Assembly: GCA_003194525.1 (NCBI GenBank)
Contig: NBIV01000148.1
Span: 141,185 to 205,184 of the forward strand
Reading direction: 5' to 3'
Length of the DNA: 64,000 bases
From: Gracilariopsis chorda
Lineage: Eukaryota > Rhodophyta > Florideophyceae > Gracilariales > Gracilariaceae
In this document: one piece after another, positions 1 to 64,000 of the stretch
How the letters are laid out: each line of letters opens with the position of its first letter
Position numbering within the stretch: the first letter of the stretch is position 1
The notes under the pieces: generated by a model
What the model was told of the DNA's origin: nothing
The model's database searches: none
The model's input: only the letters and a program-made list of their open reading frames with translations
Translations under genes and position numbers: made by a program

Positions 1-1034
1 TGGAGCCAAAAATAAGCTACAGCCACAAATATACCTGGTCAGATACGTGTAACTCACGTCCCTGACACACGTCGTGGTTTTTTATCTGCACACACAATAC
101 CAACCTATCCGCGCCATCGACTTCAATCAGCATCACAAAGCACACTATCCCGGAGTCAATACTACCAACGCGTTCAAGGCCCGAGCCAAGCCACAACAAC
201 CCATACACAAACACATCACCATTGATACCCCTCCCCCGGCCAACCTCACACATGCCCGAAATACCCAGACGCCACACATATGCAACAAGTACACGACACG
301 AAGTTAGCCAACCTCGACCGATATAAAAGTATCGAACGGCTTTCCCACTTCTTAATATCCCTACCAAAGCATCTCGTACCATTGATGATGCTGTACAGGT
401 ACAAACGCTCCCATTCCGGTCACATACTTCAGCGAAAAGCGCGATGCAATCTCCGTGGAGATTTAGTGAAGGCAGGAATTCACTTCGACCCTAGGCATAT
501 CACTAGGTACAATGCGGAACACACCACACAGAAACTTCTTATTGAATTTCATACCACACTAATACTGCTTGAACATTTCGGTATCACGTCGGCACGTCTC
601 TATGAACCATATACGCACAACAAACCAGTATACTTCAAGCAGATGTCAAACTTTGACGGCACCTATTGACATAGCAGCATCGGCACAGCAGCAAATAATA
701 TAAGATAGAGGGAAAACTCTACGGTTCACCACCGGCAGCATACGACTACATATACGGACTCGCCAAACCACTGGACAACCACGGATTCTGACCACCCTAA
801 CATGACCCGTGACTTTTTGTTAAACAAACCCGACAAGGATGTATTTTCGTATGCACCACATCCTAGTTCTCGCATCGAATTTGCCACTTATACACGATCT
901 CCATCGCCAACTCCAGACCAAGTAAAATATCAACCAAGTTGGAAAACCCAAATGGTTCTTAAATTGGACCATCACACACCACAAAAATGGAAGAGTGCAT
1001 ATCGCACAACGAGACGCAGTAGATGCTCTACTCT
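1..1034 (+). pseudogene. Ty1/copia element A, integrase-RT linker and reverse transcriptase part (5' part of split element)
   Basis: The clearest stretch is 280-669. It reads KARCNLRGDL, then GIHFDP, ITSARLYEPY and KPVYFKQM, which is the fingers region of a copia RT (KAR-LVARG-, then the first catalytic-region block D/ITSAFLY). The frame continues with several stops through KLYGSPPAAYDY at about 714-752 and LFVKQ near 812. Positions 1-279 look like the low-complexity linker before RT. The element is cut at 1035-1039, where a gypsy element is inserted, and resumes at 14131 with the RNase H region. Several stops and indels make it a pseudogene here. The copia assignment is supported jointly by the RT motifs and the RNase H half. 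Confidence 0.7.
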
Positions 1035-1039
1035 AACAG
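1035..1039. repeat. Target-site duplication AACAG, left copy
   Basis: AACAG immediately precedes the left LTR, and the same five bases follow the right LTR at 14126-14130. A 5-bp duplication is usual for Ty3/gypsy integrase. Confidence 0.9.
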
Positions 1040-1265
1040 TGCAACAGCGTATGCGAACTGCATACTGAGGATGTAGAATATTTATTCTCTGGTTGGTCGA
1101 TACCCTTCTTTTACTGGGGTTTCTTCTTTTCTTGGTCCTTTTATACGGCTCATCATGCCTAAACTATCTGATGCTCGAGACCAATTAGAACCCTCTTCCC
1201 TTACAAAATCGCAATGGTTTTTAACGCTTTTCCAATTAAACTCTTTCCTAACGATACTCGTTGCA
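1040..1265 (-). repeat. Gypsy B LTR, left copy (3' LTR of a - strand element)
   Basis: A 226-bp sequence starts TGCAACAGCG and ends CTCGTTGCA, so it has TG...CA ends with TGCAAC/GTTGCA inversion. It is repeated directly at 13899-14125 with scattered substitutions. The visible divergence (roughly one difference in every 8-10 bases) says the insertion is not recent. Confidence 0.93.
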
Positions 1266-1296
1266 CCATTGTCCACGCCACGTATTGACGACCTCG

Positions 1297-1640
1297 TCAA
1301 TGAAAATTTGTTTGAAGATTCTTGTTTACAATATAATCACGAAACGTTTTTGTGAGAGTCCCATCTCCATCGACAAAATCTGGCGTTGGTTGCCACTGTG
1401 CATCATGGGTATTCGAATTTTCCATAAGCTTAAGCCACTGATATCCTCTTCCTCTTCTGGGATTTGCCAAAAGGCATTCAACTTTGTACAGATTGCCAGA
1501 ACGTGATTCACTAAACAGTACAGGGGTGCTTCTTATAGTCTGCAATTTCAAGCGGCTGCTCCCAGTGTGGCTTTGTATGAGAAACATGGACAACGGGATA
1601 AGTTTTGATTTTGGGAGGAAAATCGATTCGTACTGCATTC
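1297..1640 (-). pseudogene. Gypsy B pol C-terminus with chromodomain-like fold
   Basis: The frame contains VECLLANPRRGRGYQWL, then DAQWQPTPDFVDGDGT and FRDYI. This matches the pattern of retrotransposon chromodomains: a hydrophobic strand, R-x-GR-x-YxWLxKW, then W-x-P and an acidic FVDxDG tail. It lies downstream of the integrase and just upstream of the 3' LTR, as in chromoviruses. The usual KWKG segment is garbled (KLMENSN), suggesting a local frameshift pair. Identification as a chromodomain is from pattern only. Confidence 0.55.
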
Positions 1641-1778
1641 TTCCCTACTAGCTCCGTGATTCGAAAAGCACTAAGCTTCCGCGCAGACAACTTTGTTGAA
1701 TCTTGAGCCTTACAATACGATTCTCGAAATAGTTTTCGTGGGACACATGCTTCGTCTCCAACCTGGTAGTTAGGCTTC

Positions 1779-2147
1779 TTAAATGAACGCTTGTCCCCGC
1801 TGTTTGGCGAGCTTTCGCCAGTTGATGGGCATATATCGCATCTTTTTTACTTCTCCTAGGCCATCCCGAAAATCAGTAAGATCCTCCAGCTTGGTTTTTG
1901 ATTGAAACAAAGAGTCCAACGGTGCTCTGGGCCTCCAACCAAGATCAATCTCAAACGGGGAGAGGCCCAAGTCTTCAAAGTTTGGGGAGTTATATGCAAA
2001 TTCTGCACTTGGGAGAAATAAGTCCCAGTCCGTCTGTTCAAATGAACAGAAACAGCGTATGTAACTTTCAATCATACGGTTCATGACCTCGGATGCTCCG
2101 TCCGTCTGAGGATGACGAGCTGAACACATATGGATCTTTACTCCACA
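1779..2147 (-). pseudogene. Gypsy B integrase, third segment (catalytic E and C-terminal part)
   Basis: The frame GVKIHMCSARHPQTDGASEVMNR carries the HPQTDG block and the third catalytic residue (Glu of the D,D(35)E triad). It is followed by NSPNFEDLGLSPFEIDLG, the usual integrase core end. It starts exactly at the A of the Helitron target site (2147), and on the - strand it continues the segment at 2924-3027 once the insertion is ignored. Confidence 0.85.
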
Positions 2148-2923
2148 TCTCAACACCCTACTCTTAATGATTTTCTCATGTATGAGGGGGGTGTTGTTGA
2201 CTGACGGGAGGCTTTGCGCCACAAAATCGCTTTGCACCCCCAAGTTTGCGCATGCAAAACGCCCATTTGGCGCAACACCTCCCTACCATTTAATAAAATC
2301 AGCAGCAGCAGCAGCAGCAAAGCTTGCTGCTTACTGGCTGGCACTCCCATAATGACTGCAGTGCCACCCAGTTACAGAAAGCAACGTGTCACGCTTTCTC
2401 ATCATTTGCTTGCAATGCAGTCAATTTAGGTATCTAAACACAAAACCCTACGGCTCCACATACTCTAGGCGCCGCGGCGCCTCGGGTTTCTACGAGGGCT
2501 ATTGCGAGCGCAAGCGAGCAAAGTGCTCGGAGATCCTCCAAACGCTACTAAATCAACAAAAATAACAAAACGGTGCCGCACGCAGCACCGCCCACGGCCG
2601 AAGGCCGTTTCCACTAGTTAACCTAACTAAGCATTTATGCGACAACGACCTTCGCACCCCTTAAAAAATTAGTAAAATGCACGATTTCGTTTTTTTGGCG
2701 CAAACTGCGTCAGCACCCAAAATCTTGCTTCACGTTCATTTTTTGAGCCTTTTGGCTCGCCAACTTCTTGCGCCAATGATAATCAAACATTGTGGACAAC
2801 CAAAACGTTTGACTCTCAGGATTGTGACCGCTCAAGCTCTGGCCCTACGACTCTTTCCTGCAGGCAAGATGCAGGCCTCTCAACTGCAGGAAAGAATGGT
2901 AGGGCCGAAGGCCCTTCTTACCC
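2148..2923 (+). mobile_element. Non-autonomous Helitron X (composite, 776 bp)
   Basis: It begins TCTCAACACCCTACTC directly after an A and ends directly before TTGTTGC. Joining the flanks gives CACA|TTGTTGC and restores the integrase reading frame, so the insertion was at A|T without duplication, as Helitrons do. The first 470 bp (2148-2617) look like a complete unit: 5' TC, a (CAG)n run near 2304-2322, and a 3' hairpin GGCCGAAGGCC followed by CTAG and then T. The remaining 306 bp end in a second 3' structure with a 23-bp-arm hairpin. It has no coding capacity. The 5' end matches those at 10443 and 9909. Confidence 0.8.
2841..2906. repeat. Subterminal hairpin of Helitron X
   Basis: The arms 2841-2863 and 2884-2906 are reverse complements with two mismatches (23-bp arms, 20-bp loop). 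A GC-rich hairpin shortly before the 3' end is the Helitron replication terminator signal. It is followed by GAAGGCCCTTCTTACCC and the element boundary. Confidence 0.75.
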
Positions 2924-3027
2924 TTGTTGCTCCATTAACGATAGCCAAAACGAAGAGACAAAACGAGGATCACGATCGGAAATGATTGAATGACGCCATG
3001 GTATGGAAACATATATCTGATGAACAA
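2924..3027 (-). pseudogene. Gypsy B integrase, middle segment (second catalytic D)
   Basis: This 104-bp island between two Helitron insertions reads, on the - strand, FIRYMFPYHGV then (after one missing base) SDRDPRFVSSFW and LMEQQ. SDRDPRF contains the second Asp of the integrase catalytic triad. It fits exactly between the integrase part ending at 10444 and the part starting at 2147. The single-base deletion near 2980 is independent of the Helitron insertions. Confidence 0.85.
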
Positions 3028-3172
3028 GAGGAAGCGTCTTTCGGCCGCGGGCGGCGCTGCGCTCCGCGGTGGAGGAGTGATAAACAGCGGTGAGAAGAAA
3101 AAAAGGGTGGAGAAAGCAAAAGCAGAAGAGCAAGTAGTCTAATTCAATGAATGAAGAACGCAAGAAATATGA

Positions 3173-4917
3173 TTATGGTTGTGGAGGGATGCAGAAGTGA
3201 ATGTCTTCAGGCAGCACTGGGTTGGAGATGGCCACAGGCATGGGATGAATTGTGTGCACATTCGCGGATGTAAGCTGCGGGTCCTGCAGGAGCAGCACAT
3301 GGTCGTTGCTTCGAACACGCCACAATGCGACATACAGCTGACCGGCGCAGAAGAAGTTGGATTGCACATCCACAACCAGGCCATCCAACGTCTTTCCCTG
3401 TCCTTTGTGAACGGTAGCTGCAAATGCGAGACGAATGGGGAACTGCCTTCGAATCATGCGAATGTCTGCGAAAGAAAACTCGAAGTCGATACGATGCAGG
3501 AGCTGTCGTTCCAGCACCTGTTCGTTCTCGTCGAATCGAGCCACCTGCATCGTAAACTGATCGACACGCACAACTACGAACAGCTTACCGTCGACTACAG
3601 CGGGATGCAGCACGTTCCGAATGACCATCACTGGCACACCGATCTTCAAGTCCAAGTTATGAGGCGGCACTCCAGTAGGCGTATATTGATATGCAAACTC
3701 GGGGACGAAAGTACTGGCGAAGGCATACTATGGGTTCTGTCCACGAACAGGTTGCACGGTTGTCGCTGACGGAAGAGTGAAGCGCTGACCAGGAAACAGA
3801 TCTAGCGCTGCCGCATTATGTTCGTCGACCAACCGGTTTGTGGAGGCAAAGAGTATTTTGCTGAGATCCACATCCACCTTGCGTCGTGTTTTGAGCCACT
3901 TCCATAGCAATTGGTAGGCGGTTTGCATGCCACAGGTAGCTCTGAGTGGTATTGGAGCGTTGTTCGATATTTTGTTGCGTGCCATGGAACGTAACAGCGA
4001 CGTAAATGCCGGATCATTGGCTTGGCGTACTTGTTCGGTGAGGTACAGCACTTGAACCGATCACAACGCCCACAGATCACTCTTCCACGGCATTTAGTTG
4101 AGAATGTTAGTGTACAATCGTCTCACATTTCCACTTGGCTCGGCCTCCATGTACACCTGCGGCACCTCTGGAAGCAGCTGGGAGTAGTCGCCGGATAGAA
4201 CGATGGTCAAGCCCCCAAAAGGGAGGCGGGTTTTCCATTCCACTGCAGCGAAGATCTTTGAGCATTGCATCCATGAGTTCGAAGACGTTTCGTGAGAGCA
4301 TGGACGCCTCATCCAAGACGAGCAGTTTTATTTCGCGTAGCAGTTCTGCACGTTGAGATCGGGGACCGTACTTTGACAAAGTGGCTGTAGTGTTGCTTGT
4401 GCTGTCCCTATCAGCTACACCCAATCGGAGCAGGCTAAAGTCCGCCACTTTCGTACAACGAAGCTTCAATGCCTGTTGTAGTAGTCATTTCGGCGAGCAT
4501 TCCTTCCAACTCTTCGATATCACGAAGGAGGTTGAGCACGTATGTCTTTCCAGTTTCTGCGGATCCTTGCACAAATAACACGTTTCCAGGAGTGCTTGTT
4601 CGCTCCTACAGCGCCTGCTGTTGTTGCAACGCCGCAATGACGATGTGAATGACTTGTCTTTGGCTAGGTTTTAAGGTGGCGTGCATTGACTGCAAAGTTG
4701 ACAAATTTCGAACCACTCGCGCGTCTCGAGTTGTTGTCGCTCGATTCGCCTCAGTCAATGCTGTATGATTCTGCTGTAGGTGTTGGAAGAAGAAGCTGTG
4801 ATCGCGAAGCAGTCGTCCTCCGTGCCAGTCTCAGATCTCCACCAAACGTCGATACAGTTCTTGCTTTCGTTGCTGCTCATCTCCTGTATGTATGTCGCTA
4901 CATAGTGCCTCCCAGTT
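3173..4917 (-). pseudogene. Helitron Y Pif1-like helicase domain
   Basis: Helicase motifs appear in order on the - strand. Motif I GSAETGKT is at 4543-4566. Motif II is LLVLDEASML, then GDYSQLLP (motif III) near 4180-4200, and KILFASTNRLVDEHN follows. The C-terminal block is RLAFAATVHKGQGKT, then GQLYVALWRV, as in Pif1/Helitron helicases. The polypeptide normally continues from Rep. Here frameshifts (for example around 4230 and 4050) and in-frame stops break it into frames 4469-4107, 4312-4094, 4051-3728 and 3670-3173. The helicase unwinds donor DNA during rolling-circle transposition. Motif I retains the Lys-Thr pair, so decay is by frame breakage rather than active-site loss. Confidence 0.88.
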
Positions 4918-5331
4918 TTAGACAGCCATTTTTTCTGGGTCTGCGCCTTGTTGGTATAGTGTCACAACCAGATGTCGTAGCTCGGAGGGCGTGCTATAGA
5001 TCTGCACTGCTTCTTGAAATGCAATATCAAACTCGGATCCGTCCGCGAGCAGTCCGCTCACAATCGCAGTTTCACGATACGTTCCATACTGCTGTCCGTT
5101 GAAAGTCCTTGCGTCTTCATAAGAGCTCGAGCCGTGATTCATGAGCAGCAAGCGCAGAGCAAAGAGCTCAATGGCGGACGGTGAAACACCTCTGATCCTT
5201 GCGACGCACTGCTCGTCGTCCGTGCGCTCTACCACGTACATGGGCGGATCGCAGTCGTCTGTGGGCATCTGAGTGCTGTCTCCGTCGTATTGGTTAAGCA
5301 CGCGGGCAGTAAGCGTGCGATACAATCGCAC
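4918..5331 (-). pseudogene. Helitron Y Rep-helicase connecting region
   Basis: A 137-residue frame with no catalytic motif lies between Rep (5350-7548) and the helicase. It has the length and position of the linker in Helitron RepHel proteins. A recognisable homologue lies in Helitron Z (about 26060-26524), which shares LNQY/FNQY, TDDEQ/TEDEQ and LRHLVVTL/LRCLVVTL. It is out of frame with the Rep portion by one indel near 5340. Confidence 0.7.
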
Positions 5332-5349
5332 TTTTTCAAAGTACGAAAG

Positions 5350-7548
5350 TTAGTCGAGGTTCGCATATGCTTCGGGCCTTGCAAAGTATCTCTCCAGTGT
5401 AGACGGCTGTGATGCAGAACAGAGCTGGTTTGGACCTCTCAGCAGAAATGTGCGCTCTCCTTCCAAGTGAATGGCCAGTCGCTCTACTTTTGGTACGATG
5501 TGAACATGTCGAAACTCGAAAAGTCTCCAAGCTGCATTGACGGCGCCCACCACACGCGCTCGCATGTACGCACGAATGTCGTTCTGCACCTGTGGCTCTT
5601 GTTGCTGCTCGTTCTGTGTGCCTGTCTCATTAGCAGCACTCACATTGAGCACCACCTCTTGAGCTTTGGGCTGCTTGAACGCGTAATTCATCAAATAAGC
5701 CACTGTGCCCCCTCTTTGTGTGCGTTCTACGTTGATATGAGAGCGGTACGCCTTGGTCAGAGTTGGGTTGTACGGCACAATCTTGAGGTATTCTTGCCTT
5801 CTTATGCTGTAAATCACGCGATTCGTGCCTTCTTCAATGTACGTCTCCGGCACAGTCATATTTCTGTCGTATGTAAACTTGCACCGCCCGGCGCGATTCC
5901 GGCAATAGGTGGAGTGGCGGTGCCTGTGCATGGAACGAATGAGGGCACGCAACGCGTCGTCTTTGCCTGGAAGGGGAAGTTCTGCACGAATGAGCTTGTC
6001 GATCACATCAACGTCTTCAATCACGCCTCCTTCGAGCCACACGAGCATGTGGTGATTAAGCACATTGCGCTCTTGAAACTCGAGCTTTGACGCAAGCCCC
6101 AGGGACTTCAATCCAAGGATCTGCTCCGAGTTCTTCTCCAAGTCCTTCTTGAAGTCGTTTGCATACTGGTTGTACACCCTTGCAATCAGATCCGGTCGGT
6201 CAAACGGTCGAGGGCGGTTACTCTGTGCCGTAAATGCGCTCCGATTGCTGGTATCCATACCAAGGCGCTGGATGTCCTCTCGCTAGATTTTCATGGTGAT
6301 TGTAATGAACAGAGAAGGCAGTCCTCTCCGCACCACGATCTCCTGTACATCCATGCGCTTTTTCTTCCAGTATGCTGCTGAGTTGACCAAGTCATCGGGC
6401 AGAAAGATGCGTCCCATTTGCGCGAACTGGGATTGTGGCACGTGACCGGTTTGCTGTTGTGCTTGCTGAATTTCTTGCTCTTGTACAATGCATGCCCGTT
6501 GTTCTCTTTCCAGGAAACGCAGTCGCATGTCCTCAATGTTTGTGTGGGTGCGAAGCATCCACAACTGCATCAACGGTCCACTGTTCAGAAGGATGTTGTC
6601 TGAGTACAGTCGTCTCTTCGCGTTCTCAGCCCAGGTGATCTTTTGGAGCTTCCACTCGTTGACGCTGAGACCTGAGATTTGCTGTTTTGATTTCTTTGCC
6701 TCCAGAAACACGCCGAATTCAAACGGTTCGTGCTGATCGCCGTACGGGTAGAGCAGAGGGAAAGTGCCTTTCTCTGCCATTTCGGATGCCGGTTTTAGAA
6801 GGCGGTACCACACTTGCACATTGTTTGCGGCATTCGCAGTCGCCCCATCTCCAGCATTAGCAGCAGCAGCAGCCGTCAATACGGCGTGCTCTTCTGTTAC
6901 GGTTCCTTCTACGAAGCGCAGTACTTGAGACTCCCCTCGGTACAGGCCAGTCTGATCCACGACGAGCGTTCTCATCATGGTTGGCCCCCCAACAGGAGCA
7001 TCTTCAGGGAGCGGCCCAGCACGTGCGTGAGGAGCACTGACTGTGGCACTTCGGGTTCCTTCGTACCCACTTACGACTACTCCCTCTTCTGCTGCCTGCA
7101 TGCTGATATCGACGGCAGTATCTGCATTTTGTTGTTGTTGTTGCGTGCTAAGCATGGATCGGTACCGCTCACGCACCACGTCTGGCTTGGGCTGGATCAC
7201 ATCGTACAACTTGGGCACGATGTCTCGTAGGTTGATGTCTTGAATGAACGCACGCAAATTGGCACGCGCATAGTGAGAGGGATCCAAAGAAGGCTGACCA
7301 GTACCCTACAGAAAGCTGTAGCGCGTGTTGTTCTGGTTCTGCGTGGGCAGAGCGAGAGCTGCGTTTCCCTCAAGTCTCAGAAAGGAGGGACCGCCCCCCG
7401 TCACATACGACATGTCCATGAACGCTTTTGTCGTAGCGAAGAGGGTATTCAAGTTGAGGAAATGGCTGTGAAAGGCTCTCAGACTATAAAGACTGCGAAC
7501 TAACTCACTGCAATGCCTTCTGCGGAACGTGACCCCCCACACTGACAT
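5350..7548 (-). pseudogene. Helitron Y Rep (Helitron-like N domain plus HUH region)
   Basis: The frames 7548-7306, 7287-6283 and 6258-5350 are contiguous and in phase except for two TAG codons (near 7307 and 6283), where Helitron Z has TGG. They read through a glutamine-rich N-terminus and PLLYPYGDQ, then GLPSLFITITMK (the LPDLFITxT block), ending with VPKVERLAIHLEG. The HUH histidine site reads L-N-H-H-M near 6049-6057: the first metal ligand His is Asn in this copy. A tyrosine pair is visible in VAYLMNYAFK. Rep would nick and join DNA ends, but this copy should be inactive. Confidence 0.88.
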
Positions 7549-7557
7549 TCTTTTTAT

Positions 7558-8603
7558 TCAACAGCACACTCCATTGGTCTCTTTGCCAAGCAAAACGCAT
7601 CCGCAGTACTTGCAGCTATGAATTTTCAATGTCCAGTCCCAGTACAGGCAGGAGGATAGCATGTGTGCATGCTTGCCGCATCTTCCGCATTGCCTTTGAC
7701 CCGCAGTGGAAAGCGTCTCAAACTCTGGAACGCTTGCACGGATTGATGGATCATTCCAAGCTTCATCAGCCGCGGTATCCCACGCATAGTACACGCGACA
7801 CAGTCTTCGATCTGGACGTCCAGCACATTGCATGATCGTCGTATCAAGCTGTTGCTGTGGCTGATGCTGCGGCTGGTGTGAGGGAGCCGGTATGATCTCA
7901 CCCTCTTCCATCTCCATCGGAATGGGCACCTGTTGTTCTTTCTGTTCAGATTGTGGCAGCGCAGGTTGCGGCGGCGGGTGTGAGGGAGCCGGGGTGATCT
8001 CATCCTCTTCCACTTCCATCGGGACTGGCATCTGTTCTTCCTCTTGTCGAGCTTGTGGCAAAGGAAACTGCTGTGGCGGCGGTGTTGATAGCGGTGGCTG
8101 TGAAGGAGCAGAGATGATCTCATCCTCTTCTACGTCCATCGAAACGGGCACCTGTTCTGCAGGCATCGGTGGGAGAGGGGGGGCATCGGAGGCGATGGAA
8201 TGTGACTTGGAAGGCCTCTCACAAACTTTAGAAGTCCAGGAATTGGGCACGAAGTTGGTATAACTGTGGCAACAGACCCACTGGCTCCAGCAGCGCTTGT
8301 GCTATCTGCGGCTGCAACCAAAGTAGGTGCAGGAGTAATTTCGTCCTCTTCCACGGCTGGAACAATGGGTCCTTGCACGTGTGCTCCGCTCTCATCTACT
8401 CCCAACTCATCTGGAGCTGGAGGAGCTGGTACTCGTTGGGGTCTTCCAGCTCCTGCCCGTGCTCCACCACTGCCGACGCGACAACCACTAGCGTTTTGCC
8501 TTGCACCGCCTGCGTTCAACCTGGCACCTCCAGAATTGTCTCTGGCACCTCCCGAGTTAGATCGGACGCCAACAGAGTTCAGACGTCGCCCTCCTCTCGT
8601 CAT
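7558..8603 (-). pseudogene. Helitron Y ORF1, Gly/Pro-rich protein with C-terminal Cys cluster
   Basis: This frame is upstream of Rep on the same strand. The N-terminus is a repeat of (R)-x-NSGGAR units, followed by several copies of a proline-rich module containing PVPMEVEEDEI. The C-terminus holds CGRCGKHAHMLSSC and CKYCGC, a probable zinc-binding cluster. The frame is split at about 8130-8250. The shift falls at a run of seven G (8177-8186 region), so it may be a homopolymer indel. A homologue lies in Helitron Z at 22980-23905, so the protein belongs to the family rather than being captured host DNA. Function unknown; single-strand DNA binding is one possibility. Confidence 0.75.
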
Positions 8604-9908
8604 TTCAATTTACCAAGAAAAGAAAAAAACAATTCTATGTTTTTAAACCGTTAAAAAGTTTGCCAGAGTTCCAGAATAATTCTCAATAAAAGACAAAATT
8701 GAAAGTGAAAATCTGGTTGCAGTTTGTTGCGTTGCACCCACCAAGCCTTGTCGCATTAGCAATTAAAACAATTGCTGCAAGACTTATATTTACCCGATGC
8801 AGTCATGCGCAGCACAGGGACTCTTGATACACTCTTGTTGGATTATCACGGGCGGAGTGTGCCTAGCCGGTTTTCAAGCCATTTGATGTTTAACCGGCGT
8901 CGGGTTGTAAGGATTGGTCTGCCTTTACTGACACACCGAAGTGTGCTTTCCGGCCCCAAGAGGTACGACCCGGCGGCCGCCGCGGACCCTGCACAGCAAG
9001 CTGGTTTTAGGTTCGGGAAACTCTCAGCCTTCCTGATCGCCGCCACACGACCAGTATACCACAGAGGAGCACCTGACCTTTCCCAGATCTGTGGTAATTA
9101 GTGGGTTACTCTTGTGGCGACCTGCACACGAGCTCGCGCTTGCCTAGGTCTAAGGCCAGAAAACAGTGCCCAAAGTAGCAAAAGGTTACGACACTGCGCT
9201 ATTAGTCAAGCCTGAATGGGATGCAAAATAGTGGTTGGGGTGAGCAAGCGAGATGCATTTGGCATTGTGCCAGTGCAGTATATACGTCTGTTGCAGGCAT
9301 GTCTGCAATGAAACTTCAGTATAAACTGCACTGGCACAGTGCAATTTGCCACGCGTTGGAATGGCGCAGTGCAATTTGCCACGTGTTTGAATGAACAGCC
9401 TGGTGTTGCTGCTGAGTGGCTGGCACTACAATTTGATTGTATTGCAAGCCATTCAGCAGCCATTGCACAGTCAACATGCAGCAGCAGCAGCTAATTAACT
9501 GAACGCTTTGCTGCTGCTGCTGCTGCTGAATGTTTGTAATGGTAGGGAGGCGTTGCGCCAAATGGGCGTTTTGCATGCACAAACGGGGGCATGCAAAGCG
9601 AATTTGTGTCGCAACGCCTCCCGTCAGTCAATAACACCCCCCTCATACATGAGAAAGTTGTTGACGGTAGTTGTTGACAGGTTACGTTCTATCAACTTTA
9701 GATGAATTTACGATTACGGGAGATCAATATCTTTCTCTGTTAGACTGTAATGACGGTATCAGAATTTTATCTGTGAGGTTTACAGAACATGTGTAAACAT
9801 GAAGTCCTCACTTTTCTCTACTTAAGGCTGGCTTCATGGTCTACTCAGAGTAAAGGTGAGAAGCAAAAGTTGTGATCTGGAAAAAATCATTAAGAGTTGG
9901 GTGTTGAG
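8604..9908 (-). other. Helitron Y 5' non-coding and subterminal region
   Basis: No coding sequence is supported here. On the - strand the 5' terminus (9909) is followed by about 240 bp not present in Helitron X. The shared subterminal module then resumes at about 9655 (TTCTCATGTATGAGG, GGCGTTGCGCCA, and (CTG)n runs at 9481-9491 and 9508-9528). Two near-identical GCAGTGCAATTTGCCACG units lie at 9335-9382. The rest, 8650-9240, shows nothing I can assign. Confidence 0.6.
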
Positions 9909-9909
9909 A

Positions 9910-10443
9910 CAAGTGGAAACGGCCTTCGGCCGTAGGCGGCGCTGCGCGCCGCTGAATAGGGGTGACATTGGGGGATCTGCAGGCCGCTTATGCTCGCTAA
10001 CGCTCGCAAACGACCTCCAGACCCATGAGGGCCGCGGCGCCGAGAGTGAATATAGAATAGAGTAAGAATTGAGCGCCCATGCGATTGTGATTTGCGGGCA
10101 CTGCAGTTGTGCATGGAGGGTACAGTGGAATGTAATTGGGCGGCACTGCCAAAATGACTGCGGTGCCAACCACTGTGCAGTGGGATGGGTAGCGGTGTTG
10201 TAGTGCCAGCCACTGAGCAGCAGAGGCAGTCAAAATACAGCAGCAACCAATAAGCTTTGAGCTTTGCTGCTGCTGCTGCTGCTGGTGGTGGTGAAGTTTT
10301 TGAATGGCAGGAAGGGGTTGCGCCAAAAGAGGTTTATGCATGCGCTGAAGAGGGCGTGCGGGCGTGTTTATTGGCGCAACGCCTGCGTTAAATCAACATG
10401 TGCGCCCTCATACGCTTGTAAATTTAAGAGTGGGGTGTTGAGA
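9910..10443 (-). mobile_element. Non-autonomous Helitron Y' (534 bp), tandem with Helitron Y
   Basis: On the - strand it starts TCTCAACACCCCACTC at 10443, after the A of the integrase target (GAAGCA). It ends with the hairpin GGCCGAAGGCC, GTTTCCACTTG at 9910. The next base is the first T of Helitron Y. It shares the (CTG)n run (10264-10284) and subterminal GGCGCAAC motifs with X and Y. It is non-coding and complete at both ends. Confidence 0.82.
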
Positions 10444-11091
10444 TGCTTCGGCAACATCAGGCGCCGTATCCGTTTCTTTGCAGGCCAGAAAGCGAACCCT
10501 TCTTGACAAGCGATCAACCCAGGTGGGGATGGCATCAAATCCACGGTTCGTGTTCTGTAGTTTCACAATGAAATCAGTTGCAACCACACCCGAGCGACGA
10601 GCTGGAACTGGGAGAGCCGTAGGGTCGTTCAAGGTTGGGCCGTGGAAGTCCTTCTGTTGCTGACAGACGCGAAAGCCTTCACAATACCGCTTTAAATCTC
10701 TGGCTTTGTGCTTCCAATGGAATTCACACAGACGAGCAAGAGTCTTTTAAAATGCAAAATGTTCTGTAATCTTAGAGTCATGGGCCAGCTCCAATACTTG
10801 GCGACGACAATGTGACGGAATGCAAAGTTTTCCATTATACAAACGACGCCAACCTTCTTTCTTAAAGGATGGAAACAGTACCTCGAGCCGTTTGCGATGC
10901 TTACGATCCTCTGGCCATATACCATTAAGTGCTTCCACAACAGATCCGAAGAATTGGTCTTTATCGTAACTGGACCAACGTCTTTCCAGTTCGGTGAGGG
11001 ATGGGGTCAAGCATTGAGTTTGCTGGAGCGAGTGACGATCGGAAATTCGAGACAAAGAATCCCCCAGCACATGTAACTTGCCTTTCACCAA
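10444..11091 (-). pseudogene. Gypsy B integrase, N-terminal HHCC region and first catalytic D
   Basis: Frames 11091-10747 and 10632-10408 give GKLCIPSHCRRQVLELAHD, C-x2-C-type residues near FRVCQQQKDF, then SGVVATDFIVKL (first catalytic Asp) and KETDTAPDVAEA. The frame runs into Helitron sequence after DVAEA at 10444. Excision of the Helitron would continue it into 3027. One stop lies near 10745. Confidence 0.8.
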
Positions 11092-11496
11092 GCTGACCTT
11101 GCGGATTTTAAAACTAGGTAGAACATCAAGCCAGCGGGCTTCACGTCAGTTCAAGGACTTCTTTGTTAGGAAGTTTTCCACGACCTGATTATCATTAAAA
11201 GCGTCAAAGGTTGATTCTTCGAGGTAGCACCGAAACTGCTGCAACGAAACCACTAGTGCTAAAAGCTCTAGTTCATTGGCGGTGTAGTTCTGTTCTGCTG
11301 AAGTAAGCTTTCGTGACGTATATGCAATACCAAGATCACACCCATTAAATTCAAATTGCATGAGGGTAGCGCCAACTGCCAGCTGCGAAGCATCAATGTG
11401 TAGGCGGGACGGCCTTTTCCAGTCCGGGGAAACGAGAATTGGGGCCGATATAAGTGCTTCTCTCAGCTCCAGGAATGTTCATTCACACTCAGAGTT
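11092..11496 (-). pseudogene. Gypsy B RNase H domain
   Basis: The translation gives RLHIDASQLAVGATL then YTSRKLTSAEQNYTANELELLALV and FNDNQVVENFL, with catalytic D, E and D positions of retroelement RNase H. A TGA near 11145 and a stop near 11480 interrupt it. It lies between RT and integrase as expected. Confidence 0.85.
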
Positions 11497-12477
11497 TCAA
11501 TCCTTGATACTGCAGCCTTTGCGTGTAAGGTACAGCTCGCAGAGAAAAATGGGGAATAAAGCGTCTGAAGAACTGTACCAGTCCCGAAAAGCTTCTAAGC
11601 TCCGTGATATTACGAGCTTGCGGTCAGTTCGTAATAACCTCGACTTTGTCTGGGTGAACGGAGAGTCCATCTTGACTAACTTCAACCCCAAAAACTCCAT
11701 TGCAGTAGCCATGAATGAACACTTCTTTGGCGAAACATATAGCTCACGTTGACGCAATCGGTCGAGGACAAATCGGATATGATGCATGTGCTCTTCCTGT
11801 TTTCGTCTGTAAATGAGTATATCATCAATATATAAAACCAGGAATCTGTCAATATAGTCATGCAAAACGGCGCTAATCAACGACTGAAAGGATGCAGGAC
11901 CCTTACAAAGTCCCATAGGCATCACAAGGTACTCGAACTGCCCGTATTTTGTGTTGAAGGCGGTTTTTTCGACATCAGATGGCCAGAGTCGGATCTGATG
12001 GAAACCCGTTTTCAGATCGAGTCTAGAAAAGACTCGTGCTTGGCCGAGAAGACGAAACATCTCATCTGTAGGGGGCAAAGGAGCATTATTACCCTTTTTA
12101 ATGCGATTAAGCGCTCGATAGTCGACTACACTACGGAGTTCGCGATCGGATTCCATATCGAAAAACAAAGGCGCTTCAAAAGGTGAACGATTTGGTCGAA
12201 TTTTTCCCGACTTCAGGAGCTTGTCAACGTATCTCCGCGCAGCTACAAGTTCTGCAGGACAGAGCTGATAAGGAGCCCGTGGAGGCTTGGAATCAGAAAC
12301 CAACTCGACGGTATGATCAACGTCACGAGAGGGAGGGAGGCCATCCGGAAGTTCGACTTGAAATACATCTTCAAGTTCGGAAAATATGTCTCGCAGTTCA
12401 GCGTCCTCTGTGGCTAGCAGCTCAGTCTTTGGGTCCTGTCCCCCTGCTTTTTGTAGGAAAAACTCAGAACTGCACAC
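11497..12477 (-). CDS. Gypsy B reverse transcriptase
   Basis: An uninterrupted 326-codon frame holds the RT palm: LLKSGKIRPNRSPFEAPLFF, VVDYRALNRI, FSRLDLKTGFHQI, FEYLVMPMGLCKGPASFQ and the catalytic YIDDIL at 11815-11832. It ends in the thumb/connection (LYVSPKKC, EFLGLKL). It is the best preserved part of element B. Its upstream start codon is not meaningful, because the frame belongs to a polyprotein with protease upstream. Confidence 0.93.
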   Translation of the reverse strand: MCSSEFFLQKAGGQDPKTELLATEDAELRDIFSELEDVFQVELPDGLPPSRDVDHTVELVSDSKPPRAPYQLCPAELVAARRYVDKLLKSGKIRPNRSPFEAPLFFDMESDRELRSVVDYRALNRIKKGNNAPLPPTDEMFRLLGQARVFSRLDLKTGFHQIRLWPSDVEKTAFNTKYGQFEYLVMPMGLCKGPASFQSLISAVLHDYIDRFLVLYIDDILIYRRKQEEHMHHIRFVLDRLRQRELYVSPKKCSFMATAMEFLGLKLVKMDSPFTQTKSRLLRTDRKLVISRSLEAFRDWYSSSDALFPIFLCELYLTRKGCSIKD

Positions 12478-13043
12478 CTATGCAACCCAAAAGAATTGCA
12501 TATTAGACCTAGGACAGCGCATACCCCGGCAAAACTGCTTCACGGTCATCTGTTGCACACGTGGGACCTGTGCGCGGGACACTGGCTGTCCTGATAGTCG
12601 AAAGTCACCAATTATCATCAGACGAGCATTGTAATCGGTGCGGGGGTTAACATCGATATGCCATGGCATATCAAGCAAGATATCGTAGCGAGCATCAGCT
12701 ATAATCGAGTTACCCGTGTCCGAATGAGAGCCAATGCGCAATGTGCCATTGAGAACCATCTCGATCGCAACTTCTTGCGATCCAGGCTTTGAATGACATA
12801 CTTCGAGGAGAGGTGGGCCGAAATTGAACGCATATCGATGAGCTGCCACAAAATCTCAAGACACTACATTTGAGGTACAACCATCATCCTTCAGGACGTT
12901 AACAGGAATGTTGTTCATAGCACCAGACAAAACGATTAATTGCTCGCACCGCACACTTTCTGAGCTCTGCAACGCAGGAACAGACGACACATTATTTTGC
13001 ACAAGTTCTTTCCACGTGCCTTTCTTACTTTCGAAAGGACGGG
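12478..13043 (-). pseudogene. Gypsy B aspartic protease region
   Basis: The frame contains the active-site-like block VLKDDGCTSNVVS (D-[ST]-G-[AC]-[TS] pattern, with Asp in place of Ser/Thr). After an in-frame TGA at about 12850 it continues ARYDILLDMPWH, the typical second block (x-ILGMPW). It lies between Gag and RT. Confidence 0.75.
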
Positions 13044-13880
13044 TTAGTTTTCTGAACGATCCGAATAGAAATTTCCAGAGCTGCCATCCGCAGACGCTAA
13101 TGCAGTCTCCAAATTCGCCACAGTCGCCGTGCCTGAGGGATCGCTACGGGGCTTCCACGGGCGACAACCTGGTTTATGGCATTTAAAGGAAGCATTGTTG
13201 CAGATATCAAGCAAGCGTTGCTTGGAACGCTCTGAACGACACAAGTCCGTGTTTTCAACTTGCATAGGCGTAGGCGCCATTTGTGTGGAGTGTGCAGTTC
13301 TACGCACTTCTGAGATATTCTGATGCGCAGAAAAAGTGCCTGAAAAGGCTGCTTCTACACGCATTGCAATTTTTGTGGCTTCCTCAAATTCCACACAGCT
13401 GGAATTACGAGTTTCAAATTGGATCTTCGGTTTCAAACCACTGATGAACTTGTCCCATTTCTCGTTCGCGCTCATATCAAGAATTGTGAGCACAATGGTG
13501 CGAAAGGTAGAATGATAAGTAGCAACAGTGGTTGTTTGCTTATAGGCTCGAAGAGCATCGCGAGTGCGAGGTTCGTGATCTTCTGGGACAAATTCTCTTC
13601 TGATAGCCGCAACAAAAGTTTCCCAAGCCTGTGGGACTTCGTTGGCTTGTAAGACCGTATACCACCAAATTGCGGCAGTGCCTGTCAACAATGTGATTGC
13701 AAATACAATGCGGTTGGCATCAGATAAGAAAACATTAGCGTTTTCGACCTGAACGAGTACAAAATATTGTTCAACTTTGTACAAACAGGTGTTCGCGACA
13801 AGAAAATCACGATCTTCACTAAAGCATTCGGGCTTATTGTGCTTGAGATTGATCGACACAGAGGATGCTGAAACTTCCAT
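13044..13880 (-). CDS. Gypsy B Gag
   Basis: I start at ATG 13880, only 18 bp inside the LTR boundary, because further upstream the frame runs into the LTR. Residues 60-200 fit the retrotransposon Gag domain: AIWWYTVLQANE, AWETFVAAIRREFVPED, RDALRAYKQTTTVATYHSTFR, KWDKFISGLKP. The C-terminal zinc knuckle is degenerate (FKCHKPGCRPWK). The frame is open for 278 codons. The very short distance between LTR and ATG means that the primer-binding site (beginning TGGTACACATC) overlaps the Gag start region. Confidence 0.9.
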   Translation of the reverse strand: MEVSASSVSINLKHNKPECFSEDRDFLVANTCLYKVEQYFVLVQVENANVFLSDANRIVFAITLLTGTAAIWWYTVLQANEVPQAWETFVAAIRREFVPEDHEPRTRDALRAYKQTTTVATYHSTFRTIVLTILDMSANEKWDKFISGLKPKIQFETRNSSCVEFEEATKIAMRVEAAFSGTFSAHQNISEVRRTAHSTQMAPTPMQVENTDLCRSERSKQRLLDICNNASFKCHKPGCRPWKPRSDPSGTATVANLETALASADGSSGNFYSDRSEN

Positions 13881-13898
13881 GGCAGCGATGTGTACCAG

Positions 13899-14125
13899 TG
13901 CAACAGCGAATGCGAACTGCCTACTGAGGATATAGAAGATGAATTCTCTGACTGGTCGATACCCTGCTTTTACTGGGGTTCCTTCTTTTCTTGGTCCTTT
14001 TATACTGCTCATCGTGCCAAATCTATCTGATGCTCGAGACCAAATAGAATCCTCTTCCCTTACAAACTCTCAATTGTTCCTTAACGTCTTTCCAAGTACG
14101 ATCTTTCCTAACGATACTCGTTGCA
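13899..14125 (-). repeat. Gypsy B LTR, right copy (5' LTR)
   Basis: A 227-bp direct copy of 1040-1265, with TGCAAC...GTTGCA ends. On the - strand it is immediately followed by the primer-binding site and Gag. Confidence 0.93.
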
Positions 14126-14130
14126 AACAG
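14126..14130. repeat. Target-site duplication AACAG, right copy
   Basis: Exact copy of 1035-1039 on the outer side of the right LTR. Confidence 0.9.
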
Positions 14131-14870
14131 AACAACATGCCAAACTGTAATCCAGCCCACAGACCCTACACAACGCTCAAGCACCTCAATCGCCAGCCCC
14201 CCACTCCATGATCACACCCCGAACAAGCGACACGTGGTATAGAAAAATCCTGGGAGATATCACGATTGTCACGGATAGTACCAGACCGGATATATACCAT
14301 CATGCGGCAAACAGGATTTCACAGCACATGCAAAACTCCCAACCACACCGCAAACAAGCATTAAAGATCTTTCTACGGTATCCAAAAGGCACCGAAACAT
14401 ATGAACTAGTCTTCGCCCCCATTCGTTCAAAAAAATCTCACCCGCACAGGCTACAGGTCTACAGTGACGGAGATTTTGCGAATGCACGGAATCGCAAGTC
14501 AATCACTGCCAACTTTCATACGATGAACGGAACGTCAGTATCATGGCTATCCAAAAATCAGAGCGTCGTTGCACTCTCGACTACCGAGGCCGAGTACATA
14601 GCCGCAACGACTGCTACACAACGTACCAGCTCGTTACAGCAACTCGTTATATCAACTCATATTCCCTTCAGAGAACCAACAGCACACTATATCGACAATA
14701 GATCGGCAGTTCTTATTGCCGAGAACCAAGCCCCAACCAAGCGATGCAAGTACATTGACATCAGGCATCACTACCTTCAACATCACATCACAGAAAAAGA
14801 AGCACCCTTCACTGACGTCCGACTGCTTAGACAACGGCAGAAATACTACGTAACCGTTACATGGAGATAG
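14131..14870 (+). CDS. Ty1/copia element A, RNase H and pol C-terminus (3' part of split element)
   Basis: The open frame 14208-14870 reads WYRKILG and STRPDIYHHAANRIS, then YSDGDFAN, WLSKNQSVVALSTTEAEYIA, YIDNRSAVLIA and CKYIDIRHHYLQHHI. This is the copia pre-RNase H and RNase H order, with the D-E-D-D catalytic residues all present. It continues the RT part at 1-1034 across the gypsy insertion. The intact 220-codon frame contrasts with the broken 5' half. Confidence 0.9.
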
Positions 14871-14929
14871 ATTCCAACGATTCAGAAAGACTCAATGTCG
14901 CCTCACAACCTCGGTCAGAATACAGCGCA

Positions 14930-14956
14930 AAAACTGGGGGCTGTCAAACACCATCA
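14930..14956 (+). other. Polypurine tract and start of the copia A 3' LTR
   Basis: After the pol stop, AAAACTGGGGGC is followed at 14942 by TGTCAAACACCATC, a TG-starting LTR-like sequence. The LTR end was not found before 15312. Confidence 0.5.
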
Positions 14957-15312
14957 TGAATCTTGCTGTGCTGCATTTTGAGAAGTCAAACATTACAGTA
15001 GAAATAACCAGTACTTAAGACAAGCAAGAATCGAGATCGAAGTAAAGTGGAGTCAAAACTTCACTTTCAAAGACTTCCGGCTGTTACCGCACTGAGCATG
15101 ACACTTGCGCGTATTGGGACTGGCTCTTTGCAGGCCTTGAGGGTTACAGAAGTGGCATAGCATCTCTTTAGTCGATGGTGGCAGCGATTGACGATATTTT
15201 CATGTGCACGGCACCGTTATAATCTATGCAATTGTCGCGAGTGACGAAAATGGCATCAAAACCGTTCGTAACCAGCGCAGCAGAGCCAGACATGGTTGGA
15301 TAAACGAATGGT
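14957..15312. other. Probable copia A LTR body, no gene seen
   Basis: No coding frame or repeat that I can assign. It presumably holds the rest of the copia A LTR and the junction with the next element. Confidence 0.4.
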
Positions 15313-15450
15313 TGTGAATTGCTGTGCCAGCCGTTTATTGAAACGTGTAGACTTACTCGTTTCACTGAACCTAACATTGAGATTATTAATAAAGCAACGA
15401 CTGTTGCTCTGGCTGACCTTGTGTGTCCGTCAAGCCACCGGAAATAACTT
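15313..15450 (+). repeat. Repeat R1 copy 1 (probable start of copia C1 5' LTR)
   Basis: It begins TGTGAATTGCTGTGCCAG and contains an inverted segment (GAAACGTGTAGAC...CGTTTCACTGAA). It matches 29529-29670 and 35692-35835 in the same orientation. The last copy follows a purine-rich tract after a copia pol gene, which suggests that R1 is the LTR start. Confidence 0.65.
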
Positions 15451-16326
15451 CATGTTTTTCATCGTAGCACTGCGGCGAAAACTCATACCCCAGGTTATCA
15501 CAGTGCTTCCTCGCCCCTTACAGCATTTGGTTTCCATCTCTTCCAAAGAGACGACGACTTCTTGTGAGAGCTCTCCATTCCCATCCCGCATTCTACTATA
15601 CCTGCATTCGCTGCCGTGTTGTTTGGCAAATCTCCCCAACAAGTTCAGTACCTGTTTTACCATCAGTACTGATTCTTGTTTCCATTGCGCTGTATTCTCT
15701 GCTGCACGCAGCACGTTCACCACTCTGCACAGCTCACGTTGTAGACGTGGCCTTTTCCCTTTGCGCGTTTTACACATTTCGTCAATTGTCTACAGTACTT
15801 GAAGAAACATTTCCCGATTGGTGCGAAGCAAGGGAACCATTCCCCTATTTCTGACCCTGCTAAGTAGCCTTCGAATTTACCGTTAGTAACCCGATCCAGT
15901 TAGCTCTGGTGACCGAACACGTGGCATCGAAAAGTGCCATAACGGAGCTTACTAGGGGTTTTTAATGAAGGAAAACGACAGCTAGATCAAGCAAATTTTA
16001 GTAATCTTCAACGGAAGTTGTTTTAATTAGGAACCAAGAGTTTGGTTAAAATCTCCAGCTCTTCTGGGATAGTCCACAATCGTGTTATTATAGTCACCCA
16101 GACTCCCGCTCTTCCAGTATCCCTTCGACCAATTCTTACACGGTCCATCCCCAAAGCACACCAGATCATATCCATCATGAATACTTAGTTCTTCTCTCCT
16201 AAAGTCCAAGATACTGCCAGACCAGCACCAGTATCAGTCTCCGCTGCCGCACTAGCACCAGCCTCTGCCGCAACAAAACCAAACAATAATGACAGAGGAA
16301 TCACACAGCCAAATGCAGCACTCATC

Positions 16327-17215
16327 GTGCCTACAACGCCACAGCAGTTGGTTCCAAACAAAGTGGAAAAAACGTGGATCTTTCAGCAGCTAACAAATTT
16401 GGGTGCTCCCACACAGAAACCACCAACGTTGGAAAACACCTGTGACGCTTTGGCAAAAGCCGTGAATCACAGACAAATAACAGATCAAACAATCCTTCAG
16501 GCGCAATCGGTACGTGGTTTCTGTTGGCGACGCTCGTATATGGCAGCGATAACAACCGCCAATGTACAATACATAGTCTTTACAGCCCTGAAACAAGCGA
16601 ATTCCGTAGTGCGAAGCAAATTAGATGACGATGAAGGACCTCCTCTTGCCCTTTTTAGACTTGGTGGGAAAGAAGGGGACGCATAACATTTATTAGATCA
16701 GGCGCTTCTTGAATAAAAATTGGAGGCAGAGAGAAGTGTGGTGTCGTCGGGCGATAGTGCAGCTAGAAACCTTGCACGCAAGAACGAGTCACGAAGAGAA
16801 AACCGTGTGTCTCGCTAGGCAGAAGGCATATTACGAGTCAGAGAACAAGCAAAAGGCAAACTCGAAGAAGAAACCTGTGCAAGAACGCCGTAACGCCAAT
16901 TGTCATCTGTTAAAGGCGCAAAGTATGAGCACAAACGCGGCAGCATCAAGCGTTGCAGTCGCAGCTCAACAAGCAGAACAGTTTGGGGCTTTTCTCTCCC
17001 TTTACGCTCAGAAAAACAATCTAACGGTTCCAAACATTAGCATTGTGATGCCTGCGTCGGTTTCGGTGTCGCCATTAGAGATGAACAGTGCGCTGCTTGC
17101 TGGAAACGAGGTGGAACCCGATACAATTGATGATGCGACAACCAACAACGCCACTATACTGTCGGAAAGAGGCGGGAGGCCAGCGACAGGAAGTAGCGAG
17201 GGACCACAGAACTAG
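16327..17215 (+). pseudogene. D1 accessory ORF (unrecognised)
   Basis: Two frames, 16327-16686 (119 codons) and 16709-17215 (168 codons), are separated by a stop and a frame change, probably parts of one gene. The first is Thr/Pro/Gln-rich at the start, then predicted helical. The second has a highly charged helical stretch (ARQKAYYESENKQKANSKKK) and an Ala/Gln-rich helix. PIF/Harbinger elements normally carry a second protein with a Myb/SANT-like domain, but I do not see a clear tryptophan pattern here. The assignment as accessory protein rests on position alone. Confidence 0.4.
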
Positions 17216-17220
17216 ATGGA

Positions 17221-17319
17221 TGTGCCTTGCGCGCTCTGCGCGCGCGAGAAACTTGGCTGTAGTCACCTTCGGCTCCCTACGCTGCGGACTTGTCGCGCGC
17301 ACAGAGCGCACAAGGCACA
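17221..17319. terminator. Long GC-rich hairpin between convergent genes of D1
   Basis: The arms 17221-17246 and 17294-17319 are reverse complements over 26 bp with two mismatches, around a 47-nt loop. It fills the gap between the stop of the + strand ORF (17215) and the stop of the - strand transposase (17328). A bidirectional transcript-end structure is the simplest reading; that role is inferred. Confidence 0.6.
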
Positions 17320-17327
17320 AAGAGAAA

Positions 17328-18547
17328 TCAATCATCCTCAGTACGCTCCATCATCTCGACCTTCGCTAGATAGCGCTCGTGCGTCTGTAGCGCATATCCG
17401 CGGTGATCAAACTGCCAATTGAAGACCATAGCTGCAGTATGGTAGGCGATAGGGAGCAACTCCATTCCATATGGCCAACGGCCCAAGAAGAGCCGAAAGC
17501 GGTTGTTGATAAAGCCAATCCCCCATTCGTTCACCATTCACTGCTTACGTATGTTTCTATTATGATGTGTTCTATGGAGCCATGAGGTGCTCTCAGTGCG
17601 TTTATACGGCACGATCAATTCCCTGTCACTGGCAAACCCCATTTCTGCCATCCCATGTTGCCCATGTGATAGATAAGACTCACGGTTACGGTACACTTTA
17701 GAGCTAGTGTACAGAGAACGATCAGATTCTGCGCTATGGTCCGTGATCTCTACGTGGATAAACCTTCCGAGTCTATCGCGAAACAGAAGGATCAAAAAAC
17801 AATGAGACTTCTTGTATCCATCATACGCTCTTTCTTGCTCATCTTTGTTGCCTGGTGTCCATCGTTTGTTCTTGTTTCCATCTACAAAGAAGGCACAAGA
17901 TGGGAGCCTAATCACCAAGCCCTCCATATTTAATCTTTCTTCGGCGTTCGGCGAGCGTAGAAGCTTGGGTATTGCAGCGCCAAGACATTTGTGCAAAGCA
18001 AAGAGAGCATGTCTAAGGTAGTTCGAAACAGTTCCAGTAGAACCACCATAGTTTACAGCCATATGTTCTAAACCTTCGCCTCCTTCATTTGATCCTTCTA
18101 AGAGGTCGAAAAAAAAGAACAGCAGTTCTCGCGTATCTAATTTCCTCTTTTTTAGGACACGGTTGTCTTGTGTAAAGTTCCATCTTACGTTAAATGGTTT
18201 GCTAAGTTCTTCTGCCACTAGATCAGGGAGAGCGTCGAATTCTGATGCCGTTACGTGAGTAATCTTCTTAAAAAAATATGTATCCGCGTCGTGATACCGC
18301 ACTTTTGTGTAGAACTGTGACTGCTCTCTACGGACATATGTAGCTTTCTTTGTGAACAAATTGTTACTGGGACCAGGCTTTGTTTGCAGTTCTTCTTCGT
18401 TGCTGCTTTCAGGATCGTGTCGATTGCGATACTTAAAGCGGCAGAGTCTGCTGCAGCTATCATATGAGAGGTGTGCTGTTGCTGCGCTAAAAACTGCGAC
18501 ATAAACGACACCACAGTGCTGAGATCTTCATCGCCGTCATCGCTCAT
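17328..18547 (-). pseudogene. D1 DDE transposase (DDE_Tnp_4/Harbinger type)
   Basis: Order on the - strand: an acidic N-terminus (18547-18251), a helical DNA-binding-like region, then CAFFVDGNKNKRW (first Asp), YDGYKKSHCF, HVEITDHSAESDRSLYT (second Asp region), and after an in-frame TGA at about 17537-17535, VNEWGIGFINNRFRLF (catalytic Glu) and WPYG. The residues follow the nuclease domain of Harbinger transposases. Two lesions are visible: a one-base shift near 18365, and the TGA just before the catalytic Glu. Everything else reads open for about 340 codons. Confidence 0.8.
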
Positions 18548-18677
18548 TATGGGGTAGTGGTGAGGCAGAAAGGACGTCTTTGTGGATGTGGTAGAAAACG
18601 GACACTAATTTGAGATAAGAAACGGCCCAAAATCGCAGGCTTGAAAATGAGGACGTTTGGTGCTAATTAAAAACTCC

Positions 18678-20169
18678 TAAGGAAAATCAATTTATGGAGT
18701 TGAATTATTCGTCGAACGCTTCTCCGATTCTCGAACCAGCAAAACGCTTCTATTTTTCACAACTTATTCGTGATTCACGAACTTAGACTTGGCTCACGCT
18801 ATCATACCATATGATATGGTGGAACCTTTCTATTATTGCCTTTGGTGTTTTGTCTCTTTCTTCTTTCGTCTTGCTTCTCAATTTCTCTCTTTTCCGGTTC
18901 TACACAGAACTGACGTTGCAACTGTGGCCCTCCGACTTACAGACGTTGGTTTCTCTTTCTTACAGCGCATTTGCTTAGCTCGCGTCTTTTCTAGTATGGC
19001 GCAATTCCTTTTTGGGTCTCGACACAGCCTCTGGTGTTGCGTATGACCGCTGCCTCTACAAGGTCTCTGCAAATGTCCAAAATTGAGTTGGTCTCGTCCT
19101 TGCTCTCATATAACAGCTGCGCAGTTATCTCCAAACTTACTGGGGTCTTATTCCGCCTTGATTTCTACTGTCTATTCTCACAGCCCTTACCGATTAGAAA
19201 CACTCGATCTTCTAACGAACTGTACGTTGTTTCCTATTCTAGCTTCTGCTACACCCACAGATCTCTGAGAATTTATCATCACCGGGGAAATAAATCCATT
19301 TTACCTTCCTGTATATCCTCCATTCATAGATGCGTGTACGCTAAAGCTTCGGGAACATCCTAGTTTCGTTGAACAACCCTTGCATTAGGCGTTGCGTCTA
19401 TACCGGCCATTTGAAGCCTCTATGCTGCAAGTGGTGCTAATTTTACACGCTGCGCATCACTGCACCACACAAACCGCGCTAAAACCCCGCCATTTGCGTT
19501 TGAATTGCAATACGGCGCTGCCTCACGAACAAAAGCGCTTGAATTCAGGAAAAAATCCCGCCACCTTACAGGAAGCTGCGTGGAGCTTGGCATTCACCAG
19601 GCAAACAGCTTGCGTACGTGACTAAGGGCCTTTATTCCAATTATGTTATTAAGGTCCTTTATTGAAATTATCCATACGTCGACGTTTGCATTTTCTTCGA
19701 ATATAAGGTTCGCTGGCTGATTACCAGCAGAGTATCGAGTGGGGTCATCAAGTATTCCGAAACCTCGTGATCAGACCATATAAACTGTTCAGCTGGGGTT
19801 CGCTCTGCCATCCCTCATAGACAGAGTGGCTCATCGTGCAGCTCAAACTAAATCTTGGTTCGTGATAACAGAGAAAAGTTTGTCGAGCCAGCATGCGCAA
19901 AGAACTAGGAGTGGTTTGCTGGTGACAGTATATCTCCTAGAAGTTCCATAGGGAAGCGCGCACCTTTTTCTGGTTGGTGCAAGACTTTTCAGGCCACAGC
20001 AAACCAGAACTCACCGGTATAGTATAACCCAGATTCAGCGCTCTGGGTTTTAGGGGCTTTGGAGATAGCATCTTCTGTAAGTTTCCCTGCCATGAAGAGT
20101 GTTTCGCCCGGCAGGGAACTGTTGAAGAGAGTAAAGTTCCACTTTCCTCTCTCGCTGCCAGCCTCCAAG
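18678..20169 (+). other. Copia C1 LTR/leader, right of D1
   Basis: No gene. Pyrimidine-rich DNA that aligns patchily with 30240-31440 in copia C2; for example, 20060-20100 and 31330-31380 share a TAGGGGCTTTGGAGATAGCA-like block. Confidence 0.6.
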
Positions 20170-20960
20170 TGGCGGACTTGGTTCTAGTGGCGGATACAAC
20201 ACGCGTCCTTCACTTGCAAGGGACTGCCGACTACTACACATGGAAAACATACGTTGTGAATTGATGCACGCTTCTAAAGCACTCTTTTTGATCAATCAAG
20301 AGCCATCCTCAGAGGAACAAAGTACCGCCCGAGCACGAAAGCGCTAGGACGATGCCAGTAGGAAAACAAAAACCATTGTCGTGCAATCCTTAGCTATAAA
20401 AACTATCGTCGCCATCTCAGACCTACTAAAACGAGAGCATTCCACCTCACTAGAGGTATAGAGGACGTTTGAACGCATCTATAAGGTGGAGAGCATCCAC
20501 TGAAAAATGAATCTTCGTCAAATTCTAAATGTTATGATATTCCATGATGGTGACGACATACAGAAGCACCTACAGCACATGAAAACCTCCTTCGTATAGC
20601 GTGCACGCTTAGAAGGTCTACAACGTGATCCTAAACGCACCGCTTGACTACTGAGAACACTCCCCGAGTCTCTAATGGCAATTACTCTCCTATTCGGCGC
20701 CAATAAAATGCCATACGAGCAAGTCGTTTACTTCGTAGGTTATGAAATGAACTAGCAAGATCATCGAAAGTCCACAAATAACTCTGACACACAAGACAAA
20801 ACTAAACTGCGACAACATCCGTACCCTGTAGCCCAGAAATCTCACCTTGGAAAAAAAAAATTCATCCAAATCCAAGAATGTTAGATGCTGAAACTGTGTT
20901 AAACTCGGACACATTCGCGCCAAATGCAGAGTAAGAAGATTAATTGACAGTGCAAACAAC
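20170..20960 (+). pseudogene. Copia C1 Gag remnant
   Basis: It aligns at nucleotide level with the Gag frame of C2 (31450-32076) along its length, for example the CAAAGTACCGCCCGAGCACG block against CAAAGTACCGCCCAAAGGCG. Many stops are present and no frame longer than about 60 codons survives on the + strand. Confidence 0.7.
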
Positions 20961-21589
20961 CGACATCCGAGACGATCAAAAATATCGCTTCCCTAGGAGA
21001 AACAAGAACAGAAAGTAAGTACCATGGGACTCAAACAGGAATGACCAAAACCAAATCCGAAACAATAGTCAACGACACAGCACTTAACAATGGCCAGGAG
21101 GTTTCGCGGCAATCACTGAGGCTATGTCTTCCTATTTAGATAGAAAAATCAACACATGCCTCGAATGTGCTGCGAAACATATCTTTGTCAACGAAAAAAC
21201 ACTTCTCTAGGAGTATCACCATACTAGAGCCCAACAGTTTGCACATGCCACGGCCATTCTAGGATCGAATGATACAGAACAATAAGACTCCCACTGAGAA
21301 ATGGATTGAATCTTCCCGCAAAACACATAAACATCCTTCGACTCCAACTTCATTTCCCTCTCAGTCCTTTTACAGCATACTCTGGTAGAAGTCTCGAACA
21401 ACTGAGAATAAACGTGTTTCATCATCACACATCCGGAATTTGGTGATGTACTCTACCGATCAAAAGGAGAGGGACGGACTATACCCGATTCCAAACCGTA
21501 TTTTCCCGCCTAGAGCACAATCGACAGACGTGATCACACAGGACAGGGTAGGCTCCTGTCCTGTGCGAAAAAACGAACAAACCTCTTGC

Positions 21590-22260
21590 ACTCCGAGGTT
21601 TACAGCATCCAGTTCTCAGCCTGTATTGAAGCTGGGACAAAACGGGCTGCCATAGAACCCTCAAAGCCAATGGCCACGAAGCACCTAGACCTGGTGTATA
21701 TGAACCGTACTAGTCCAATCAACCCAGCTTCATTACGAGGCTCGAGGTATATGCAGATCATCCTTGATGACCAGACAGACTCCTCATCAATATACATTAT
21801 GGATAGGAAACTGTAGTTCTTCCGTCCCATAAGATGGTAACAGGCGGGCGCAGAGAACCAACAACCATGCTATAGACTCTATTACGTTCGCCTTGACGGG
21901 TCGGGTGAGAACCGCTCTGACGATGTCATCACATACGCGTCAGAAAATGGAATAGTCCTGACGTATACTTTGCCATACGCCCACCAGTCGAATGGAACAG
22001 CAGTAAAGTCCATCAAAATCGTTTGAAAAGCAGCGAGACACTTTCTGCATGCTTCAAAACGCCCCCTCTAACTATGGTAAAAGGCAATATCCTACGCTAG
22101 TTGGATACGTAACCGCGTACCTAACAACCATGTAGGTATGGAGATTCCGTACACACTATGGTTCAAGAGGAATCCAGACTGCTAGAGACTCCTGAAATTT
22201 GGACAAAAGAGATATGCATTCATCTACAGGTCAGAGACTGTTCCAAACAGAAAGTTCTAC
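21590..22260 (+). pseudogene. Copia C1 integrase remnant
   Basis: The frame at 21586-21816 carries SLRGSRYMQIILDDQTDSSSIYIMDRKL, the same block as in C2 (SLQGSRYMQVLLDENTRSSAIYVMDRKL). Further on, the DNA matches C2 through the SENGI region and the EKIIQL-like helix with stops. This region would hold the DDE core. Confidence 0.75.
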
Positions 22261-22979
22261 CTCGTGTACGTCATGTATATATTGTCAGTATGCAACGTTT
22301 ACACACCCTGTATAGGATCTGCATTCCTTCGTCATGAATTACAACATTTTGCAACACATTGCACAATCTCTTGCTCAATCGATCCTAGTTTGAGTGATAT
22401 AAGCAATTTGTTTGCTCTAGATGTTCATATTAGTTGTGTAAGAGCAAAAAGACGCAAGAAAACACATTTTCGGTGCGGAGGCTGACTTTGGGTGCTTACT
22501 CAAGATCTAAATGAGACTACGTAACATCTGCATGACGCTCGCCACTGATCCTTGCTCTGTCTCGCACACTGTACTTCTAGACGTCCTCCAATTCAAAAAA
22601 CAGGAACGTGTCACGTTATACCCATTTACTTGGTAGGCAGCCAACTTTAGTTAGCACGTAATGCACATGAGCTCAAAACAGAGGGTTAATACGTACTTTT
22701 TCGTTAAATGGTTCTCTGGAGTGAAGTAAAAAGACCAGAAAAGAATGCAAAGTGGAGATGATAGAGAAAAATGAGGGCTTCTCAATACGGTTGTGGGAGT
22801 CCTCATCACCACCTCTGTGGTCTAGACTATCTAATGTACCACTTCCAGGTGAGTGCTAAGCAACAAACCATAACCAGTTTCTTTACATTCAATTTCATAT
22901 ATTGGACAAGTACTCTGGAACTATGGCAAACGTTTTAGAGGTAAAAATTAATCTTATTATTTACTTCTCGAAAGGTGCG

Positions 22980-23905
22980 TTGACTAATGATTGTTCATTT
23001 ATGGGCTCTGGAGGTCCGCGACCGAACTCTAAGGCTCCAAGGCAATATTCTGGGCGCGTCAGCATTAATGAATTCGGTGTAAGGAAATCGTTTAGTCTTC
23101 GTCGCATGGAAAGGTGGTAGAGCATTTGAATGAGCTAGAAGACCTTTACGAGTACCAAATCCCCCCGCTGCAGATGAAAGGGGGGGTATATGAGACCTAA
23201 ACACGCGATCAAGGACCCACTCGTGCAGCCGTGGACGAGAGCGAAACTACTCCCGCACTTACGTCGGGCCCAAAGATACACAGCATAGGAACTGCTTGAG
23301 AGAGTAAGTCAGTTGCCATAGCGGTACCAACATCTTGCCCAATACCTAGAGTTCTGAAGTTCATGAGCGGACTTCTCAGTCCCATTATTTGGCCATCAAT
23401 GCCTTCTTCTCTCCCACAGATGCCTGTACAGCAGATGCCCGTTGCAACTAAAGTGGAAATCAATGAAACCACTCCCGCTATCTCATATCTTCCGCAGCAG
23501 CAGCAGCTGGCTCTGCCACAAACGGAACAGGAAGAACAGATGCTCGTTCCGATGGAAGATGACGAGATCAATTTTGCTCCCTTACAACATTTGCTGCAGC
23601 AGCCACAGCGGCAGCTTGATACAAAGATAAAGCATTCTGCTGTGCGTCTTGATCGAAGACTTTATCGCGTGCACTACGCGTGTAATTCCATGGCAGCTCA
23701 GGCATAAATGATGCAGCTATCCGTGCAAGCATGCAAGAGTTTGTGATGCTTCCCAATGCGAGTCAATTCTATGCAGAAGATGCAGGGACGTCTCGCAGAC
23801 AATTTTCTCCTACACGTAGCCAGAATGAACATTTAGAATACATAGCTGCAAGTATTTTGTTTGTGTTTTGCTTGGCAAAGGGGCAACAGGAATATGCTGT
23901 ATTAT
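22980..23905 (+). pseudogene. Helitron Z ORF1
   Basis: It reads GSGGPRPNS, APRQYSGRV, then PTSCPIPRVLKFMSGL, QMPVQQMPVATKVEINETTPA and RLDRRLYRVHYA. Each of these has a counterpart in the Helitron Y ORF1 (PTSCPIPGLLKFVRGL, QVPVSMDVEEDEI, RPDRRLCRVYYA). The Cys-rich C-terminus is detectable near 23850-23900 with stops. Confidence 0.75.
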
Positions 23906-24055
23906 AAAAAGAATATCTCCATGGGACTTCATGTTCCGCGAAAGTTATAGCAACGAGTTTATTCGCTGTCTATTCAGTATGAGGGCGTTTTAATCCCATT
24001 ACTAACACTTAAATACATTCTTTGCAACGATTTAAAAATTTTTGACAATTAATTT

Positions 24056-26524
24056 GTGACGGGAGGCGATTCCTCCCTTTTGAGGCTTGGGGGCAATGCA
24101 GATCTCATTGTCTCCAAGAACAAGAAGAATAACACACTATATAGTTTTCTGTGGAATACCGCTCGCCTTTCCTGGCAACCAAAGCACTATGCGCGTGCCA
24201 ATGTGCGTGAGCGCGTTCAGGATATCAACCGAAGAGAAACTTTATCCAAGTTGAATAAAGTAATGCAACCGAACCTGGACGTGTTGCGCGAGCGGTGCTG
24301 CTCCATGCTTAGCAGGCAACAACAACAAGAGAATGCACAGAATGTCGTGGAAATCAGCGAGCAGGCCGTGGAGGAGGGCGAACTCGTACGAAGGTAGGAA
24401 GGAACGCGAATTTTCACAGTCAGTGCTTCTTATGCAAGTGCATGTTGTATCCCTGAATATTCTACTGGTAGACTGTCAATTATGCTGAGAACGCTCTTCG
24501 TCGATCCGGCTGGGCTATACCGAGTATAGTATAAAGTAGTGCGCTTGGTACAAGGAACCTTAACCGAAGAGTAGGATTTGGCGGCTGCAGATTGTGCTGT
24601 TGGAACTGGAACGACTACAAATACCGCAACCAATGCACAAGTGCAGAAACGATTTCTAGAACCGGTATCCAACACTCTTTCTCTCTCTTCCCGTCCCGTA
24701 CGGCAATCAGCACAAATTTTTTGATACAGGCGCGTTTCTGGCAGCAAAGAACTCCAAACAGCGAGGCCCTGGTCTCAGTGTCAGCGAATGGGAACGCCAA
24801 GATGTCACTTGGGCTGAAAACGCGAAGCGAAGTCTGTACTCAGACAGTATCTTTCTGAACAGTAAACATTTGATACAATTATAGATGCTTCCCAATCACA
24901 GAAACATTGAGGAGATGAGAATGAGTGTCTTGGAGAGAAGAGAACAGGCAGGTAATGTACAAGAGCAAGAGACCCAGCATGCTGAACAGAAAACGGGTCA
25001 TGTGCCACCATCCGAGCTCGTGCAAATGGGACAAACCTTTCTCAGTGTTTACTCAGTCAACGCAGCAGCGTACTGGAAGAAGAACTGAATAGATGTCCAG
25101 AAGATCTTGGCACGAAGAGCACTGCCTTTTCTCTTCATTGCCATTACTACGAACATCTGGCGAGAAGAGAGCAAGCCGCTTGGTATGGAAACCAGCCATC
25201 ATTGCGCATTTACGGAAAAGAGTAGCTGCCATCGATCATTGTACCGACCGCATCTGATTGCAGCGGGGTATAACCAGTACGACAATGACTTCATGATAGA
25301 GTTGGCGAAGAAGTACGGGCACATCTTTGGAATGAAATGTTTGGTGAGTGCATCAAATGTTTAGTTTCAGGAGCGCAATTTGGTTCATTACTAAATTTTC
25401 GTCGGGCTCGTAGAAGGCGTGATTGAAGACGTTGATGTGACATACAAACCGAATATCGCAAAACTGCCCCTTGCCATTGAAAAAGACGTGTTGCGTGGCC
25501 CTATTCAGTCCTTGCACATGCACAGCCACACCTCCTACTGCCATCATTGAGTTGGGTGGTGCAAATGTGGATAAGATAGTGAAATGATTGTGCCAGAGAA
25601 GTAAATGTAATAGAGCAAGAATAGCGTGATATACCTCAAAAGAACGGTAAAAGACCTCAATATTGTGCCAGACAACCCAAATCTTACCAAGACGTACCGC
25701 TACCATATCAACGTAGAGCACACTAGAGGAGGAGGTGAACTGGCTTGTATGATGATCTACGCGCTTATGCTGCCTAAATCAGAGGAGATGGTTCAAATGT
25801 GAGTAACTTCAATAAGACAGAGACGCAGAAAGAGTAGCAGGAAGAATCGCAAGCCCAAAATGACATTGGTGCATACATGTATTTGCGTCTGTGCCGTCAA
25901 CCCAGCTTGGAAATATTTTGAGTTAAGCCGTATGCAAGTCACACCTGAAGTAGAGCGATTGGCCATTAACTTGGGAGGAGAGTGAAAATTGTTGTTGAGA
26001 GGTACAAATCAGCTTCTTACCGAATCGCAGCCATCTAAGTTGGAGAGATACTTTGAAAGGCCCGAAACATATGCAAACCTGCACCATCTTCTGTACGTCG
26101 AAAAGATGCGTTTGAATCCCACGCTTTCTGGCCACGTCTTTAATCAGTACTATAGAAGCAGCTCTCATATGACATCAGAAGACTGCTAACTGCCAATATA
26201 CGTGGAAGGGCGCACTGAGGACGAGCAGTGAGCTGCGACGATCAGAGGTGTGTCACTTTCCGAAATGGGGATCGTTGCTCTTCTTTTCCTGCTCATGAAT
26301 TATGGCTCGGCTTTTATGAATACGCAGAGAATTGTAACGGACAGCACAAATAGAGGTAGCGCGAAATGAGGATTGCAAGAGGACTGCTTGCGGACAGAAC
26401 AAAGTCTGATATTGCACTTAAAGAAAAATTGCAGATCTACAACACGCCAGCAGACCTACGATGTCTCGTTGTTACACTCTGTCAGCGCGATGCAAACGCA
26501 GAAAAAGTGGCCTTAGAGAACTGA
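24056..26524 (+). pseudogene. Helitron Z Rep and connecting region
   Basis: Segments align with Y: YARANVRERVQDINRRET, RRALPFLFIAITTNIW (Helitron-like N block), FDRP-like RPHLIAAGYNQYDNDF, then the HUH site. At 25390-25400 the HUH site reads H-Y-stop: the first His is kept and the second is a TAA. It ends with LRCLVVTLCQRDANAEKVALEN. There are many stops and indels. Confidence 0.8.
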
Positions 26525-27240
26525 GTTTGGTGCAATAGCCTGAAATGGGAGAGGGCATTCGAATGTGTTCGACGTTCTCCTCTCTTGAGAGTGTAGCGTG
26601 GAAACAGAACCACTTGTGGTGACGACATGAACCAGTTGTAAATCTAAGACTCACCTCAAGGCATAATTACAGGTGTAACAGTGGTATAGAAGTGTATGAT
26701 ACACGCGAAGCGGTAGCGAAGCGTATTTGTACGTCATTCATACAGGGTATGAGCCACGGGTCACCGGTGAGCATGGAAAGTGTCACCTGTATATCGAGGA
26801 TACAATACAACAACCAAAGCTCACAAGAAAAGACAAACACGAGTCTGTAGCTGTATTTGAACGCAATACGAGGTGGATGACTAGTCTTTTACCAAGCTAA
26901 GACTCCTCAGTGGAGATTATCGTGCACTGGGGCTCTCTGAGTAAGAACAGAACAGTTTCTAGTGCGTTGTTTGTTGACCGACGCATCGAGCTCTTTTACC
27001 AAAGTAAGATGCCGGCCATCGTCCATCTAGTGCAATAAATATATGTACAAATAGGTAATTAACTAAACAACTATATAAAGGCAACATTATCGTTAAAAAG
27101 AGTTGTCTGAACATTTAAATGTGTGTTATTCTTACTCCTGCCCGACGTGTCTCTTTACCACAAAATCAGATAGTGCCAAACGCACCGCATTGTGGAAGGA
27201 CTGCTTAGGTACAAATTTAAAGTCATCAGTCGGCACAGGG
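26525..27240. other. Insertion-like spacer inside Helitron Z
   Basis: In Helitron Y the connecting region and helicase are adjacent; here about 700 bp intervene. I see no gene and no clear terminal repeats. It may be an unidentified short insertion. Confidence 0.45.
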
Positions 27241-28400
27241 TATGTAGGAATTGAATACTCTTACAATTACCACTAATGGCGTTGGTCTACACTGCAAAAT
27301 GATATGTAGCAACATACATAGAGGCAATGAGCACCAAAGAAAACAAAAATGTATGGATTGGTGGCATAAATCTCTCAGACGGGTACGAAGAACGACTGCC
27401 TTGCGATCACAGCTTCTTTTCCCAGTACCTACAGCAAAATGATGCGATATTGACTGGAACAAATCGGGCAAAAACAACTTGCGACACGCGTGTGGCGCAA
27501 ATTGTTTCAACATTGCAGTCAAGTCTTGCAAAATTAAAGCTCACTATAAACGAGTCATTGACAACGGTATTGACGCATTGCAACAACAAAAAGCACTGCG
27601 AAACCAAAAAAGAACCCAAAAAAATATATTTTGTGGAAGAAGGGGCAGGCATTGAAAACACATACGTGATCAACCTCCGCGATGATATCCTTGAGTCGGA
27701 AGGAATGCTGGCCGAAATGACTGCTACAACGGCCATTCAAGAAGTGTTGTACAACCGTTGCCACACGTTACATAGCCTGCCTGGATAGAGTGTAGAAGAA
27801 AACGACGGCTCAAGCACTTCTACAGATGCTTTGTTCAAATACGGAACCCGATCTGAAAGTGTCGAGTCGCTTCTTGAAATACAAATGATCATATTAAATG
27901 AGGCGTTCAAGTTTTCAAGAAAGCCTTTTGATTTCATGTATGCGTCACCCAAAGATCTTCAGTGCAGCAGAAATGGAAAACCTGGCTGCATTTGGAATCT
28001 TGGAGATGGTGTTGCCCGGCGACTACTCACAACTGCTTCCAGTTATGCCGCACGTATGCATGGAGGCTGGGTCTAGTGAAAATGTGAGACGAGTGTACAC
28101 AAAACCCCCCAACAAGGTGCCATGGAAGGGTGATCTGTGGACGTTTTGCTCCGTTCATGTGCTGTATTTCACTGAAAATTTATTTCCCAGTGAAAGCTAT
28201 ACTCTTCTGCCAACGACAATTGTACAATCTGATCGTAAAGAGACCCCGAAAGTTGACATGATCTGTACTATCGATCCCTAGTTCGAATCCCAGTAGTTCT
28301 TCACTGACGTACCGCCCTATAACTTATAATTGAAGCTTAATGTACCATTTATCGTCATTCAGAACGTGCAGCACACCCGTAAGAAGTAAATGCCGTTCAG
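27241..28400 (+). pseudogene. Helitron Z Pif1-like helicase remnant
   Basis: The best frame, 27327-27788, covers the N-terminal helicase region. Its motif I has degenerated (EEGAGIENTYVINL against GSAETGKTYVLNL in Y). Motif II is lost by frameshift, but IILNEAFKFSRKPFDFMYA is visible near 27888. GDYSQLLPVMPHV (motif III) is at 28019-28057. The C-terminal third, including KGQGKT and GQLYVALSRV, is absent, so this copy is truncated as well as mutated. Confidence 0.82.
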
Positions 28401-28937
28401 GGGAATCCATGTTTATCATTGTAACATCCAAATGAGTTGATTTGAGTAGGATAACAGATTTCAGAACAAAACCTTTTGCATAATGTTTAATTCAATTTCT
28501 TCGGCAGATAATCATATTATTTAAAAGCGGATGTTTTTGTTTTGACAGCAATCTTTCAAAAAAGGGACAGAACGATATTTTTAATGGCTTAGTTGTGGAG
28601 ACAATTTAGACAATGGTTTTGGGCGGTACAGTTGCACGGCGCACTGTTGTGCGTTAGAAAGAATGATCATAAGCTGGGTCTGCATGAATCACACTTTACA
28701 ACTAAAGTTTTGCAAAAAAATTGTTTTATGGGTGTCATTATCGCAAAGGCAATAGTGTTTAAGTTATAACGTTTTGCATTTCTTCACAACTCTTATAGTA
28801 TTTTGTGCGTCTAACTCAATCATTTATATTATCTTCTTCTGCTTTTGCACTTTTCCCATTTTTCATTCTTTCCACGACTTTTTGCCACTCCTCTACCGCG
28901 GCACGGAGCACCGCCCGCAGCCCAACGACGGTTTCTC
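28401..28937 (+). other. Helitron Z 3' non-coding end
   Basis: An AT-rich stretch without genes, then 28840-28937 aligns with the last 110 bp of Helitron Y (TTCTGCTTTTGC, CTCTACCGCGG, GCACCGCCCGC). It ends before TTGTCC. Confidence 0.65.
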
Positions 28938-29528
28938 TTGTCCTTGAGCAAATCATAATGGTAAGCGTGGTGTTGAAATGGTCTATAAAAGTGCTACGTA
29001 TGAAGGGCGAAGCGCGTGATCGCTTGAGTAGATGGTATATGCGCATACGCATTACTAAAGTGTGTATACGCCTGGCGGTGACTAGGGTCCGCATTGGTTC
29101 GAGTTCCTGTAGTAGATCACTTTGTTGAAAACCATTTTCTTCCTGAAATTTTATAACTTGGTGGTCTTGGTTGTCTAATCAATGATCAATCTTCACATTG
29201 AACAGATTGAGAGAAAGCTGTTTCTGGGCGTTTAGTGGTGTAGTTGTTGCAAGAAACGAAAACGGCTTTCCTCTCACCCTACGGAAGTGAATGGCCAGGT
29301 GCCGGCGTTTATCGACTTTGGCCCTCCGGCAAGATCGTCGGACGGCCATTTAGATGCCTTTATATGAACAAGTGTCCCATGCAAGCCAGTAAGGCATGTC
29401 AATGTGAATAGCCTCAACAGCTGTGATGGAAGTTCAATTATGACATTTCAAATGGTTATAAACATTGAGATCTAATGTAAGATGTTAATGCTAGGATGTG
29501 ATAAGCTTTGCCCGCTTACACGTTTAAA
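28938..29528. other. Unassigned stretch between Helitron Z and copia C2
   Basis: No gene. At 29294-29355 there is a GC-rich imperfect inverted segment (GGCCAGGTGCCGG...CCGGCAAG...GGCC) of unknown meaning. Confidence 0.4.
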
Positions 29529-29670
29529 TGTGAATGGCTTTGCCAGCCGTTCAGTGAAACGTGTATACGTACAAGTGTCACTGAACCTGACGGTAAGATT
29601 ATAAATAAAGCACAGCTGGTGGCTCGGGCTCACCTCGTGTATTGGTCAAGCCTCCAGGCACTACATCATG
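29529..29670 (+). repeat. Repeat R1 copy 2 (start of C2 5' LTR)
   Basis: Starts TGTGAATGGCTTTGCCAG. Same repeat as 15313 and 35692, with an inner inverted segment GTGAAACGTGTA...TGTCACTGAA. Confidence 0.7.
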
Positions 29671-31449
29671 TTTTTAATGGTAGCATCCCGGTGAAAAACT
29701 CTCACTTTCGGTTCTCACCATGCTTCCCTTTCCACTTCCATTTCTCCGAACGCACGGACGCGCTCCACCCGATGCACCATCAATCACTCACCCACTTGCA
29801 GAACTTTCGTTTGCGAGTCTTTTGAAACTGCGTCCGAATTAGTGCACCCCTTTGCGACAGCACTACTTCTCTCACTGCGCTCCTACTTGCATGGCACAGC
29901 ATAATCACGTCCGCATTTGTGTGTAATCGTTCCCCGAAACCCCGAAGTCATCAGCTTCTGCTTCGCGCTCAACCCATCGAAGCGCTCTCAGACTTCCCTT
30001 TTTTTGGAGTTGGCTTCCAATTCACAACCTCACTTGCAGATTTTCGGGAAGCGTTCCCCGATTTCTGTTGGCTCCCAGTACCCTCCGACGTAGACTTGAG
30101 TAGCCACAACTGGTAAGCTTGGTAAGCCTTTTGGCAATACTGCGTTAGACCACAACCCGTCTTACTGGCAATCATGTTTTGACTTGCAGATTTGGGGGAA
30201 GCGTTCCCCCATTTCCGCAACCTACGGACTTCGTCTTATTTCTAGAAGTGTGTGAAAATTAATTAACAAAGGAACCATTCGTAGAAGTACCCTGGCAAAT
30301 CTTTCTTCGTCTTACGCGTTTCTTCTTTCGATTCTCACTACTTCCCTCCTCTCCCCTTTCGCGCCCATGCAACCTCACGCCGCAACCGTCTACCTCGACC
30401 TCGGACTCACCAACGCTGGCTTCTATCTCTCGCGCAGCGCCTACCTGGCTAGCACCTCATCTGGTCCAGCGCAATACCGACTTGGTTCTCGACACCAACT
30501 TCGGCAAACTGCAAGTTGTGTTTCTACTCCCACTTCTCGCTCATCGACGGAACCTTGCGTCATTGTGATCACACGGAAAAAAAACAACTCTTCTCTTCCT
30601 CTCGCTCCCGCACTGCGTAGACGCGTCTGGGCTAGAGGCATCTTGAAATCACCATGTCTTTAAAAAACCCCTGCTTTTGGCTTGGCGTCTGGATCGACCA
30701 CCTGAAGCCTCTGCGCTGCACCTCTTTGCTACTACTACGCGCTCCTCAAAACCATGCTGAACTTACAACTCTACACCCCTGCCGTTTTCGTACACATTGC
30801 GATTCGGCTTTACCTCCACAACATAAAACTTTGGGTTGAGAAGAAAGTCCTGCCACTCCACCGAAAGCTGTGTGGATTTGAGCAATCACCAGACAGGAAG
30901 CTTGCATCTGTTTTTAAGGGTCTCTGTTTCCATCACACGTACGTGGAAATTGGCACTCTGACCGGCGATATATTTCGAAAGCTGAGCACCTGCAGGGAAT
31001 CGAGTGGGGACTTGAACTAATCTGAGGGGTAGTAATCACACCGTATAACCGGTGCTTCTGGGTTGTGCTCTGCGGATCCTCGGAGACAGGGTGTCTCATT
31101 GTTCAGCGCAGACTACATCGGGGGTAGGGGTAGCAGAGTAACTCTTGCCGAGCAAGCATCCGCAAGATGATAGAGGAGGTTTACTGGTGAAAACATATCC
31201 CCTGTTAATAACTTCTCCAGGACGTTCCGTAGGAAAGTGCACACCAAGTCCTGGTTTGGGCAGAACTTGTGAGGCCGCCGCAAATCACAACTCAAAGGGA
31301 GAGTCTAACTCAGAGTCAGAGGTCTGACCTTTAGGGCCTTGGGAGATAGCATCTCCTGCCATTGTCCACGCCAAGAAGAATCCCTTACCCGGTAGGGGAC
31401 CGGTGAAGATAACAAATTCCTACTCTTCTCTCTCACTGCCAGTCTCCCA
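29671..31449 (+). other. Copia C2 LTR/leader
   Basis: No coding sequence. Pyrimidine-rich. A direct repeat of about 40 bp (GGGAAGCGTTCCCC core) occurs at 30033-30070 and 30193-30225. It aligns with the corresponding part of C1, so it belongs to the element. Confidence 0.6.
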
Positions 31450-32260
31450 GTGATGGATGGGGATCGAGTTACGGATACAAGGCGTGTCCCTTACTTGCAA
31501 GGGAACGCAGAATACTATACTTTGCGGATATACGTTCGCGACTTCATGCACGCCTCACAAGCACTCTTCGTGCTTAGTCAAGAGCGACCCATAGACGGAC
31601 AAAGTACCGCCCAAAGGCGAAAGCATTGGGACGATGCCGATAGGAAAGCAGGTTCTATTATCGTGCGAACCTTAGGCACACAACCCATCGTCGCCGTCTC
31701 AGATCTACTAGAACGAGAAAATTGCACCTCGTTAGAAGTATGGAAGAAGTTGGAATCAACCTATAAGAAGCACAACATCCCGTCCAAGTCGATAAGTCGT
31801 AAAAGTCTAATTGGTATGATATTTCATGATAGTGACGTCATACAGAAGCACCTACACGACATGGAAACCATATTTTTAGAGCTTGCACGCTTAGGAGATA
31901 GACTACCTGATCCCAAATGCACCGCTTGGCTACTGAGAACACTCCCCGTCTCTCTAATGGCGATCACTCTTCTAGCCGACGCCACTAACATGGAATACGA
32001 TCAAGTCGTTTCCCCCGTACGTTCTCAAATGGACAGAAGAAAGCATCGATATTCCGCAACTACCTCCAAGGAATAAGAAACAAATAAAGCGCGAAAAAAT
32101 CCGTACCCAGCAGCCCAGATATCTCACGCCGGTACAAAACAATCTACATTCAAATCCAAGAATTTCAGATGCTGGAACTGTATTAAACTAGGACGTCTTC
32201 GCGCCAAATGCAGAGTCAGAAGAACGATTGACCCTACAAATAGCAGACATCCAAAACGGG
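31450..32260 (+). CDS. Copia C2 Gag with zinc knuckle
   Basis: An open frame of 208 codons (31450-32076) is predicted helical: EVWKKLESTYKKHNI, DVIQKHLHDMETIFLELARLGDRLPD, WLLRTLPVSL. This fits the copia Gag (UBN2-like) pattern of K-x-LE-x-x-Y and LP-x-S. After a stop, the zinc knuckle follows at about 32170-32211 as C-x2-C-x4-R-x4-C, in which the His ligand has become Arg. The first half is intact, the nucleocapsid end is not. Confidence 0.75.
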
Positions 32261-32799
32261 GAAGAAATGGGTTCCCCAGGAGAGACAAGAAGAGAAAGCA
32301 AGAACCATGGGACTCACATAGGCATGAACAAAACCCAAACCGAAACAATACCCAACGATATAACACTGAAAAGGCGCCACAAGTTTTCGTGGCAATTGCT
32401 ACGGCTATGTCTTCCTGCTTTATAGTAAAGTCAACACATGACTCGAATGTGGTGCGACACATGTCTTTGTCAACGACAAATCACTGTTCTGGGACTATCA
32501 CCGTACTGGAGACCAAACAGTTCTCACATACGACCGCCAGTCTAGTATCGAAGGATACGGAACAATAAGACTCCCACTGGGAGATGGATTGAGTCTTATG
32601 GCAAAACACACACCATCCTTCCACTCTAACCTCATTCCTCTCTCAATCATCGCACAGCATACTCGGGTAGAATTCTTCAACAACCCGGAGTCCATGTGCT
32701 TCATCATCAAACATCTAAACTCTGGTGATGTACTCTACCGTCCACAACAGAGGGACGGACTGTATCTGTTTCCGAATCCTACACCCTCGCCAAAATCAC

Positions 32800-33658
32800 A
32801 AGCGGCAGCTCCGTTCCCAGGGGACACCGCCAAGGACTGGCACAACAGACTTGGTCGCACAGGAAGGAATAGGCTCTTCTCCTGTTTGGAGCAATAGAAA
32901 GGCATCCGAAACCTCTAACGCTCCGAGGTATACAACATCCAATGTCAGATTGCATTGAAGCAGGGACAAAACGGGCTGCCGTGGAACCCTCAGCGTCAAC
33001 GGCCACGATGCCTCTAGCCTGGTGCATACAGACGTCACTGGTCTGATCACCCCATCTTCATTACAAGGCTCGAGGTATATGCAGGTCCTCCTTGATGAAA
33101 ACACAAGATCGTCAGCTATATACGTTATGGATAGGAAACTGCAGTTCTTCCCTTCCATAAGATGTTACAAGGCGCGCACAGAGAACGAACTACCAGGCCA
33201 TAGGGTCTACCGCGGTCACCTTGACGGGGCGGGTGAGAACCGATCTGACGACTTCATCACATACGCGTCAGAAAATGGAATCATTCTCGAGTACACTCCG
33301 CCGTACCCCCACCAGTCAAATGGAGCAGCAGAAAAGATCATCCAACTGCAAGGACATTTATGCACACTTCACAATTCCCTCTAGAACTATGGGAAGAGGG
33401 GATATCCCACGCGAACTGGATACGTAGCCGCCTAGCAAACTCCCGTCTAGGTATGCAGATTCCCTACACACTATGGTTCAAGAGAAAGCTAGACTTCTCG
33501 AGACTTCTGAAGTTTGGACAAAAGAGACATGCCTTTACCTACAGGTCAAAGACTGTTCCCAATGAAAGCTCCTGCCTCGCGCACTTCCTGGACACTTTGT
33601 TGGAATGCAAAGTCTGGGCACTCTGTAGCGGATCTACATCTCTTCTCTACGCAAAGTA
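32800..33658 (+). pseudogene. Copia C2 integrase
   Basis: HTDVTGLI (first Asp) is at about 33025; SRYMQVLLDENTRSSAIYVM follows; then RSDDFITYASENGIILEYTPPYPHQSNGAAEKII, which carries the second Asp region and the catalytic Glu. Upstream, GDTAKDWHNRLGRTGRN-like residues suggest the HHCC pre-integrase zone. Frame breaks are present near 33030 and after 33384. Confidence 0.82.
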
Positions 33659-34617
33659 GTGAAATGTAGACAACAGGACTTCATAATATCAAAGGAAAGA
33701 CTCCCTTCAATCAATCAACTGATTGATTTCTCCTCATTGAGACGAAAAGAAGCCGAGAGTGAAATGCGAGATGCCGACGAGAAACATATGGACGCGCCTC
33801 TAGCTCAGTGCTTTGTATCAAGGGCAAGGTCTGACAACGAGGAAAAGGAACTCACGCTTCCGAAAACCTTTAGAGATGCACGCAACATTCCAAAGTGGAC
33901 GTATGCAATCGATAAGGAGTACGAGGCTCTAACCAGCAGAAAGAAGTGGACGCTGGTGGGCCGGAAACCTGAAATGAAACCACTACCATTCATGTGGACG
34001 TTCATCACGAAGCATATAAGCAGCGAACCACTGAAGGTACTTCCAAAAGCTCGATGTGTGGTCCGAGGAGACAAACAGAAGCCGTACTTGGATTAAGATC
34101 CGAAAAATATATACGCCCCCGTAGCACGGCTAGAGACAATCCGACTTGGGCTGACAAACGTTGCACAAGGTTTAATAATAGAAACCTTGGATATAAGTAA
34201 CGCTTACTTATAGGAGACCTGGACGGGCCATTAATAATCGAACAGCCTACCAATGCGTCGGGATCGTCATATCAACATGGAAAGGTATGCCTATTACTGA
34301 AGTCCATGTATCGTGCAAAACAACCTGGACAAATCTCGGGATCGCTATTCAATTCAGAGCTGCTAAAGCTAGAATTTCTGCAGTGACAAACTGATACCGG
34401 AATGTACATCTACATGTCTAGTATTGGGTTTATCATACTCGTAGTCGTAGTCGACGACGTACTAATTTTGTCAGCCTCAAGATCTCTCCTGGAATACTTA
34501 AAGGAAGAGATGAAAAAACTCTTCCAAGTGAAGTTTATTGGTGAAGCAAGGTCTTATATTGTGATGCACATCGACAGGGACAGCAAAGGCATTTAGGGAT
34601 CACAAGAAAGATACGTC
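33659..34617 (+). pseudogene. Copia C2 reverse transcriptase
   Basis: The frame 33659-34096 carries WTYAIDKEYEALTSRKKWTLV and PFMWTF, then KARCVVRGDKQ, the standard copia RT entry. After a TAA the same frame gives IYAPVARLETIRLGL and TLDISNAYL. The catalytic VVVDDVLIL is at about 34444-34470. Four stops interrupt it. Confidence 0.88.
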
Positions 34618-44540: not shown

Positions 44541-45785
44541 TGCTTTACCTGATAATACCGTTATGATACACATACCCACCGTGTGGAGCGCTGATCTTGC
44601 GCCCGAGGGACGACAATATCTATCCGGGTTGCAGCTACATCTGTACAGATTAGGAAACGAACCTCTCCTGCCTTGAAAGCAGCCAGCGCTTTGCTTCTCT
44701 CCTCTTGTCTCTTGCCGCCATGCAAAACGGCACATGAGTATTCAACCTCCGGACCCGTGTCTCGTCGTCCCCTGAAACGATAAATGTTCACTTCTTGCGG
44801 AGAAAAGCCAGAACGCTGGATTAGAAATGATTCAACTTTTTCGCCGTCTTGTTGTGTGCGCACGAAAATCATCGCTTGCGTCATATCGTGTGCGTCGATG
44901 ACTTGGCGAACAGCCACTAGCTTCAGCTTCTTCATCGTTTGTGAGCGCATGTCTGCCGCATCCACCATGTCAACATCCGCTTTTTTTTCGTTTCTTTCCT
45001 TTGCTAAGGACCTCTTGATGAACTTGGTCTAGCGGCAATTCCAAGTACTCTGGTACGGTTTCAAGTAACGATATATCTGCGTCTGCGTCGAGGTGGACCA
45101 TGGTATGGTGCAGCTGATCGGGAACGGACTGCTTTCCCTTTAAATCGATCCACGTGGGAAAAGACTGAATCTTCTCCGCTAGATCTTTGATCTCCGGTGA
45201 ATGCAATGTGGCTGAGAATAACAGATTTTGTACTCGATTCCTACTCGGAATCTTCTGGTATAGGAACATGATGTCCCTCATATTATCTTGAGAGTCCCGG
45301 CTACTATGTCAAGACCAGATTTTAGAGATGCCTTCTGTGCTTTTGGATTTCCAGCGCCGATGAGCAACAGTTGACGCAAAAATGGGGGCGGAAGGTATTT
45401 GTTAAACTTTGTTAGTTCCTCATCAACTTGCGCTGCAAGTTCTCGCGCTGGTTCGAGAATCAATGCCAATGGGGCTTTTCCTTTCTCCCCCTTTTTCTCC
45501 CGTGCTTTTGCAGGCGTCATATCTACTTCTCCGTCTTCATCCGCTTCACGCGCAGTGAACAGGTTCTTCATGTCTTCTGAGGGTTTACAATCGGCTTCTG
45601 TTGCCTCTCGCATAGGTCTAAACCCCATGATTTCGGCATCATTTGATTCCATAAGGAAGTCTATCTCGATTTCTGCATTCTTTAAAGCTGCTGCTGGAAA
45701 CAACCTCAAGTTCTCTATCCCGAGAGATGTCCATGGAACCGAAAATGCTGTCCCCAGCTCTTCTTCGTTCTTCAAGAACCATATC
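44541..45785 (-). pseudogene. DDX1-type DEAD-box RNA helicase fragment lacking the DEAD box
   Basis: Order on the - strand: the end of a SPRY insert (LKNEEELGTAFSVP, LRLFPAAALKNAE), motif Ia LALILEPARELAAQV, motif Ib GLDIVAGT, then directly NLLFSATLHSPEI (motif III, SAT), SFPTWIDLKGKQSVPDQLHHTMV, MIFVRTQQDGEKVESFL, LHGGKRQEERSKALAAFKAGEVRFLICTDVAA. A SPRY domain within the helicase core and the FPTW/PDxxHH block are specific to DDX1. Motif I upstream and the motif II region (about 40 codons) are missing. Motif V reads ATRID where ARGID is usual. Frames change at about 45280 and 44969. This is a truncated, internally deleted pseudogene. Confidence 0.85.
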
Positions 45786-46414
45786 TGCACTATCGCGATG
45801 GACCAGATGGGGTTCTTCCGCTCGGACGGCAGCTCGAAGGCAACCAGCGAGTGAGGGGTGTCGTTTGACGACGGGGAGGGTGGGGAGTCGGCGGACGCAC
45901 CGAGCCGCCCGGAGAAGGTGCAGCTGCAGGGCGGCGGCGACATGCCGGAGGAGCTGTCGCTGGCGCTGCGGCGGCGCCTGTGCAGGGGCCACTGCAGCCG
46001 GCTGGTGGCGGTGCGGCGCGCCGTCAGCGGCGGTGACGGCGGTGACGCCACCGTGACGCCGCCGTGACGCCGCTGTGACGCCGTGCGTTGCGTTTCCCCT
46101 CGGCGCGTCATGTGGATAAGTTACCCTTCGTAGATGAAGCTAGTGGCGGATGAGTACCGCGCGCCTGCCTGCGAGCGCCCCGTCGCGCCATCGCCTGCCC
46201 ATGACGCAATAATACGAGCCCTCCGCAAAGACGGCGCGGCCTGCGCCGCCCGCGCCGCCCGCCCCAAAGATCACCGTCGTCGAAACTGTCCTCGGCGCCA
46301 CCGCCTCCCCCACCCTTGCCCCGCTACACCCCCCTGAACCGTCGTCCGCCCCCGCCCCCAAGACCAAGTCGCTCGCGTTGGTGACACTGCTACACACTCG
46401 AAGACTACGACAAG
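45786..46414. other. Very GC-rich junction segment inside D2
   Basis: From about 45850 to 46400 the DNA is strikingly GC-rich (CGG/GCC runs) compared with both sides. On the + strand a frame at 45858-46064 (GGGDMPEELSLALRRRLCRG) could be a gene fragment, and KNHICTIAMDQMGFFRSDGS lies at 45770-45829. Neither is recognised. The composition break marks an independently acquired piece. Confidence 0.5.
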
Positions 46415-48644
46415 TTGCCGTCCTTCCAGAAGAAGGGAGAACAGTATGAAGCCGCGAAAAAGAGAGCAGCCGAGCCACTGTTCACCGCTGTTCATCACGC
46501 CATTCCAGAGCTAGACGAGCGTCTACGGCACTACGATGCATTCGTCAAACTCCGTAGCCCCCTTACTCATGAGAGATTCAACAGACGATACAAAGGCACG
46601 TATGGAGCTGCCATAGCCGCCGGCAAAGAGGAGTTTGAATGGCCTGGTGACATTCCATCAAGAACCTCAAGCGATGCCATGATTACACTTTTCTCGGCAG
46701 TCACCTCGATTCTGGGCCACGAGAACTGGCAGTTATTCGCCCAAATGCTGACGGGCAGAGCTGGAACTTTGGCGATTTTCAGGGCGATAAAAGAAGTTAG
46801 CGGCATTGTGCCGACACCATGAGCCCAAGCTGTCATGTGCTTTGCAAGGGTGCGTGGGAGAAGGCGTCGGCGGACATTAAACCCGGAATGATCGCAGTGC
46901 AGAAACAGGCTTTTGAAAGTATCAGGGGATGGTCTGAGACAGACGTGCTCGTGCCAAAGACTCATGCTTTGCGCGTTCTTTCCCTTCTGTACATAGTACA
47001 GCCCTCGGCTCTAGATGGTGGTATTGAAGCGCTCTGGAACTTGATCGATAACCCAAGAACACAAAACTTGGCCCGATCGAGAGCATGCGTGGCACTACCC
47101 GGACTATATCAAAGGTTGAGCCGCTCGAAAGGATCTCAAATAGGACGATTTCCAAACATTCTGTGTGACTATGCAGTTAACACGCTATTGAATCCCATGT
47201 TCCGCGTACAGTACAAGACGCAGCTTGTTATAGCAAATGTATCTTGTATCATGTCCATTCCGGATGTGAAGGAAGTGGAACAGATAATTGAGCGCATGAT
47301 TTTGCCTTTGGTTGACTAATTAACATCTTGAAAGGCTCCCTCCTTGCATCCATCACCAGATACTTTCCTCCAGTTTCTTGTCAAACGGCTCCCTGATGAG
47401 GTAACACGTATTCTTTGCGCTTTTTACGTATTTTCAAACACCATGCAACAAAATGCCCGTCCAGTCGCGAGGAGATCAGAGCATGGACCGGTTCACGGCC
47501 TTTTATCTCACTCCATTGCCCCGAAAGCTGTCAAGGTCATTTGCATGCTTGTCATTACCGTGCACTCCTTCTCTAACAAATCGAAGTTTCCAGCAGATAG
47601 CGTTAAGGAAATGCGAGGCATTGTTCTATTACCAACCTGCAGAGACCTCTTTCATGGAGTGAACTTGGACAACAAAGAATTAATCCGAAGGGTCACGATC
47701 GAAGACGATTGTTACGAGGACCACCATAAAGTATTCAAAGAAGAACCCTCTGATCACGAAGAGCGGTGTTATGACATTCTTTGCAGTTTTGGAATCGATC
47801 CACTTACTCCCCAATTCTCTTGGGCACATGAAACGCTTCAAGACATCCGAATTTGTGGCTACGAGATTATTTGTGCCTCCATATTGACCGGGGTCACGAG
47901 TTCAACGTTGAACCTCAAAGCGATAATCACCGCAACATGCACGGATTATCAATGTATGGAGCCTCTGCACGTTCTTATGCTGGTCGTGCGTGTGCTGAAT
48001 CGTATGCTCTGGTACACTATGACAGCCATTGATCCCTCATATTTGCAACATGTCGCTCAATCCGAGGTACCAAAGCTATTGCATCGCACTAGAGATCACA
48101 TTGAAGCCTCTCTGCGGGGTGAGCAAACGTTTAGTGAAACTGCATCTCTCGATATAACTCGTGACTGTGGAAGAGCCTGGTTGCGCAGATCGGCGGCGAA
48201 TTTGATAAGAGCTATGTTCCCACCTCGTGAGAAAAAAGTGAGCGCAAACTCTCAGGCTCGAGAGTACTTTCTAGGAACCTTCCAAGTCCCTCTTCTTGGC
48301 GATGCTCTTTTGTCTTTATGGATTTCAACATGCGGTGTAGGGCAGGATTCGCTCGATAAGACTTCCTTGCAATTTTCATTCGACACGATATCCCATGCGG
48401 CTGAATTGGCCCCGAAGGACAAACTTATATTCTACGGACCATTGCTACAAGTGGCGCTGAAAGCCGCTGTACTGAAGTTGGGCGACTTGGACTAGTCAGT
48501 TGATGCCGCTGTTGGCTCGATACTATCCATCATACGGAAATGGCGGGCCGAACGTGAGCGTCAGCTCCACCTTTCACTTGGCATACGAGTTCTGAGCAGT
48601 GCTGCAGCAGGGATCATTGCCGTAAATCGTAGGGATTCGTGAAC
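46415..48644 (+). pseudogene. Broken helical (HEAT-like) gene, unrecognised
   Basis: Three successive frames, 46415-46822, 46819-47319 and 47344-48495, look like one gene broken by small lesions. They are rich in amphipathic helices of about 35-40 residues (for example VLVPKTHALRVLSLLYIVQ, ALDGGIEALWNLIDN). After the TAG at 48495 the same frame continues in good coding style (SVDAAVGSILSIIRKW) for 48 codons, so that stop is probably a mutation. HEAT-type repeats are my guess; no family is recognised. It is not a known transposon protein. Confidence 0.5.
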
Positions 48645-49771
48645 AGCTCAAGAAATTTGGCGAGGTGTTTCCCCCACGTTGAGCACCAGTTGATCTCCTT
48701 CGATCCGCTCTTGCAAGCTACCAATTTGTCTTCACGTCGCTGGAATAAACTGCATTCGAATCCGAGTGAACTTCGTCTCACTCGTGGTCTCCACACTGGT
48801 GGAAGGACAAACTACATACATGAGGTGTCTCAAATCTAGCACTATACGCGTGAGCGCGTCAAAAGGGAACAAGAGGTCTTTCATTCCTGAAATACTCCAC
48901 AGTCACGAGCTTCTCCGAGACGACCTTCACATAAGTTTAAGAGGGTGCTCACAAGTTAGGGCGAAAGGTTGGCATCGGGTACACCTTCGGTAACTTACCT
49001 TTATCGCCTCTTGCAAAGCTTAGAAGCGCATTTAACCTTTTCCAGTACTAATTTCCCGCAAAGATCCTACTAAAACTGGAAATCAATCTGGCTACCGCGA
49101 AAAGATATGTGGCAACACTGAGCTGCTTACGGAAATTCAGGTGTGAGAGAATTCTTTTGCGAACTTCAGGTTGTGCACTCGTGAAATGGGCATCGCAATA
49201 TCAAGGCAAGGTATCGTACCCTTATACCTTTGGTATGCACGGGTGGAGGCATGCGACTGCATTGGTTCTCCCGATCTCCACCAAATCACAAGACTCGGCT
49301 CGGTTACCGGACTACTTTTGAGCGTTTGGATTTCGTGGATCCAGGCGTGAGAACAAAAGGCTGCAACGCTTTAAATTGATACTCTTCAACACCGCTTTAC
49401 GTAGAGAAAGGACACGACACGCTGCTGCTATATGCGGTAGTGGTTTGCGAGTATCTGAGCTCTGCCCTGCGCAAGGGTCGTTCATTGAGAACGTCACGAC
49501 GTGTGGGTCTGGTATCAAAAGATCAGCACACCTGGTCTTCTACCCGGAAATCCTTGAGTTTATCTCATACCGCGTAAGCGCGCAATGGGGCGATCAATCC
49601 TCTGGAAAAATTTAGAATCCGATGACTCGTCGTATTTCTCACCGCAAGCGTGCAATATACGCATAGTATGTAGAGGTGAGAGTCTTCCTGCAAAACGCGC
49701 AACTACTTTGTTCTTGTTCAGGTGCTTTGCTGTGGAAGTCTTCTTCAACCTCTTCCTGATCAGCCATGTTG
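48645..49771. other. Unassigned part of the D2 interior
   Basis: Only short frames. Several on the + strand (49109-49321, 49376-49615) read like remnants of coding sequence, but I recognise none. Confidence 0.4.
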
Positions 49772-50995
49772 TTAGCTAAACACGGACTTAATTTGGTTGT
49801 GGCCGATGGTGCGCGTTCGATAATTCATCAAATAGCAACACACAGCAATGATCCTATACCGTTTGCAACTATCCGCCGGAAGCACGGTAGTCAGTCTTCG
49901 AAACGGCCCTTTGAGCGCATTTACTCCCCATTCCCCAGATTGTCTGTACGCAGGATACAGACTTTGAAGCACACAATCCACCGCTGCCATTTCCAAGGAC
50001 TTGTAAGCCTGTCCAGCTTCATTGAGCTTACGACACCGAAGTATTTTTGCGTTGGTCACGTTCGGGTGGGTGGTAAACGCACTATCACCGAGAATTGCGT
50101 AGCCTGGTGGGGTCTCTTCGTCCGACAACCTCGGCCAGTAAAGCCCTGAAATTCCGGCTAGCTTACTATCATGCCATGACCCAGGATAGTTCACTGCAGC
50201 ATGAACAATTTCACCAAAGAAGTTCCACACGAAAAGGTTAGTGACCTCGGTACTTTGCGTGTACCCTTCAAAGTATGCGTTTTGGAGATTTGCATCATCA
50301 TACTTTGCACACCGAAATCTTCCACCATCTGCAACCCCAAACACACCCTTCAGGTACAACGCAATATTCGGTTTCGCTTTTGCCAGCGCTTGCGAAGAAC
50401 GTTCCATTTCAGTCACTGACGGCCATATTATTGTAGCATTTGGAACAGCCTCCGAACTCAACAGGGCAGAGAGAACGCTCATTCCATATTCAAGCCAGTC
50501 GCTCACACTGGTTGGAACCAATCCAAACGTCGGGCAAAGTGTGAACATCCTATCGCTGGTTTTCAGATACCACAGTGCTAAACCAAGTACATCAACCGGT
50601 CGCATACAACCACGACGTCCTTTTCGTTTAGCCGCTTTGCTGTATGGAGATTTAGCAAGCATTCGTGCGCGCATATTTTCAAACTGGGGAAGGAGTTCGT
50701 TTAGAAAGTCAGATTTTCGTATATTGATGCTGACGATAAAGTCAACATCATGCCCGCATGATAACAGTTGGTACCAACCAGTGCTACATCTGGTGTGAAT
50801 AGCACGCTTGATTCCGTTTTTTGTGTACTTCAAGGGCTTCGATATCGTTCGACGTGAGGTTAGACAATATTCTGAGTCGAGCAGATTGATTGTGTATGAT
50901 ATGCACCACTGGCACAATAAGAAGGCGTTCAAGGATTGTACGGTTTCTGGACCCATTTGGAGTGAACATTTCGGATGCGGAACGAAGCGAAACAT
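49772..50995 (-). CDS. D2 DDE transposase (PIF/Harbinger DDE_Tnp_4 type)
   Basis: A 407-codon frame. GRRGCMRPVDVLGLALWYLKT is the helix-turn-helix-like start of the family. GVFGVADGGRF carries the first Asp; YPGSWHDSKLA and ILGDSAF hold the second Asp region; SGEWGVNALKGPFRRL carries the Glu. The C-terminal YRIIAVCCYLMNYRTR is usual for the family. The true N-terminus is unclear: an overlapping frame (51227-50784) also reads well in its last third (SARLRILSNLTSNDIEALE), so a one-base shift near 50900 is likely. Apart from that, the catalytic domain is intact. Confidence 0.85.
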   Translation of the reverse strand: MFRFVPHPKCSLQMGPETVQSLNAFLLCQWCISYTINLLDSEYCLTSRRTISKPLKYTKNGIKRAIHTRCSTGWYQLLSCGHDVDFIVSINIRKSDFLNELLPQFENMRARMLAKSPYSKAAKRKGRRGCMRPVDVLGLALWYLKTSDRMFTLCPTFGLVPTSVSDWLEYGMSVLSALLSSEAVPNATIIWPSVTEMERSSQALAKAKPNIALYLKGVFGVADGGRFRCAKYDDANLQNAYFEGYTQSTEVTNLFVWNFFGEIVHAAVNYPGSWHDSKLAGISGLYWPRLSDEETPPGYAILGDSAFTTHPNVTNAKILRCRKLNEAGQAYKSLEMAAVDCVLQSLYPAYRQSGEWGVNALKGPFRRLTTVLPADSCKRYRIIAVCCYLMNYRTRTIGHNQIKSVFS

Positions 50996-51276
50996 GTATT
51001 GTGCAACATGAGTGGCACAATTCGTTGGTTACGGTATTGTTGACGGTCATAAGTTGATGGAGAGATCGGTTGTGAGGAGTTAGGTTGCTGCTTGTATTCA
51101 TAAAATGGGAGTATCTGTTGTGCAACTTACGTAGAAATCGAGATTTGTCGTTTTGTACTGGGGTCGACTTACCCACTCCATACTGAGAAACTTTCAGCGA
51201 GTGCGGTTCCATTCTATAGGAGCTCATTGGCTATAACTTTGTCATTCTCTCAGAGTGGCTTTGCTTGGAAAGCCCC

Positions 51277-51279
51277 ATT
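51277..51279. repeat. Target duplication ATT, right copy of D2
   Basis: Matches 43179-43181. Confidence 0.75.
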
Positions 51280-51891
51280 ATAGACACCGTTTTTGAAAAT
51301 AACTATCACTTTAGCTTCGCAAACAGTGCGCAAGTCTACCAGCCGATGCTATATGCATAAATACGAGTAAGAACCGTTCGTGCAACGCGAAACACCAAAC
51401 CATCATTTTAACCCTCAAACAGCGAGTCGTATGAGGGTTAAATATTCATGACGGCTTCCACTAAGTACATGTTTTGATTGCCACTATTGCCACTATTTTG
51501 ATTAAGTGCTTTTGTTATCGAATTCATAACCTGATTCTCAAAAATAATGAATACAATTGGCAGAAAAATAAGACATATGTTCAAGCAGAACCACAAAACA
51601 GCAGTCGCTACAGCTCTAGCAGCTTCATTAAAGATTCTAAAACCTAGTAGCGCAAAACAAGGAAGGTAGACAACTCAAATACAAAAACATTAAACGTAGA
51701 CCAAGCACATAGACGACCAACTATATCAGTTCTAATCGTACTTGTTATTGGCATTTGTTTAGGCTTTAATACTGCATTCCAAAAGTAATGTTCGGCAAGT
51801 TGGTAGATGATTGACGTTCTTTCTCAGGCAGATATGGAAACCGAGAACACAAGCAGCGAGAAAGAAATGAATTTTTCCTGAGATCAAAGTA
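51280..51891. other. AT-rich stretch, no gene seen
   Basis: No coding frame, RNA gene or clear repeat is supported. Confidence 0.45.
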
Positions 51892-52560
51892 TTGGCGTGC
51901 TTGATAGTTCTTGGCACTGACCGCTACCTCGAACACATGTATGTTGGTTGTCTAATGGGCACGGAGACCATCAGAAACTATGTCTACCAACTTTGTTCCT
52001 CTATCAAACAGATATATAGGAACAAATATCTAAACCGAGTATCAGCAAAAGGTGAAGTACAGAAAATATTAAAACAGTACAGTGCAGATGACTTCGAAGT
52101 ATGTAATGAAAGCATTGACGGCTGCAAACCGCACTGGAAGGACTGCCGTAGTTCTTTGAAACGAGATTACCCTCTATGGACATCAAAAAGTAAACTAAAA
52201 GCCCGATATGCGACCAGTTGGTTGCCACATAAACCCATAATTTGGAAGAACGTGTATCTAAGGAAGAACAATAAGTTCCGTTTCAAACCAGGCCGAAGTA
52301 TGGCCGAGATATGGCCATAACGCTGAACATAATTCATTGTTTTCACCAGATACACGTTCTTCCACATTATGGACTTAAACGACCATATATCGGTCACAAT
52401 TCGTCCAGGTTTGGGCCATTTTTTACGTTCATAGGGTATCAAAATACGAAAGAAAGAAGACTAGATACAATGTCTGTTGAGAAATGGGCAGATAGAGATA
52501 TTTATATATGGAATTAGTTTATGTGCAGGTGTGGGACGAGCAATGACAAAACTTTGCTAT
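51892..52560 (+). pseudogene. PIF-type transposase remnant D3
   Basis: The frame reads DFEVCNESIDGCKPHWKDCRSSLK, then after an interrupting 270 bp NTKERRLDTMSVEKWADRDIYIWN. This is the GSIDCMHWxWKNCP...DRDLYIW pattern of plant-type PIF transposases (PF04827-like), with the first catalytic Asp in SID. Only the central part remains. Confidence 0.7.
52168..52438. mobile_element. Small inverted-repeat insertion (MITE-like) in D3
   Basis: The sequence interrupts the D3 frame after SSLKRD. Its ends, TACCCTCTATGGAC and GTTCATAGGGTA, are imperfect inverted repeats. Further in, the 20-bp segment GAAGAACGTGTATCT is inverted about 135 bp away (52246-52260 and 52343-52358). Non-coding; no exact target duplication found. 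Confidence 0.6.
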
Positions 52561-52639
52561 TAATATTTGTTTATTCAATTCCATCTTAAATGGTACGTAT
52601 AACATTGCCCTTTATATCGATTAAGTTGTATCTCCTCAA

Positions 52640-53661
52640 TCTTACCCAGCCCCTGATACCGCGCATACCTCCGAAGGGAATCTGGACTCAGACGACCCGC
52701 TTGCGGTTTCTTCTACATCGCCCCCAGCGATTCTACCGCATCCAGATCGTGGTTTATCAAAGCTACCGAAGGGAACGAATCTTCGTCTTCAGGACAAGCC
52801 CCCGGATACCCTGGTTCCCTCCGCTCGATTCAACCCGCCACCCACCCTACTCACTCAAAGGGCTTTGCGTAGGGAGGGGGTGGGTGTGGTGCAATGCCCC
52901 AAAGGGGAAAAACACCGAAAGACGTTCGCGATCTTCCTCTCACGAGGTGAACCCAGTTGAGTAGAGCTCTCCCAGAGATGTCACGGCGAAGCCGGTTTGT
53001 AAGACCAGGGACACCTGTCGCGACTTGCGCAGGTAGGTGAAGGCGAAGAATCGGTATCCGCATGAGCGGGGTGTGATCCTCAGTAGAGGTATTTTTCCAC
53101 GTAAGTGGGGATGCGTGAGCGGGTGCAAACAGGAGGGCTGCAGGTAGCGGGATGTACTACCCTGAAAGGGGGAAAGGGGGAAGAGTGAAGGGAAAGCAGG
53201 AAGAATGGGCGAGGGTGAGTCGCAACAGCGACGAACAAATACGGCAATGCCGGTGGACAAGACTCCCTATACAGGGCGAAACACGGATGTGATTGGAACA
53301 ATTATACTCCAAAGGATGGGTCTCTTTAGGTGTGTCGGGGGGTTAGAGGTCCCGTGGTTTACGGCGTTTCCCTCCAAGGAGGAGTTGAGAACGCGCGGAA
53401 GCGGCAACAACTAGAGCCAGTTCCCCAGGTTGGGGTCCCTTGTTGGGGAAGCTTTACTGGTGCGACAGCAGTGCACCGTAGTACTAAGTACTGACTTCCC
53501 AGAAATGGGTGTAAAAATAATAAATACAATTAACCAAAATTATTAGAAATACTCCAGATTTCGTGGCAGCATCCACTACTGTGGCCAACCGCCAATTGGC
53601 CCAAAACCGTGTCCCACGTGTCCATATCCACCATAGTGGGGCGTAGTTCATATACACACTA
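52640..53661 (-). repeat. Chromovirus LTR, third copy (- strand orientation)
   Basis: The - strand start TGTGTAGTGTGTATATG (53661 downward) resembles the LTR starts at 58311 (-) and 56522 (+). Inside, GTGGTGCAATGCCCCAAAGG and CCAGTTGAGTAGAGCTCTCC match 57399-57485. On the - strand, CGGTATCAGGGGCTGG at about 52657 resembles a primer-binding site of the initiator-tRNA type, so this may be a 5' or solo LTR. No polypurine tract lies at its upper side. Confidence 0.55.
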
Positions 53662-54739
53662 CACAACCGATAATATCGGGAAAACAATCAAGTACCAGAA
53701 ATCCCTCCCTGAGGCCGTTGCACTTCAGAGGGATGTCCAATCGCTGTCGATCAACTGGCGTCGCCAGGAAAATGTATTCCTGAGCACCAAATGGTTAATC
53801 GCACAGTGCGAGATGTGGACGTGGAACCCCGCAGGGAAAGTGGGAACCCCACTACAGAAATCCTTCAAGGGGAAGACATCGCGGTATCAGTGCCTGCCCA
53901 CGTGGTTTGCCCGCTGGAATCAGGATGCAAGGTGTTGCTCCTCGGACTGGTGGCGAACCGTGCCCGGTGACGGCCGACCCTGACTTGGTTTATCTAGATG
54001 AGGACGACGACCCCGATCAGGTGTAGACCACGCTTTGGTGCTTGAAATCCCTGATCGCTACGAAGATCGAAACTTTCGTGGAACTCTTGAGGAGGTAGAA
54101 CGTTGAGAGGTGCGCCACGGCTTGTGGGAAGTTGACGCGCAACGTGCGTCACACAGCGCACAGCCGGTATGCGCACTTGTACGTAACACGCCTATACCTT
54201 CGCGGAGCACTGAGATGCAGAAGTGACGGACACCGTACCCGTGTACACGAAAACCCGTAACACCCATCGGCAAGAGTTTACCTAAAATGGCACCGACAAT
54301 TCGTGAACATCCCGTGGAGACGGTTATCCAATCAGGATCAAGTTTGCAAGCACCGTAGCCGGTCGATCCGCTTCCATGCGCGGAGAATGCGGCACACGAG
54401 TATCTTCGTCAAACGATAATTCGGGCCCTGTGAGGCGCTAACCGAATCTTGGTGGCTACCGTTCGCTAGTTCATGACTCTTGGGAGCTCACGTGAAAAAA
54501 GTTTACTCTGCTTGGCGAGTTCTATCTGTGCACACTTTCATATTTGCGCTACGACGCGTAAAACGAAAGGTATCGGTCAGCTGACTCGACGGGCCCACGG
54601 AAAGTAAATTCCATGTTCCTGGTCTCCAAAAACCGAAATAAACTCGCTCAGGGTGGGAAAAGATCCCTTGGTACCCCTGAAGGTTTCGAATTTACGGGAA
54701 TTCGTCATCGGAGACGTAAAATCGGACACGTATTCCCGA
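53662..54739. other. Chromovirus-derived DNA, decayed
   Basis: The + strand frame 53609-53983 is not recognised. The stretch at 54000-54030 resembles 59911-59940 of the antisense gene (DDDPDQV against DDDPDEV). Nothing else is assignable. Confidence 0.4.
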
Positions 54740-54941
54740 GAATTCGTCATCGAACGCATCGTGCGTCGCGAATATGACCCCTAAGGGTTGGTTTATTGCC
54801 AAATCCGTTGGTATGGATACCTTCTGCAAGAGGACACGATAGAACCAATCGAAAACCTACCTACGTCTAAAGTCCTGCAATATCACCGAACAACTCGAAC
54901 ATCCATACCAGCAACGGTGGATACAGCCCAAGTAACGTAAA
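54740..54941 (+). pseudogene. Chromodomain at pol C-terminus, chromovirus copy 2
   Basis: The frame reads EFVIERIVRREYDP, a TAA, GLVYCQIRWYGYLLQEDTIEPIENLP, SKVLQYHRTTR and TAQVT-stop. It corresponds residue by residue to the chromodomain at 60537-60881 (EFVVDHIVDHVLDS, VWFYQIRWYGYPPEEDTWEP, AQVG-stop). The stop position is conserved. The + strand orientation is opposite to copy 1. Confidence 0.8.
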
Positions 54942-55257
54942 ACCGTACCCGGTCCTCAAAGGGTATGAAGTGACCGCAAAGCGGAGAAGCTCCAAGAAGA
55001 GAAGAAGAAGAAGAAGAAGATCCTCACGAATAGAACAAGAAGTTGATGATCTGTAGCAAATAGAATACTACCGAATTAACTGTTATACTGGATTAACGGT
55101 TTAAAGATGAAACATCATGATGATGAAGAACACTATGAAGTGAAGAATGCAGAAGAAGCATGAAGAAATAAGTACGAAGAACCACAAGTTTGTTTTCATC
55201 CCGAAGCTATCGCAAGATCTGTCACCGATACGTGAAGGTCAGAATACTAAGTACAAG
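54942..55257. other. Spacer between pol end and antisense gene, copy 2, with GAA repeats
   Basis: No gene. A purine-rich (GAA)n-like run occurs at about 54993-55020. This is the convergent gap of the element (pol from the left, antisense gene from the right). Confidence 0.6.
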
Positions 55258-56441
55258 TTATCCCGACGAAGGGCCAGCACCAGAGTGATTGTTTGAATGA
55301 GGATAGTTTGCCGCGGTGAGAGCCAGGAGCTGTCCAACATCTACCATGTCCGCATGTACCGTGGTACCAAAGTTTTGGAGGTTCTCGCGCAACACGATGA
55401 TGTGAGGGTCTGTTAAAACCGTAGGTGGCTCAGTTGCTAGAGGTGGCGGCTCACTCATCTGAGTTACGAAGCCCCACCTCTTGGGAGCACCCGATTGGCT
55501 GGATGCCCCAGCGTTTCTCGGAAAAACCAAGTACATGCCCGGTCCATGGTAAAGGCCGACACTTCCGTTGGCCTCGTCATCCATCATCAGATCATCGAAG
55601 TCGACCGACAGGCCGTAGTCATCATGAAGTACGAATTCTGTCCGATGACCCGCTGGTATGGTTCGCGGAAGACTGCGTTGCTCAAATTCATGAGAAGGGG
55701 ATACCTTTGCACCTACATATGGGACGCGATGGTTACCTGCGTTGTGGTATCGAAGTGTGCCGTATCGAACTGGGCCAGGTTATCCCTGTAGGTTACTTCG
55801 ACATAGATGTGATACCTTGATAAGTCTAAGTCGCATTCACTGGGAATCAGGTATTGGATTGGAGTACGCATGAGCCGTTTATACGCGAATGGCCTCAATT
55901 CTTCTGGGGCCCTATCCAGGTTCTCTCCACGGCAGATATCTATCATTTAAAGGTTAGGATCCAACGCAAGGCGTCCTCGCCAATCGCGTGAAGTGACCAC
56001 GTGAAGTGGAAGCCCACAAGGGAGAACGCCGTCGTGTGCGTAGGACTGGATCAGTGGAAGGTTGAAAATCTCAGGCGGGTGAAACCAAGGAGTCTGGGTA
56101 TAGATCGAAGGATTATGTAACGGATCCAGTGCTCTCAGTGTTACCCTGTGGACCCACCCGAGTTGGTTTATAACGACCGAAGTACTCTGAGAGGATTGCC
56201 ATGCGCGGAAGTGTGCCGGAACGGTTATCGGAACGTTATTCTGAGGACATGGAGCCGTAGGAAACCGGCTCAGTACGGAGGATAAAGGAGCGATACTCCC
56301 AGACTGGGATGTATCCACTCCGGGATTGTGTTGGTTGAGATTATCTGAGTTCATTAACAGAGATGAAGAATCGGTTTCGATGTGGTTAGTTTTCGTTCGT
56401 CGCGTCATGTGTTGAACCGGAGGAAGTTCGGTATCACTCAT
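55258..56441 (-). pseudogene. Antisense gene of the chromovirus, copy 2
   Basis: Frames 56441-55947 and 55946-55713 are in phase, separated by one TAA. They align with residues 40-250 of the copy at 58486: PWFHP, LIQSYAHDGVLPCGL against LIDSYVEEGELPGGL, DWRGRLALDP against DWRTRIAVEP, DLDLSRYHIYVEVTYRDNLA against SFDLSRYRTYGEVSYCENLA. About 190 residues of the middle are deleted. The C-terminal frame, including EFVLHDDYGLSV and 55587-55258, matches the second frame of copy 1 (NFVFYDPWEVSV, LLALTAANY against LLAFASANY). It is transcribed toward the end of pol. Confidence 0.8.
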
Positions 56442-56511
56442 GATGAGTTGAATTTTTCATACCCTTTTCCGCCTGCGTGTCACTCGCTTTCGTTGCGATG
56501 TTATCTGGTCT

Positions 56512-56521
56512 AAGGAGGGGA
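56512..56521 (+). other. Polypurine tract of chromovirus copy 2
   Basis: AAGGAGGGGA directly before TGTGTAGAGCAATG. The same arrangement occurs on the - strand at 58322-58312 in copy 1. Confidence 0.75.
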
Positions 56522-57340
56522 TGTGTAGAGCAATGCGTTCGTGTATACCCTCTAGGCGAGGTCGATAATGAATGATTCAGTGCCGACGTGGCACCGGTTC
56601 AACTCCGGTATGAGTGGATTCTCGGATATATTGCGTGAAATTCGATATGAATTTTAATTGATATTTTTGAAACCTTCGTGGGCGATTTCTGTGGTATCTA
56701 GAATAGATGGACGCATGGCAAACGTACAGATACTATTCGTGGTTGGCATGATTCACACCTGTCGTGTTGGGCTGTGGCCAGCAGTACCGCCAAGTGACAC
56801 AGGTGTGTGGACCACAAGTGTGGCACACAAAAGTAGTAGTATTCTTGGTTTATTGTGATCCAATAGTACTTAAAGGAGGACGGCCCTGCCGTTTCACCCT
56901 AAACTAAAGTTAAGCTGTTGCTCGGCTCTGAGTTTATCGCCGGCGCGAAGTGACCAACTCCTGCTGGGATTTCACCACGTTCGGTCTCGTTATACTCACC
57001 CGCAAAGTTTCAGCAAGGACCGCTGATCTGTTTTACTACGTGGGTTCGACTAGTGTCTACTGTTTTTACCGTATTGGGTACTTTCTTTTGTAGGAACAGA
57101 TAGCCTTGTGACTCAGTATTGAGTTTTGCGGTGCTGGCTGAATAAGCAACACCCCAACTGCCGGGTCTATTACGGCTTTCCGCACGACCCACTGGGTTGT
57201 ACCTTTCCTCCGGTTTCTTCCCCTTTTTCCTTTCTGGATTCTCCGTGGACCAGAACACCGCTCCCACGAACCTGCACACTACGTTGACCAGCTCGTAACC
57301 CAAATCTCCGTAACACCTCCGTCGATATAGCCGGAAGTCA
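56522..57340 (+). repeat. 3' LTR of chromovirus copy 2 (right limit approximate)
   Basis: Starts TGTGTAGAGCAATGCG after the polypurine tract. It shares CGGCTCTGAGTTTATCGCC and GGTCGTGCGGAAAGC-type blocks with the reverse complement of 57360-58311. The end is uncertain because it abuts the opposite LTR. Confidence 0.65.
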
Positions 57341-58311
57341 CCTCAGTTCTACAATCGAACCCCGTGTGGGATGGAGGACACTTTCGGTGCGCCTACTGTG
57401 GTGCAATCCCGGTGTGGGAAAGGCACCCAAGGCAGCTCGAAGCCTTGCTCTCTTGGAGAGGTAGGCCCAGCTGGGTAGAGCCCTCCGTGTCCCGTATGAC
57501 GGGTGTAACTCCGTCGGGAGCCTGGATGTACCTCGGAGGTTTAGGGGTTAGAACGGGTCAGAACCACGGCTGGCCCGGAAGTAGCCTGCGAACAGTGGAA
57601 CAAAAGAGGGAAAGGGACCACCCGACGGGGGCGTGCGGAAAGCGGGAACAGACCCCGGAGGGGGGTGCCGATACACACACACGAACACGCACCGCGCGGC
57701 GGTTAGGGGATATGAGGGGAAGGGATGGTCTCACGGTCTCACGACACACGTCGGTAATATCAATACCCAAAACTGGGGCGGAGATAGGGCCTGTACGGGC
57801 GGTCACACGACAACAACGAATACCACGAGTGGTCACAACCCACTGAGTACGACGAGCACGGTCTCCTCGGTGGTGCAAGTCGGGTGAAACTATCGGGCAA
57901 GCGGTGTACCTCCGCGAGGAGTTAGACACTTTGCATGGCGAATAGAGTCAGAGCCGAACTCTTGTTACTTTTCTTGGTGAGCTCGCCGCCGTGCGGCCGA
58001 CGCTCAAGTACTAGCTCAGTGCAGTACAGTAGGTAGTGCACTAGCCTAAGTAAAATTAACCCCTAAACTATACTAAAATAAGTAGCCGTTTTGGGCCTCC
58101 TGGCCGGGGCTGTAGCCACGTGTCCACCTCCCTTGCCAGGCAAGTACCACAAAATATGAATGTTCCCATAACCACCCTGGGTAACCCGACCGCTAATTAG
58201 CCCGGTAAACGGGGGCTAAAATTCATGCATCCCGCTTCATCGCTCGCACCGAGTACACCTCAGATATGAGTTTCACCATCGCCCGTACGCGGGAATGTAT
58301 TGCACTACACA
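57341..58311 (-). repeat. 3' LTR of chromovirus copy 1 (lower limit approximate)
   Basis: On the - strand it starts TGTGTAGTGCAATAC at 58311, preceded by the purine-rich AGGAGGGGGA. It is inverted relative to 56522-57340 with moderate similarity. The two copies thus meet 3' LTR to 3' LTR. Confidence 0.65.
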
Positions 58312-58373
58312 TCCCCCTCCTTAAGGGCCGAAAACGAACGTGAGTATAGGCGTGAGGGGATGAGGCGCGAGGG

Positions 58374-58381
58374 TATAAATA
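58374..58381 (+). promoter_or_regulatory. TATA box of the antisense gene
   Basis: TATAAATA in GAGGGTATAAATAGTCC lies 105 bp before ATG 58486 and inside the polypurine-proximal boundary of the element. Copy 2 has GGGTATGAAAAATTC at the matching place (about 56466-56452 on the - strand). Confidence 0.6.
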
Positions 58382-58485
58382 GTCCCGACAAGGGAATCGC
58401 CGAGATACCGGTCCCCCGTACCAACACGGTTACAACTGATCAACCCTCAGTACCTTCTTCAACAGACTCTGCGCCCCTCTCTACT

Positions 58486-60200
58486 ATGACCAACACTCCG
58501 TTTTCGAACAACCCGCCTGCGGGCGCCCCGCAGGGGACTTCCGCGAGCGGACAACCTTCCTTCGCGACGCCGGGGTCGTGGGTTCGTCACCCATCCTCTG
58601 GGTTCCTCTCCTTGCCTCTGCCTGGAGGATCGTCTCATGTTCCAACCTTGGATGCCTCGGATGCCGCGAGTATCGCCGCCTGGAATTCCGCTCAAGCGAT
58701 ACCGATCACTGCGACCGCCGCCGGCTGGGTGTCACCATCGACACTTTGGGCCCGCAATCCCCGGGAAGACGCTCTCCTCTTTTCGCGTGCGCCCTGGTTC
58801 CACCCCACATGGGTTTCCGACTCGGACCTCATCGACTCCTATGTGGAGGAGGGCGAGCTCCCAGGGGGACTAGGCCGGGATATGGTCGACTCCTTCGACT
58901 GGAGGACGCGTATCGCGGTAGAGCCACAGTTCCTCGCACGGAAGCGCACCAGATATGGTTTCGAGACGCTGAATGAAGCCCGTGCCGGGATGGCCAAGGT
59001 CGCCTACGACCGTCTCGCCCGCGCGAGTTATCCGGATGAGCTGGTACCAACGGAATACAGCTTTGACCTCTCGCGGTACCGTACCTACGGTGAAGTCTCA
59101 TACTGCGAGAACCTTGCTGCCTACCAGCCATCTACACCGTTCCGGTCCACTCCAATAGAAGCCGGGATGCTCCTCTGGAGGCGCCCAATTCTGCGTGCAG
59201 AGTTCCGATATCTTCGTCGTCCGAATCATCGCGGATCCTTCTTCGACCGACTCCGGTTTGAGCGAAAGGCGCGCTCCCGCTTCGGGTTCCTGGTACCATA
59301 CCAAAATCTCGAGGTCGAGAGGCTCCGTCCATCCGCGATGCGCGGCCGGTATGCACCTCTTCCCCATTGGTGGAGCAGGTTCGAAGTCCCGAGGGGATGC
59401 TTTGCGGAGATGCCTCCGTGCCTCAGCTACATCGGTTCACGATTAATCAACAATCCGGATTCCGGTTACTGGACTCTCTTCCTCGCCGAATGGGCTGCTC
59501 GCGTTGCCGCATTTCTCCTCTGGGAGGTGTACGACAAGAACCGTCTGTGGTACATTCCTCCTCACCTACGCCAGGTTATCCGCCGATTGGATCTCTATAT
59601 CCCTCTGGGATCCGAAGCCAATGTGGATGAGCTTCAGTGCCTTCTGAACACCATCATATGGTTAACTGGGATACAGTCCCAGTCTCCAACGTCCCTGACG
59701 GTGAGCCTTCCAGGCATGATCGCTCTCCAGGCCGGAGAAATCCAAACGCTGGCAACTTCGTCTTCTATGACCCTTGGGAGGTATCCGTGACTTCACGGGC
59801 TCACGCGCTAGCGTTACGCGATGTACCACGCTCCGTTCCGCGAGGCCACCCGGTTGGGTTCATGTTTTCCGATGACTGGCACGGTTCCTACGAGGATGAT
59901 CCAATGGTGGATGACGACCCCGATGAGGTGGAGGAGGCCGTAGCCCCGGTAACGGCGATGGTCAACGATCTCGACGGATCCGGCCAGCATGTGGCTGCTC
60001 CAGATGGCTGGAATATGGCCGCCAGTGCGGCTGCTTCTCCGTCTACCGCATCTCCGGTCCCCGTGGACCCTCAGGCCGTTGCCCTCAGGGCTCACCTCCA
60101 GTCCATTGGAGTGGTTGCGCCTTCCAACCTCACCAGCGTGAGCGAGTTATTGGCTTTCGCGTCTGCGAACTACCAACCGCCAACGAGCGGCTCATCCTAA
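58486..60200 (+). CDS. Antisense gene of the chromovirus, copy 1 (novel protein)
   Basis: The frame is open from 58300, but I start at ATG 58486 because a TATA box lies at 58374-58381 and the upstream part overlaps the LTR end. The first frame ends at 59790; the C-terminal part is in the -1 frame (to 60200), and copy 2 confirms that it belongs to the protein. A 53-nt intron, 59661-59713 (GTTAAC...CTGAC...CCAG), would join the frames; programmed frameshifting is the alternative. Features: a Ser/Pro/Thr-rich N-terminus, a conserved core with PWFHP, DSFDWRTR and DLSRYRTYGEVSY, an Arg-rich middle, and an acidic DDDPDEVEE followed by a helical tail. No zinc knuckle, no known domain. It faces pol, with 336 bp between the stops. 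Confidence 0.75.
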
Positions 60201-60536
60201 GTCAGGATCCTGGACCGTGGCACGCACACCTGATATAGGTTAGCGCTTAACGCTCCATAGCTTGTGGTAAACGACTTCCTTCTTCTATATCCGTATGTCC
60301 GGACTCTTCTTTTTCTTCTTCATAGCATCTTCATGCTGGACCGCTAGGCGGTATTCTTCATTAAACCGTTACTTCGGTCGGACCGCTAGGCGGTGTGACG
60401 TCCAATGACCATTGGTTTCCCTATCCAGTCCATTACTTCGTGTAACCTTCTGTAGCCAGATCTCTTCCTGTGTCCTCTTCTCTTCGGAGACTTCTCTTCC
60501 GTCTTCGGAATCTTCTGCATAGTGCAGTGTATCGTC
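60201..60536. other. Convergent spacer between antisense gene and pol, copy 1
   Basis: It contains two copies of the palindromic GGACCGCTAGGCGGT at 60339-60353 and 60389-60403, with a CCGTTACTTCGGTC segment between. No gene. The palindromes could end transcripts from both sides; that is inferred. Confidence 0.55.
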
Positions 60537-60881
60537 CTACCCAACCTGGGCCATGTCCAAAGTGGATGGGAGTGGGAACCGCGTCCGGCGGTGGTAGGTT
60601 ATCACCTTGGAACGAGGAAGGTGCTGAATGGGCTCCCATGTGTCCTCTTCCGGGGGGTATCCGTACCATCGGATTTGGTAAAACCACACTCCTTTGGAGT
60701 CCAGAACATGATCCACGATGTGGTCAACGACAAACTCCTGGTCGTACGTAGCCGGCTCCTGACCCGTCATGGCAGGGCTTAAGGGGAGAACCCTGTGAGG
60801 GGACTTGCCTGAAATTGGCGCGACCCTGCGGGCAAAGTCAGCTTTCCTCGACGCTGCGAGTGCTGGGACTTGATACCGCAT
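60537..60881 (-). CDS. Chromodomain at the pol C-terminus, chromovirus copy 1
   Basis: EFVVDHIVDHVLDSKGVWFYQ, IRWYGYPPEEDTWEPIQHL and SKVITYHRRTRFPLP form a canonical chromodomain with aromatic residues in the cage positions and the WEP block. It would direct integration to marked chromatin. It is separated from the integrase frame by about 440 bp in which the reading frame shifts. Confidence 0.88.
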   Translation of the reverse strand: MRYQVPALAASRKADFARRVAPISGKSPHRVLPLSPAMTGQEPATYDQEFVVDHIVDHVLDSKGVWFYQIRWYGYPPEEDTWEPIQHLPRSKVITYHRRTRFPLPSTLDMAQVG

Positions 60882-61321
60882 TGCGGTCTTTCCGCTTCCT
60901 AATCCTCTCCTTGTGGGGGGGGGCCTTCCGTTCTAACCGGATTCCCCTATTGACGCGCAGCTCGCGAGCTCTTCTCCCACGCGACCCGTGCAACTCTGGT
61001 GAGTTTGACCGTTCACGGTGAGGGAGGCGGTTCACTACGGTTCCGACGCCAGGAGGCGGATTGCCATGCATCACACACTGTGATTGGCTGGCCGCTGGCG
61101 GCAAGTGTCGCGCGCGGTCTTTCCACGACGCGGGTCTTGACTGTACTCCTGACGCCGGCCGGCGGTATGTACGTGTACACCTTTCCACGGTTTGGAATTT
61201 CGGGCTTCGTCCGCGTGACAGTGGCGTCACAGTGTCCATTTGTGGGGCTCTGCGGTAACGCACGCAGTGTCAACCACACTCTCCGTGTCCGCGGTTGCTT
61301 TTCAGCTCACCACGAAACTGG
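60882..61321 (-). pseudogene. Pol linker between integrase tail and chromodomain
   Basis: An Arg/Pro/Ser-rich frame (61263-60838) lies in the position of a disordered linker. Stops at 61322 and the overlap with 60881 imply one or two indels. Confidence 0.5.
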
Positions 61322-63589
61322 TTATGACCGAGGTTGTATGTGCTCCGTGCTCGGAGATATCATTCGCCACATTAGTGACCACACCGAGTCCGGTTCACTA
61401 CTTCCTCCTTCGCTACCCAGCGACTCGCTCGACAGGAGTGCATCCGGGTCCGCGGAGACGGCCTTCTCGCTTCGCGATGCGTTCAACTCCTCCCTGCTCC
61501 GGGGGTGCTCATCCGACGATGCCGTATGAAACGGGACACCGTCCGACGCCGGAGCTTCCTTCCGCGATGGCGCGATCGATTCCCGTCCCTCCCCCTCCTT
61601 AGGTGAGAGGGCGGTGGGTTCAGGATGAAGGACCTCCGCGGGCGGAGTAACGGTTAGGCGTTTGGGGTCAAGCGTGCGTTGCACGATACGCGCGGCGCGC
61701 CCAACCGGTTGATCGGCAATTGGAAGATCCGAGAGTCCCCGTTTCGGGTGCGGTAAGACGGGTGGGCGGGACGGAAGCAGATTATCCGTTGGCCGAGTTA
61801 CGAGGTCATCCTCCGGGATTGTCACGAGCGGTGATGAGCCCTCAGGGGGCGCAGGCGCGTGGGCTACGCGGTCGCGTGAGACGCGTTCGAACTGGTTATC
61901 GATGTCCAGTACGACTGTGTCGTCGGCGACGGAAACCACCCGATAGGGTCCATTCACTATCGGTGACAACTTGTGGCGCTTCTCCTTTTCGGGATTATAA
62001 TATTCCTTTCGCAGGAAGACAGAATCCCCTTCCGAGACCTGGGGTATCGGGGAACGAATCTTCGCGTCGAAGTTCTGTTTGTATGCCTTCTGGGCTTTTC
62101 CCATAGCCTTTCGGGCGGTAGGGACCATGTTCTTCAACCATTCCTTCCAGGAATCTCGATATAACCTTGGTGAAGGGTACCCCGAGACGTTCGGTTGCGC
62201 TTCAATAGCCATGGGTGGCGGAATCCGAGACAGGACCAGCTCAAATGGAGCGAGGGTCGTGACCCGGTGTACCTGGGTGTTATACGCGTACGTAATAGCG
62301 TCCGTGTACAAGTCCCATTCCATGGGGTGATCCGCGACATACGCGCGCAGTGCGTTGAGCATAGTACGATTGAATCGTTCCACTTGTCCGTTACACTGCG
62401 GGTGGTAGGTGGTAGTAAACATATTCTTGATTCCCAAGATTCTACATACGTCCTGAAAGAACTTTGAGGTAAATTGAGATCCGTTGTCGGAGAGTAGGTG
62501 TACCGGCGGGCCGTAAGTAAAGACCCAGTGGGTTACGAACGCACGCGCAACCACGTCCGCGGTAATCCGTTTAAGCGGTACTGTTCTCACCAACTTTGAG
62601 AAGCGGTCAGTAATGACGAGAAGATACTTGTAACCACGTTTGGTTTTGACAAGCTCGCCCAAGATATCAATAGCGACATATTCGAGTGGCGCCCGTGCCG
62701 GGAATAGTGTTAACTTCTTCGAGTACTTCCGAAGTTTCACATTATTCTTCGCACATTCCACGCACGAGCGGCGAACTGCATAGCAGTCAAATGCCATAGC
62801 AGGCCAATAGAAGTCCCTGCGAAGGGTCAGGTATAGTTTCCTCCCGCCGGGATGTGCACCCAACTTCGCGTAATGCGATAGATGCAAGACGCGCTGCTGC
62901 AGCGTGTGAGGTACAACGATCTGTGGGGCCCGTGTCAGCAACCTGACTAGGTAGCCTCGATCGTTCACCGCAAAGGGTATCTGTGCGCCCCCGTTAAGAC
63001 GGGCACGAATCTGGGCACAGAAAGGATCCTGCTGTTGTTCACGGATCATTTCCTCAGAGGATATGGGAACAACCTGGTCATCCGGAGGATCCGTAGGGTT
63101 TGCAGCTAGAATATCGTCACAGATGTCATCCCCATTCACGTCTGGGTCGTCTTCTTCCGTTCCCTCCGGGGATTGTGCCATGAAACATGGTATTTCCAGA
63201 TCGTCGACCGGTTCGGTTTCCGCTGATGTTCCTAAGCGCGATAGGGCGTCAGCCTGAGTATTCAGGGATCCCTTCTTGTAGAGGACATCAAATGTAAATT
63301 CCGAGAGTCGGAGACGCCAACGCATGAGGCGGCCCGACGGTTCTCGAATTTCGAGTAGCCAACGGAGAGCCGAGTGATCGGTGTGAACCTTGAAATGGTT
63401 ACCCATAAGGTATGGGCGAAGCGTTGCCAACGCCCAAACAACAGCAAGACACTCCTTCTCGGACACCGAGTAGTTGCGCTCGTGAACGTTCAACGAACGT
63501 GACCAATATCCGATCGGATGTCTTTCTCCTTCTTCCGTGACTTGAAACAACGCACAACCCACCTGGTGGGCACTTGAGTCAGTATCCAC
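61322..63589 (-). CDS. Chromovirus copy 1 pol: RNase H, integrase, GPY/F region
   Basis: An intact 755-codon frame. RNase H: VDTDSSAHQVGCALFQV at the start, then YSVSEKECLAVVWAL and HTDHSALRWLL. Integrase zinc region with HYAKLGAHPGGRKLY and CVECAKNN. Catalytic core: VAIDILGEL, LLSDNGSQFTSKFF, HPQCNGQVERFN, giving the D,D,E triad. GPY/F block: VNGPYRVVSV. It ends in a Pro/Ser-rich tail. It is joined to the RT part upstream by a one-base shift in the overlap 63490-63589. Confidence 0.93.
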   Translation of the reverse strand: MDTDSSAHQVGCALFQVTEEGERHPIGYWSRSLNVHERNYSVSEKECLAVVWALATLRPYLMGNHFKVHTDHSALRWLLEIREPSGRLMRWRLRLSEFTFDVLYKKGSLNTQADALSRLGTSAETEPVDDLEIPCFMAQSPEGTEEDDPDVNGDDICDDILAANPTDPPDDQVVPISSEEMIREQQQDPFCAQIRARLNGGAQIPFAVNDRGYLVRLLTRAPQIVVPHTLQQRVLHLSHYAKLGAHPGGRKLYLTLRRDFYWPAMAFDCYAVRRSCVECAKNNVKLRKYSKKLTLFPARAPLEYVAIDILGELVKTKRGYKYLLVITDRFSKLVRTVPLKRITADVVARAFVTHWVFTYGPPVHLLSDNGSQFTSKFFQDVCRILGIKNMFTTTYHPQCNGQVERFNRTMLNALRAYVADHPMEWDLYTDAITYAYNTQVHRVTTLAPFELVLSRIPPPMAIEAQPNVSGYPSPRLYRDSWKEWLKNMVPTARKAMGKAQKAYKQNFDAKIRSPIPQVSEGDSVFLRKEYYNPEKEKRHKLSPIVNGPYRVVSVADDTVVLDIDNQFERVSRDRVAHAPAPPEGSSPLVTIPEDDLVTRPTDNLLPSRPPVLPHPKRGLSDLPIADQPVGRAARIVQRTLDPKRLTVTPPAEVLHPEPTALSPKEGEGRESIAPSRKEAPASDGVPFHTASSDEHPRSREELNASRSEKAVSADPDALLSSESLGSEGGSSEPDSVWSLMWRMISPSTEHIQPRS

Positions 63590-64000
63590 TTCGAAGGTAA
63601 GTCCGGGTGCGGTAAGGCCAGAACTGGCGGGGACGTTACAGCGTCGACAAGAGACGAGAATGCTGACGACTCAGCCTCGTCAAAGACGTCCAGTTCGGTG
63701 GGTTGTCCTTTCCGGAGGAGTGCGTTAAGCGGTGCTGACAAGTCGGCGAAGTTCGGGACGAATCGGCGATATACATTGCAAAGTCCTAAGAAGGATCGAA
63801 GCTCCGTTTGATTAGTCGGATGTTTCGCCTCTCGAAGTGATTTCACTCTTGCTTCATCGATTGAAAGCTGTCCGGGGCGGATGATGTGCCCCAGATATTT
63901 TACCGAATCGGCGCAGAACTCACATTTTCCCAGCTTCAGGGTGATGCCTGCGTTGCGGAGCACTGTCAAGACTTCCCGGACATGGGACAGGTTATCGTCC
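63490..64000 (-). CDS. Chromovirus copy 1 pol: RT thumb/connection (partial, continues beyond window)
   Basis: LKLGKCEFCADSVKYLGHII and TELRSFLGLCNVYRRFVPNFADLSAPLNALL are the classical Ty3/gypsy RT thumb and connection blocks. The RT palm must lie beyond 64000. The frame leaves the correct phase just before VDTDSS of RNase H. Confidence 0.9.
   Translation of the reverse strand, partial: DDNLSHVREVLTVLRNAGITLKLGKCEFCADSVKYLGHIIRPGQLSIDEARVKSLREAKHPTNQTELRSFLGLCNVYRRFVPNFADLSAPLNALLRKGQPTELDVFDEAESSAFSSLVDAVTSPPVLALPHPDLPSKWILTQVPTRWVVRCFKSRKKEKDIRSDIGHVR

Follow-up and report, generated by a model that had tools for sequence, protein, structure and literature searches.

The window, a stretch of 64,000 nucleotides from a Gracilariopsis chorda contig, contains part of one retroelement (copy 1) and the remnant of a second (copy 2) (Table 1). 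The contig stops at 64000, and copy 1 lies only in part within the window. Copy 1 carries a 571-residue ORF, here called ANT (58486-60200, +), flanked by its chromodomain and its 3' LTR; the pol pieces are on the minus strand, and a polypurine stretch lies just inside the LTR. This agrees with an earlier note on this DNA, which had described a long antisense ORF after pol and before the 3' LTR. The note had also read ANT as spliced, which proved unnecessary. The window's ANT carries a one-base frameshift near 59655, and its second part therefore lies in another frame, while residues 1-571 are fully open in 50 of 76 scored copies (among the matches listed; 1685 candidates at first look). Most of the copies scored thus retain the whole frame, a point on which the note had made its reading depend. 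The genome holds at least 10 ANT families (nine intact, 32-61% identical).

Table 1. Features of the two elements within the window
Feature	Position	Strand	Remarks
Copy-2 chromodomain remnant	54674-54934	+	tblastn 48% to copy-1 chromodomain ORF
Copy-2 ANT remnant, C-terminal block	55303-55752	-	31% to residues 418-563 of intact copy P0001, E 4e-13
Copy-2 ANT remnant, N-terminal block	55692-56216	-	36% to P0001 residues 61-236, E 3e-25
3' LTR of copy 1	57397-58310	-	~914 bp; inner border +/- one base
Polypurine tract	58311-58327	-	AAGGAGGGGGAT in pol sense, directly preceding 3' LTR
TATA-box-like site TATAAATAG	58374-58382	+	112 nt upstream of ANT start, in ANT direction
ANT residues 1-390	58486-59655	+	tblastn 99.7% to residues 1-390 of P0001
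ANT residues 392-571 and stop	59658-60200	+	tblastn 100% to residues 392-571 of P0001
Chromodomain ORF, copy 1	60537-60932	-	Chromo domain ~60600-60734
pol ORF piece, copy 1	61322-63670	-	RNase H, integrase zinc-binding and core (PF17917, PF17921, PF00665)

The domain order of copy 1 in the window is PF17917, PF00665 and PF00385, that is, RNase H, integrase and chromodomain, and reverse transcriptase (PF00078) is present in L071, the 5' part of a family-A copy. The chromodomain ORF (PF00385, E 5.9e-11, residues 67-111 of 131) is separate from the integrase in the window's family-A copy; near the ANT of family J, some chromodomain matches sit in open frames of up to 1885 aa. In pol sense, the 3' LTR of copy 1 has the termini TGTAGTGCAA...TTGCACCACA. 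Alignments of five LTR pairs from other places in the genome cover 914-915 bp at 99.45-100% identity, and target-site duplications of 5 bp were seen by eye in all five of these LTR-paired copies. Judged by their domain order, chromodomain, LTRs, 5-bp duplications and polypurine tract, the elements are Ty3/gypsy chromoviruses.

The earlier note took the second element for another copy of the first. Copy 2 is real, and its ANT does run opposite to its chromodomain, but its ANT pieces share 29-41% identity with the families, roughly residues 236-418 are absent, and no integrase was detected beside it on the plus strand with five family queries (E <= 1e-3). On its sequence, copy 2 is a decayed chromodomain-ANT fragment of a different family.

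The ANT frame is intact in nine families, and in 13 ANT ORFs drawn from these families each of the five alternative frames contains 4-34 stops; on these two grounds a chance origin of the frame is excluded. The three pol-strand frames of the same ORFs carry 8-30 stops each, and coding constraint on the pol strand, which the note had put forward as a possible cause of the conservation, does not explain it. Divergence by codon position follows the order 3 > 1 > 2 in 36/36 pairs of the nine families. Pairwise maximum-likelihood omega is 0.152 for H-I, 0.124 for G-H and 0.098 for D-E, the only three pairs in which it was estimable, since dS is saturated in the remaining six of nine, and 2dlnL against omega = 1 is 120-310 in all nine family pairs tested. 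These codon comparisons show purifying selection on the ANT protein between families. Within family A, private substitutions (n = 250) have an N/S of 1.01 of the null, which fits neutrality, shared substitutions (n = 30) have 0.87 of the null, no clear difference, and the 12 shared by the largest number of copies are nonsynonymous in 11 cases and synonymous in one. As the family-A substitutions look neutral, selection is visible only between families. Omega between families is 0.10-0.15 where estimable, but the dN/dS test that the earlier note had asked for, among genomic copies of one family, showed no selection.

Integrase and chromodomain lie opposite the ANT strand in 20/20 loci fetched via ANT matches, and the chromodomain does so in 13/13 loci of an earlier, partly overlapping set. 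ANT and integrase trees built from 14 loci have in common the groups (B,C), (D,J) and (G,H,I), the F pair and the C trio. In AU tests, the ANT tree is not rejected on the integrase data (p 0.169), and the integrase tree is weakly rejected on the ANT data (p 0.039). From these trees, ANT is mostly inherited together with pol. In a 39-sequence tree, Agarophyton chilense proteins adjoin family F (support 94) and G-H-I (support 99). The conserved antisense gene proposed in the note stands, on open frames, purifying selection between families and the near-agreement of the trees, and we are all but certain that ANT is a gene and that it has been co-inherited with pol.

The ANT protein ranges from ~530 to 630 codons across families and has a conserved core of 344-350 residues, mostly helical in the predicted model, whose quality is modest (mean pLDDT 63.3, pTM 0.59; five models 43.1-63.3). 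Searches of Pfam, PHROGs, NCBIfam and PDB returned no relative, much as the note had recognised no domain. PF04195 gave 0 matches in the genome at E <= 1, and the 15 ANT proteins searched likewise had none. Nothing in the domain, fold and motif results pointed to a function, and no DNA-binding family was recognised.

The TATA-like site upstream of ANT was found in 7/8 family-A loci, where shuffling of three loci gives an expectation of 0.15-0.22 TATAWA per 450 nt. Such sites occur upstream of ANT in four of the six families checked (A, B, H and I) and were not found within 450 nt upstream in G and J. ANT may thus be transcribed from a putative promoter of its own, close to the internal border of the 3' LTR.

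ANT is retained in most of the family-A copies listed, and family J also has an ANT-deleted form. The deletion junction is spanned by 40/40 scored DNA matches (among the matches listed) and has 87 exact pattern matches, against 0 for the control. Seven deleted copies were examined; each stops at the LTR terminus, and the flanking sequence differs in all seven. Judging from these junctions and flanks, the form without ANT has undergone transposition itself, and a copy therefore does not need ANT in cis. Copies lacking ANT would either borrow the protein from intact copies or do without it. Their spread inclines us, by a modest margin of belief, to think that ANT acts in trans, though the deleted copies might simply have no need of it.

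The explanation that we favor, and hold to be likely, is that ANT is the gene of an accessory protein of a red-algal Ty3/gypsy chromovirus clade, with a putative transcription unit of its own and a probably trans-acting product. This protein could act as a cofactor of replication or integration, in the nucleus or associated with the particle; alternatively it may counter host silencing, an envelope protein being less favored. Any particular molecular role is nonetheless offered tentatively, each falling short of an even chance. A bolder proposal, possible but still doubtful, is that ANT is an ancient trans-acting protein of an undescribed family, and perhaps fold, on which an amplified satellite lineage of ANT-deleted copies would depend, with anti-silencing or a new replication step as its role.

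VANC proteins of plant transposons counter host silencing. A comparable role for ANT, that of freeing copies from host silencing, appears rather unlikely when taken on its own: action in trans would let ANT-deleted copies persist, and convergent transcription would be expected to favor double-stranded RNA, but ANT contains no recognised DNA-binding family.

In retroviruses, env sits between pol and the 3' LTR. A structural or envelope-like particle protein would fit the place of ANT, and a structural protein could be shared in trans; we nevertheless regard this as improbable. ANT is opposite to the pol strand in all 20 loci rather than in sense, and a gag-like ORF bearing a CCHC knuckle is already present in the element. 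On hydropathy, 7/9 families have no clear membrane span (19-residue maxima of 0.88-1.30), with higher values in families I (1.85) and H (1.99).

A little less probable still is a functional antisense RNA that pairs with the genomic RNA and restrains the element. Given where ANT lies, any transcript of it would match the genomic RNA as a complement toward the latter's 3' end, and PMC7264820 discusses antisense regulation for plant elements. Such an RNA, however, needs neither an open frame nor protein-level constraint, yet the frame is uninterrupted in nine families. Exact tags in family J number 87 ANT-deleted versus 236 ANT-bearing, the two tags being only roughly comparable; deleted copies are not the more numerous, and the counts thus give no sign of a brake being released. 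The idea that the frame is kept without function, as a host gene caught once and carried along, we consider very improbable, for although recent family-A copies look neutral and ANT-deleted copies have spread, nine families retain the frame despite synonymous saturation in most pairs, at least 10 families have ANT at the same place, and its tree nearly agrees with that of integrase.

ANT represents a separate red-algal case in chromovirus-like elements, in which a single genome holds several intact families. Copies that have lost ANT naturally and have spread can be set against ANT-bearing ones as a direct handle on the role of such genes. A transposon origin is also indicated for two 'hypothetical proteins' of G. 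chorda in catalogues. No description of the ANT gene was found in the open-access literature searched. HBZ of HTLV-1 is a protein-coding antisense gene near the 3' end of a retrovirus. ANT resembles it in being antisense, near the 3' end and predicted to code for protein, but is larger, has a conserved core modeled as mostly helical, and matches no Pfam family, bZIP included. HBZ is also mentioned in PMC11963269.

Closer in layout are the plant gypsy elements Retand, Grande (gene23) and RIRE2, for which PMC7264820 and PMC11963269 describe ORFs that lie antisense after pol, before the 3' LTR, in most copies, with an own promoter reported for that of Grande. ANT has the same place and orientation. 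The Retand elements fall outside the chromoviruses and for the most part encode Transposase_28, PF04195 (PMC11963269); unlike them, ANT elements carry a chromodomain, reside in a red alga and yielded no PF04195. PMC7264820 names two further elements with an antisense ORF in this position, Boty of Botrytis cinerea and PvRetro13 from common bean. With chromoviruses, the ANT elements share the order of reverse transcriptase, RNase H, integrase and then chromodomain, and an LTR with a 5-bp duplication; they differ from other chromoviruses in their extra convergent gene and, in the family-A copy of the window, in a chromodomain ORF apart from integrase. Antisense ORFs at this place are already known in plants and a fungal element, and what is new here is the red-algal, chromovirus-like variant.

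The antisense reading frame (ANT) that lies between the chromodomain and the 3' LTR of copy 1, a Ty3/gypsy chromovirus of family A, is a gene of the element. It is an ORF of 571 residues that starts 175 nt inward of the 3' LTR and runs convergently toward the chromodomain; a single frameshift interrupts the copy in the window. The earlier note called the antisense gene conserved, and a search of the genome (91.3 Mb) bears this out: among the best 76 of 1685 candidate matches, 59, as counted from the match table, extend from residue 1 to residue 571. Fifty of these full-length copies are stop-free, one of which (on contig C79) has an internal stretch in another frame. Against a reference copy, 27 family-A copies showed stops in five and a one-base deletion in two, with one copy carrying both.

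Contig C148 stops where the window does, and copy 1 is truncated there. The 3' LTR was delimited from five LTR pairs elsewhere in the genome, which align over 914-915 bp at 99.45-100% identity; 5-bp duplications, read by eye, were present at the element ends in all five. One such element is ~11.4 kb long. Its 5' part contains an ORF of 689 residues that has a single CCHC knuckle and no Pfam match and that we take to be gag; it also contains a pol ORF, which carries reverse transcriptase (PF00078) and a DTG protease motif. In the family-A copy of the window (60537-61322) the chromodomain has an ORF of its own, cut off from that of integrase by stops in every frame, possibly reflecting an intron or a frameshift. 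Some chromodomain matches near family-J ANT sit in open frames of up to 1885 aa.

Features of the window, with the basis of each assignment
Feature	Position	Strand	Basis or remark
Remnant	1788-2198	-	24-34% similarity to the elements' RNase H/integrase region
Helitron helicase-like (PF14214)	5350-7305	-	two adjoining ORFs, one below the curated cut-off
Remnant	10444-11412	-	24-34% similar to the same region
ORF with DUF6818 (PF20681)	43313-44230	+	
ORF resembling DDE_Tnp_4 transposase	49772-51028	-	418 aa
LTR-like, possibly a solo LTR	52885-53727		82-87% over long matches to LTRs adjoining family-J elements
3' LTR of copy 1	57397-58310, +/- one base		five LTR pairs elsewhere in the genome
ANT	58486-60200	+	
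Chromodomain ORF, copy 1	60537-61322		

The genome contains at least ten ANT families (A to J). Among the fetched sequences, nine have intact copies, whose 36 pairs are 32-61% identical, and family F has broken copies only. Integrase and chromodomain lie on the strand opposite ANT in all 20 loci examined (6.3-6.8 kb). As these loci had been picked through ANT, chromodomain matches were sampled as well, at rank 1 and then at every tenth rank up to 70 of the best 150 scored matches (n = 8). ANT lay less than 1.5 kb away in three and had been lost in one; the other four show no ANT and resemble, by eye, a different kind of element. Of four further hand-picked matches, those on C2 and C57 have ANT, and those on C156 and C22 have lost it. 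The loci at ranks 1, 10, 20 and 30 (L073-L076, on C17, C20, C195 and C130) look by eye like another element type, with no ANT within 1.5 kb of the chromodomain match; in L074, integrase-like sequence seemingly follows the chromodomain.

Between families, divergence was greatest at third codon positions and least at second positions in 36/36 pairs of the nine families. Pairwise maximum likelihood was applied to nine pairs: omega was 0.152, 0.124 and 0.098 in the three with estimable dS, dS was saturated in the other six, and omega = 1 was a much poorer fit to every one of the nine (2dlnL 120-310). Of 250 private changes within family A, 74 were synonymous (73.6 under the null), 169 nonsynonymous (166.2) and 7 stops (10.1), giving no sign of selection; 30 shared changes (10, 20 and 0) did not depart clearly from their null (8.8, 20.3 and 0.8), and of 12 changes common to at least four copies, 11 were nonsynonymous and one synonymous. 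A low dN/dS is seen between families and not among family-A copies. We read this as neutral decay of copies once inserted, with too few shared changes to reveal constraint; closely related pairs inside families C, H and J gave omega of ~0.4-1.7, which is consistent with such decay.

Integrase and ANT trees of 14 loci concur on the groups (B,C), (D,J), (G,H,I) and F, with a Robinson-Foulds distance of 6. The ANT tree is accepted by the integrase data (AU 0.169) and the integrase tree weakly rejected by the ANT data (AU 0.039), so that ANT has mainly descended together with pol, apart from a small conflict around E, inside C and inside G-H-I. Three protein searches gave 6, 7 and 24 partly overlapping matches, those named by organism coming from Gracilariopsis chorda and Agarophyton chilense. 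Because the Agarophyton proteins join F (94) and G-H-I (99) in a 39-sequence tree, at least two ANT lineages seem older than the split of these hosts, unless transferred between them. Two Gracilariopsis chorda 'hypothetical proteins', BWQ96_10156 (97-99% to genome copies over its main part) and BWQ96_03215, are ANT relatives and so probably retrotransposon proteins. By the match of BWQ96_10156, the host appears to be a red alga of the genus Gracilariopsis.

Family J has also given rise to ANT-deleted derivatives. In one (L078) nearly all of the coding region is gone, and a short repeat marks the junction. A 301-base junction query was spanned at 96-100% by all of the best 40 of 1800 candidates, and the exact junction pattern matched 87 times (control, 0), compared with 236 for an exact tag within family-J ANT (control, 0). 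A tag at the ANT start side matched only 10 times, probably because that region varies. All seven deleted copies examined end at one shared LTR terminus, matching it at 14-18 of 18 bases, and are flanked beyond it by differing DNA. They are thus separate insertions, so that ANT is not required in cis. Some of their chromodomain matches remain in long open frames (e.g. 1385 aa in C44, 1102 aa in C156). A second, different loss (L081, C22:37087-38087) keeps ~31 N-terminal codons; its flanking LTR match runs in the opposite direction.

In the protein, a conserved core follows a variable N-terminus and is succeeded by an acidic tail and, at the C-terminus, a short conserved block. The core (344-350 residues, conserved in 9/9 families) is far richer in arginine than in lysine (35-44 R against 0-6 K in A-E and G-J) and is predicted to be mostly helical, at a mean pLDDT of 63.3 with five disagreeing models; searches of Pfam, PHROGs, NCBIfam and the PDB gave no relative by sequence or fold. 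Families A, B, H and I have TATA-like sites ~112, 343, 350 and 134 nt upstream of the start, respectively, whereas G and J show none over the 450 nt before it; the H, I and J starts are predictions set by a shared N-terminal motif. Judged from sequence, ANT is probably its own transcription unit; on our reading it is retained for its protein product, which probably acts in trans.

Searches of an open-access library brought up no account of this protein family, of its chromovirus and red-algal setting, or of the amplified deletion derivative. Antisense ORFs at this place are known from plant gypsy elements and the fungal element Boty (PMC7264820, PMC11963269), and the arrangement itself is therefore not new.
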